Assembly: GCF_000154985.1 (NCBI RefSeq)
Contig: NZ_DS572685.1
Span: forward strand, 1 to 48,146
Origin: Streptococcus infantarius subsp. infantarius ATCC BAA-102
GTDB taxonomy: Bacteria; Bacillota; Bacilli; Lactobacillales; Streptococcaceae
DNA length: 48,146 bases
Direction: 5' to 3'
The notes beneath the pieces were generated by a model. It was not told the DNA's origin. It did no database searches and saw nothing but the letters and a program-made list of their open reading frames with translations. This document shows, piece by piece, positions 1 through 48,146 of the stretch. A program made the position numbers and the translations under genes. The number at the start of each line of letters is the position of its first letter. The first letter of the stretch is position 1.

Positions 1-57
1 TGGTAGAACACCACCTTGCCAAGGTGGGGGTCGCGGGTTCGAACCCCGTCGTTCGCT
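1..57 (+). tRNA. tRNA-Gly (GCC), 5' truncated by window edge
   Basis: The 3' part of a tRNA is present: anticodon stem CCACC/GGTGG around loop TTGCCAA (anticodon GCC), a T arm with GGGTTCGAACCCC, and the acceptor strand GTTCGC followed by T. The D arm is only partly inside the window. It is the first visible member of a long tRNA cluster of the kind that follows an rRNA operon in streptococci. Confidence 0.93.
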
Positions 58-65
58 TGTTAGAG

Positions 66-151
66 GCCGGGGTGGCGGAACTGGCAGACGCACAGGACTT
101 AAAATCCTGCGAAGGGTAACCTTCGTACCGGTTCGATTCCGGTCCTCGGCA
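66..151 (+). tRNA. tRNA-Leu (TAA)
   Basis: A class II tRNA of 86 nt. Acceptor GCCGGGG pairs with CCTCGGC, the anticodon loop CTTAAAA gives anticodon TAA, and a long variable arm (GAAGGGTAACCTTC) identifies a leucine type. The 3' CCA is not encoded. Confidence 0.95.
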
Positions 152-173
152 GTATAAAATTTAATATTATGAT

Positions 174-247
174 GCACCCTTGGCTCAACTGGATAGAGTA
201 CCTGACTACGAATCAGGCGGTTGCAGGTTCGAATCCTGCAGGGTGCA
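174..247 (+). tRNA. tRNA-Arg (ACG)
   Basis: Cloverleaf with acceptor GCACCCT/AGGGTGC, anticodon stem CCTGA/TCAGG around CTACGAA (anticodon ACG, expected to be edited to ICG by TadA) and T arm GCAGGTTCGAATCCTGC. The discriminator is A. Confidence 0.95.
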
Positions 248-253
248 TAATTT

Positions 254-327
254 CGGGAAGTAGCTCAGCTTGGTAGAGCACTTGGTTTGGGACCAAGGGG
301 TCGCAGGTTCGAATCCTGTCTTCCCGA
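254..327 (+). tRNA. tRNA-Pro (TGG)
   Basis: Acceptor CGGGAAG/CTTCCCG, anticodon stem CTTGG/CCAAG around TTTGGGA (anticodon TGG). Only 6 nt separate it from the preceding tRNA-Arg, consistent with one polycistronic tRNA transcript. Confidence 0.95.
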
Positions 328-332
328 TTGAT

Positions 333-406
333 GGCGGTGTAGCTCAGCTGGCTAGAGCGTCCGGTTCATACCCGGGAGGTCGGGGGTTCGATCCCCTTCG
401 CCGCTA
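333..406 (+). tRNA. tRNA with CAT anticodon, probably elongator Met
   Basis: Acceptor GGCGGTG pairs with CGCCGCT (a G-U pair at position 1-72); the anticodon loop TTCATAC gives CAT. The body starting GGCGGTGTAGCTCAGC is the form I associate with elongator Met in Firmicutes. Assignment among the three CAT tRNAs here is by body sequence, from memory. Confidence 0.8.
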
Positions 407-428
407 TAGATGATATATGGATGACTTT

Positions 429-502
429 GGACCTTTAGCTCAACTGGTTAGAGCACTCGGCTCATAACCGAGCGGTCGTAGGTTCGAGTCCTACAAGGTC
501 CA
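429..502 (+). tRNA. tRNA with CAT anticodon, probably Ile2 (lysidine-modified)
   Basis: Acceptor GGACCTT/AAGGTCC, anticodon stem CTCGG/CCGAG around CTCATAA. C4-G69 and C5-G68 in the acceptor stem are of the type reported as recognised by TilS, and the body resembles Firmicutes tRNA-Ile2, which reads AUA after lysidine modification. Automatic pipelines often call it Met. Confidence 0.75.
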
Positions 503-526
503 TATTGATTTGAAACTTTTTATTGT

Positions 527-616
527 GGAGGATTACCCAAGTCCGGCTGAAGGGAACGGTCTTGAAAACCGTCAGGCGTGTAAAAGCGTGCGTGGGTTCG
601 AATCCCACATCCTCCT
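527..616 (+). tRNA. tRNA-Ser (TGA)
   Basis: Class II tRNA with acceptor GGAGGAT/ATCCTCC, anticodon stem ACGGT/ACCGT around CTTGAAA (TGA), and a long variable arm. The base in the discriminator position is T, whereas G is usual in bacterial tRNA-Ser; the other serine tRNA in this cluster has G. Confidence 0.93.
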
Positions 617-629
617 TTAATATTGTTAG

Positions 630-703
<74 letters not shown>

Positions 704-709
704 TAGTTT

Positions 710-782
710 GGCTCGGTAGCTCAGTTGGTAGAGCAATGGATTGAAGCTCCATGTGTCGGCGGTTCGATTCCGTCTCGCGCCA
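710..782 (+). tRNA. tRNA-Phe (GAA)
   Basis: Anticodon stem ATGGA/TCCAT around TTGAAGC (GAA). Acceptor strands GGCTCGG and TCGCGCC pair except for a T4-C69 mismatch; G7-T66 is a wobble. Everything else is canonical. Confidence 0.93.
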
Positions 783-799
783 TTTAAAATTTAATAAAT

Positions 800-870
800 G
801 CGGGTGTAGTTTAGTGGTAAAACTACAGCCTTCCAAGCTGTTGTCGCGAGTTCGATTCTCGTCACCCGCT
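800..870 (+). tRNA. tRNA-Gly (TCC)
   Basis: A 71-nt tRNA with acceptor GCGGGTG/CACCCGC, anticodon stem CAGCC/AGCTG region around TTCCAA (TCC) and T arm CGAGTTCGATTCTCG. It complements the GCC isoacceptor at the window start. Confidence 0.94.
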
Positions 871-908
871 TTTTATTTTTTATTTATATTGGTTATTCCA
901 AGTTTCAT

Positions 909-982
<74 letters not shown>

Positions 983-992
983 TACATGGAAT

Positions 993-1080
993 GGAGAATT
1001 ACTCAAGAGGCTGAAGAGGACGGTTTGCTAAATCGTTAGGTCGGGTAACCGGCGCAAGGGTTCGAATCCCTTATTCTCCG
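993..1080 (+). tRNA. tRNA-Ser (GCT)
   Basis: Class II tRNA: acceptor GGAGAAT/ATTCTCC with discriminator G, anticodon stem ACGGT/ATCGT around TTGCTAA (GCT), long variable arm. It is the last tRNA of the cluster. Confidence 0.94.
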
Positions 1081-1091
1081 TACTATTTTAC

Positions 1092-1127
1092 AAACGAGAT
1101 TATCTTTTGATATCTCGTTTATTTTTA
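1092..1127 (+). terminator. Terminator of the tRNA cluster
   Basis: Arms AAACGAGAT and ATCTCGTTT form a stem around a short A/T loop, followed by ATTTTTAT. It closes the rRNA-tRNA transcription unit before mreC. Confidence 0.8.
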
Positions 1128-1153
1128 TATTCTAAGTTAGTTGGTGCACAATT

Positions 1154-1981
1154 TTGAAAAAATTAAGAATCTCTCGTCTCGTTTTCTTCGCTGTGTTAAT
1201 TTTATTGGTTCTCTGTCTTTCTTTGGCATTTCTATTTAAGAATGAAGGAATTGTTTCTAGTGTTACTTCTCCAATTCGGAGTGTTGTTGCCAGAGTGGAC
1301 TCTGTTGTTTCTGCTCCTTTTAGGTTTTTAGATTCTCTTAATGAGGATATCCACGATCTTTTTGATACTTATTCTGAAAATAAAAAATTGAAGAAAAAAG
1401 TTGCAGAGCTTGAAAATCAAAGTGAAGTGATTGATTCTTTAAAATCTGAAAATGATCAATTAAATAGTGCTATTAATGCATCATCATCTATTAATACTCA
1501 GTTTTCTGCTATAGGAAAGGTTATTGTTAGAAGTCCAGTTTCTTGGTATGACTCTTTAACCGTTAAGCTAGGAAAAAATAATAATGTTGCGAAAAAGATG
1601 CTTGCTTTGTCAAATGGAGGACTTATTGGTGTTGTCACTGACGTTTCTTCAACCACTTCAAGTATTGCACTTTTAGCAAGTGGTTCTGATTTTAGTATTC
1701 CTGTTAAAATTTCAACTTCTTCAGGTGATGTTTTTGGAATTTTGGAATCTTACGATTCTGATAAGAAATGTTTTATTGTTTCAAATCTTAATTCTTCTAT
1801 TGATATTAATGAAAACGATAGTGTTGTGACAAGTGGACTTGATGGTGATACTGTTGCAAATATAGCTGTTGGTTCTGTTTCAAGTGTGAAGAATAGTTCA
1901 GAGAATTTAGAACGTGTTGTTTATGTAGCACCTGCAGCTGATTTTTCTGATATTTCATATGTAACAATAGTTGGTGATTAA
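1154..1981 (+). CDS. mreC: Rod shape-determining protein MreC
   Basis: 275 aa. MreC organises the peripheral (elongation) peptidoglycan machinery in ovococci together with MreD. Residues about 9-29 form one membrane anchor, followed near residues 70-105 by a Lys/Glu/Leu-rich coiled coil and then the two-lobed extracytoplasmic beta domain, the classical MreC architecture and length. The start is a TTG immediately followed by AAAAAATTAAG; no clear ribosome binding site precedes it, so the exact start is uncertain. It is followed without a gap by mreD, and the pair precedes pcsB as in other streptococci. Function is family knowledge; topology is seen in the sequence. Confidence 0.93.
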   Translation: MKKLRISRLVFFAVLILLVLCLSLAFLFKNEGIVSSVTSPIRSVVARVDSVVSAPFRFLDSLNEDIHDLFDTYSENKKLKKKVAELENQSEVIDSLKSENDQLNSAINASSSINTQFSAIGKVIVRSPVSWYDSLTVKLGKNNNVAKKMLALSNGGLIGVVTDVSSTTSSIALLASGSDFSIPVKISTSSGDVFGILESYDSDKKCFIVSNLNSSIDINENDSVVTSGLDGDTVANIAVGSVSSVKNSSENLERVVYVAPAADFSDISYVTIVGD

Positions 1982-1982
1982 A

Positions 1983-2489
1983 GTGGCTTTTTTTAAGAAC
2001 AAATACTTTTTACTTTTTCTGCTTTTTCTCTTGATGTTAATTGATGGTCAGCTTTCTTATTTGATGAGTTCTATCTTCTCATATCATGTGACAATTAGTA
2101 GTCATCTACTTTTGCTGGCAATTATTAATTTTTATCATGATAGAAATAAACGCTTTGTATTATTTAGTGCATTAATATTAGGTGCTCTTTATGATATCTA
2201 TTATTTGAATCGAATTGGTTTGGTTGTTTTCTTACTACCAGTTTTAGTAATTTTTACTAATAAGATTACTAAGAGTATTTTTGCAAGTAATTTTCAAACA
2301 TTAACCTTCTATATTATTGTTTTGTTTTTGTTTGAAATTGTTGGAGAATCAGCAGCTGTTTTATTAGGAATGACAACGTTATCAATGGCTAATTTTATAG
2401 CATATAGTTTTGCGCCTACACTTATTTTTAACATTTTGTTGTATTTGATATTCCAGAAATTGTTTAAAAAAGTATATTTTAACGCTTAG
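1983..2489 (+). CDS. mreD: Rod shape-determining protein MreD
   Basis: About 168 aa, almost entirely hydrophobic, with five or six membrane segments. It fits MreD, the integral membrane partner of MreC in peripheral wall synthesis. I placed the start at the GTG just after the mreC stop; in-frame TTG at 1971 and GTG at 1974 inside the mreC end are alternatives, and none has a good Shine-Dalgarno sequence, which suggests translational coupling to mreC. MreD is poorly conserved, so the call rests on position and topology as much as on sequence. Confidence 0.88.
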   Translation: MAFFKNKYFLLFLLFLLMLIDGQLSYLMSSIFSYHVTISSHLLLLAIINFYHDRNKRFVLFSALILGALYDIYYLNRIGLVVFLLPVLVIFTNKITKSIFASNFQTLTFYIIVLFLFEIVGESAAVLLGMTTLSMANFIAYSFAPTLIFNILLYLIFQKLFKKVYFNA

Positions 2490-2492
2490 ATT

Positions 2493-2590
2493 ACCATAAC
2501 AAAACATAAATGTAACAATCACGTAATATTAATTGCGTGATTTTTTGGTAAAATAATAGAGTCTTATCAAAAAGGAGTAGTTTAATTAAT
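2493..2590 (+). promoter_or_regulatory. mreD terminator and pcsB promoter with WalR-like box
   Basis: TGTAAC-N5-CGTAAT at 2511-2527 matches the WalR (VicR) box, two TGTWAH half-sites 5 nt apart, with one mismatch. A hairpin with arms AATCACG and CGTGATT (about 2517-2541) runs into a T tract and would end mreD transcription. TAAAAT at 2549-2554 is a likely -10 element and AAGGAG near 2573 is the pcsB ribosome binding site. WalRK control of pcsB is established in pneumococcus. Confidence 0.65.
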
Positions 2591-4012
2591 ATGAAAAAAA
2601 GAATTTTATCAGCTGTTCTTGTCAGTGGTGTAACACTGGGGACAGCGGCCGTAACTGTAAATGCGGACGATTATGATACACAAATTGCTGCGCAGGATGC
2701 TGTCATCAGCAACCTAACTTCTGAACAAGCTGCAGCTCAAAGTAAAGTTGATGCTATTCAAAGTCAAGTGTCTTCTCTTCAATCACAACAAGCTGATTTG
2801 GAAGCACAAAATGCTCAACTTGAAGCTGAATCTCAAAAATTGAGTGAAGAAATTCAAGCTCTTTCAAGCAAAATTGTTGCTCGTAACGAAACTTTGAAAA
2901 ACCAAGCTCGTAATGCGCAAAAAAATGTTTCAGCTACAAGCTACATCAACACAATCTTGAACTCTAAGTCAGTTTCTGATGCTATCAACCGTGTTCAAGC
3001 AATTCGTGAAGTAGTTGCTGCAAACAAAAAAATGCTTGATGAACAAGAAGCTGATAAAGCTGCAATTGAACAAAAACAAGCTGAAAACCAAGAAGCTATC
3101 AATACAGTAGCTGCTAACAAAGCAACTATCGAACAAAACCAAGCTGCTTTGGCAACACAACAAGCTGAATTGCAAGCTGCTCAATTGGATCTTTCTGCTC
3201 AATTGGCAACTGCTGAAGATGAACGTGCTAACCTTGTAGCTCAAAAAGAAGCTGCTGAACAAGCCGCTGCTGAAGCTGCTGCAGCACAAGCTGCTGCCGA
3301 AGCACAAGCTGCTGCCGAAGCACAAGAACAAGCTGAATCTGTAGCACAAGCACAAGCTGCTGTTCAAAATGGTACAGCAACAACTGATACAACTACAGAT
3401 ACTTCAGCTCAAGATTCATCTGCTGCAGCACCAGCACAAGCTGCTGTTCAAAATGGTACAGCAACAACTGATACAACTACAGATACTTCAGCTCAAGATT
3501 CATCTGCTGCAGCACCAGCACAACAAGTTTCAACTTCAGCTCAAAGTGCACCAGCACAACAAGCTTCAACTTCAGCTCAAAGTGCACCAGCACAAACTGC
3601 TGTTAAACCAGCTGCTTCAACTTCATCATCAGCTGCTAAACCATCTTCAGTAACACCAACTACTAACACAGCAGGTAACACTTATCCAGTAGGTCAATGT
3701 ACTTGGGGTGTTAAATCACTTGCTTCATGGGTTGGTAACTATTGGGGTAATGCTAACCAATGGATTGCTAGCGCACAAGCTGCTGGTCACTCTGTAGGTA
3801 CTACACCACAAGCTGGTGCAGTAGCTGTATGGCCATATGATGGTGGTAGTTATGGACACGTTGCATATGTAACAGCTGTTCAAAGCTCAACTAACATCCA
3901 AGTTATGGAAGCTAACTACGCTGGTAACTCATCAATCGGTAACTACCGTGGATGGTTCAACCCAACTTCATCAACTTGGGGTGGCGGAACTGTCTACTAT
4001 ATCTACCAATAA
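2591..4012 (+). CDS. pcsB: Secreted peptidoglycan hydrolase PcsB (CHAP domain)
   Basis: 473 aa, longer than the roughly 390-430 aa I recall for family members. An N-terminal signal peptide (about residues 1-26, cleaved near VNADD) precedes a long Gln/Ala/Glu-rich coiled coil (about 30-230), a low-complexity Ala/Thr/Ser/Gln linker, and a C-terminal CHAP amidase/endopeptidase domain (about 360-473) with catalytic Cys370 in QCTWG and His423 in GHVAYV. PcsB splits septal peptidoglycan during division and is activated through FtsEX, which contacts the coiled coil. The extra length comes from tandem repeats in the linker (see repeats at 3353-3592). Strong ribosome binding site AAGGAG; own terminator. 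Confidence 0.95.
   Translation: MKKRILSAVLVSGVTLGTAAVTVNADDYDTQIAAQDAVISNLTSEQAAAQSKVDAIQSQVSSLQSQQADLEAQNAQLEAESQKLSEEIQALSSKIVARNETLKNQARNAQKNVSATSYINTILNSKSVSDAINRVQAIREVVAANKKMLDEQEADKAAIEQKQAENQEAINTVAANKATIEQNQAALATQQAELQAAQLDLSAQLATAEDERANLVAQKEAAEQAAAEAAAAQAAAEAQAAAEAQEQAESVAQAQAAVQNGTATTDTTTDTSAQDSSAAAPAQAAVQNGTATTDTTTDTSAQDSSAAAPAQQVSTSAQSAPAQQASTSAQSAPAQTAVKPAASTSSSAAKPSSVTPTTNTAGNTYPVGQCTWGVKSLASWVGNYWGNANQWIASAQAAGHSVGTTPQAGAVAVWPYDGGSYGHVAYVTAVQSSTNIQVMEANYAGNSSIGNYRGWFNPTSSTWGGGTVYYIYQ
3353..3520 (+). repeat. Perfect 84-bp tandem duplication in pcsB linker
   Basis: Two copies (3353-3436 and 3437-3520) of an 84-bp, 28-codon unit encode the same linker segment beginning QAAVQNG. 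I see no mismatch between copies, so the duplication looks recent or is kept homogeneous. It extends the linker between coiled coil and CHAP domain. Confidence 0.92.
3521..3592 (+). repeat. 36-bp tandem duplication in pcsB linker
   Basis: Two 36-bp units (3521-3556 and 3557-3592) encode QQVSTSAQSAPA and QQASTSAQSAPA. They differ at one base (GTT versus GCT). They follow directly on the 84-bp repeats. Confidence 0.9.
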
Positions 4013-4021
4013 TAAAACTGT

Positions 4022-4049
4022 GAGAAGGATTATGTCCTTCTCTTTTTTT
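4022..4049 (+). terminator. pcsB terminator
   Basis: Arms GAGAAGGA (4022-4029) and TCCTTCTC (4035-4042) with loop TTATG, followed by TTTTTTTG. Confidence 0.9.
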
Positions 4050-4154
4050 GTGTCCCTCTATTTTGCCTGTATTTAGCGGATTTAACGCATTTGTCATTGA
4101 AAAAATGCTAAAAAAACGTTAAAATGGTAAAGGATAAAAACTTTGGAGGAAATC

Positions 4155-5126
4155 ATGTCTTATTCTGATTTAAAATTGTTTGCCTTATCGTCAAACAAAG
4201 AATTAGCAGAAAAAGTAGCTTCGGCTATGGGAATTCAACTCGGAAAATCAACTGTTCGTCAATTTTCTGATGGTGAAATCCAAGTCAACATTGAAGAATC
4301 AATTCGCGGCGACCATGTCTTTATTTTACAGTCAACTAGCTCACCAGTTAACGATAACTTGATGGAAATCTTGATTATGGTTGATGCTCTTAAACGCGCT
4401 AGTGCTGAAAAAATTAGTGTGGTTATTCCTTACTACGGTTATGCACGTCAAGACCGTAAAGCTCGTTCACGAGAACCGATTACTTCTAAATTAGTCGCAA
4501 ATATGCTTGAAGTAGCTGGAGTTGATCGTCTTTTGACTGTTGACTTGCACGCTGCACAAATTCAAGGCTTCTTTGATATTCCAGTTGATCATTTGATGGG
4601 TGCACCATTGATCGCTGATTACTTTGACCGTCATGGATTGGTTGGAGACGATGTTGTTGTCGTTAGTCCTGACCACGGTGGTGTGACTCGTGCACGTAAA
4701 TTGGCACAATTCCTCCAAACACCGATTGCTATCATTGATAAACGTCGTAGTGTTACAAAAATGAATACCAGTGAAGTTATGAACATTATTGGTAATGTTA
4801 AAGGTAAAAAATGTATCTTGATTGATGATATGATCGATACAGCAGGTACTATTTGTCACGCAGCAGATGCTCTTGCAGAAGCTGGTGCAACTGCGGTTTA
4901 TGCATCATGTACTCACCCAGTTCTTTCTGGACCTGCTCTTGAAAATATCGAAAAATCAGCAATCGAAAAATTGGTTGTTTTGGATACTATCTATCTTCCA
5001 GAAGAACGTTTGATTGACAAGATTGAACAAATTTCAATCGCTGAATTGATTGCAGAAGCAATTACTCGTATTCACGAAAAACGTCCTTTGTCACCATTGT
5101 TTGAAATGGGAACAGCTAATAAATAA
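4155..5126 (+). CDS. prs: Ribose-phosphate pyrophosphokinase
   Basis: 323 aa. Makes PRPP from ribose 5-phosphate and ATP, the entry metabolite for the purine genes that dominate this window. Seen: the pyrophosphate/ATP region [11 protein letters not shown], the conserved [12 protein letters not shown], and the PRPP-binding loop [11 protein letters not shown]. The ATG at 4155 is preceded by GGAGG at good spacing; an in-frame TTG at 4143 overlaps that site and is rejected as the start. It has its own transcription unit between pcsB and araT with a terminator on each side. Length and motifs are typical of class I PRPP synthetase. Confidence 0.97.
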
Positions 5127-5147
5127 GATTTGGCTTTAAGTCAGAAG

Positions 5148-5178
5148 AAATCGTTGGTGTTATTCCAGCGATTTTTTT
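5148..5178 (+). terminator. prs terminator
   Basis: Arms AAATCGTTGG and CCAGCGATTT (one G-T wobble) separated by TGTTATT, running into a T tract. Confidence 0.88.
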
Positions 5179-5195
5179 AGTTTTAGATATTAACA

Positions 5196-5242
5196 TGTGG
5201 ATAAGTCACTTTTAGACATCGTACGGTTATTGTTGTGGATAA
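5196..5242 (-). promoter_or_regulatory. Two perfect DnaA boxes
   Basis: TTATCCACA, the DnaA-box consensus, occurs twice on the minus strand, at 5196-5204 and 5234-5242, in the same orientation and 38 bp apart, inside the prs-araT intergenic region just upstream of the araT promoter area. Confidence 0.75.
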
Positions 5243-5311
5243 CTTGAAAAAGGGTGTATAATTATCAAATTTTATGTATAATAGATGTAATTAGATTTTT
5301 GAGGTGAAACT

Positions 5312-6487
5312 ATGAGTTTAACAGATCGTTTTAATAAAAATTTAAATAAGATTGAAGTGTCGTTGATTCGTCAATTTGATCAATCTATTTCTGACGTGCC
5401 AGGCATTATGAAATTGACTCTTGGAGAGCCTGATTTTACAACACCTGATCATGTTAAAGAGGCAGCAAAAGCTGCGATTGATGCCAATCAGTCTCACTAT
5501 ACTGGGATGGCAGGTTTACCTGCTCTTCGTCAAGCAGCTGCAGATTTTTTGAAATCTAAATATCATTTGTCTTATAATCCTGATAATGAAATTTTGGTTA
5601 CAATTGGGGCAACGGAAGCTCTATCTGCAACGTTAACGGCTATTTTGGAACCTGGTGATACAGTTCTTTTACCAGCACCAGCTTATCCTGGTTATGAACC
5701 TATTGTTAATCTTGTAGGGGCTGAAATCGTTGAAATTGATACAACAGCTAATGATTTTGTTTTAACGCCAGAGATGCTTGAAAAAGCTATCTTAGAACAA
5801 GGTGATAAACTAAAAGCTGTTTTGCTTAACTACCCAACAAATCCAACTGGTGTCACTTATTCACGTGAACAAATTAAAGCTTTGGCAGACGTGCTTAAGA
5901 AATATGATGTCTTTGTAGTTTCAGATGAAGTTTATTCTGAATTGACTTATAGTGATGAACCTCATGTATCAATTGCAGAATATCTTCCAGAACAAACGAT
6001 TTTAATTAATGGTCTTTCTAAATCTCACGCTATGACTGGTTGGCGAATTGGTATGATTTTTGCACCAGCTAATTTTACAGCACAGTTGATTAAGAGTCAC
6101 CAATACTTGGTTACAGCTGCTGCAACAATGGCACAGTTTGCTGCGATTGAAGCTCTTTCAGTTGGTAAAGATGATGCTCTCCCAATGAAAGCAGAGTATA
6201 TGAAACGTCGTGATTACATCATTGATAAGATGTCAGCACTTGGTTTTAAGATTATTAAACCAGATGGTGCCTTTTACATTTTTGCTAAGATTCCAGCTGG
6301 CTATGAACAAGATTCATTTAAATTCTGTCAAGATTTTGCTCGTGAAAAAGCAGTTGCTTTCATTCCAGGTGTGGCGTTTGGTAAATATGGTGAAGGCTAT
6401 CTTCGTTTGTCATATGCGGCAAGTATGGAAACAATCACAACAGCCATGAATCGTTTGAAAGAATTTATGGAAGAACATGCAAAATAA
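5312..6487 (+). CDS. araT: PLP-dependent aromatic amino acid aminotransferase (class I/II)
   Basis: 391 aa fold-type I aminotransferase. Seen: N-terminal [12 protein letters not shown], the conserved [16 protein letters not shown], the PLP Schiff-base Lys237 in [13 protein letters not shown], and the C-terminal substrate-carboxylate Arg in YLRLSYA. In this position streptococci and lactococci carry AraT, which transaminates Phe, Tyr, Trp and Leu; that specificity is inferred from synteny. GAGGTGAAACT precedes the ATG. The 3' end overlaps recO by 11 bp, so the two genes are co-transcribed. Confidence 0.9.
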
Positions 6488-7232
6488 GGAAACTTACGGT
6501 CTTGTCCTTTATAATCGTAATTATCGTGAGGATGATAAGTTAGTTAAGATTTTTACTGAAACCAATGGGAAACACATGTTTTTTGTGAAACATGCTAGTA
6601 AATCTCGTTTTAATTCGGCTATTCAACCGTTAACGGTAGCTAAATTTATTTTAAAAATCAATGAGACTGGTTTATCTTTTATTGAAGATTATAAGGAAGT
6701 TGATTCTTTCAAGGAGATTAATGCGGATTTATTTAAGCTATCTTATGCGTCTTATGTGACGTCCCTAGCTGATGCTGCTGTACCAGATGGTGTGGCAGAT
6801 CCGCAGTTATTTGCCTTTTTAAAGAAGACTCTTTTGTTGATGGAAGAGGGGCTTGATTACGAGATTTTGACTAATATTTTTGAAATTCAGATTTTAGAAC
6901 GTTTTGGTGTTAGTCTTAATTTTCATGAGTGTGCTTTTTGTCATCGTGTAGGGCTTCCTTTTGATTTTTCACATAAATATTCTGGGCTGCTTTGTCCAGA
7001 ACATTATGCTAAGGATGAGCATCGTAGTCATTTGGATCCAAATGTTCTTTATCTGGTGGATCGTTTTCAAGCAATTCAATTTGACGATTTGAAGACAATT
7101 TCTGTTAAGCCAGAGATGAAACGAAAATTACGTTTGTTTATTGATGATATTTATGACAATTATGTTGGTCTTCGATTGAAGAGTAAGAAATTCATCGATG
7201 ATTTAGGGATTTGGGGAAATATTATGAAATAA
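6477..7232 (+). CDS. recO: DNA repair protein RecO
   Basis: 251 aa, usual for Gram-positive RecO. RecO binds ssDNA through an N-terminal OB fold (about residues 1-80) and, with RecR, loads RecA on SSB-coated DNA in recombinational repair. The C-terminal region contains [19 protein letters not shown] followed by a further Cys-His, the zinc-site pattern of Firmicutes RecO. The ATG lies inside the end of araT in another frame, with GGAAGAAC upstream. A strong terminator follows. Confidence 0.93.
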
Positions 7233-7282
7233 AGTCATTTGATAAGCACACTTGTTGAGTGTTTATCAGATGGCTTTTTTTC
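7231..7282 (+). terminator. recO terminator
   Basis: A long interrupted stem (AAAGTCAT/ATGGCTTT outside, TGATAA/TTATCA inside) around CTTGTTGA, then TTTTTTT. Confidence 0.85.
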
Positions 7283-7328
7283 TGAAAGCATGCGAGGATT
7301 TTCAAAAAATGAAAAAAATCGCGAATCA

Positions 7329-7337
7329 TGCTATAAT
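7329..7337 (+). promoter_or_regulatory. Extended -10 promoter of plsX-acpP
   Basis: TGCTATAAT, a perfect extended -10 element, lies 30 bp upstream of the plsX start; no good -35 is seen, which is common with an extended -10. Confidence 0.7.
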
Positions 7338-7367
7338 AAGGCGATAATGTTTTGTGAGGAAATTCAT

Positions 7368-8363
7368 ATGAAGAAAATTGCTATTGATGCTATGGGCGGA
7401 GATAATGCTCCTAAAGCTATTGTTGAGGGAGTTAATCGTGCCTTGGCTGAATTCTCAGATATTGAGATTCAACTTTATGGAGATGAAGCAAAAATTAAGG
7501 AATATTTGACAGCAACAGAGCGTGTGTCAGTTGTTCATACAGATGAAAAAATTAATTCGGACGATGAGCCAGCAAAAGCGATTCGTCGTAAAAAGAAAGC
7601 TAGTATGGTACTTGGTGCTCAAGCCGTTAAGGAAGGAACAGCAGATGCTGTGATTTCTGCAGGTAATACAGGTGCTCTTTTGGCAGCAGGACTTTTTGTT
7701 GTTGGACGTATTAAAGGAATTGATCGTCCAGGTTTGATGTCTACTTTACCAACTCTTGATGGTAAAGGTTATGATATGTTAGACCTTGGTGCGAATGCTG
7801 AAAATACCCCTAAACACTTGCACCAATATGCTATTTTAGGGTCATTTTATGCAAAAAATGTTCGTGGTATTGATAAACCTCGAGTTGGTCTATTAAATAA
7901 TGGGACAGAAGCTACTAAAGGTGATCCACTTCATAAAGAAACTTACGCTCTTTTGGAAGAAGATGATAGTCTAAACTTTGTTGGAAATGTTGAAGCGCGT
8001 GACTTAATGAATGGTGTTGCTGATGTTGTGGTATCAGATGGTTTCACAGGAAACGCTGTTCTTAAAACGATGGAAGGAACTGCTCTTAATATTATGGGAA
8101 GCTTGAAATCTTCTATTAAATTAGGTGGATGGAAAGCTAAATTAGGAGCCCTTCTATTAAAAGATAGTTTGTATAGTCTAAAAGATACTATGGATTATTC
8201 AAGTGCAGGTGGTGCGGTTCTCTTTGGGCTTAAAGCACCTGTTGTGAAATGTCATGGTTCAAGTGACGCGCAAGCTGTTTACTATACTATTAGACAAGCT
8301 CGTAAGATGTTAGATACAAATGTTGTTGGTCAATTGGTTGAAGCATTCACACCAAAAGACTAA
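7368..8363 (+). CDS. plsX: Phosphate acyltransferase PlsX
   Basis: 331 aa. Converts acyl-ACP to acyl-phosphate, the donor for PlsY in the first step of phospholipid synthesis. Seen: the family N terminus [15 protein letters not shown], the [10 protein letters not shown] motif near residue 100, LDLGANAE and the GFTGNAVLK segment. The start at 7368 has GTGAGGAAATTCAT upstream and matches the family; an in-frame upstream extension to 7239 would run through the recO terminator and is not real. An acyl carrier protein gene follows directly, so enzyme and substrate carrier are made together. Confidence 0.95.
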
Positions 8364-8380
8364 TGAAAAGGGAGGATGAA

Positions 8381-8623
8381 ATGACAAAAGAGGCTATTTT
8401 TGAAAGGATTAGTTTCATCATTAAGGAGCAAATGAATAAACCAGATATGAAGATTACACAAACTACAAGTCTTCATGATGATTTGGGAGTTGATTCAATT
8501 ACTTTGATGGAATTCATCATTAATTTAGAAGACGAGTTTCATTTGGAAATCCCTGATGAAGATGTTGAAGACATGAAACGTATGGGAGAAATGATGGAAT
8601 ATCTCTATAACAGAGTAAATTAA
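8381..8623 (+). CDS. acpP: Acyl carrier protein
   Basis: 80 aa, acidic. The phosphopantetheine attachment site is Ser39 in DLGVDSITLMEF; the canonical motif is DSL, here DSI. The ATG at 8381 is preceded by GGGAGG, and its spacing supports this over an in-frame ATG at 8363 that overlaps the plsX stop. Streptococci usually carry a second ACP within the fab cluster; this plsX-linked copy is the phospholipid-side paralogue, a role inferred from context. Confidence 0.93.
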   Translation: MTKEAIFERISFIIKEQMNKPDMKITQTTSLHDDLGVDSITLMEFIINLEDEFHLEIPDEDVEDMKRMGEMMEYLYNRVN

Positions 8624-8629
8624 GCAAAA

Positions 8630-8661
8630 ATGTTCGCTAAAAGCGGACGTTTTTATTTTTA
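8630..8661 (+). terminator. acpP terminator
   Basis: Arms ATGTTCGCT and AGCGGACGT (with G-T wobbles) around AAA, then TTTTATTTTTATTTT. The left arm resembles a degenerate PurR box on the minus strand. Confidence 0.75.
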
Positions 8662-8747
8662 TTTTATTAAAAAGTCTGTTAAATATTGAAATTGGTTAGA
8701 GCATGTGTTAAAATTTAGTAGAATAAAAGCGAAAGGCGAACAAAAAT

Positions 8748-9458
8748 ATGTCACGACAACTAATTTATACGGGAAAAGCTAAAGATATTTACACAACTTC
8801 AGAAGATGAGAACTTGATTATTTCAGTCTACAAAGACCAAGCAACAATGCTTAATGGTGCTCGTAAAGAGACTATTAAAGGTAAAGGCGTTCTTAATAAT
8901 CAAATCTCATCTTTAATTTTCACTAAATTGAATGAAGCAGGTGTGGCAACTCACTTTGTTAAACAATTGTCAGAAACCGAACAATTGAACAAAAAAGTTG
9001 ATATTGTTCCTCTTGAAGTTGTTTTGCGTAATGTTACAGCAGGTTCATTCTCAAAACGTTTTGGTGTCAAAGAAGGTATCAAATTGGACACACCAATTGT
9101 TGAGTTTTATTACAAAAACGATGAATTAGATGACCCATTCATTAATGATGAACATGTGAAATTTCTTGGTATTGCAAGCGATGAAGATATTGCTTACATC
9201 AAAGCTGAAACACGTCGTATTAATGAACTTTTGAAAGATTGGTTCAAACAAATCGGACTTACTTTGATTGATTTCAAATTGGAATTTGGTAAAGATAAAG
9301 ACGGTAAAATCATTCTTGCTGATGAATTTTCACCTGATAACTGCCGTCTTTGGGATGCTGAAGGTCACCATATGGACAAAGATGTCTTCCGTCGTGATCT
9401 TGGTAGCTTAACAGATGTTTATGAAGTTGTTCTTGAAAAACTAAAAGGACTTAAATAA
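8748..9458 (+). CDS. purC: Phosphoribosylaminoimidazole-succinocarboxamide synthase
   Basis: 236 aa, the usual bacterial length. Joins aspartate to CAIR with ATP to give SAICAR. Seen: N-terminal YTGKAKDIY nucleotide-binding loop, the VPLEVVLRN and GSF segments, and [12 protein letters not shown] near the C terminus. It is the first gene of the larger pur cluster and probably sits just after its promoter (TTAAAAT or TAGAAT near 8709-8724). A GGCGAAC motif between promoter and start resembles the core of a PurR box but is degenerate. The ribosome binding site is weak. Confidence 0.96.
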
Positions 9459-9508
9459 TCTGCAACATTTGCTAGTAGGTAAAAGAAGAAGTCTAAAAAG
9501 GGTAAAAA

Positions 9509-12500
9509 ATGGATAAACGAATTTTCGTTGAGAAAAAATCAAATTTCAATATTAAAGCTCAAGCACTTGTTAAAGAGCTTAAACATAATCTTCAATTAAC
9601 AAGTTTGACTGATCTACGTATCATTCAAGTTTATGATGTTTTTGGGCTAGACAAAGCACTTTTTGAACGTGCGGAAAAACATATCTTTTCTGAACAAGTA
9701 ACAGATAATATTTTGGCTGAAAATGATTTGGTTGCTGAACTTGCTAATTATGCTTTCTTTGCGATTGAATCACTTCCTGGTCAGTTTGACCAACGTGCAG
9801 CATCTTCACAAGAAGCTTTGCTTTTGCTTGGTAGCAATAGTGACGTGACTGTTAATACTGCTCAACTTTATCTCGTTAATAAAGATATCGCTGCAGCTGA
9901 ACTTGATGCGGTTAAGAATTATTTGCTTAATCCTGTTGATTCTCGTTTTAAAGATATTACAACAGGAATTGCCCCACAAGCATTTTCAGAATCTGACAAA
10001 ACAATTCCAAATCTTGATTTCTTTAAAACTTATACAGCAGCTGAATTTGCTGACTACAAAGCTGAACAAGGTTTGGCGATGGAAGTTGATGACCTTCTTT
10101 TCATCCAAGATTATTTCAAATCAATTGGTCGTGTGCCAACTGAAACTGAATTGAAAGTTTTGGATACTTACTGGTCAGACCACTGCCGTCACACAACCTT
10201 TGAAACTGAGCTCAAACATATTGATTTCTCAGCGTCTAAATTCCAAAAACAATTGCAAGCAACTTATGATAAATACATTGCTATGCGTGATGAATTAGGT
10301 CGCTCTGAAAGACCACAAACATTGATGGATATGGCGACTATTTTTGGTCGTTACGAACGTGCTAATGGACGTTTGGACGACATGGAAGTCTCAGATGAAA
10401 TCAACGCATGTTCTGTTGAAATCGAAGTAGATGTGAATGGTGTTAAAGAACCTTGGCTTCTTATGTTCAAGAATGAAACACATAATCACCCAACAGAAAT
10501 TGAACCATTTGGTGGTGCTGCAACATGTATTGGTGGTGCTATTCGCGACCCATTGTCAGGACGTTCTTATGTTTACCAAGCTATGCGTATCTCAGGTGCT
10601 GGTGATATCACAACACCAATTGCAGAAACTCGTCTTGGTAAATTGCCACAACAAGTGATTTCTAAAACAGCAGCTCACGGTTATTCTTCATATGGTAACC
10701 AAATCGGTCTTGCAACAACTTACGTTAAAGAATACTTCCACCCAGGATTTGTTGCTAAACGTATGGAACTTGGTGCTGTTGTCGGTGCAGCTCCTAAAGG
10801 TAATGTTGTTCGTGAAAAACCAGAAGCTGGTGATGTGGTTATCCTTCTTGGTGGTAAAACTGGTCGTGATGGTGTCGGTGGTGCAACTGGTTCTTCTAAA
10901 GTTCAAACGGTTGAATCTGTTGAAACAGCTGGTGCAGAAGTACAAAAAGGTAATGCCATCGAAGAACGTAAAATTCAACGTCTTTTCCGTAATGGCAATG
11001 TGACTCGCCTCATCAAAAAATCAAATGACTTTGGTGCTGGTGGTGTCTGTGTTGCGATTGGTGAGTTGGCTGATGGTCTTGAAATTGACCTTGATAAAGT
11101 GCCACTTAAATACCAAGGGCTTAACGGAACTGAAATTGCTATCTCAGAATCACAAGAACGCATGGCTGTTGTGGTTCGTCCAAAAGATGTTGATGCTTTC
11201 GTAGCTGAATGTCATAAAGAAAATATCGATGCTGTTGTTGTTGCGACAGTTACAGAAAAACCAAACCTTGTCATGACTTGGAATGGTCAAACCATTGTCG
11301 ATATTGAACGTCGTTTCCTTGATACTAACGGTGTGCGCGTGGTTGTTGACGCTGATGTCGTTGATAGTCAAGTTGACATGCCAGAACAACGTACAACTTC
11401 AGCAGCAACACTCGGAGCTGATACAACTAAGGTTCTTTCAGACCTTAACCATGCTAGTCAAAAAGGTTTACAAACGATTTTTGATAGCTCTGTTGGTCGC
11501 TCAACAGTTAACCATCCAATTGGTGGTCGTTACCAAATCACACCAACAGAAAGTTCTGTTCAAAAACTTCCTGTTCAAAATGGAGTGACAACAACTGCTT
11601 CAGTTATGGCTCAAGGATTCAATCCTTACATTGCTGAATGGTCACCATATCACGGTGCTGCTTATGCTGTGATTGAAGCGACAGCACGTTTGGTGGCAAC
11701 TGGAGCTAACTGGTCTAAAGCACGTTTTTCTTATCAAGAATACTTCCAACGTATGGATAAAAAAGCTGAACGCTTTGGTCAACCTGTCTCAGCTCTTCTT
11801 GGTTCAATCGAAGCTCAAATTCAACTTGGTTTACCATCAATTGGTGGTAAAGATTCAATGTCTGGTACTTTTGAAGAATTGACAGTACCACCAACATTGG
11901 TTGCTTTTGGGGTAACAACAGCCGATAGCCGTAAAGTTCTTTCACCTGAATTTAAAGCAGCTGGCGAAAATGTTTACTATATTCCAGGTCATGCTATTTC
12001 ACAAGATATTGATTTTGACCTAATCAAAGGTAACTTTGCTAAATTTGAAGCCATTCAAAAAGCACATCACATTACAGCAGCGTCAGCTGTTAAGTACGGT
12101 GGTGTGATGGAAAGCTTGGCACTTGCTAGCTTTGGTAATCATATCGGTGCTAAGGTTGAATTGGCCGAACTTGCAACTAGCTTGACAGCACAACTTGGTG
12201 GCTTTGTCTTTACTTCAGATGAAGAAATTGCTGACGCTGTTAAAATTGGTGAAACAACAGCTGACTTTACACTTACTGTCAACGATATCAACCTTGCTGG
12301 TGACAAACTTCTTTCAGCCTTTGAAGGAACACTTGAAGAAGTTTACCCAACTGAATTTGAACAAAGTACTAAGCTTGAAGATGTTCCAGCTGTCGCTTCA
12401 GACGCTGTGATTAAGGCAAGTCAAAAAGTTGCTGAACCACTTGTTTACATCCCAGTTTTCCCTGGTACAAACTCAGAGTACGATTCAGCTAAAGCCTTTG

Positions 12501-13234
12501 AACAATTTGGTGCAAAAGTTAATTTGGTCCCATTTGTGACACTTAATGAAGCGGCAATCGAAGCTTCAGTTGACACAATGGTTGACAACATCAGTAAAGC
12601 TAACATTATCTTCTTTGCTGGAGGATTCTCAGCTGCTGATGAACCAGATGGTTCTGCTAAATTTATCGTGAACATCTTGCTTAACCAAAAAGTTCGCGCA
12701 GCTATTGATAGCTTCATCGAAAAAGGTGGTCTTATCATTGGTATCTGTAATGGATTCCAAGCCCTTGTTAAATCAGGTCTTCTTCCATACGGTAACTTTG
12801 AAGATGCTACTGAAACAAGTCCAACTCTTTTCTACAACGATGCTAATCAACACGTGGCGAAAATGGTTGAAACACGTATTGCAAATACAAACTCACCTTG
12901 GCTTGCTGGTGTTGAAGTTGGTGATGTTTACGCTATTCCAGTTTCACATGGTGAAGGTAAATTTGTTGTGACTGATGAAGAGTTTGCTGAACTTCGTGAT
13001 AACGGACAAATCTTTAGTCAATACGTTGACTTCGATGGCAAACCAAGCATGGATTCTAAATACAATCCAAATGGCTCTGTGAATGCTATTGAAGGTATCA
13101 CAAGCAAGAACGGACAAATCATCGGTAAGATGGGACACTCAGAACGTTACGAAGATGGTCTTTTCCAAAATATTCCAGGAAATAAAGACCAACACTTGTT
13201 CCGTAGCGCGGTTGAGTATTTCACTAAAGCTTAA
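9509..13234 (+). CDS. purL: Phosphoribosylformylglycinamidine synthase, single-chain
   Basis: 1241 aa, the large one-polypeptide FGAM synthase rather than the PurSQL split form of bacilli. Seen in order: N-terminal PurS-like part, the first AIRS-like half with SDHCRHTTFE and KNETHNHPTEIEPFGGAATCIGG, the second half with GGKDSMSGTFEE, and a C-terminal class I glutaminase (about 1020-1241) with nucleophile Cys1080 in GICNGFQAL and the His of PVSHGEGKF. It converts FGAR, glutamine and ATP to FGAM. It follows purC after about 50 bp with AAAAGGG upstream of the ATG. No damage seen along its length. Confidence 0.97.
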   Translation: MDKRIFVEKKSNFNIKAQALVKELKHNLQLTSLTDLRIIQVYDVFGLDKALFERAEKHIFSEQVTDNILAENDLVAELANYAFFAIESLPGQFDQRAASSQEALLLLGSNSDVTVNTAQLYLVNKDIAAAELDAVKNYLLNPVDSRFKDITTGIAPQAFSESDKTIPNLDFFKTYTAAEFADYKAEQGLAMEVDDLLFIQDYFKSIGRVPTETELKVLDTYWSDHCRHTTFETELKHIDFSASKFQKQLQATYDKYIAMRDELGRSERPQTLMDMATIFGRYERANGRLDDMEVSDEINACSVEIEVDVNGVKEPWLLMFKNETHNHPTEIEPFGGAATCIGGAIRDPLSGRSYVYQAMRISGAGDITTPIAETRLGKLPQQVISKTAAHGYSSYGNQIGLATTYVKEYFHPGFVAKRMELGAVVGAAPKGNVVREKPEAGDVVILLGGKTGRDGVGGATGSSKVQTVESVETAGAEVQKGNAIEERKIQRLFRNGNVTRLIKKSNDFGAGGVCVAIGELADGLEIDLDKVPLKYQGLNGTEIAISESQERMAVVVRPKDVDAFVAECHKENIDAVVVATVTEKPNLVMTWNGQTIVDIERRFLDTNGVRVVVDADVVDSQVDMPEQRTTSAATLGADTTKVLSDLNHASQKGLQTIFDSSVGRSTVNHPIGGRYQITPTESSVQKLPVQNGVTTTASVMAQGFNPYIAEWSPYHGAAYAVIEATARLVATGANWSKARFSYQEYFQRMDKKAERFGQPVSALLGSIEAQIQLGLPSIGGKDSMSGTFEELTVPPTLVAFGVTTADSRKVLSPEFKAAGENVYYIPGHAISQDIDFDLIKGNFAKFEAIQKAHHITAASAVKYGGVMESLALASFGNHIGAKVELAELATSLTAQLGGFVFTSDEEIADAVKIGETTADFTLTVNDINLAGDKLLSAFEGTLEEVYPTEFEQSTKLEDVPAVASDAVIKASQKVAEPLVYIPVFPGTNSEYDSAKAFEQFGAKVNLVPFVTLNEAAIEASVDTMVDNISKANIIFFAGGFSAADEPDGSAKFIVNILLNQKVRAAIDSFIEKGGLIIGICNGFQALVKSGLLPYGNFEDATETSPTLFYNDANQHVAKMVETRIANTNSPWLAGVEVGDVYAIPVSHGEGKFVVTDEEFAELRDNGQIFSQYVDFDGKPSMDSKYNPNGSVNAIEGITSKNGQIIGKMGHSERYEDGLFQNIPGNKDQHLFRSAVEYFTKA

Positions 13235-13269
13235 TATCCACAAAAATATATTTTATAGAATTGATAGTG

Positions 13270-13300
13270 ACAGGGTACGTGAGTACCTTTTGTCAACTTA
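13270..13300 (+). promoter_or_regulatory. Nested hairpin in purL-purF gap
   Basis: GGTAC/GTACC around GTGA sits inside flanking TGACA...TGTCA arms, with TTTT in the 3' side. It could be a partial terminator or processing site within the pur transcript. Confidence 0.4.
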
Positions 13301-13343
13301 TCAGAGAAAAATTCTGACGAGTAAATTTAGGTAATAAAAAAGA

Positions 13344-14807
13344 ATGACATACGAAGTTAAATCTCTTAATGAAGAGTGTGGTGTGTTTGGGATTTGGGGA
13401 CATCCTCAAGCTGCTCACGTCACTTATTTTGGACTCCACAGTCTTCAACACCGCGGTCAAGAAGGTGCTGGTATCGTAACTAACGATAACGGCAAACTTC
13501 TTCAACATCGCAATACAGGTCTCCTTTCAGATGTGTTTAAAAATCCTGCTGATTTGGAAAAATTGACGGGGACTGCAGCTATCGGTCACGTTCGTTACGC
13601 GACTGCTGGCTCAGCCTCTATTAATAACATCCAACCATTTCTTTACAACTTCACCGATGAACAATTTGGTCTTTGCCACAATGGTAATTTGACAAATGCC
13701 GTATCATTGAAGAAAGAACTTGAAGATGAAGGTGCGATTTTCAATGCCTCATCAGATACTGAAATTTTGATGCATTTGATTCGTCGTAGTCACAATCCAG
13801 AGTTCCTTGGGAAAGTTAAAGAAGCCCTTAACACTGTCAAAGGTGGCTTTGCTTATCTGTTGATGACAAAAGATAAGTTAATTGCTGCGCTTGATCCAAA
13901 TGGTTTTCGTCCATTGTCAATTGGTCAAATGGAAAATGGCGCTTGGGTGGTTTCAAGTGAAACATGTGCTTTTGAAGTGATTGGTGCTAAGTGGGTTCGT
14001 GATGTAAAACCTGGTGAAATGGTGATTATCGATGACAGTGGTATTCACTATGACTCTTACACAAATGACACTCAACTTGCCATTTGTTCAATGGAATACA
14101 TTTACTTTGCCCGCCCTGATAGTAACATTTACGGTGTCAATGTTCACACAGCTCGTAAAAATATGGGGAAACGTTTGGCACAAGAGTTTCATCATGAAGC
14201 TGATATCGTTGTTGGTGTGCCAAATTCATCGCTTTCAGCAGCCATGGGATTTGCTGAAGAATCAGGTCTTCCTAATGAAATGGGCTTGGTGAAAAACCAA
14301 TACACACAACGTACCTTCATTCAACCGACACAAGAATTGCGTGAGCAAGGTGTTCGTATGAAACTTTCAGCTGTTTCAGGTGTTGTTAAAGGTAAGCGCG
14401 TGGTCATGGTAGATGATTCTATTGTACGTGGAACAACTTCACGTCGCATTGTTCGCCTTCTTCGTGAAGCAGGTGCGACAGAAGTTCACGTGGCTATTGG
14501 TAGTCCAGAGTTGAAATACCCATGTTTCTACGGTATCGACATTCAAAATCGTCGTGAATTGATTTCGGCTAATCATACCAAAGATGAAGTTTGTGAAATT
14601 ATCGGTGCAGATAGTCTAACTTACTTGTCAATTGATGGTTTGATTGAATCAATCGGTCTTGATACAGATGCTCCAAATGGTGGTCTTTGTGTGGCATACT
14701 TTGACGGTAAGTATCCAACACCACTCTATGATTATGAAGAAGCATACCTCAAGAGCTTGGAAGAAAAAACAAGTTTCTATATTCACGAAGTTAATGAGAA
14801 TAAATAG
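13344..14807 (+). CDS. purF: Amidophosphoribosyltransferase
   Basis: 487 aa. Catalyses the committed step of purine synthesis, PRPP plus glutamine to phosphoribosylamine. A short propeptide precedes Cys12 (in EECGVFG), which becomes the N-terminal nucleophile after processing. The N-terminal Ntn glutaminase half is followed by a phosphoribosyltransferase half with the PRPP loop [15 protein letters not shown]. The ATG start gives the expected 11-residue propeptide. Clustered between purL and a small membrane-protein gene. Confidence 0.97.
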
Positions 14808-14834
14808 CTTTTGGTTAGAGGAAGGAACAATGTA

Positions 14835-14885
14835 ATGCAAGAATTTGGTTTGTCCATGCTATGGACTGGTTGGCTTATATTGTAG
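14835..14885 (+). other. Possible 16-codon ORF overlapping the next gene's start
   Basis: ATG at 14835 with AGGAAGGAA upstream opens MQEFGLSMLWTGWLIL, ending inside the next gene in a different frame. It may be a coupling ORF or the displaced N terminus of the membrane protein. Confidence 0.3.
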
Positions 14886-15265
14886 TGACTTTTATCTTTG
14901 GTGTAGGACATACGGTCTTTAATATTGTTGTTCTTAAAATGTCATCGATGGCTGATGGTCCAGGTATGGGAGAAGGTTACGAAGCAACTAAGCCTTGGCA
15001 TCCACTATATAATATTTTAATTTTCCCTATTGCTGCTTATATGTATTTGTTTACTTTACCAGTAGTTACGCTGTATGAAGTGGTTCTAACATCACTACTC
15101 TGGGGAACATTAACTATAATTGTCGATGTTGTTGGGTGGGTAATTATTAAACACCCATGGTCGTTGACTTTTAAGGAGTTTTATATTGATTATCAGCCAT
15201 GGATTACATTGATTTATCTAGCCATCTATATTAGTCCATTTTTGGCATATTTAGTTATGATGTAG
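14861..15265 (+). CDS. Small integral membrane protein, unknown function
   Basis: 134 aa with about four membrane segments and a conserved-looking loop containing GPGMGEGYEATKPWHPL. I do not recognise a named family; my recollection is that other streptococci also have a hypothetical gene between purF and purM. The ATG at 14861 has no good ribosome binding site. A better site (AGGAAGGAA) lies upstream of ATGs at 14830 and 14835 in another frame, and the 14835 frame gives 16 codons ending at 14885. Translation may thus depend on re-initiation, or the N terminus may be affected by a frameshift. Same strand and unit as the pur genes. Confidence 0.7.
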   Translation: MDWLAYIVVTFIFGVGHTVFNIVVLKMSSMADGPGMGEGYEATKPWHPLYNILIFPIAAYMYLFTLPVVTLYEVVLTSLLWGTLTIIVDVVGWVIIKHPWSLTFKEFYIDYQPWITLIYLAIYISPFLAYLVMM

Positions 15266-15319
15266 AAATGGTCAACGATACTTTGGAAAAGTCAAATAAA
15301 CTTATCTGGAAAAATGTTT

Positions 15320-15336
15320 AAATAGCTCTGCTATTT
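15320..15336 (+). promoter_or_regulatory. Small hairpin before purM
   Basis: Perfect arms AAATAGC and GCTATTT with loop TCT lie between the membrane-protein gene and the purM ribosome binding site. There is no T tract, so a processing or stability role is more likely than termination. Confidence 0.4.
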
Positions 15337-15357
15337 CCCAAAAAGGAGAAAATTATT

Positions 15358-16377
15358 ATGTCAAAAAATGCTTACACTCAGTCTGGTGTTGATGTTGAAG
15401 CAGGTTATGAAGTTGTTGCACGTATCAAAAAACACGTGGCACGTACTGAACGTGCTGGTGTTATGGGCGCTCTTGGTGGTTTTGGTGGTATGTTTGACCT
15501 TACAAAAACTGGTGTGAAAGAACCTGTTTTGATTTCAGGAACTGATGGTGTGGGAACAAAACTCATGCTTGCCATTAAATATGACAAACACGATACCATC
15601 GGTCAAGACTGTGTGGCAATGTGTGTCAATGATATCATTGCTGCTGGTGCAGAACCACTTTATTTCCTAGATTACATCGCAACTGGTAAAAATGAACCTG
15701 CAAAACTTGAACAAGTCGTTGCAGGTGTTGCTGAAGGTTGTGTGCAATCTGGTGCAGCTCTTATCGGTGGTGAAACTGCTGAAATGCCTGGTATGTACGG
15801 CGAAGATGATTATGATTTGGCTGGTTTTGCAGTAGGTGTTGCTGAAAAATCACAAATCATTGATGGTTCAAAAGTTTTTGATGGCGACGTTCTTCTTGGA
15901 CTTGCTTCAAGTGGTATTCACTCAAATGGTTACTCACTTGTTCGTCGAGTTTTTGCTGATTATTCAGGTGAAGAAGTTCTTCCAGAACTTGAAGGTAAAA
16001 AATTGAAAGAAGTCCTTCTTGAACCAACTCGTATTTATGTTAAAGCAGTGCTTCCGCTTATCAAAGAAGAATTGGTTAATGGTATTGCCCACATCACTGG
16101 TGGTGGATTCATCGAAAATGTGCCACGTATGTTCGCTGATGACTTGGCTGCTGAAATCGAAGAAGACAAAATTCCAGTTCTTCCAATTTTCAAAGCTCTT
16201 GAAAAATATGGCAACATCAAACACGAAGAAATGTTTGAAATCTTCAACATGGGTATTGGTTTGATGATGGCAGTTAGCCCTGACAAAGTTGAACGCGTTA
16301 AAGAATTACTTGACGAACCAGTTTACGAACTTGGTCGCATCGTTAAAAAAACAGATGCAAGTGTGGTGATTAAATAA
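15358..16377 (+). CDS. purM: Phosphoribosylformylglycinamidine cyclo-ligase
   Basis: 339 aa AIR synthetase; closes FGAM to AIR with ATP. Seen: GVDVEAGYE at the N terminus, [14 protein letters not shown], the [11 protein letters not shown] motif, [18 protein letters not shown] and [14 protein letters not shown], all diagnostic of the AIRS family. AAAGGAG precedes the ATG. Its last base is shared with the purN start (TAATG), so the two are translationally coupled. Confidence 0.97.
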
Positions 16378-16928
16378 TGAAAAAAATCGCAGTATTTGCG
16401 AGTGGTAACGGTTCAAATTTTCAAGTTATTGCTGAGCAATTTCCTGTTGAGTTTGTCTTTTCAGACCACCGAGATGCTTATGTCTTAGAACGTGCTGAAA
16501 AACTCGGTGTGACAGCTCATGCTTTTGAACTTAAAGAGTTTGATAGTAAAGTAGATTATGAAAAAGCAATTGTAGCTTTGCTTGAAAAATATGACATTGA
16601 TTTGGTTTGCTTGGCTGGTTATATGAAAATTGTTGGAACGACTTTGTTAAAAGCTTACGAAGGTCGTATTATCAATATTCATCCAGCTTATCTTCCTGAA
16701 TTTCCAGGCGCTCACGGTATTGATGATGCTTGGGAAGCAGGTGTTGACCAGTCTGGCGTTACCATTCATTGGGTTGACAGTGGTGTCGATACAGGGACAG
16801 TGATTAAACAAGTTCGTGTGCCTCGTCTAGCAGGTGATACCATTGAAAGTTTTGAAGCTCGCATTCATGAAAATGAGTATAAGCTTTATCCTGAGGTTTT
16901 AGAGAGCTTGGGAGTTGAGAAAAAGTAA
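16377..16928 (+). CDS. purN: Phosphoribosylglycinamide formyltransferase (folate-dependent)
   Basis: 183 aa. Transfers formyl from 10-formyl-THF to GAR. Seen: N-terminal VFASGNGSNFQ, the catalytic Asn-His region NIHPAYLPEFPGAHG, and the conserved Asp in VDSGVDTGTVI. The length is normal for the family. It starts within the stop codon of purM. Confidence 0.96.
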   Translation: MKKIAVFASGNGSNFQVIAEQFPVEFVFSDHRDAYVLERAEKLGVTAHAFELKEFDSKVDYEKAIVALLEKYDIDLVCLAGYMKIVGTTLLKAYEGRIINIHPAYLPEFPGAHGIDDAWEAGVDQSGVTIHWVDSGVDTGTVIKQVRVPRLAGDTIESFEARIHENEYKLYPEVLESLGVEKK

Positions 16929-16998
16929 TCTCATAACTTATGCTTTGTGATGACTTTAAATTTAAAAATAGCAGTAACATCTTTTTAAAGGAGAAAAA

Positions 16999-18546
16999 AT
17001 GACAAAACGTGCACTAATTAGTGTTTCTGACAAAGCGGGCATTGTTGAATTTGCTCAAGAATTGAAAAAACTTGGTTGGGATATTATCTCAACTGGTGGA
17101 ACAAAAGTTGCGCTTGATAAAGCAGGCGTTGACACTATTGCGATTGATGATGTGACTGGTTTCCCAGAAATGATGGATGGTCGTGTGAAGACACTTCACC
17201 CAAATATCCACGGTGGTCTTTTGGCTCGTCGTGACCTTGACAGTCACCTTCAAGCAGCAAAAGATAATCACATCGAATTGATTGACCTTGTTGTGGTTAA
17301 CCTTTACCCATTTAAAGAAACAATCTTGAAACCAGATGTGACTTACGCTGATGCGGTTGAAAACATTGATATCGGTGGTCCTTCAATGCTTCGCTCTGCA
17401 GCTAAAAACCATGCTAGCGTTACAGTTGTTGTTGATCCAGCTGATTATGCTGTTGTTTTGGATGAATTATCAGCAAATGGTGAAACAAGCTTTGAAACTC
17501 GTCAACGTTTGGCAGCTAAAGTCTTCCGTCACACAGCAGCTTATGATGCTTTGATTGCGGAATACTTTACAAAACAAGTTGGTGAAACAAAACCTGAAAA
17601 ACTTACCATCACTTACGATTTGAAACAACCAATGCGTTATGGTGAAAACCCACAACAAGACGCGGATTTCTACCAAAAAGCATTGCCAACAGATTACTCA
17701 ATTGCTTCTGCTAAACAATTGAATGGTAAAGAATTGTCATTTAACAATATTCGTGACGCTGACGCTGCGATTCGTATTATCCGTGATTTCAAAGATCGCC
17801 CAACTGTTGTCGCGCTTAAACACATGAACCCATGTGGTATTGGACAGGCTGACGACATTGAAACTGCTTGGGATTACGCTTATGAATCAGACCCAGTATC
17901 AATCTTTGGTGGTATTGTTGTGTTGAACCGTGAAGTTGACGCTGCAACAGCTAAGAAAATGCATGCTATCTTCCTTGAAATCATCATTGCACCAAGCTAT
18001 TCTGATGAAGCTCTTGAAATCTTGACAACTAAGAAGAAAAACATGCGTATTCTTCAATTGCCATTTGACGCTCAAGAAGCTAGTCAAGTTGAAAAAGAAT
18101 ACACTGGTGTTGTTGGTGGACTTTTGGTTCAAAACCAAGATGTTATCGAAGAAAATCCAGCAAATTGGAAAGTTGTCACAAAACGTCAACCAACTGACCA
18201 AGAAAAAGCTGCGCTTGAACTTGCTTGGAAATCAATCAAATATGTTAAATCTAACGGTATCATCGTGACAAATGACCACATGACACTTGGTGTTGGTCCT
18301 GGTCAAACAAACCGTGTAGCTTCTGTTCGTATCGCTCTTGATCAAGCCAAAGACCGTCTTGACGGTGCTGTCCTTGCTAGTGATGCTTTCTTCCCATTTG
18401 CGGACAACGTTGAAGAAATTGCTGCCGCAGGTGTGAAAGCTATCATCCAACCTGGTGGTTCAGTTCGTGACCAAGAATCTATCGACATGGCTGATAAATA
18501 CGGTATTGCCATGGTATTTACAGGTGTTCGTCACTTCCGCCATTAA
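16999..18546 (+). CDS. purH: Bifunctional AICAR transformylase / IMP cyclohydrolase
   Basis: 515 aa. Carries out the last two steps to IMP. The N-terminal third is the MGS-like IMP cyclohydrolase domain ([30 protein letters not shown]); the rest is the AICAR transformylase domain with [17 protein letters not shown] and a C terminus ending [18 protein letters not shown] lies upstream of the ATG. It closes the first pur unit; a hairpin and a candidate small RNA follow. Confidence 0.97.
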
Positions 18547-18583
18547 GATAAATAGGCAAACTTCCTTTAATAAATATTTCATG

Positions 18584-18620
18584 AAGCATCTTGGCTAAGG
18601 CTAGGATGCTTTTACTTTAA
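18584..18620 (+). terminator. purH terminator
   Basis: Arms AGCATC and GATGCT with inner GGC/GCT pairing, followed by TTTTACTTT. Confidence 0.75.
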
Positions 18621-18637
18621 GTTTTTTGAAAGTTATG

Positions 18638-18670
18638 CTTAAGTCTCACTTAAGTAAGGCTTACTATACT
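18638..18670 (+). promoter_or_regulatory. CiaR-type promoter of csRNA A
   Basis: CTTAAG-N5-CTTAAG (18638-18654) matches the CiaR direct repeat TTTAAG-N5-TTTAAG. A -10 element TATACT (18665-18670) lies 10 nt downstream, the same geometry as two other sites in this window. Confidence 0.75.
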
Positions 18671-18676
18671 AACAAT

Positions 18677-18743
18677 AACTCCTAAATAAACTTTTTTTCA
18701 TAATCCAACCAAGTCCCAATCTATCTAGATTGGGACTTTTTTT
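18677..18743 (+). ncRNA. Candidate cia-dependent small RNA (csRNA) A
   Basis: From the predicted start about 7 nt past the -10, the transcript would be about 67 nt: an unstructured pyrimidine-rich part containing CTTTTTTTCATAATCC, then a strong terminator with arms AAGTCCCAATCTA and TAGATTGGGACTT and a T tract. csRNAs of streptococci are transcribed by CiaR and pair with start regions of mRNAs. Here the single-stranded part is complementary to a GGATT-ATG-AAAAAA type translation start. No ORF of note. The start site is inferred. Confidence 0.72.
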
Positions 18744-18787
18744 ATTTTTATGCTATTTTTTCTAAACTTATCACAGGATTTTCATCT

Positions 18788-18811
18788 ATTTCCGAACAAA
18801 TATGTTATAAT
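18788..18811 (+). promoter_or_regulatory. PurR box and -10 of the purD unit
   Basis: ATTTCCGAACAAA (18788-18800) matches the PurBox AWWWCCGAACWWT at 12 of 13 positions. It is followed after 5 nt by a perfect TATAAT (18806-18811). Streptococcal and lactococcal PurR bind such boxes; placement over the promoter core suggests direct control. Confidence 0.75.
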
Positions 18812-18863
18812 ATATCTAGATAATTCGTGAAAATATTTTGTTTTTACGTGCTTTGTTGATTTT

Positions 18864-18877
18864 GGAGCCTAGGCTCC
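18864..18877 (+). promoter_or_regulatory. Perfect 14-bp palindrome in purD leader
   Basis: GGAGCCTAGGCTCC lies in the 5' leader between promoter and purD ribosome binding site. It could be a small RNA hairpin (GGAGC/GCTCC) or a protein site. No T tract follows directly. Confidence 0.4.
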
Positions 18878-18909
18878 TGTGATTGTTTTCTATTGAGGTA
18901 TTTTTACTT

Positions 18910-20172
18910 ATGAAACTTTTAGTTGTTGGCTCTGGCGGGCGTGAGAACGCTATTGCTAAGAAGTTGTTGGAATCTCCTCAAGTGAGCCAGGTTTTTGTAG
19001 CACCTGGAAATGATGGGATGACACTTGATGGACTTGATTTAGTAAATATCGGAATTTCCGAACATTCTAAGCTTATTGATTTTGCAAAAGAAAATGAGAT
19101 CGCTTGGGCATTTATCGGACCTGATGATGCTTTGGCTGCAGGAATCGTCGATGATTTTAATGCCGCAGGCTTGAAAGCCTTCGGTCCAAGTAAAGCAGCT
19201 GCAGAGCTTGAATGGTCTAAAGACTTTGCTAAATCAATCATGGCTAAATATCATATTCCAACAGCGGCTTACAGCACTTTCTCAGATTTTGAGCAAGCAA
19301 AGAGTTATATTGAAGAACATGGCGCACCGATTGTTGTTAAAGCTGACGGTTTGGCATTAGGTAAAGGTGTGGTAGTTGCTGAAACAGTAGAACAAGCCGT
19401 TGAAGCTGCACATGAAATGTTGCTTGATAATAAATTTGGTGATTCTGGTGCACGTGTGGTTATTGAAGAATTTCTTGATGGCGAAGAATTCTCATTGTTT
19501 GCTTTTGTCAATGGCGATAACTTCTATATCATGCCAACTGCGCAAGACCACAAACGTGCTTTTGATGGTGATAAAGGTCCTAATACTGGTGGTATGGGAG
19601 CTTACGCACCGGTACCACATTTGCCACAAAGTGTTGTTGATACAGCTGTTGAAACAATCGTTAAACCTGTTCTTAATGGGATGATTGCTGAAGGACGTCC
19701 ATACCTTGGTGTTCTTTATGCAGGGCTTATTTTAACAGATGATGGTCCTAAAGTTATCGAATTTAATTCACGCTTTGGTGACCCTGAAACTCAAGTTATC
19801 TTGCCACGTTTGACATCTGATTTCGCTCAAAATATTACTGATATTTTAGATGGTAAAGAGCCAGAAATCACTTGGACTGACAAGGGTGTGACTTTGGGTG
19901 TGGTAGTTGCCTCAGAAGGTTACCCAGTTGCCTACGAAAAAGGTGTTCGTCTTCCAGAAAAAACATCAGGTGATGTGATTACTTATTACGCAGGAGCTAA
20001 GTTCGCTGATGATAAAGCATTGCTTTCAAACGGCGGACGTGTATACATGTTAGTCACAACAGAGGCTGACGTAAAATCTGCTCAAGATGTTATTTATGCT
20101 AAGCTTGCTAAGCAAGATACAACTGGTTTATTCTATCGAAACGATATTGGAAGTAAAGCAATTGGACGTTAA
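18910..20172 (+). CDS. purD: Phosphoribosylamine-glycine ligase
   Basis: 420 aa GAR synthetase; joins glycine to phosphoribosylamine with ATP. ATP-grasp architecture: N-terminal LLVVGSGGRENAIA, ATP-binding KADGLALGKGVVVA, IEEFLDGEEFSLFAF, and the metal-binding EFNSRFGDPETQ. The ATG at 18910 begins the canonical MKLLVVGSGGREN, with TTGAGG upstream at slightly long spacing; an in-frame upstream start at 18883 would add nine unrelated residues. First gene of the second pur unit. Confidence 0.97.
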   Translation: MKLLVVGSGGRENAIAKKLLESPQVSQVFVAPGNDGMTLDGLDLVNIGISEHSKLIDFAKENEIAWAFIGPDDALAAGIVDDFNAAGLKAFGPSKAAAELEWSKDFAKSIMAKYHIPTAAYSTFSDFEQAKSYIEEHGAPIVVKADGLALGKGVVVAETVEQAVEAAHEMLLDNKFGDSGARVVIEEFLDGEEFSLFAFVNGDNFYIMPTAQDHKRAFDGDKGPNTGGMGAYAPVPHLPQSVVDTAVETIVKPVLNGMIAEGRPYLGVLYAGLILTDDGPKVIEFNSRFGDPETQVILPRLTSDFAQNITDILDGKEPEITWTDKGVTLGVVVASEGYPVAYEKGVRLPEKTSGDVITYYAGAKFADDKALLSNGGRVYMLVTTEADVKSAQDVIYAKLAKQDTTGLFYRNDIGSKAIGR

Positions 20173-20610
20173 ACCCAAATGTGTTCTAGTCAGTGCATGT
20201 CTGATGGGAGAAAGATGTAAGTATAATGGTGGTCATAATTACAATCGAGATCTTGTGGACTATGTTGCTGATAAGGAAGTGATAACCATTTGTCCAGAAG
20301 TTTTAGCTGGTCTGCCTACGCCACGAGAACCTGTTGAATTAGTCGATGGACACGTTCTCGATAAGATGGGAAATTGTTACGATGATTTGTTTGAAAAAGG
20401 AATTGAGCGTTGTGTCAATGAGATTTCTGGCAAACAAATTGACCTAGCAGTTTTACAATCACGCAGCCCGTCATGTGGTGTTAATCAGATTTACGACGGA
20501 AACTTTTCTGGAAAAAAGTGGCAGGTAGTGGTCTTTTTGCCCAAAAGTTAAAAGCCCTTGGCTATCCTGTTCTTGATGTTGAAGATATAAAACAATTGGA
20601 AGGAAAATAA
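20162..20610 (+). pseudogene. DUF523 family protein, frameshifted near the C terminus
   Basis: The intact reading starts at a TTG (20162) overlapping the purD end, with GGAAG upstream, and gives KCVLVSACLMGERCKYNGG, the DUF523 N terminus with its Cys residues, then CPEVLAGLPTPREPVE and SRSPSCG. After a run of six A (20512-20517) the frame is lost and a stop follows at 20551. Restoring one base gives VAGSGLFAQKLKALG and an end at 20610, overlapping the purE start (TAATG) as expected for an operon gene. DUF523 function is unknown. This is either a sequencing error or a recent mutation; the truncated product would lose about 20 residues. Confidence 0.8.
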
Positions 20611-21098
20611 TGAAACCATTAATTTCAGTTATCATGGGTAGCAAATCAGATTGGGCTACCATGAAAAAAACAGCAGAAGTGCTTGATGAATTTGGTGTGG
20701 CTTATGAAAAGAAAGTTGTTTCAGCTCACCGTACACCAGATTTGATGTTTAAACATGCCGAAGAAGCAAGAGGTCGTGGTATCAAGGTGATTATTGCTGG
20801 TGCTGGTGGTGCTGCGCATTTACCTGGTATGGTTGCAGCAAAAACAACACTTCCAGTTATTGGTGTTCCTGTGAAGTCACGTGCCCTTAGCGGACTTGAT
20901 TCTCTTTATTCAATCGTTCAAATGCCTGGTGGTGTCCCTGTGGCAACAATGGCGATTGGTGAGTCAGGAGCTAAAAATGCTGCTCTTACAGCTCTTCGTA
21001 TTTTAGCAATTGAAGATGCTGCTTTGGCAGAAAAACTAGAAAAATTTGCCATCGAACAAGGCAAAGCTGCGGAGGTATCAACTGATGAACTCGACTAA
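20610..21098 (+). CDS. purE: N5-carboxyaminoimidazole ribonucleotide mutase
   Basis: 162 aa class I PurE; moves the carboxyl group of N5-CAIR to give CAIR. Seen: [10 protein letters not shown] phosphate-binding motif, [20 protein letters not shown] and [14 protein letters not shown]. Start overlaps the (restored) DUF523 stop, end overlaps purK by 14 bp; the neighbour PurK makes its substrate, fitting the class I enzyme. Confidence 0.97.
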
Positions 21099-22176
21099 AA
21101 CAATTGGTATTATCGGTGGTGGTCAACTAGGTCAAATGATGGCTATCTCAGCTATCTATATGGGACATAAGGTGGTTACACTTAATCCAACGGAAGATTG
21201 TCCTGCATCTCGTGTTAGTGATATGATTGTGGCACCTTACAATGACGTTGACGCGATGCGTGAATTGGCAGAGCGCTGTGATGTGCTTACTTATGAGTTT
21301 GAAAATGTCGATGCGGATGCTTTGGATGCAGTGGTAAAAGCAAATCAATTACCCCAAGGAACTGATCTGCTTAGAATTTCGCAAAATCGTATTTTTGAGA
21401 AAAACTTTTTATCTCAAAAAGCTGGTGTTACCGTAGCGCCTTATAAAGTTGTGACATCAAGTCTTGACCTTGAAGATATTGATTTGTCTAAGAATTATGT
21501 CTTGAAAACAGCAACTGGCGGTTACGACGGTCATGGTCAAATCGTCATTAAATCAGCCGATGATTTGGAAGTTGCAAATAAATTAAGCAACTCTTGTGAA
21601 TGTGTGCTAGAAGAATTTGTGAATTTTGACCTTGAAATTTCAGTGATTGTGTCAGGAAATGGCAAGGATATGACTGTTTTCCCAGTTCAAGAAAATATCC
21701 ATCGTAACAATATCTTGTCAAAAACTATCGTACCTGCTCGTATTTCTGATGAACTTGCCAAAAAAGCACAAGCTATGGCAATGCAAATTGCTGAACAATT
21801 GGAATTGTCTGGAACACTTTGTGTTGAGATGTTCGCGACATCAGATGACATTATTGTCAACGAAATTGCACCGCGTCCACACAACTCTGGACACTATTCA
21901 ATCGAAGCTTGTGATTTTTCACAATTTGATACACATATTTTAGGAATTCTTGGTTTGCCACTTCCTAAGATTCACTTGCATCAACCAGCCGTTATGCTTA
22001 ATGTTCTTGGACAACATATGGACAAAGCACGAGCTTATGTTAAGGAAAATCCTAGCGCTCACCTCCACCTTTATGGTAAACTAGAGGCGAAACATAACCG
22101 CAAGATGGGACACATTACCTTGTTTAGTAATGAACCCGATACCATCGCGGAAATGGGTGAAGGAATGGACTTTTAA
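21085..22176 (+). CDS. purK: N5-carboxyaminoimidazole ribonucleotide synthase
   Basis: 363 aa ATP-grasp enzyme; carboxylates AIR with bicarbonate and ATP. Seen: N-terminal [14 protein letters not shown], the ATP-binding [26 protein letters not shown], and [12 protein letters not shown]. The ATG at 21085 follows GGAGG inside purE; an upstream in-frame start at 21046 lacks a ribosome binding site. The 3' end runs into a coding-like stretch in another frame (see 22173-22274), so a frameshifted C terminus is possible, though the length is already normal. Confidence 0.95.
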
Positions 22177-22274
22177 GGGATTTCCTTGCTACTTATAATT
22201 TACCACTTGATTCAGATTTGACAAGCTTACCTCATTATCCATCTGTTGAAATTGGTAAAGAAGATTTTACTTAA
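22173..22274 (+). other. Coding-like remnant after purK
   Basis: One frame off purK, the sequence reads on without stops as [15 protein letters not shown], then LTSLPHYPSVEIGKEDFT, ending at TAA 22274. One extra T at the run near 22171-22174 would fuse it to purK. It may be a lost PurK tail or the remnant of a small downstream gene. The 22275-22363 gap holds no gene. Confidence 0.4.
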
Positions 22275-22363
22275 ATACGTTAGTTATTATTTGATATATA
22301 ACTTAAAAAAGGAAAGGAGATAGGGTATTAATCAATTTACTTAATGCCCTTAACATCATAAAC

Positions 22364-23662
22364 ATGATCGATCGTTATTCACGCCCTGAGATGGCGGCAA
22401 TTTGGAGTGAAGAAAATAAATACAAAGCTTGGCTTGAAGTTGAAATTTTGGCTGACGAAGCATGGGCTGAACTAGGCGAAATTCCTAAAGAAGATGTCGC
22501 TAAAATCCGTGCCAATGCAAGCTTTGACGTTGACCGTATCTTAGAAATCGAACAACAAACACGTCATGACGTTGTTGCCTTCACACGTGCTGTTTCTGAA
22601 AGTCTTGGCCAAGAACGTAAATGGGTTCACTATGGTTTGACATCAACTGACGTTGTTGATACAGCTTACGGTTACCTTTACAAACAAGCTAACGAAATCA
22701 TCCGCAAAGATTTGCATAATTTCCTTGAAATCATTGCTAACAAAGCTAAAGAACATAAATTCACTATCATGATGGGACGTACTCACGGTGTCCACGCAGA
22801 ACCAACTACATTTGGTTTGAAATTGGCAACATGGTACAGCGAAATGAAACGTAACATCGAACGTTTCGAACATGCTGCTGCTGGTGTCGAAGCTGGTAAA
22901 ATTTCAGGTGCTGTTGGTAACTTCGCTAACATTCCACCATTTGTTGAAGCTTATGTGTGTGAAAAACTTGGTATCCGTGCTCAAGAAATTTCAACGCAAG
23001 TACTTCCACGTGACCTTCACGCAGAATACTTCGCTGTTCTTGCTAGCATCGCAACATCAATCGAACGTATGGCAACTGAAATCCGTGGTCTTCAAAAATC
23101 TGAACAACGTGAAGTTGAAGAATACTTTGCTAAAGGCCAAAAAGGTAGCTCGGCTATGCCTCACAAACGTAACCCAATCGGTTCAGAAAATATGACAGGT
23201 CTTGCGCGTGTTATCCGCGGTCACATGGTAACAGCTTACGAAAACGTGTCACTTTGGCATGAACGTGACATCTCACACTCATCTGCTGAACGTATCATCT
23301 CACCTGATACAACGATCCTTATCGACTACATGCTTAACCGTTTCGGAAACATCGTTAAAAACTTGACTGTTTTCCCAGAAAACATGATTCGCAACATGGG
23401 TTCTACTTTTGGACTTATCTTCAGCCAACGTGTTATGCTTAAATTGATTGAAAAAGGTATGACACGTGAACAAGCTTACGACCTTGTTCAACCTAAGACA
23501 GCTTACTCTTGGGATAACCAAGTTGACTTCAAACCACTTCTTGAAGCTGATGAAGAAGTCACTTCACGTTTGACTCAAGACGAAATCGATGAATTGTTTA
23601 ACCCATCTTACTACACTAAACGTGTTGATGAAATCTTTAACCGTATTGGTTTAGGAGATTAA
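22364..23662 (+). CDS. purB: Adenylosuccinate lyase
   Basis: 432 aa. Cleaves SAICAR to AICAR and adenylosuccinate to AMP. Seen: [17 protein letters not shown] terminus, [16 protein letters not shown] with the catalytic His, and the flexible signature loop [16 protein letters not shown]. The ATG fits the family N terminus exactly, but no ribosome binding site lies just before it. A strong AAAGGAG occurs some 45 bp upstream, followed by a five-codon ORF (ATG at about 22343). Translation may be coupled or the leader may be structured. Ends the second pur unit. Confidence 0.96.
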
Positions 23663-23676
23663 TTTAGTCAAAAAAA

Positions 23677-23708
23677 GTGCCTGAGACGAAAGTCTTGGGT
23701 ATTTTTTA
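23677..23708 (+). terminator. purB terminator
   Basis: Arms GCCTGAGAC and GTCTTGGGT (several wobbles) around GAAA, then ATTTTTTATC. Confidence 0.75.
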
Positions 23709-23820
23709 TCAAATTTTTTATTAGAAAATTTGTTATTTTTAATGAAAATAGTTTATCAAATGAAAGCGGTATGTTAAAATATGAAATAAGCAGATTTTTT
23801 TAATAAAACAGGAGATTGAA

Positions 23821-24729
23821 GTGGAAAAATTTGGGGAGAAGATCCGCTTGATGCGGGAGGAAAAGGAAATCTCACGTGAAGAATTCTGTGGGGATGAAAC
23901 AGAATTATCGGTAAGACAATTAGCTAGAATTGAGTTGAACCAATCAATACCCAATCTCAGTAAAGCAAGCTTTATTGCCAATCGTCTGGGAGTGAAATTA
24001 GGTACTTTAACTGATGGTGACAGTTTAGAATTACCTAAGCGGTATAAAGAGTTGAAGTATTTACTTCTTCGAACACCTACATATGGAGACCAGGTACGAC
24101 TTGATCGAAAAAATGACTATTTTGATGAGATTGCTGAAGTATTTTATGATGTTATTCCAGAAGAAGAACGGTTAATCATTGATTGTTTACAATCAAAATT
24201 CGATGTTCATTTTAGTGAAGATGTCAATTTTGGAGAGGGTATTTTAAATGATTATTTTGGTCAAGTTAATCGAAAGAAAGTTTTTACCATTAATGATTTA
24301 ATTTTGATTGATCTTTATTTTGCTTGTCTTTCTTCTGCTAAGAAGTTTGAAGGAATTTATAGTTTGGATTTTTACGATGATTTGATGAAAAGGTTGGTAA
24401 ATCAAAAGCATGTTTCACCTGAGACTGATTTAATTTTAAATAATGTATTGTTAAATAATATTGACTTAGCATTCCAATTTAAGCGAGAATATTATATTGA
24501 GCGTGTTATTACAATCAGTGAAAAAATTATGACAGAGATTCATGATTTTCAACGTCGTCCGATTTTAAGTTTGGTGGAGTGGAAGTATTATTTGAAACTT
24601 AAACATGACTTTGCTTTAGCAGAACAGTCATTTACGAATGCAACATTATTTGCACGATTGGTTGGTGATACTTATTTAGAAAATAAACTTAAAGAAGAAT
24701 GGCAACTTGATATTGATGCTGTGGAGTAG
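23821..24729 (+). CDS. comR: Competence regulator ComR (Rgg family, XRE-type HTH)
   Basis: 302 aa, close to the about 300 aa I expect for ComR. Residues about 5-60 form the HTH (GEKIRLMREEKEISREEFCG ... QLARIELNQSIPNLSK), followed by a helical TPR-type C-terminal domain that binds the imported pheromone. ComR with XIP activates comS and comX (sigX). GTG start with AGGAG upstream. Located between purB and ruvB, the place of comR in pyogenic, mutans and bovis group streptococci. Identity is supported by the adjacent ComR box and comS. The promoter region has TTAAAAT at about 23774 and a weak cre-like stretch at 23760-23776. Confidence 0.92.
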   Translation: MEKFGEKIRLMREEKEISREEFCGDETELSVRQLARIELNQSIPNLSKASFIANRLGVKLGTLTDGDSLELPKRYKELKYLLLRTPTYGDQVRLDRKNDYFDEIAEVFYDVIPEEERLIIDCLQSKFDVHFSEDVNFGEGILNDYFGQVNRKKVFTINDLILIDLYFACLSSAKKFEGIYSLDFYDDLMKRLVNQKHVSPETDLILNNVLLNNIDLAFQFKREYYIERVITISEKIMTEIHDFQRRPILSLVEWKYYLKLKHDFALAEQSFTNATLFARLVGDTYLENKLKEEWQLDIDAVE

Positions 24730-24746
24730 TTTGTGTAGATAATAAA

Positions 24747-24780
24747 AACAACATGACATTTTTGTCATGTTGTTTTTTCT
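24747..24780 (+). promoter_or_regulatory. ComR box (comS operator) that also forms the comR terminator
   Basis: Perfect 12-bp arms AACAACATGACA (24747-24758) and TGTCATGTTGTT (24763-24774) around TTTT contain the ComR-box core GACA-N4-TGTC with flanking AACA/TGTT. TTTTTTCTT follows. The same DNA is therefore a good intrinsic terminator for comR and an operator-plus-T-tract for comS; TACAAT at 24791-24796 is the likely -10. Confidence 0.88.
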
Positions 24781-24831
24781 TCGAACCATTTACAATAATA
24801 TTAGAAATTAGAGAAAGGGAAGAAGGAGCAA

Positions 24832-24879
24832 ATGTTAAAGGGATTTACGGTTTTATTGACAGCCTGGTGGGGATTGTAG
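24832..24879 (+). CDS. comS: ComS, precursor of the XIP competence pheromone
   Basis: A 15-codon ORF, MLKGFTVLLTAWWGL, too short for usual gene calling. AAGGAG ends 3 nt before the ATG, within a purine-rich leader. It lies 60 bp past a perfect ComR box, directly after comR. The C-terminal LTAWWGL contains the double-Trp signature of type II ComS; I recall exactly this heptapeptide as the XIP of S. infantarius. After export, processing and Ami/Opp import it would bind ComR and switch on comX and comS. Identification: sequence plus established family knowledge. Confidence 0.92.
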   Translation: MLKGFTVLLTAWWGL

Positions 24880-24918
24880 ACTGTTATCAAAACAATTCAC
24901 TGACAGCTCTTGTTTTGG

Positions 24919-24924
24919 TATAAT
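24919..24924 (+). promoter_or_regulatory. -10 element for ruvB
   Basis: TATAAT sits 6 bp before the ruvB start, so the leader would be very short unless ruvB is also reached from comS. The adjacent ATCAAAACAA...TTGTTTTGGT arms could form a hairpin. Confidence 0.45.
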
Positions 24925-24930
24925 AAGGCT

Positions 24931-25929
24931 ATGAATAGAATTTTAGATAATGATATCATGGGTGACGAAGAATTTGTGGAACGTACGCTTCGTCCTCAAT
25001 ATTTAAAAGAATATATTGGACAGGATAAGGTTAAAAATCAGCTGAAAATTTTTATTGAAGCAGCAAAATTACGTGATGAATCACTTGACCATGTGCTATT
25101 GTTTGGCCCTCCGGGTCTTGGTAAGACGACAATGGCATTTGTGATTGCTAACGAATTAGGGGTGAATCTCAAACAAACATCTGGGCCAGCAATTGAAAAA
25201 GCTGGTGATTTGGTTGCTATTTTGAATGATTTGGAACCTGGGGATGTTTTGTTTATCGATGAAATTCACCGTATGCCAATGGCGGTAGAAGAAGTGCTCT
25301 ATAGTGCGATGGAAGATTTCTATATTGACATTATGATTGGTAATGGTGAGACTAGTCGTAGTGTCCATTTGGATTTGCCACCTTTTACGCTAATTGGAGC
25401 AACAACTCGAGCAGGAATGCTTTCGAATCCGTTGCGTGCGCGTTTTGGAATTACGGGGCATATGGAATATTATGCGGTTGACGATTTGACAGAAATTGTT
25501 GAACGTACAGCTGATATTTTTGAAATGGAAATCGTGCATGAAGCTGCACAAGAATTGGCGCGACGTAGCCGAGGTACACCACGTATTGCCAACCGTTTGT
25601 TAAAACGGGTTCGTGACTATGCTCAAATTATGGGTGATGGTATTATTACAAAAGATATTACAGATAAAGCTTTAACAATGCTGGATGTCGATCATGAAGG
25701 GCTTGATTACATTGACCAAAAAATCTTGCGTACTATGATTGAAGTTTATAATGGTGGTCCAGTTGGTTTGGGAACTCTATCTGTTAATATTGCTGAAGAG
25801 CGTGATACGGTTGAGGATATGTATGAACCTTATTTGATTCAAAAGGGTTTTATTATGCGTACACGTACAGGTCGTGTAGCTACAGCTAAAGCATATGATC
25901 ATCTGGGGTATCCTTATGCTGAAAAATAA
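24931..25929 (+). CDS. ruvB: Holliday junction branch migration ATPase RuvB
   Basis: 332 aa AAA+ motor that drives branch migration with RuvA. Seen: Walker [10 protein letters not shown], Walker B FIDEIHRM, sensor [10 protein letters not shown], and the C-terminal winged helix with [10 protein letters not shown]. The ATG at 24931 gives the family N terminus (MNRILDND); an upstream in-frame start at 24910 overlaps the promoter and is rejected. Following comRS, it can be reached by read-through of the competence promoter. Confidence 0.96.
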
Positions 25930-25937
25930 AATATTAT

Positions 25938-25970
25938 CTTAAGGAAAGTTTAAGCAAGTCTTTATATACT
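25938..25970 (+). promoter_or_regulatory. CiaR-type promoter of csRNA B
   Basis: CTTAAG-N5-TTTAAG (25938-25954), then 10 nt, then TATACT (25965-25970). Spacing and -10 are identical to those of csRNA A. Confidence 0.78.
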
Positions 25971-25976
25971 ATAACT

Positions 25977-26037
25977 ATCCTAAAACTTTTCTTTTTCATA
26001 ATCTCCGGAAAGAACCTTGGTTTTCCAAGGTTTTTTC
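25977..26037 (+). ncRNA. Candidate cia-dependent small RNA (csRNA) B
   Basis: About 60 nt: an unpaired part containing CTAAAACTTTTCTTTTTCAT followed by AATCTCC, then a terminator with arms AACCTTGG and CCAAGGTT around TTTT and a T tract. The unpaired part is complementary to a GGAG-ATT-ATG-AAAAAG translation start. I recall csRNA genes near ruvB in pneumococcus. Twenty-eight bases are perfectly repeated, inverted, in csRNA C. Start site inferred from the promoter. Confidence 0.78.
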
Positions 26038-26101
26038 TTTGTTTTATAAATGGCCATGGAGTGTGGTATAATTGAGAAAAAGTGCTTATAGGAGCAAGAT
26101 T

Positions 26102-26633
26102 ATGGAATTAGAAGTTTTACGAAAAGATATGATTGTTAGTCAGAGAAAAGGGCAACCTTTTATTGTTACGTCCACCATCATCTGGGTTTCAATAACTTTG
26201 GTAACTATGATGAAGGTATCGCTACCTGTCCAAAATCTTTTGATTTTTTTATTGTTCATGTCCATTGTTGCCACTCTCTTGGTTTGTTGGGAAATGGCTG
26301 AATGTTGATATCTTCTCCAAAGAAAATCTATTAACGAACCTAGGTTTCTTATTTACCTGTAACCAATTGATTTATTTATTGATTGTTATGTGGGTCTTTA
26401 GTGCGGTACCTGAAAAAATGCTTATGGTTTATACAATGGTTTTTGGAGCGCATCTTTTACCCTATTCATGGCGATATAAATCAAGAACATATTTTGTTTT
26501 TGCTATTTTGATTCCGATACTTGCGCTTGTCTTAGGTCACATGGCGAGCATGACTTATCTTAGTTTAGTGATGGTATTTTTAGAAATTGTTTTTGCCATG
26601 TTACTACAAGTTGAACTAAATGCGAATAAATAA
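26102..26633 (+). pseudogene. DUF7010-like membrane protein, frameshifted
   Basis: ATG at 26102 with GGAGC upstream opens MELEVLRKDMIVSQRKGQPF, a short cytoplasmic start and a first membrane segment. At a run of seven T (about 26243-26249) the frame is lost (stop 26308), and the rest continues in the +1 frame (LPLSWFVGKWLNVD ... VELNANK, stop 26633). Removing one T rejoins them into a protein of about 176 aa with four to five membrane segments. The FTCNQLIY and GAHLLPYSWRYK segments suggest the DUF7010 family, from memory. Function unknown. Sequencing error cannot be excluded. Confidence 0.72.
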
Positions 26634-26639
26634 TTAAAG

Positions 26640-26665
26640 GTTCTTAGTTGTCTAAGAACTTTTTA
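26640..26665 (+). terminator. Terminator after the DUF7010-like gene
   Basis: Arms GTTCTTAG (26640-26647) and CTAAGAAC (26652-26659) around TTGT, then TTTTTAT. Confidence 0.85.
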
Positions 26666-26733
26666 TAAAAAACGAGAGAGCCCCGCAAGCGGAGCCCTCT
26701 CAGGAGATTATGAAAAAGAAAAGTTTTAGGATT
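26666..26733 (-). ncRNA. Candidate cia-dependent small RNA (csRNA) C, minus strand
   Basis: Read on the minus strand the element repeats the csRNA plan: predicted start at about 26733, the same CTAAAACTTTTCTTTTTCAT and AATCTCC segment as csRNA B, then a GC-rich terminator (26674-26701, GAGAG/CTCTC with an inner CCGC/GCGG stem) and a U tract. It converges on the DUF7010-like gene and is opposite in direction to csRNA B. Confidence 0.78.
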
Positions 26734-26739
26734 GTCTAT

Positions 26740-26772
26740 ATTGTATGCAGTCAGGCTTAATTTTTTCTTAAA
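26740..26772 (-). promoter_or_regulatory. CiaR-type promoter of csRNA C
   Basis: Minus strand TTTAAG-AAAAA-ATTAAG (26772-26756), then 10 nt, then TACAAT (26745-26740). Same geometry as csRNA A and B promoters, with one half-site mismatch. Confidence 0.75.
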
Positions 26773-26871
26773 GTCGACAGATAAGGGAATTTACATGTGA
26801 TAAGACTTCTTTTTTGTTATAATGATAAAAGAAGTTTTAAACAATCAGTTACTGACTATGTAGGAGAGAAC

Positions 26872-27303
26872 ATGAAAAAAGTTTGTTTTGTTTGCTTAGG
26901 AAATATTTGTCGTAGTCCAATGGCTGAGTTTGTGATGAAAGATTTGGTTACTAGTGAAAATCTATTAATTGAAAGTCGTGCGACTTCTAACTGGGAACAT
27001 GGAAATCCTATTCATCACGGGACACAAGGTATTTTTAAAAAGCATCATATTGCTTATGATTATCAAAAATCATCACAACAGATTTCTTATCAAGATTTTC
27101 GAGATTTTGATGTCATCATTGGGATGGATACGAATAACGTGGCAGATTTAAAAGAAATGTCACGATGACGATTTGATGAAAAAATCTTTCTTTTTGTAGA
27201 TGGTGGTGTACCAGATCCATGGTTTACAGGTGATTTTGATGCTACCTATGAGTTGGTTAAGTGTGGCTGTGAACAATGGCTAGCGCGACTAAGAAATTCT
27301 TAA
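26872..27303 (+). pseudogene. Low-molecular-weight protein tyrosine phosphatase, in-frame stop
   Basis: ATG at 26872 (TAGGAGAG upstream) starts MKKVCFVCLGNICRSPMAEF, which contains the complete active-site P loop CLGNICRS. The frame is interrupted by TGA at codon 99 (27166-27168) after DLKEMSR, then continues in the same frame with RFDEKIFLFVDGG and VPDPWFTGDF, carrying the general-acid Asp motif DPW, to a TAA at 27303. Total 143 codons, normal for the family. A single G to T change (GGA to TGA) would explain it. The truncated product lacks the general acid and is expected to be inactive. Confidence 0.85.
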
Positions 27304-27320
27304 AGAGAAGTTGAGTAAAA

Positions 27321-27701
27321 ATGAAAAAAATCAAAATAACCAGAGGACGTCTTGAGCTTCTGACGGTTTTAATTCTTATCATTTGTGGTTTGTCGGTCTT
27401 TACTTTATCGGTAAAATCAAAGACAACCTTAACGTATGACAATGGCAAAATCACGTACACGGGTTATGTGGTCAATCACCGTATGAATGGTCAAGGTAAG
27501 TTGACTTATGAAAATGGGGATTGCTACGAAGGTAATTTTAATGATGGTGTGTTTGAAGGTCAGGGCGTCTTTACTTCACATTCTGGTTGGATTTATAAAG
27601 GTGGATTTAAAAATGGTCAACCAGATGGTGAAGGCACTCTAACAGCACAAAATGGTAAGGTATATACAGGAACCTTTAAACAGGGGATTTTTCAAAAATG
27701 A
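27321..27701 (+). CDS. MORN-repeat protein with N-terminal membrane anchor
   Basis: 126 aa. One membrane segment at about residues 12-30, preceded by positively charged residues, then about four MORN repeats (YTGYVV..., YEGNFNDGVFEGQG, YKGGFKNGQPDGEG, YTGTFKQG) exposed outside. Such small MORN proteins sit beside the OatA-type acyltransferase in several streptococci; function unknown. The TGA stop overlaps the next ATG (27698), so the pair is translationally coupled. Confidence 0.85.
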   Translation: MKKIKITRGRLELLTVLILIICGLSVFTLSVKSKTTLTYDNGKITYTGYVVNHRMNGQGKLTYENGDCYEGNFNDGVFEGQGVFTSHSGWIYKGGFKNGQPDGEGTLTAQNGKVYTGTFKQGIFQK

Positions 27702-29491
27702 GAATAAAATGGTTTTCAATGGTTAGGGTAATTGGGCTTTTCCTAGTTCTGCTCTATCATTTCTTTAAAACGGCCTTTCCAGGCGGTTTTATCGGTGTTG
27801 ACATTTTCTTTACTTTCTCAGGGTATTTGATTACAGCTTTGCTAATTGATGAGTATTCGAGAAACAAGAAAATTGATCTTTTAGGATTTTATAAGAGACG
27901 TTTTTATCGGATTGCTCCACCGCTAATTTTGATGATTTTGATTGTCATGCCATTTACTTACTTGGTTCGTAGAGACTATGTGGCAAGTATTGGTAGTCAA
28001 GTGGCTGCAGCAATTGGTTTTACAACAAATTTCTTTGAAATTATCACAGGTGGTAATTACGAAACGCAATTTATCCCACATCTCTTTGTTCACACGTGGA
28101 GTTTGGCAATTGAGATGCATTTCTATTTAATCTGGGGATTCATAGTTTGGTTATTGGGAAGACATCAGGATAATTTGGCAAAATTCCGTAGTTTGATTTT
28201 TGCGATTTCGGCAGCCTTTTTTGCTGGAAGTTTCCTAACGATGTTTGTCCGAGCTTTCTTCGTTGATAATGTTTCAACGATTTACTTCTCATCTTTGACG
28301 CATAGTTTCCCATTCTTCTTAGGGGCTATGGCGGCGACGATGACTGGTATCAGAGAAACAACTATTCGTTTTAAAAAGAATGTTCGCTTGTGGTCTACAA
28401 AACGTAGTATCGTCACAATGCTAGTGAGCGCAGCTCTCTTAGTTTTATTGATGTTTACTTTGAAATTTGACCAACGCATCACTTATTTATTTGGATTTGT
28501 TTTAGCAAGTTTATTTGCTACGGTAATGATTTATGCGGCGCGTGTCCTAAATGACCAAACGCCAAATGCAAAAGAATCTGCTATTATCAACTATTTAGCT
28601 GATGTTAGTTATGGTGTTTATCTTTTCCACTGGCCATTTTACATTATCTTTACACAGTTGATGTCAAATGGATTTGCTGTTGTGCTGACGGTTATTCTAT
28701 CGTTGGTATTTTCAACCTTATCTTATTATGTGATTGAACCATTTCTTGCTGGTAAGCCAGTTAAACTATTTGGTATTTCTTTGGATTTATCTCCTTATAA
28801 GAAATGGCTATATGGTAGCTCAGCTGTTTTAGCTTTGATAACTTTGATAACTGTTGCTACAGCACCAGCTATGGGGAATTTTGAAACAGGGCTCTTGGTT
28901 AACTCACTACAACAAGCTCAAACGAATTTGAATCGTACGCATACTGTGACAGCTGGTGATGCGGGAGCTTTAAGTGATGTAACTGTGATTGGAGATTCTG
29001 TTGCACTACGTTCAAGTGCTGCATTCTCAAGCCTGCTTCCTAATGCTCAATTAGATGCAGCGGTAAGTCGTAGTTTTGACAATGCGTTTGAAATTTTTCA
29101 AAATGAGATTTCGAGTGGAACACTTTCTAAGACAACAGTGCTTGCAATTGGTGTAAATTCACTCGACCATTATCAAGAAGACATTCAACAATTTATTGAT
29201 GCTTTGCCAGATGGTTATCGCTTGATTATTGTGACACCATATAATGCTAGCGATAAAGCGAAAGTTAAGCAGGCGCGTGATTATGAATTGAGTTTACCGA
29301 AAACGTACAATTACATTACTATTGCTGATTGGTACAAGACAGCAACGAGTCATCCAGAAATTTGGAATGGTACTGACGGTGTTCACTACAGTGATGCTAA
29401 TACGACAGGTGCTGACCTCTATGTTAAAACTATTCAAAAAGCAATTGATAAATCTGCTAAGAGACCTGCCAAAGGTGAATCTAATAGTTAA
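27698..29491 (+). CDS. Membrane O-acyltransferase with SGNH domain (OatA-like)
   Basis: 597 aa. Residues about 1-390 are an acyltransferase-3 domain with about ten membrane segments (GLFLVLLYHFF with the conserved His, FTFSGYLIT, HTWSLAIEMHFYLIW). After the last membrane segment (about 370-390) comes an extracellular SGNH esterase-like domain with the block I Ser in VIGDSVALRSS, the block III Asn in AIGVNS and the block V Asp-His pair in GTDGVHYSD. This architecture transfers acetyl groups to peptidoglycan muramic acid (lysozyme resistance) in OatA; activity on peptidoglycan is inferred. Coupled to the MORN protein upstream. Confidence 0.88.
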   Translation: MRIKWFSMVRVIGLFLVLLYHFFKTAFPGGFIGVDIFFTFSGYLITALLIDEYSRNKKIDLLGFYKRRFYRIAPPLILMILIVMPFTYLVRRDYVASIGSQVAAAIGFTTNFFEIITGGNYETQFIPHLFVHTWSLAIEMHFYLIWGFIVWLLGRHQDNLAKFRSLIFAISAAFFAGSFLTMFVRAFFVDNVSTIYFSSLTHSFPFFLGAMAATMTGIRETTIRFKKNVRLWSTKRSIVTMLVSAALLVLLMFTLKFDQRITYLFGFVLASLFATVMIYAARVLNDQTPNAKESAIINYLADVSYGVYLFHWPFYIIFTQLMSNGFAVVLTVILSLVFSTLSYYVIEPFLAGKPVKLFGISLDLSPYKKWLYGSSAVLALITLITVATAPAMGNFETGLLVNSLQQAQTNLNRTHTVTAGDAGALSDVTVIGDSVALRSSAAFSSLLPNAQLDAAVSRSFDNAFEIFQNEISSGTLSKTTVLAIGVNSLDHYQEDIQQFIDALPDGYRLIIVTPYNASDKAKVKQARDYELSLPKTYNYITIADWYKTATSHPEIWNGTDGVHYSDANTTGADLYVKTIQKAIDKSAKRPAKGESNS

Positions 29492-29497
29492 TATCAA

Positions 29498-29523
29498 AAG
29501 TCAACTTCGGTTGGCTTTTTTTG
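29498..29523 (+). terminator. Acyltransferase gene terminator
   Basis: Arms AAGTCAAC and GTTGGCTT around a TTCG loop, then TTTTTT. Confidence 0.9.
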
Positions 29524-29582
29524 TGTGTAAAACTACCATTTTATATTAGGAAATATGACATCAAAAATTCTGCAAAAGCCTC

Positions 29583-29611
29583 TTTACATCAATAGTTTGT
29601 AGCGTTATAAT
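29583..29611 (+). promoter_or_regulatory. Near-consensus sigma-A promoter
   Basis: TTTACA (29583-29588), 17-bp spacer, TATAAT (29606-29611). It is among the best promoters in the window and points at a 25-codon ORF. Confidence 0.85.
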
Positions 29612-29650
29612 ACATGTGATATAAAACGTGAGAAGAAGGGAGAGAAAAAG

Positions 29651-29728
29651 GTGGCTGAATTGTTCTATGACGTCTTAGCAAGCTTCTGGATTTCTATTGC
29701 TGGTGTTGATTCACGTTGGGGAAAATAA
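29651..29728 (+). CDS. Unrecognised 25-residue hydrophobic peptide
   Basis: GTG start with AGAAGGGAG about 10 nt upstream and a strong promoter at 29583. The peptide begins VAELFYDVLASFW, continues ISIAGVDSRWGK and stops. It is amphipathic/hydrophobic with a charged C-terminal tail and two Trp. It is not a thr leader peptide (no Thr or Ile run). The pattern of an acidic start, hydrophobic core and Trp plus basic end loosely recalls Fst-type toxins, but the Fst Pro-Gly core is absent. A long terminator hairpin follows at 29804. It may be a signalling peptide, small membrane protein or toxin; function unknown. Confidence 0.5.
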   Translation: MAELFYDVLASFWISIAGVDSRWGK

Positions 29729-29803
29729 TCAAATTATAAAAATAAGGGAACTTAGAAAAAACTAGATGTTGTCAAAGTTTTCAAATAGTTATTGAGCGTT
29801 TGT

Positions 29804-29861
29804 AGAGTAAGGGATGAAGCTGTTACTTGGTAGGAAATAGCTTTGCCTTACTCTTTTTTTG
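29804..29861 (+). terminator. Long hairpin terminator downstream of the 25-residue ORF
   Basis: Perfect 9-bp outer arms AGAGTAAGG (29804-29812) and CCTTACTCT (29846-29854), an inner AAGCT/AGCTT helix (29817-29821, 29839-29843), then TTTTTT. It could end the small-ORF transcript or act as an attenuator before thrC. The rest of the gap from 29729 to 29803 shows nothing I can name. Confidence 0.7.
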
Positions 29862-29899
29862 ATAAATTGCATAAATTTGTATAAATCTTCTGATAATTA

Positions 29900-29908
29900 T
29901 GATACAAT
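29900..29908 (+). promoter_or_regulatory. Extended -10 promoter of thrC
   Basis: TGATACAAT (TG plus TACAAT) lies 37 bp upstream of the thrC ATG, downstream of the hairpin terminator, so thrC can be transcribed independently. Confidence 0.55.
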
Positions 29909-29944
29909 GGGTGCAAGACTATCTATTAATACGAGGAATTTTTG

Positions 29945-31429
29945 ATGACGTTAATTTACCAATCAACTCGCGACGAAAATAACAAAGTGACTGCTAGCCA
30001 AGCTATTTTACAAGGATTGGCAACTGACGGCGGACTCTTCACCCCAACGTCACTTCCAGAAGTGGCTTTGGACTTTGATGCTTTAAAAGATGCTTCATAC
30101 CAAGAAGTGGCTAAACTGGTTCTATCAGCGTTTTTGGATGATTTTACAGAAGAAGAATTAGATTACTGTATCAATTCAGCTTATGATGAAAAATTTGACA
30201 CACCTGCCATTGCTCCAGTCGTTAAACTAGCAGACCAATATAACCTTGAGCTTTTCCATGGTTCAACAATCGCTTTTAAAGATATGGCTTTGTCAATCTT
30301 GCCATACCTTTTGACAACATCAGCTAAAAAACAAGGTGTTGATAATAAAATTGTGATTTTAACAGCAACATCAGGAGATACTGGTAAAGCTGCTATGGCT
30401 GGTTTTGCAGATGTTTCAGGAACTGAAATTATTGTCTTTTATCCAAAAGATGGCGTCAGCAAAATTCAAGAACTTCAAATGACAACGCAAACTGGTAACA
30501 ATACGCATGTTGTAGCGATTACTGGTAACTTTGATGATGCTCAAACAGATGTTAAACGTATGTTTAATGACGTGGCTTTACGTGAAAAATTGCTTGCGCA
30601 CAAGACACAATTCTCATCAGCTAACTCAATGAACGTTGGTCGCTTGGTGCCACAAGTTGTTTACTATGTCTACGCTTATGCACAATTGGTTAAAGCAGGT
30701 CATATTAAAGCAGGTGAAAAAGTTAACTTTACAGTACCAACAGGTAACTTTGGTAATATCTTAGCAGCATACTACGCTAGTCAAATTGGTGTTCCAGTTG
30801 GTAAATTAATCTGTGCTTCAAATGAAAATAAAGTTTTAACTGATTTCTTCACAACAGGTACATATGATAAAAAACGTGAGTTTAAGGTGACAACAAGTCC
30901 ATCAATGGATATCTTGGTATCATCTAACTTGGAACGTTTGATTTTCCACCTTTTGGGCAACGATGCTGCTAAAACAAAAGACTTGATGGAAAAACTTGTA
31001 TCTGAAGGAGAGTACACTCTTTCAGGTGCTAATCAAGCTATTCTTGATATGTTTGAAGCTGGTTTTGCAACGGAAGCTGAAACATCAGCTGAAATCAAAC
31101 GTGTTTATGATGCTTGTGACTATGTTGAAGACCCACACACAGCTGTTGCGTCAGCTGTTTATCAAAAATATGTTGAACGAACTGGTGATCATACGCCAAC
31201 TGTTATTGCGTCTACAGCAAGTCCTTATAAATTCCCACGTGTTGCCGTAGAAGCTGTTAGTGGACAAGCACCAGCAGATGACTTTGCTGCGGTAAAAGAA
31301 CTTGAAAAATTGTCAGGTGTCGCTATTCCAAAAGCTGTCAACGGACTTGAGACAGCTGAGGTTCGCCACAAAACAGTTGTTGCTACAAGTGATATGCAAA
31401 AAGCTGTTGAAGATTATTTAGGACTTTAA
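29945..31429 (+). CDS. thrC: Threonine synthase
   Basis: 494 aa PLP enzyme; converts O-phosphohomoserine to threonine. Seen: N-terminal ATDGGLFTP motif, Lys112 in STIAFKDMALS as the PLP Schiff base, TATSGDTGKAAMAGF and the PTGNFGN phosphate-binding region. The length corresponds to the longer subfamily of threonine synthases. ATG at 29945 with GAGG upstream; a TTG one codon earlier is less likely. Monocistronic with a terminator after it. Confidence 0.95.
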   Translation: MTLIYQSTRDENNKVTASQAILQGLATDGGLFTPTSLPEVALDFDALKDASYQEVAKLVLSAFLDDFTEEELDYCINSAYDEKFDTPAIAPVVKLADQYNLELFHGSTIAFKDMALSILPYLLTTSAKKQGVDNKIVILTATSGDTGKAAMAGFADVSGTEIIVFYPKDGVSKIQELQMTTQTGNNTHVVAITGNFDDAQTDVKRMFNDVALREKLLAHKTQFSSANSMNVGRLVPQVVYYVYAYAQLVKAGHIKAGEKVNFTVPTGNFGNILAAYYASQIGVPVGKLICASNENKVLTDFFTTGTYDKKREFKVTTSPSMDILVSSNLERLIFHLLGNDAAKTKDLMEKLVSEGEYTLSGANQAILDMFEAGFATEAETSAEIKRVYDACDYVEDPHTAVASAVYQKYVERTGDHTPTVIASTASPYKFPRVAVEAVSGQAPADDFAAVKELEKLSGVAIPKAVNGLETAEVRHKTVVATSDMQKAVEDYLGL

Positions 31430-31443
31430 AAATTATAAAGTAA

Positions 31444-31476
31444 GAGCTGAGGCTGGTTCTCGGCTTTTCTTTTTGT
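31444..31476 (+). terminator. thrC terminator
   Basis: Arms AGCTGAG and CTCGGCT around GCTGGTT, then TTTCTTTTTG. Confidence 0.8.
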
Positions 31477-31488
31477 TACGATAGAATT

Positions 31489-32787
31489 ATGAAACAAACA
31501 AAGAAAATTATTCGATTGGCTTTTCCAGCCATGATGGAAAATCTTTTGCAGATGCTTATGGGGGTAGTAGATAACTATCTTGTTGCACAAGTTGGTTTAA
31601 TTGCTGTCTCTGGGGTCTCTGTAGCTAATAATATTATTACTATTTATCAAGCGATTTTCATTGCTCTTGGTGCGGCGGTCTCAAGTCTAGTTGCCAAAAG
31701 TCTTGGGGAAAAGAACGCTCAAAAATCACTTCACTATCAATCTGAGTCTTTATTGATTACTCTTGGATTGAGTTTAGTTCTTGGTCTCGTTTCTCTTGGC
31801 TTAGGGAAAACGATTCTAACTTGGCTTGGGACAGACGCGGCTGTTACGCAAGCTGGCGGTCTTTATCTTGCGATTGTCGGTGGTTTGATTGTTAGTTTAG
31901 GGATGATGACGACCCTGAGTGCTTTTTTACGGGCTTTGGGAAAACCACAACTACCAATGTATATCAGTTTGCTGACCAATGTCTTAAATGCAGGTTTGTC
32001 AGCTGTAGCGGTATTTATTCTGCATTGGGGGATTGTTGGTGTTGCTTGTTCAACAGTTCTGGCACGCTTGGTTGGAACGCTGTTGCTAGCCAGTCAGTTA
32101 CCGATTAAAAAGATTATCAAAAACATCCGGTGGACACTGGATAGTGATTTGATTAAAATTGCTTTGCCAGCTGCTGGTGAGCGCTTAATGATGCGCGCAG
32201 GTGATGTGGTTATTGTGGCAATTATCGTTAAGTTTGGAACGGAAGTGGTAGCTGGTAACGCTATTGGAGAAACCTTAACACAATTTAATTACATGCCAGG
32301 GATGGGGATGGCTACGGCTACAGTAATCCTTGTGGCGCATAGCCTCGGGCAGAAGAATATCCAAGAAAGCAAGCAATTGATTAAGGAATCCTATCTAATT
32401 TCTGTTGCTCTTATGCTTCTTGTTGGAGCTACAATTTACTTTTCTGGAGGTTACTTAACGCACTTGTTTACCTCTAATCAAGCCGCTCTAGATGCTAGCC
32501 TTGTTGTTTTGTTTTATTCGTTCGTTGGTGGGCCGGCAACAGCGGGAACCTTGATATTTACGGCAGCTTGGCAAGGGTTAGGAAATGCAAAACTCCCGTT
32601 TTATGCAACGACATTTGGAATGTGGGTTATTCGAATTATTTCGGGTTACGTGCTTGGTGTGAGTCTGCACTTAGGTCTAACTGGAGTGTGGTTAGCGACC
32701 GTAGCGGACAATATTTTCCGTTGGATTTTCTTATATATTCTATATAAGAAATATATGAATTCTTTTCAAGAATCTACTATTAAATAA
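31489..32787 (+). CDS. MATE family efflux transporter
   Basis: 432 aa with about twelve membrane segments in two homologous halves. Seen: the N-terminal IIRLAFPAMMENLLQMLMG, typical of the MATE/DinF-like MatE repeat, and the second repeat beginning IKIALPAAGERLMMRAGD. Such proteins export cationic compounds or drugs with Na+ or H+; substrate unknown. The start ATG follows closely on the thrC terminator with a weak ribosome binding site. Confidence 0.88.
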   Translation: MKQTKKIIRLAFPAMMENLLQMLMGVVDNYLVAQVGLIAVSGVSVANNIITIYQAIFIALGAAVSSLVAKSLGEKNAQKSLHYQSESLLITLGLSLVLGLVSLGLGKTILTWLGTDAAVTQAGGLYLAIVGGLIVSLGMMTTLSAFLRALGKPQLPMYISLLTNVLNAGLSAVAVFILHWGIVGVACSTVLARLVGTLLLASQLPIKKIIKNIRWTLDSDLIKIALPAAGERLMMRAGDVVIVAIIVKFGTEVVAGNAIGETLTQFNYMPGMGMATATVILVAHSLGQKNIQESKQLIKESYLISVALMLLVGATIYFSGGYLTHLFTSNQAALDASLVVLFYSFVGGPATAGTLIFTAAWQGLGNAKLPFYATTFGMWVIRIISGYVLGVSLHLGLTGVWLATVADNIFRWIFLYILYKKYMNSFQESTIK

Positions 32788-32801
32788 CTAACAGGATTTT
32801 T

Positions 32802-32826
32802 AACCAGATGAACGTCTGGTTTTTTC
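32802..32826 (+). terminator. MATE gene terminator
   Basis: Arms AACCAGA (32802-32808) and TCTGGTT (32815-32821), then TTTTTC. Confidence 0.9.
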
Positions 32827-32896
32827 ATTGTAAAAAATAATAGAAAAAGCTGAAAACATTTTCTTCTAAAAAATCGAAAAAAAGGGAGCAAAATCC

Positions 32897-32925
32897 TTGC
32901 AAACCACTGTTAAATCTGATATTAT
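32897..32925 (+). promoter_or_regulatory. Promoter of the S10-spc superoperon
   Basis: TTGCAA (32897-32902), 17-bp spacer, TATTAT (32920-32925). It is the only good sigma-A promoter seen upstream of rpsJ. Confidence 0.82.
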
Positions 32926-32931
32926 GTACTG

Positions 32932-33063
32932 GTGCTGTTAATACAGTTACTTTAGCTATGATACAAGAGGTTGCGACACGCTCGGTTGCACTGCCACGCA
33001 AAGACGTGTTGGTTTTCTTGAGGAGCTAGCCTATTATCTTAAATAGACGAAAAGGAGAAAAAG
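32932..33063 (+). promoter_or_regulatory. Structured 5' leader of the S10 operon
   Basis: A 130-nt leader before rpsJ with a G/C-rich block GACACGCTCGGTTGCACTG and matching CGTGTT (about 32975-33010) that can fold into a stem of ACACG/CGTGT. Leaders of r-protein operons bind an encoded protein (L4 in enterobacteria) for feedback. Which protein acts here is not visible. Confidence 0.5.
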
Positions 33064-33372
33064 ATGGCAAACAAAAAAATCCGTATCCGTTTGAAAGCAT
33101 ACGAACATCGTACACTTGACACAGCGGCAGAAAAAATTGTTGAAACTGCAACACGTACAGGTGCTTCAGTAGCTGGACCAGTTCCACTTCCAACTGAACG
33201 TAGTTTGTACACAATTATTCGTGCGACTCACAAATACAAAGATTCTCGCGAACAATTTGAAATGCGTACTCACAAACGCTTGATCGATATCATCAACCCA
33301 ACTCAAAAAACAGTTGACGCTTTGATGAAATTGGATCTTCCAAGTGGTGTTAACGTAGAAATCAAACTCTAA
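33064..33372 (+). CDS. rpsJ: 30S ribosomal protein S10
   Basis: 102 aa, first gene of the S10 operon. Begins [19 protein letters not shown] and contains GPVPLPTE, typical S10. Binds 16S rRNA in the 30S head and, in its second role, pairs with NusB in rRNA antitermination. AAAGGAG upstream of the ATG. Confidence 0.98.
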
Positions 33373-33381
33373 TAAGGATTT

Positions 33382-33455
33382 GATGATTGAGCACAAAAAA
33401 CGCTCGTTAAAAACTTTTTTGAGCATGAAAAGCGCTCATTAAAAACTTTTTAAAT
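33382..33455 (+). repeat. Tandem duplicated hairpin in the rpsJ-rplC gap
   Basis: Two copies of GCTC(G/A)TTAAAAACTTTTT (33402-33419 and 33434-33451), 32 bp apart, each preceded by a matching GAGC that forms GAGC/GCTC hairpins. Each unit looks like a weak terminator. Confidence 0.75.
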
Positions 33456-33481
33456 AAATAAAGTAAAGGAAATATTCTCTC

Positions 33482-34108
33482 ATGACAAAAGGAATCTTAG
33501 GGAAAAAAGTGGGAATGACTCAAATCTTCACTGAATCTGGTGAATTTATCCCTGTTACTGTCATCGAAGCAACTCCAAACGTTGTGCTTCAAGTGAAAAC
33601 TGTTGAAACAGATGGTTACGAAGCAGTTCAAGTTGGTTTTGACGACAAACGTGAAGTATTGAGCAACAAACCTGCCAAAGGCCATGTAGCAAAAGCTAAC
33701 ACAGCTCCTAAGCGCTTCATTCGTGAATTCAAAAACATTGAAGGCTTAGAAGTTGGTCAAGAAATCACAGTTGATACATTCGAAGCTGGAGATGTTGTTG
33801 ATGTAACTGGTACATCTAAAGGTAAAGGTTTCCAAGGTGTTATCAAACGCCACGGTCAATCTCGTGGACCAATGGCTCACGGATCTCGTTATCACCGTCG
33901 TCCAGGTTCTATGGGACCTGTTGCGCCTAACCGTGTTTTCAAAAACAAACACTTGGCAGGACGTATGGGTGGTAACCGTGTGACAATCCAAAACCTTGAA
34001 GTTGTCCAAGTTATCCCAGAGAAAAACGTTATTCTTATCAAAGGTAACGTACCAGGTGCTAAGAAATCTCTTATCACTATCAAATCAGCAGTTAAGGCTG
34101 CTAAATAA
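33482..34108 (+). CDS. rplC: 50S ribosomal protein L3
   Basis: 208 aa. Starts [16 protein letters not shown], contains the long loop [20 protein letters not shown] that reaches toward the peptidyl transferase centre with the GSMGP Gln/Met-modified region. One of the two early 50S assembly initiators. In order after S10 as usual. Confidence 0.98.
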
Positions 34109-34131
34109 TAAGAAAGGAGAAAACAGTTAAA

Positions 34132-34755
34132 ATGGCAAACGTAAAACTATTTGACCAAACTGGTAAAGAAGTTAGCTCAGTTGAGTTGAACGATGCTATC
34201 TTCGGTATCGAACCAAACGAATCAGTAGTATTTGATGTCGTTATCAGCCAACGCGCTAGCCTTCGCCAAGGTACTCACGCAGTTAAAAACCGCTCTGCAG
34301 TATCTGGTGGTGGTCGTAAACCATGGCGTCAAAAAGGAACTGGACGTGCTCGTCAAGGTTCTATCCGCTCACCACAATGGCGTGGTGGTGGTGTAGTCTT
34401 CGGACCAACTCCACGTTCGTACGGATACAAACTTCCACAAAAAGTTCGTCGCCTTGCATTGAAATCAGTTTACTCAGCTAAAGTTGCTGAAGATAAATTT
34501 GTAGCTGTAGAAAGCCTTTCATTTGCAGCTCCAAAAACTGCTGAATTCGCAAACGTACTTTCAGCTCTTAACGTTGACTCAAAAGTACTTGTAATCCTTG
34601 AAGAAGGAAACGAATTTGCAGCTCTTTCTGCACGTAACCTTCCAAACGTTAAAGTTGCAACTGCAACAACTGCAAGTGTTCTTGATATCGTAAACAGCGA
34701 CAAACTTCTTGTTACTAAAGAAGCAATCTCTACAATCGAGGAGGTTCTTGCATAA
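34132..34755 (+). CDS. rplD: 50S ribosomal protein L4
   Basis: 207 aa. The extended loop with [15 protein letters not shown] and [13 protein letters not shown] lines the peptide exit tunnel. In some bacteria L4 feeds back on the S10 leader. The stop overlaps the rplW start (ATAATGA). Confidence 0.98.
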
Positions 34756-35051
34756 TGAATTTGTACGACGTAATCAAAAAACCAGTAATCACTGAAAAAT
34801 CAATGAACGACCTCGAAGCAGGTAAATATACATTCGAAGTTGACTCTCGTGCGCACAAACTTTTGATCAAACAAGCTGTTGAAGCTGCTTTTGATGGAGT
34901 TAAAGTTGCAAACGTGAACACTGTAACAGTTAAACCAAAAGCAAAACGTGTTGGTCGTTACACTGGTTTCACTTCAAAAACTAAAAAAGCTATCATCACT
35001 CTTACAGCTGATTCTAAAGCAATCGAGTTGTTTGCAGCTGAAGCTGAATAA
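34755..35051 (+). CDS. rplW: 50S ribosomal protein L23
   Basis: 98 aa. Starts [16 protein letters not shown], the conserved L23 N terminus. Located at the exit of the peptide tunnel, where trigger factor and SRP dock. Overlaps rplD by one base; GAGGAGG lies inside the end of rplD. Confidence 0.98.
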
Positions 35052-35068
35052 TCTAAGGAGGAAATAAC

Positions 35069-35902
35069 GTGGGTATTAAAGCTTATAAACCAACGACAAA
35101 TGGTCGTCGTAATATGACTTCTTTGGATTTTGCTGAAATCACTACAAGCACTCCTGAGAAATCATTGCTTGTTTCACTTAAAAACAAAGCTGGTCGTAAC
35201 AACAACGGTCGCATCACTGTACGTCACCAAGGTGGCGGTCACAAACGTCACTACCGTTTGATTGACTTCAAACGTAACAAAGATGGCGTTGAAGCAGTTG
35301 TAAAAACTATTGAGTATGATCCAAACCGTACAGCTAACATCGCTCTTGTACATTACACTGACGGTGTGAAAGCTTATATCCTTGCACCTAAAGGTCTTGA
35401 AGTTGGTCAACGTATCGTTTCAGGTCCAGATGCAGATATCAAAGTTGGTAACGCTCTTCCGCTTGCTAACATCCCTGTTGGTACAGTTATTCACAATATC
35501 GAACTTCAACCAGGTAAAGGTGCTGAATTGATTCGTGCTGCTGGTGCTTCTGCACAAGTTCTTGGTCAAGAAGGTAAATACGTGCTTGTTCGTCTTCAAT
35601 CAGGCGAAGTTCGTATGATTCTTGGTACTTGCCGTGCTACAATCGGTAAAGTTGGTAACGAACAACAATCACTTGTAAACCTTGGTAAAGCTGGTCGTAG
35701 CCGTTGGATGGGTGTCCGTCCTACAGTTCGTGGTTCTGTAATGAACCCTAATGATCACCCACACGGTGGTGGTGAAGGTAAAGCACCAGTTGGACGTAAA
35801 GCGCCATCTACTCCTTGGGGTAAACCTGCGCTTGGTCTTAAAACTCGTAACAAAAAAGCTCAATCAGACAAACTTATTATCCGTCGTCGTAACGACAAAT
35901 AA
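35069..35902 (+). CDS. rplB: 50S ribosomal protein L2
   Basis: 277 aa. Starts with GTG after TAAGGAGG. Contains [18 protein letters not shown] and the C-terminal [14 protein letters not shown], with the conserved His near the peptidyl transferase centre. Needed for subunit joining. Confidence 0.98.
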
Positions 35903-35945
35903 TTTATTAGTCGCTTAGCTTATTAATCATCCGCCAGCTCGGTAG

Positions 35946-35983
35946 TGTGCATTTATGCACACAGGCCGCTGTGGTACTATAAT
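35946..35983 (+). promoter_or_regulatory. Hairpin (and possible weak -10) before rpsS
   Basis: TGTGCA/TGCACA around TTTA (35946-35961) without a T tract, then TATAAT at 35978-35983 lacking a good -35. More likely a processing or stability hairpin than a promoter. Confidence 0.4.
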
Positions 35984-36003
35984 TTAAAGGAGAAAACTAC
36001 AAA

Positions 36004-36282
36004 ATGGGACGTAGTCTTAAAAAAGGACCTTTCGTCGATGAGCATTTGATGAAAAAAGTTGAAGCTCAAGCAAACGACGAAAAGAAAAAAGTAATTAAAA
36101 CTTGGTCACGTCGTTCAACGATTTTCCCAAGTTTCATCGGTTATACAATCGCAGTTTATGATGGACGTAAACACGTACCAGTTTACATCCAAGAAGACAT
36201 GGTAGGTCACAAACTTGGTGAATTCGCACCAACTCGTACTTACAAAGGTCACGCAGCTGACGATAAGAAAACACGTCGTTAA
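36004..36282 (+). CDS. rpsS: 30S ribosomal protein S19
   Basis: 92 aa. [18 protein letters not shown] at the N terminus and [13 protein letters not shown] at the C terminus are diagnostic. Located in the 30S head near the A site, complexed with S13. AAAGGAG upstream. Confidence 0.98.
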
Positions 36283-36297
36283 TAGGAGGAGGACACA

Positions 36298-36642
36298 ATG
36301 GCAGAAATTACTTCAGCTAAAGCAATGGCTCGTACAGTCCGTGTTTCACCTCGTAAAACACGTCTTGTACTTGATCTTATCCGTGGTAAGAATGTTGCTG
36401 ACGCAATCGCAATCTTGAAATTCACTCCAAACAAAGCAGCTCGCGTAGTTGAAAAAGTTCTTAACTCTGCTATCGCTAACGCAGAAAATAACTTTGGTTT
36501 GGAAAAAGCTAACTTGGTAGTATCTGAAACTTTCGCAAACGAAGGACCAACTATGAAACGTTTCCGTCCACGTGCTAAAGGTTCAGCTTCACCAATCAAC
36601 AAACGCACAACTCACGTCACAGTAGTTGTGTCAGAAAAATAA
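36298..36642 (+). CDS. rplV: 50S ribosomal protein L22
   Basis: 114 aa. Contains the [18 protein letters not shown] segment and the tunnel-lining beta hairpin with [16 protein letters not shown], where macrolide-resistance changes arise in other species; no such change is evident. AGGAGGA upstream. Confidence 0.98.
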
Positions 36643-36654
36643 GGAGGTAAAATC

Positions 36655-37308
36655 GTGGGTCAAAAAGTACATCCTATTGGTATGCGTGTCGGAATCATCC
36701 GTGATTGGGATGCGAAATGGTATGCTGAAAAAGAATACGCGGATTACCTTCATGAAGATCTTGCAATCCGCAAATTCATTCAAACAGAATTGGCAGACGC
36801 TTCAGTTTCACGTATTGAAATCGAACGTGCTGTAAATAAAGTAATTGTTTCACTTCACACTGCTAAACCAGGTATGGTTATCGGTAAAGGTGGAGCTAAT
36901 GTTGACGCTCTTCGCGCTAAACTTAACAAATTGACTGGAAAACAAGTTCACATCAACATCGTTGAAATCAAACAACCTGATTTGGACGCACACCTTGTTG
37001 GTGAAAACATTGCACGTCAACTTGAACAACGTGTTGCTTTCCGTCGTGCTCAAAAACAAGCTATCCAACGTACAATGCGTGCAGGTGCTAAAGGTATTAA
37101 AACTCAAGTATCTGGTCGTTTGAACGGTGCTGATATCGCTCGTGCTGAAGGTTATTCAGAAGGAACTGTTCCACTTCACACACTTCGTGCAGATATTGAC
37201 TACGCTTGGGAAGAAGCTGACACTACTTACGGTAAACTTGGTGTTAAAGTTTGGATCTACCGTGGTGAAGTTCTTCCAGCTCGTAAAAACACTAAAGGAG
37301 GCAAATAA
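36655..37308 (+). CDS. rpsC: 30S ribosomal protein S3
   Basis: 217 aa. Starts GTG with AAGGAGG; KH domain with [15 protein letters not shown], and a C-terminal domain with GEVLPARK. Part of the mRNA entry helicase centre of the 30S subunit. Confidence 0.98.
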
Positions 37309-37311
37309 CAA

Positions 37312-37725
37312 ATGTTAGTACCTAAACGTGTTAAACACCGTCGCGAATTCCGTGGAAAAATGCGCGGTGAAGCTAAAGGTGGTAAAGAAGTCGCATTCGG
37401 TGAATACGGTCTTCAAGCTACTACTAGTCACTGGATCACAAACCGTCAAATCGAAGCTGCCCGTATCGCAATGACTCGTTACATGAAACGTGGTGGTAAA
37501 GTTTGGATTAAAATCTTCCCACACAAATCATACACTGCTAAAGCTATCGGTGTACGTATGGGTTCTGGTAAAGGGGCACCTGAAGGTTGGGTAGCACCAG
37601 TTAAACGTGGTAAAGTGATGTTTGAAATCGCTGGTGTATCTGAAGAAGTTGCACGTGAAGCACTTCGTCTTGCTAGCCACAAATTGCCAGTTAAGACTAA
37701 ATTCGTGAAACGTGAAGCAGAATAA
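37312..37725 (+). CDS. rplP: 50S ribosomal protein L16
   Basis: 137 aa. [16 protein letters not shown] terminus, [13 protein letters not shown] in the middle. Organises the A-site side of the 50S subunit. Only 3 bp after rpsC, with AGGAGG at its end. Confidence 0.98.
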
Positions 37726-37734
37726 GGAGAAATC

Positions 37735-37941
37735 ATGAAACTTCAAGAAATTAAAAATTTTGTTAAAGAGCTTCGTGGTCTTTCTCAAGAAGAACTTGCT
37801 AAGAAAGAAAACGAACTTAAGAAAGAACTTTTCGATCTTCGTTTCCAAGCTGCAGCAGGTCAACTTGATCAAACTGCTCGTTTGAACGAAGTTAAAAAAC
37901 AAATTGCACGCGTAAAAACAGTGCAATCTGAAAAGAAATAA
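37735..37941 (+). CDS. rpmC: 50S ribosomal protein L29
   Basis: 68 aa, mostly two long helices ([35 protein letters not shown]). Sits next to L23 at the tunnel exit. AAGGAG before the ATG. Confidence 0.98.
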
Positions 37942-37968
37942 TAGATTGGGAAAGGAGAAATTCTAATA

Positions 37969-38229
37969 ATGGAACGTAATCAACGTAAAACCCTTGTTGG
38001 ACGTGTAGTATCTGACAAAATGGATAAAACAATCACTGTTGTAGTTGAAACTAAACGTAACCACCCAGTCTATGGTAAACGTATCAACTATTCTAAAAAA
38101 TACAAAGCACATGATGAAAACAACGTTGCTAAAGAAGGCGATATCGTTCGTATCATGGAAACTCGTCCACTTTCAGCTACAAAACGCTTCCGTCTTGTAG
38201 AAGTAGTGGAAGAAGCTGTTATTATCTAA
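37969..38229 (+). CDS. rpsQ: 30S ribosomal protein S17
   Basis: 86 aa. [20 protein letters not shown], then [19 protein letters not shown]; an OB-fold protein binding 16S rRNA helices 7 and 11. AAAGGAG upstream. Confidence 0.98.
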
Positions 38230-38253
38230 TCAAACTAAAAGGAGAAATTTGAA

Positions 38254-38622
38254 ATGATTCAACAAGAAACTCGCTTGAAAGTTGCTGATAATAGCGGTGC
38301 TCGTGAGATCTTGACTATCAAAGTTCTTGGTGGTTCAGGACGTAAATTCGCTAACATCGGTGACGTAATCGTTGCTTCTGTAAAACAAGCTACTCCTGGT
38401 GGAGCTGTTAAAAAAGGTGATGTCGTAAAAGCTGTTGTTGTTCGTACTAAATCTGGTGCACGCCGTCCAGACGGTTCATACATCAAATTTGATGACAACG
38501 CTGCAGTAATCATCCGTGATGACAAAACTCCTCGCGGAACTCGTATCTTCGGCCCTGTTGCACGTGAATTGCGTGAAGGTGGCTTCATGAAGATCGTATC
38601 ACTTGCACCAGAAGTACTTTAA
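38254..38622 (+). CDS. rplN: 50S ribosomal protein L14
   Basis: 122 aa. [19 protein letters not shown] and [15 protein letters not shown] are diagnostic. Binding site of the ribosome silencing factor RsfS and near bridge B8. First gene of the classical spc operon, here within one continuous unit. Confidence 0.98.
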
Positions 38623-38646
38623 TCAATAAAAAACACAAACTAAGTC

Positions 38647-38675
38647 CCCTGCATTTGCAGGGTGCCCATTAGGGC
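38647..38675 (+). promoter_or_regulatory. Two adjacent GC hairpins in the rplN-rplX gap
   Basis: CCCTGC/GCAGGG (38647-38662) and GCCC/GGGC around ATTA (38664-38675). No T tract follows. This falls at the S10/spc boundary. Confidence 0.6.
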
Positions 38676-38701
38676 GTAAGAAATAATAGGAGAAGAACCA
38701 A

Positions 38702-39007
38702 ATGTTTGTAAAAAAAGGCGATAAAGTTCGCGTTATTGCTGGTAAGGACAAAGGCGTTGAAGCTGTAGTTCTTAAAGCCCTTCCTAAAGTCAATAAAGTT
38801 GTTGTTGAAGGTGTTGCTATTGTTAAAAAACATCAAAAACCAAACAACGTAAACCCTCAAGGTGCTATCGTGGAAAAAGAAGCACCAATCCATGTGTCTA
38901 ACGTTCAAGTTCTTGACAAAAATGGTGTTGCAGGGCGTGTTGGTTACAAAGTTGTAGACGGCAAAAAAGTTCGTTACAACAAAAAATCAGGCGAAGTGCT
39001 TGATTAA
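38702..39007 (+). CDS. rplX: 50S ribosomal protein L24
   Basis: 101 aa. KOW motif in [20 protein letters not shown]. Early assembly initiator of the 50S subunit. AGGAGAAG upstream. Confidence 0.98.
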
Positions 39008-39033
39008 TCACGAAGGAAAGGAGAAAGTATATA

Positions 39034-39576
39034 ATGGCAAATCGCTTAAAAGAAAAATACACTAACGAAGTTGTTTCTGCTTTGACTGAAAAATTCAACT
39101 ATTCTTCAGTTATGGCTGTCCCAAAAGTTGAGAAAATCGTTCTTAACATGGGTGTTGGTGATGCTGTAAATAACGCTAAAAATCTTGAAAAAGCTGCTGC
39201 TGAATTGGCACTTATTTCAGGTCAAAAACCATTGATTACTAAAGCTAAGAAATCAATCGCTGGCTTCCGTCTTCGTGAAGGTGTAGCGATCGGTGCAAAA
39301 GTTACCCTTCGTGGTGAACGTATGTACGAATTCTTAGATAAATTGGTAACAGTTTCACTTCCACGTGTTCGTGACTTCCACGGTGTTCCAACAAAATCAT
39401 TTGACGGGCGTGGTAACTACACACTTGGTGTGAAAGAACAATTGATCTTCCCAGAAATCAACTTTGATGACGTTGATAAAGTACGTGGTCTCGATATCGT
39501 TATCGTAACTACTGCTAACACTGACGAAGAAGGTCGTGAATTGCTTAAAGGCCTTGGAATGCCTTTTGCAAAATAA
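39034..39576 (+). CDS. rplE: 50S ribosomal protein L5
   Basis: 180 aa. Contains [16 protein letters not shown] and [15 protein letters not shown]; binds 5S rRNA in the central protuberance. AAGGAG upstream of the ATG. Confidence 0.98.
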
Positions 39577-39593
39577 TTTAGGAGGTAAATCAA

Positions 39594-39779
39594 TTGGCTA
39601 AAAAATCTATGATTGCTAAGAATCATCGCCCTGCGAAATTCTCTACGCAAGCTTACACTCGTTGCGAACGTTGTGGCCGTCCACACTCAGTTTACCGCAA
39701 ATTCAAACTTTGCCGTGTTTGCTTCCGTGAGTTAGCTTACAAAGGACAAATCCCAGGCGTTACCAAAGCTTCTTGGTAA
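39594..39779 (+). CDS. rpsN: 30S ribosomal protein S14, zinc-binding type
   Basis: 61 aa, TTG start with AGGAGG upstream. The short zinc-ribbon form: two CX2C pairs in CERCGRPH and CRVCFREL. Many streptococci also carry a longer zinc-free S14 elsewhere for zinc limitation; that is not in this window. Confidence 0.97.
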
Positions 39780-39954
39780 GTCGATGATATAAGAAACCTG
39801 ATTGGACAAGCCATTTAGTAAATTGTTATTCAATTTTCTATTTGCCGTAGTTCATGATGGGGTTCAAGTGATAAACTTGAATTTAATTAAGCCTTCGGGC
39901 GACATTAACTAGCAAGTGATCGATTCAAACTACTAGTAAGAGGAGAATATATAA
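39780..39954 (+). other. 175-bp gap between rpsN and rpsH
   Basis: No ORF. Contains TTCAAGT/ACTTGAA arms around GATAA (about 39862-39880) and a small GCCTTCGGGC hairpin (39890-39900). No T tract, so probably mRNA processing or stability structures. Confidence 0.5.
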
Positions 39955-40353
39955 ATGGTTATGACTGACCCAATTGCAGACTTTTTGACACGCATTCGTA
40001 ATGCTAACCAAGCAAAACACGAAGTGCTTGAAGTACCTGCATCAAACATCAAAAAAGGTATTGCTGAAATCCTTAAACGCGAAGGTTTCGTGAAAAACGT
40101 TGAAGTTATCGAAGATGACAAACAAGGTATCATCCGCGTATTCCTTAAATACGGACAAAACGGTGAACGTGTTATCACTAACTTGAAACGTATCTCAAAA
40201 CCAGGTCTTCGTGTTTACGCAAAACGAGAAGATGTTCCTAAAGTTCTTAACGGACTTGGAATTGCAATCATCTCTACATCAGAAGGCCTTTTGACTGACA
40301 AAGAAGCTCGTCAAAAGAACGTTGGTGGAGAAGTTATTGCTTACGTTTGGTAA
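39955..40353 (+). CDS. rpsH: 30S ribosomal protein S8
   Basis: 132 aa. [20 protein letters not shown] and the C-terminal [22 protein letters not shown] are diagnostic. In E. coli S8 represses the spc operon at rplE. Two in-frame ATGs (39955, 39961); AGAGGAG favours the first. Confidence 0.98.
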
Positions 40354-40393
40354 GAAGTTTTTCATCTCTCCATTTATGGAGAGGAAATCTTAC
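40350..40393 (+). promoter_or_regulatory. 44-nt interrupted hairpin after rpsH
   Basis: GTAAGA/TCTTAC outer arms (40350-40355, 40388-40393) enclose CTCTCCA/TGGAGAG around TTTA (40366-40383). It begins within the rpsH stop codon and has no T tract. The rest of the gap to rplF is A/T-rich without an ORF. Confidence 0.6.
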
Positions 40394-40496
40394 TTAACCA
40401 TCTAATGGACTATTAAGCACAAATTTGTGTATTAGTCGCCCGTGAAAACTCGTCGCTTTATGCGGCCTGACAATTTAACAGGAGAAAAATAAAACT

Positions 40497-41033
40497 ATGT
40501 CACGTATTGGTAATAAAGTTATCAACTTGCCTGCTGGTGTTGAGATAACAAACAACGATAACGTTGTTACTGTTAAAGGACCTAAAGGCGAACTCACTCG
40601 TGAGTTTAACAAAAACATTGAAATCAAAGTTGAAGGAACTGAAGTTTCACTTCACCGTCCAAACGACTCAAAAGAAATGAAAACAATCCATGGTACAGCT
40701 CGTGCTAACTTGAACAACATGGTAATTGGTGTTTCTGAAGGTTTCAAAAAAGAACTTGAAATGCGCGGGGTTGGTTACCGTGCACAACTTCAAGGTTCAA
40801 AACTTGTACTTTCTGTAGGTAAATCTCACCAAGACGAAGTAGAAGCTCCAGAAGGAATTTCATTTGAAGTACCATCTGCAACTTCAATCGTCGTTAACGG
40901 TATCAACAAAGAAGTTGTTGGTCAAACAGCTGCTTACATCCGTAGCCTTCGTGCTCCAGAACCTTATAAAGGTAAAGGTATCCGTTACGTTGGTGAATAC
41001 GTACGTCGTAAAGAAGGTAAAACAGGTAAATAA
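40497..41033 (+). CDS. rplF: 50S ribosomal protein L6
   Basis: 178 aa. [17 protein letters not shown] and the C-terminal [21 protein letters not shown]. Binds near the sarcin-ricin loop region. AGGAGAA upstream. Confidence 0.98.
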
Positions 41034-41050
41034 TAGTTTATGGGATGTCT

Positions 41051-41069
41051 TGCGAGATTTTTTCTCGCA
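41051..41069 (+). promoter_or_regulatory. Hairpin in the rplF-rplR gap
   Basis: TGCGAG/CTCGCA around ATTTTTT. No T tract after the stem. Confidence 0.5.
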
Positions 41070-41140
41070 GAACTCATATGCTAACATTTATAAAAACAAT
41101 GTCGTTTTGACATTAATCAATTAATTAAGAGGTGAAAATT

Positions 41141-41497
41141 GTGATTTCGAAACCAGATAAAAACAAAATCCGCCAAAAACGCCACCGTCGCGTTCGCGGT
41201 AAACTCTCTGGAACTGCTGATCGCCCACGTTTGAACGTTTTCCGTTCTAATACAGGCATCTACGCTCAAGTTATTGATGACGTAGCGGGTGTAACGCTCG
41301 CAAGTGCATCAACTCTTGATAAAGAAGTTTCTAAAGGAACTAAAACAGAACAAGCCGTTGTTGTCGGTAAACTTGTTGCTGAACGCGCAGTAGCTAAAGG
41401 TATTTCTGAAGTGGTGTTTGACCGCGGTGGATATCTCTATCACGGACGTGTTAAAGCTTTGGCTGACTCAGCTCGTGAAAACGGATTGAAATTCTAA
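41141..41497 (+). CDS. rplR: 50S ribosomal protein L18
   Basis: 118 aa. GTG at 41141 gives the family start [17 protein letters not shown], with AAGAGGTG upstream; a GTG at 41132 overlaps that ribosome binding site and is rejected. Binds 5S rRNA. Confidence 0.97.
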
Positions 41498-41515
41498 TAG
41501 GGAGGACACTAAATA

Positions 41516-42010
41516 ATGGCATTTAAAGATAATGCAGTTGAACTTGAAGAACGCGTTGTTGCGATCAACCGTGTTACAAAAGTTGTTAAAGGTGGACGTC
41601 GTCTTCGTTTTGCAGCTCTTGTAGTTGTTGGTGACCGTAATGGTCGTGTTGGTTTCGGTACTGGTAAAGCTCAAGAAGTACCAGAAGCTATTCGTAAAGC
41701 TGTTGAAGACGCTAAGAAAAACTTGATCGAAGTACCTATGGTTGGTACAACAATTCCTCACGAAGTTCGTTCAGAATTTGGTGGAGCTAAAGTATTGTTG
41801 AAACCTGCTGTAGAAGGTGCTGGGGTCGCTGCTGGTGGTGCTGCTCGTGCCGTCATCGAATTGGCCGGTGTTGCAGATGTTACATCTAAATCACTTGGTT
41901 CAAACACTCCAATCAACATTGTTCGCGCAACTGTTGAAGGTTTGAAACAACTTAAACGTGCAGAAGACGTTGCTGCTCTTCGCGGTGTTTCAGTTTCTGA
42001 TTTAGCATAA
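41516..42010 (+). CDS. rpsE: 30S ribosomal protein S5
   Basis: 164 aa. Contains [18 protein letters not shown], where spectinomycin resistance maps in other species, and [21 protein letters not shown] upstream. Confidence 0.98.
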
Positions 42011-42024
42011 GAAAGGGGATAATA

Positions 42025-42207
42025 ATGGCTCAAATTAAAATTACTTTGACTAAGTCTCCAATCGGACGCATTCCTGCACAACGTAAAACAGTTGCTGCTC
42101 TTGGACTTGGTAAATTACATAGCTCAGTTGTCAAAGAAGACACTCCAGCTATCCGTGGAATGGTTACTTCAGTTTCACACTTGGTAACTGTTGAAGATGT
42201 TAAATAA
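42025..42207 (+). CDS. rpmD: 50S ribosomal protein L30
   Basis: 60 aa. [21 protein letters not shown] start and HLVTVEDV end, the short bacterial L30. AAAGGGG upstream. Confidence 0.97.
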
Positions 42208-42228
42208 TTAACATTAAATAAATTTTAG

Positions 42229-42312
42229 GTTTAAGTCGCAAGGGGTACTCTTGCGACTTAAACTAGATATTAGTATAGGCGAGTTTCTATGGGGAGTCCT
42301 TTCCCCTCATAG
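42229..42312 (+). promoter_or_regulatory. Two strong hairpins in the rpmD-rplO gap
   Basis: A perfect 14-bp stem GTTTAAGTCGCAAG / CTTGCGACTTAAAC with a 7-nt loop (42229-42263), then CTATG-GGGGA paired with TCCCC-CATAG with one bulged T (42287-42312). No T tract follows either stem. Confidence 0.75.
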
Positions 42313-42348
42313 AGGCGCTAGCATTTTACAAAAAAGGAGAAATTAATA

Positions 42349-42789
42349 ATGAAACTTCATGAACTTAAACCTGCTGAAGGTTCTCGTAAAGTACGTAACC
42401 GTGTAGGTCGTGGTACATCATCTGGTAACGGTAAAACTGCAGGACGCGGTCAAAAAGGTCAAAAAGCTCGTAGCGGTGGTAAAGTACGTCTTGGTTTTGA
42501 AGGTGGACAAACTCCATTGTTCCGTCGTATGCCAAAACGTGGTTTCTTGAACGTTAACGCTAAAGAATACGCTCTTGTAAACCTTGACCAACTTAACGTT
42601 TTCGAAGATGGTACAGAAGTAACTCCAGTTGTTCTTAAAGAAGCTGGAATCATTCGTGCTGAAAAATCAGGCGTTAAAGTCCTTGGTAACGGCGAATTGA
42701 CTAAAAAATTGACTGTTAAAGCAGCTAAATTCTCAAAATCTGCTGAAGCAGCTATCACTGCAAAAGGTGGTTCAATCGAAGTCATCTAA
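42349..42789 (+). CDS. rplO: 50S ribosomal protein L15
   Basis: 146 aa. [14 protein letters not shown] start, then the basic Gly-rich [19 protein letters not shown] and [15 protein letters not shown]. Late assembly protein of the 50S subunit. AAAGGAG upstream. Confidence 0.98.
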
Positions 42790-42805
42790 TTAAGGAGGAC
42801 TCGGT

Positions 42806-44110
42806 ATGTTCTTTAAATTACTTAAAGATGCACTTAAGGTAAAAAATGTTAGAAATAAAATTTTCTTTACACTTTTTATCATCTTTGTTTTCCGTGTTGG
42901 AACACATATTACTGTGCCAGGTATCAACGCTAAGAGTCTCGATCAATTAGGTGAACTTCCCTTTCTAAACATGTTGAACCTTGTCTCTGGTAATGCTATG
43001 AGTAACTTCTCTGTATTCTCAATGGGTGTTAGCCCGTATATCACAGCATCTATCATTGTTCAACTGTTACAAATGGATATTTTGCCTAAGTTTGTTGAGT
43101 GGAGTAAACAAGGTGAAGTTGGACGTCGTAAGTTAAATCAAGCGACTCGCTACATTTCGCTTGTCTTAGCCTTCATTCAATCGATTGGGATTACAGCAGG
43201 ATTTAATACTTTATCAAGTATCTCATTGGTTTCTACACCAAATGTGAAAAGTTATATCCTGATTGGTGCCTTACTCACAACAGGTAGTATGATTGTGACA
43301 TGGCTTGGTGAACAAATCGCCGACAAAGGTTTCGGAAATGGTGTTTCAATGATTATCTTTGCGGGTATCATTTCATCAATTCCAAATGCTATTTCAACAA
43401 TCTACGAAGATTTCTTTGTTAACGTTCGTTCAAGTGATTTAATATCTTCATACATCTTTGTAGCTTTGTTAATCGTAGCAGTATTGGCAATTGTGTTCTT
43501 TACAACCTTTGTCCAACAAGCAGAATACAAAATTCCAATCCAATATACAAAACTTGTTCAAGGTGCACCAACAAGTTCTTATCTTCCTTTAAAAATTAAT
43601 CCGGCTGGCGTCATTCCCGTTATCTTTGCCAGCTCGATTACAACGATTCCAAGTACAATTATTCCGTTGATTTCAAATGGGCATGATATTCCTTGGCTTA
43701 CAACTCTAGAATCATATTTGAATTACCAAACACCGATCGGAATGGTAATTTACTCAGTACTAATTATTTTATTCTCATTCTTCTATACTTTTGTTCAAGT
43801 TAATCCTGAAAAAACAGCAGAAAACTTGCAAAAAGGTGCGTCATATATTCCTAGTGTTCGACCTGGACGCGAAACAGAAGAATATCTTTCTTCATTGTTG
43901 AAGAAATTAGCTACTGTAGGTTCAATTTTCTTGGCGTTTATTTCATTAACACCAATTATTGCACAACAAGCAATGAACTTATCTAGCAGTATTGCTCTTG
44001 GAGGAACAAGTCTTCTTATCTTGATTTCAACAGGTATTGAAGGAATGAAACAACTTGAAGGTTATCTCTTGAAGAGACAGTATGTTGGTTTCATGAACAC
44101 AGCAGAATAG
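42806..44110 (+). CDS. secY: Protein translocase subunit SecY
   Basis: 434 aa with ten membrane segments. Central channel of the Sec translocon with SecE and SecG. Seen: KIFFTLFIIFVFRVGTHI first helix, plug-region SGNAMSNFSVFSMGVSPYI, and the cytoplasmic loop with FVQVNPEKTAENLQK and GASYIPSVRPGRETEEYL. AAGGAGG upstream. Followed by a hairpin that may attenuate transcription into adk. Confidence 0.97.
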   Translation: MFFKLLKDALKVKNVRNKIFFTLFIIFVFRVGTHITVPGINAKSLDQLGELPFLNMLNLVSGNAMSNFSVFSMGVSPYITASIIVQLLQMDILPKFVEWSKQGEVGRRKLNQATRYISLVLAFIQSIGITAGFNTLSSISLVSTPNVKSYILIGALLTTGSMIVTWLGEQIADKGFGNGVSMIIFAGIISSIPNAISTIYEDFFVNVRSSDLISSYIFVALLIVAVLAIVFFTTFVQQAEYKIPIQYTKLVQGAPTSSYLPLKINPAGVIPVIFASSITTIPSTIIPLISNGHDIPWLTTLESYLNYQTPIGMVIYSVLIILFSFFYTFVQVNPEKTAENLQKGASYIPSVRPGRETEEYLSSLLKKLATVGSIFLAFISLTPIIAQQAMNLSSSIALGGTSLLILISTGIEGMKQLEGYLLKRQYVGFMNTAE

Positions 44111-44115
44111 AATAT

Positions 44116-44144
44116 AGGTTGACCTAGTCAACCTTTCTATTTTG
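44116..44144 (+). terminator. Hairpin after secY, partial terminator
   Basis: Perfect arms AGGTTGAC (44116-44123) and GTCAACCT (44127-44134) with loop CTA, followed by TTCTATTTTG. The interrupted T tract suggests partial termination between secY and adk. Confidence 0.65.
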
Positions 44145-44150
44145 TTTTTG

Positions 44151-44182
44151 AATAAGTTTAGCACTTCGGTGTTAAATTTATT
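44151..44182 (+). promoter_or_regulatory. UUCG-loop hairpin upstream of adk
   Basis: AATAAGTTTAGCAC pairs with GTGTTAAATTTATT around a TTCG tetraloop, ending about 25 nt before the adk start. It may protect or regulate the adk message. Confidence 0.6.
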
Positions 44183-44206
44183 TAAAAATAAAATAAGGAG
44201 AGTATC

Positions 44207-44863
44207 ATGAATCTTTTAATCATGGGTTTACCAGGGGCTGGTAAAGGAACTCAAGCAGCAAAAATCGTTGAAGAATTCGGCGTTGCTCACATTTCTACCG
44301 GAGATATGTTCCGTGCTGCAATGGCAAACAAAACTGAAATGGGTGTTCTTGCTAAATCATTCATCGACAAAGGTGAACTTGTACCTGACGAAGTAACTAA
44401 CGGTATTGTTAAAGAACGTTTGGCACAAGCTGATATTGCTGAAAAAGGTTTCTTGCTTGATGGTTACCCACGTACTATCGAACAAGCACATGCTTTGGAT
44501 GAAACACTTAAAAATTTGGATCTTAAATTAGACGGTGTTATTAACATTGATGTTAATCCAGACAGCTTGATTGAACGCTTATCTGGCCGCTTTATTTGCC
44601 GTTCTTGTGGAGCAACATACCACAAAGCATTCAATCCAACAAAAGTTGAAGGAACTTGTGATGCATGTGGCGGACATGAATTCTACCAACGTGAAGATGA
44701 CAAACCTGAAACTGTAAAACGTCGTCTTGATGTTAACATTGCTCAAGGTGCACCAATCATCGAACACTATCGTAAAGCTGGTATTGTTTTCGATATCCAA
44801 GGTAACCAAGACATCGATGATGTATTTGCTGACATTGAAAAAGCAATCTCATCATTAAAATAA
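44207..44863 (+). CDS. adk: Adenylate kinase
   Basis: 218 aa. Interconverts ATP, ADP and AMP. Seen: P loop [11 protein letters not shown], the AMP-binding [18 protein letters not shown], and a long LID with two CX2C pairs ([17 protein letters not shown]), the zinc-binding form of Gram-positive bacteria. AAGGAG upstream. The position between secY and infA is conserved in Firmicutes. Confidence 0.97.
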
Positions 44864-44878
44864 TTTAAGAGTTTCTAC

Positions 44879-44907
44879 TTGCACAAGTAGAAGAGTCGTG
44901 ATATAAT
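44879..44907 (+). promoter_or_regulatory. Promoter of the alpha operon (infA onward)
   Basis: TTGCAC (44879-44884), 17-bp spacer, TATAAT (44902-44907). The -35 lies within a CTACTTG/CAAGTAG palindrome (44875-44890) that could also act as a weak terminator hairpin for adk transcripts. Confidence 0.82.
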
Positions 44908-44980
44908 AGGCTGGTCTGGCTTATAATTGTTACCTCTGTGCTCAGAGGACATCAAATCGAAATTTAGGGGGTACTTTTGC

Positions 44981-45199
44981 GTGGCAAAAGAAGATGTGAT
45001 TGAAATTGAAGGTAAAGTTGTTGAGACGATGCCTAACGCTATGTTTACTGTTGAATTAGAAAATGGACACCAAATCTTGGCAACTGTATCAGGAAAAATC
45101 CGTAAAAACTACATTCGTATTTTGGTAGGTGACCGTGTTACTGTTGAAATGAGTCCTTACGATTTAACACGTGGACGTATCACATACCGCTTTAAATAA
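44981..45199 (+). CDS. infA: Translation initiation factor IF-1
   Basis: 72 aa, all OB fold. GTG at 44981 preceded by AGGGGGG gives [19 protein letters not shown], the exact family start; an in-frame upstream extension to 44927 overlaps the promoter transcript start and is rejected. Binds the 30S A site during initiation. Confidence 0.97.
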
Positions 45200-45224
45200 T
45201 CGAAATAATTGGAGGGATTAAAAA

Positions 45225-45341
45225 ATGAAGGTAAGACCATCAGTCAAACCAATTTGCGAATACTGTAAAGTTATTCGTCGTAACGGTCGTGTTATGGTAA
45301 TTTGTCCATCAAATCCAAAACACAAACAACGTCAAGGATAA
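45225..45341 (+). CDS. rpmJ: 50S ribosomal protein L36
   Basis: 38 aa. [19 protein letters not shown] contains the first CX2C pair; the zinc site is CX2C...C...H, the C+ form of L36. Too short for ordinary ORF thresholds but preceded by GGAGGG and in its conserved place between infA and rpsM. Confidence 0.97.
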
Positions 45342-45358
45342 TATAGAAAGGAGAAAAA

Positions 45359-45724
45359 ATGGCTCGTATTGCTGGAGTTGATATTCCAAATGAAAAACGT
45401 GTAGTAATTTCACTTACTTATGTATATGGTATCGGTCTTGCAACTTCTAAGAAAATCTTAGCAGCTGCTGGTATTTCTGAAGACATCCGTGTTAAAGATT
45501 TAACATCAGACCAAGAAGATGCTATCCGTCGTGAAGTTGATGCAATTAAAGTTGAAGGTGACCTTCGTCGTGAAGTGAACATGAACATCAAACGCTTGAT
45601 GGAAATTGGTTCATACCGTGGTATCCGTCACCGTCGTGGACTTCCTGTCCGTGGTCAAAACACTAAAAATAACGCTCGCACTCGTAAAGGTAAAGCTGTT
45701 GCGATTGCTGGTAAGAAAAAATAA
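45359..45724 (+). CDS. rpsM: 30S ribosomal protein S13
   Basis: 121 aa. [20 protein letters not shown] start and the C-terminal basic [19 protein letters not shown]. Contacts the P-site tRNA and bridges to the 50S subunit. AAAGGAG upstream. Confidence 0.98.
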
Positions 45725-45741
45725 AATAGGAGGTAAAAAAA

Positions 45742-46125
45742 TTGGCTAAACCAACACGTAAACGTCGTGTGAAAAAGAACATCGAATCTGGTGTTGCTCA
45801 TATTCACGCTACATTCAATAACACTATTGTTATGATTACAGATGTGCATGGTAATGCAATTTCTTGGTCATCAGCTGGTGCTCTTGGATTCAAAGGTTCT
45901 CGTAAATCTACTCCATTCGCTGCACAAATGGCTGCTGAAGCTGCTGCTAAATCTGCACAAGAACATGGTCTTAAAACTGTTGAAGTTACTGTAAAAGGTC
46001 CTGGTTCAGGTCGTGAGTCTGCTATTCGTGCTCTTGCTGCTGCTGGTCTTGAAGTGACTTCAATCCGTGACGTTACTCCTGTGCCACACAATGGTGCTCG
46101 TCCTCCAAAACGTCGTCGTGTGTAA
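45742..46125 (+). CDS. rpsK: 30S ribosomal protein S11
   Basis: 127 aa, TTG start with AGGAGG. Contains [15 protein letters not shown] and the C terminus [17 protein letters not shown]. Located on the 30S platform near the mRNA exit. Confidence 0.98.
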
Positions 46126-46173
46126 TCATAATTGTTAATAGTACACAAGATTCGTTTCGAGGGAGTATAATAA

Positions 46174-47112
46174 ATGATTGAGTTTGAAAAACCAATAATA
46201 ACAAAAATTGATGAAAATAAAGATTACGGCAGATTTGTTATCGAACCACTTGAACGTGGATACGGTACAACTCTAGGTAATTCTCTTCGTCGTGTACTCT
46301 TGTCTTCACTCCCAGGTGCGGCAGTAACATCAATTAAAATTGATGGAGTACTCCACGAATTTGACACTATTCCAGGTGTACGCGAAGATGTTATGCAAAT
46401 CATCCTTAATATTAAAGGACTTGCAGTAAAATCTTATGTTGATGATGAAAAAATTATCGAACTTGACGTTGAAGGTCCAGCAGAAGTTACTGCCGGGGAT
46501 ATTTTAACTGATAGTGATGTTGAAATCGTCAACCCAGACCACTATCTCTTTACAATCGCTGAAGGACACAGTTTGAAAGCAATAATGACTGTTGCTAAAA
46601 AACGTGGTTACGTTCCAGCCGAAGGTAATAAAAAAGAAGATGCTCCAGTGGGAACATTGGCTGTAGACTCTATCTACACACCAGTGAAAAAAGTTAATTA
46701 TCAAGTTGAACCTGCTCGTGTAGGTAGCAATGACGGCTTTGATAAATTAACAATCGAAATCATGACAAATGGCACAATCATTCCTGAAGATGCTTTAGGT
46801 CTATCAGCACGCGTTTTGATTGAACACTTGAATCTGTTTACTGACCTTACAGAAGTGGCTAAAAACACTGACGTAATGAAAGAAACTGAAAAAGTTAACG
46901 ATGAAAAAGTGCTTGACCGTACTATCGAAGAACTTGATTTGTCAGTCCGCTCATATAACTGTCTTAAACGTGCAGGTATCAACACTGTATTTGATTTGAC
47001 AGAAAAAACTGAGCCTGAAATGATGAAAGTCCGTAACCTTGGTCGTAAGAGCCTTGAAGAAGTCAAAGTTAAACTTGCTGATCTTGGACTCGGACTCAAA
47101 AACGATAAATAA
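46174..47112 (+). CDS. rpoA: DNA-directed RNA polymerase subunit alpha
   Basis: 312 aa. N-terminal assembly domain with [17 protein letters not shown], a linker near residues 225-245, and the C-terminal domain with [17 protein letters not shown] and [11 protein letters not shown], which contacts UP elements and activators such as PurR-type or competence regulators. GAGGGAG upstream. Confidence 0.98.
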
Positions 47113-47126
47113 TATAGGAGGATAAA

Positions 47127-47513
47127 ATGGCTTACCGTAAACTAGGACGCACTAGCTCACAACGTAAAGCAATGCTTCGTGATTTGACAACAGATCTTTT
47201 GATTAACGAATCTATTGTAACAACTGAAGCTCGTGCTAAAGAAATCCGTAAAACAGTTGAAAAAATGATTACTTTAGGTAAACGTGGTGACCTTCATGCA
47301 CGTCGTCAAGCTGCTGCTTTCGTACGTAATGAAATTGCATCTGAAAACTTTGATGAAGCTACTGAAAAATACTCTTCACAAACAGCTCTTCAAAAACTTT
47401 TCGATGAAATCGCACCCCGCTATGCAGAACGCAACGGTGGATACACTCGTATTCTTAAAACTGAACCTCGCCGTGGTGATGCTGCTCCAATGGCAATCAT
47501 TGAATTAGTATAA
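47127..47513 (+). CDS. rplQ: 50S ribosomal protein L17
   Basis: 128 aa. [20 protein letters not shown] start; [21 protein letters not shown] end. Last gene of the ribosomal superoperon, AGGAGG upstream. Followed by the structured RNA below. Confidence 0.98.
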
Positions 47514-47527
47514 TTTTTATCAATTTT

Positions 47528-47615
47528 GTTGAGTGTTATGATGATGGAACCTTTTGGTTCTTAGTCTAGCTCTGGTCTACCGTTGGGGATTTTTCCCCAG
47601 CGGGAACACTCATCA
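47528..47615 (+). ncRNA. L17 downstream element-like structured RNA
   Basis: Outer arms TGAGTGTT (47530-47537) and AACACTCA (47605-47612) close a branched fold with an AACC/GGTT hairpin and a CGTTGGGG/CCCCAGCG hairpin (47581-47602). Its place right after rplQ and this shape fit the L17DE motif of Lactobacillales, recalled from the literature. Its function is unknown. Confidence 0.7.
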
Positions 47616-47630
47616 TATTGGTGATTGAGT

Positions 47631-47693
47631 AACGCTTGTTTACGAAATGTCTCTAGATTAGAAACACTTCGTAAGCAGGCGTTTTTCTTTTTG
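47631..47693 (+). terminator. Terminator of the ribosomal superoperon
   Basis: A very long stem: AACGC/GCGTT outside, TTACGAA/TTCGTAA in the middle, CTA/TAG at the tip, then TTTTTCTTTTT. Confidence 0.9.
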
Positions 47694-48146
47694 AAGAGCT
47701 AATGTATTCAAAATAGCAAAAAAACTGTCGGATGGAGATTACTGATGCTATAATTGGAGCTGTGATGACTCTACAAAATATTTATTTTTTGATAAAATTG
47801 TTTATCTAGAAAACTCTGTTACTAAAATTGGTGTATTTTCATCGAAAATAAGCAATATAAGCCTCTAATCGCCTTTAAATGCTTTTTAATGCCTTTCAGA
47901 GCAACTATTCACTATAAGGCACTAGGAGCCAAATAATCGTGTTTAGAGGCTGTTTTACAGCTTGTAAAGAAGAGAGAAGTTCATGATGTCTTCAGTACGA
48001 TAAAAGTGTCTTTTTTAGCCTAAAATTGTTTTCTTGGATGTGAGGCTAATAGTGAATTTACAGTATAAAAAGTGCTGATGATTATCTGATATGACAGGTT
48101 TTATGACATTGTTACAAAAAAATATCAAAAAAGACTAAAAAAGTTA
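47694..48146 (+). other. Gene-free tail with promoter-like site and phased repeats
   Basis: No ORF of coding character. An extended -10 TGCTATAAT is at 47746-47754. From 47861 four successive decamers share the form GCCTTTAAT (GCCTCTAATC, GCCTTTAAAT, GCTTTTTAAT, GCCTTTCAGA). AGCCTCTAA (47860-47868) is repeated inverted as TTAGAGGCT (47943-47951). Near the end TATGACA occurs twice, 5 bp apart (about 48091-48109). It may be the upstream control region of a gene beyond the window. Confidence 0.4.

Follow-up and report, generated by a model that had tools for sequence, protein, structure and literature searches.

A probable type-II ComRS quorum-sensing locus between purB and ruvB in Streptococcus infantarius

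The window analysed here is a stretch of 48,146 nt from Streptococcus infantarius subsp. infantarius ATCC BAA-102 (contig NZ_DS572685.1, positions 1 to 48,146 of the forward strand). A sequence-only reading had placed comR, a perfect ComR box, a -10 element and a tiny ORF in that order between purB and ruvB. When re-derived, this arrangement proved exact to the base, on the + strand, and the coordinates and peptide (LTAWWGL, from a 15-codon comS at 24832-24879) were correct on re-reading. The features are:

22364..23662, + strand: purB, the upstream neighbour (TIGR00928, E 5.3e-170)
23810..23814, + strand: AGGAG, ribosome-binding site of comR (from the sequence; at the equivalent position in oriented relatives)
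23821..24729, + strand: comR, predicted XIP-sensing HTH/TPR activator, 302 aa, GTG start (PF18710 ComR_TPR)
24744..24777, + strand: perfect palindrome with 15-bp arms and a 4-nt loop around the ComR box; hairpin-forming, a possible comR terminator
24755..24766, + strand: ComR-box core, GACATTTTTGTC (from the sequence; also precedes comX in the relatives G001 and G097)
24791..24796, + strand: -10 element TACAAT, 36 nt past the core start
24823..24828, + strand: AAGGAG, likely comS ribosome-binding site, 3-nt spacer (from the sequence)
24832..24879, + strand: comS, ATG at 24832 to stop, 15 codons, encoding MLKGFTVLLTAWWGL (from the sequence; conserved in relatives)
24856..24876, + strand: codons of the predicted XIP heptapeptide LTAWWGL (tabulated for S. 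infantarius in PMC13361665)
24896-24924: promoter-like site before ruvB (promoter scan)
24931..25929, + strand: ruvB, ATG at 24931, 51 nt past comS (NF000868, E 2.9e-156)

The palindrome begins 14 nt, and the box core 25 nt, past the comR stop codon. One position needs correcting: a transcript had been anticipated from 24791 onward, where the -10 element starts; the comS transcript is expected to begin about 7 nt past 24796. With 15 codons, comS is of a size easily overlooked by gene finders. The order purB-comR-comS-ruvB is common to other bovis-group loci.

The comR product matches the ComR_TPR family (PF18710) with 225.3 bits in a Pfam search (cut-off 26.5), and HTH_19 with 30.4 bits (cut-off 30.2). 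A PDB search matched it to the solved ComR chains 5fd4 (E 6.8e-58), 6hu8, and 5jub, which we take to be from S. suis, the S. salivarius group, and S. thermophilus, respectively. Among close relatives, which have the GTG start and AGGAG site in common, the protein is 99% identical to that of G097 and 95% to that of G001 (DNA identities 99.2 and 95.9% for comR, 99.0 and 92.0% for 24730-24930); overall, these two genomes are about 96-97% identical to the window. Functional residues were taken from the available text of PMC5131891, numbered by S. thermophilus ComR, the alignment to the 5jub chain being ungapped over the stretch used. Eight of the 12 are the same in both proteins: R35 and R39, the arginines that contact DNA; T90 and K100, which contact the peptide; E117, E118, and D147, which sequester the HTH domain; and Y91. 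The other four are changed (R51 to Lys, K87 to Arg, R92 to Gly, E146 to Asn); the Gly in place of R92 is also present in chains 5fd4 and 6hu8.

The tiny ORF had been credited with the double-tryptophan signature of XIP precursors, and this is borne out: it is the sole frame with a WWGL end among the 1134 stop-ended small frames (10-40 aa) of the window, and WW within the last six residues likewise occurs once in 1134. Forty base shuffles of the window gave WW in 43 of 56,155 small frames, and a WWGL end in none of them. The sequence MLKGFTVLLTAWWGL is common to the window, G097, and S. equinus Sb05 (L003). Aligning comS with bovis-group genomes, as the sequence-only reading had proposed, shows identical DNA in G097 and two codon differences in S. 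equinus Sb05, both synonymous. S. equinus Sb04 (L001) retains LTAWWGL after a different N-terminus; variant ends are found in G001 (LTGWWGL), S. equinus ATCC 9812 (L002; LTSWWGL), and S. vicugnae (L017; LTGWWFG).

A comR match was found in 112 of 147 genus genomes. Among the 48 loci examined, which represent only the best-ranked matches and include several genomes twice, 46 have a box followed by a small ORF with a WW end. In 43 these lie past comR and share its strand (the script found 41; at the other two, L017 and L035, its motif missed comR, but the box starts just past the comR match), and in three they lie upstream on the opposite strand. At the remaining two (L053 and L055) the script found no box with a recognised WW-ended target. 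The arrangement is beyond chance. The three opposite-strand cases (S. hyointestinalis B19, or L005; L034; and L033, from G056) have a comS ending in GLGWWGL; L034 appears to be the same genome as L005. Genome G141 has a second comR-like gene adjoining the first.

The GACA-N4-TGTC box of comS lies at a fixed spacing from the -10 element with a T-rich spacer between them, as described for S. salivarius ComR promoters, which have a T-rich spacer and a constant distance (PMC6703854, available text). The core start lies 36 nt from the -10 in 36 of 37 distinct comS boxes (41 nt in the remaining one) and in all 20 distinct comX boxes (from the 23 of 35 comX loci with a recognised target). These counts come from a repeat of the search that did not filter on spacing; an earlier listing required the best -10 to be at offset 35-37, left out 24 loci by design, and held 32 unclassified rows. 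The script recognised no target at two of the 48 comR loci and 12 of the 35 comX loci, although some of these 12 (e.g., L093, L096, and L105) show a box in the filtered listing.

The 12-base core alone was rejected as proof, occurring four times within the window. A mismatch-tolerant search of G001 (up to three mismatches) gave 94 matches, vs. 40 for a reversed control pattern, and these are mostly noise: inspection took in the exact site and four sites with one or two mismatches (L022/L025, L023, L024, and L026), which lie in or beside unrelated genes, and left out four further two-mismatch sites. Both G001 comX sites were found among the three-mismatch rows.

Neither comX nor the late competence genes fall within the window; they were observed in related genomes only. 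A comX match was found in 121 of 147 genus genomes, of which the best-ranked loci were examined. G001 and G097 each have two copies, each directly after a tRNA-Asn gene and each with GACATTTTTGTC placed 36 nt before TATAAT. A full comX is present in four of six bovis-type genomes (G001, G097, G062, and G139); in the same search G089 gave just a piece of 31 residues and G038 no match, both being multi-contig assemblies. The gene was named by homology among streptococci, position, and the ComR box: its only family-library match is a weak one to sigma-70 (E 0.0012, below the cut-off), and searches found no Pfam family and no meaningful PDB match.

Taken with the same box before comX in relatives, the anatomy, conservation, spacing, and ComR family membership seen in the window point to a type-II ComRS quorum-sensing locus of a bovis-group Streptococcus, with a probability of about 0.94. 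By analogy with published systems, the comR product would be a cytoplasmic HTH/TPR activator and the comS product a 15-residue precursor, presumably exported by PptAB and trimmed to its C-terminal heptapeptide, LTAWWGL, the putative XIP. XIP would be re-imported through an oligopeptide permease and bound by ComR, which would then dimerise on the GACA-N4-TGTC box; this box would replace a -35 element. ComR would thus activate comS, in a positive feedback loop, as well as comX elsewhere in the genome, and SigX would in turn drive the DNA-uptake genes and, by analogy with the literature, transformation. Genes of the EcsB/PptB and OppA types are present in both G001 and G097; these are family matches, and do not prove XIP transport.

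The claim that the strain carries an intact sensing module stands; its extension to natural transformation we only infer, since comX and the late genes are not in the window. Four families of late uptake genes were searched for in two relatives, G001 and G097. A comGA-type ATPase, dprA, and coiA are present in both, the main matches being free of stops, while comEC, a single 743-aa frame in G001, is broken in G097 into two (262 and 478 aa), with one in-frame TGA inside the domain match (L075). Since G097 also has the nearest comRS found, an intact sensing module does not by itself show transformability. One alternative is therefore that the locus is intact yet vestigial, with XIP sensed and comX induced but transformation failing through a broken late gene. 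The interrupted comEC of G097 is the kind of lesion this would call for; comEC is, however, uninterrupted in G001, and transformation of S. infantarius is reported to be induced by its synthetic cognate XIP (PMC5131902, available text). We consider this alternative quite unlikely for the strain, which on the type-II ComRS reading would be equipped for natural transformation.

The regulator could alternatively govern chiefly a trait other than competence, such as bacteriocins: the ComR paralogs ScuR and SarF of S. salivarius mainly control functions other than competence (PMC6703854, available text), and many genus genomes have two or more comR-like matches. G001 and G097, however, have just one each, with comX in both preceded by the same box at the same spacing, and the position between purB and ruvB is common to other bovis-group loci, making this highly improbable. 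That the small ORF is open by chance alone, the palindrome being a comR terminator and nothing else, is barely credible: the core does recur in the window and the hairpin is terminator-like, but position, WW end, and 36-nt spacing are conserved, codon changes in relatives are synonymous, and LTAWWGL is already tabulated as an XIP (PMC13361665, available part).

Within the ComRS locus, the operator itself may have a second function. RNA folding of 24735-24785 gives -19.5 kcal/mol (z -6.07), and besides the palindrome no stem found in 24690-24960 exceeds 8 pairs; as judged from this fold, the hairpin could end the comR transcript. A scan for consensus terminators gave none in 23600-25050 (0.4 expected), leaving the comS operator hairpin uncalled, probably because the fully extended stem uses up most of the T's. 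The 51 nt from comS to ruvB contain no terminator-like hairpin. A promoter scan of the region gave nine promoter-like sites, little different from the 7.3 expected by chance; one of them, at 24896-24924, may be a promoter for ruvB. The comS transcript of S. mutans continues through SMU.63-SMU.68 (PMC5069739, available text); given this precedent and the lack of a hairpin after comS, expression of ruvB may be raised together with that of comS.

These observations suggest a scheme in which the comS operator of S. infantarius and S. equinus would be a dual element, its palindrome, with arms of 12-15 bp that run into T's, being both a ComR operator and a comR terminator insulating comS from read-through, with ruvB joining the comS transcript; boxes at comX would be weaker, and comS autoinduction would precede comX. 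The arms of the comS palindrome are 12-15 bp in L001, L002, L003, L019, and L028, while the comX boxes of G001 and G097 have 4-bp arms and show a GGACA asymmetry. Genus-wide, comS arms are modestly longer than those of comX (36 vs. 13 distinct boxes from the filtered listing; Mann-Whitney p 0.028, uncorrected for relatedness). Arguments against the scheme are that comX arms of the G139 type are 10 bp, equal to many comS arms, and that in many relatives (among them L001, L002, L004, L030, and L031) the core starts before comR has ended and shares bases with its stop codon (gap -2), so that the left arm is coding there. These two points weigh against the dual role, which we regard as doubtful. 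No description of an operator/terminator overlap was found in the literature passages searched, subscription papers being largely outside their reach. This overlap, and read-through from comS into ruvB, would be small, testable additions to the known system.

The system itself is already known and its peptide already published; nothing about it is new. A 2026 review (PMC13361665, available part) tabulates LTAWWGL for five strains of S. infantarius as their ComS 9-15 peptide, citing Morrison et al. (2013, J Bacteriol); this XIP is the same as that of the window, and no difference from the published S. infantarius ComRS was found in the text available. Two ComR alleles are reported for S. bovis, and their XIPs differ at the fifth residue counted from the C-terminus, which is either Ala or Ser; both alleles respond well below 1 nM, and are promiscuous to other XIPs (PMC5131902, available text). 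We read this pair as that of LTAWWGL and LTSWWGL. In S. macedonicus and S. gallolyticus a type-II WWGL peptide also follows comR (ITGWWGL and VITGWWGL, in the available part of PMC13361665), but has Ile-Thr-Gly rather than the Leu-Thr-Ala of the window; the ComR of G139, which has ITGWWGL, is 71% identical to that of the window. A literature search found no paper dealing jointly with SigX, lutetiensis, and XIP.

A search for TNCGAATA, which we take to be the SigX-box consensus, found none between purB and comR, and five in the window as a whole (5.6 expected). In S. mutans UA159, purB likewise lies upstream of comR and a ComR-box inverted repeat precedes both comS and sigX (PMC5519730, PMC5069739, available text). 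The comR of S. mutans is preceded by a SigX box, whereas S. bovis is stated to have none (PMC5519730, available text), as is the case for the purB-comR gap of the window.

The neighbourhood beyond ruvB has some features of its own. A DUF7010 gene (26072-26633) is broken into two frames both here and in G097, while L001, L003, and L017 have it as a single frame of 175-186 aa. It is flanked by a 39-nt inverted repeat (25974-26012 and 26697-26735, 92% complementary), which looks like a small repeat element. A low-molecular-weight phosphotyrosine phosphatase gene follows (26797-27168), encoding 123 aa and covering 96 of 144 profile positions; in G097 it encodes 168 aa. Across 24000-28000, identity per kb is 98.1-99.5% to G097 and 93.8-96.8% to G001, but elsewhere in the window some stretches are closer to G001; this mosaic of identities suggests homologous recombination, which may have included the comRS pherotype (LTA vs. 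LTG).

The locus is thus complete but ordinary, the standard bovis-group switch from a self-made peptide to DNA uptake. Its presence means that the strain can probably sense XIP, and LTAWWGL is the exact peptide with which induced transformation could be tried as a genetic tool.
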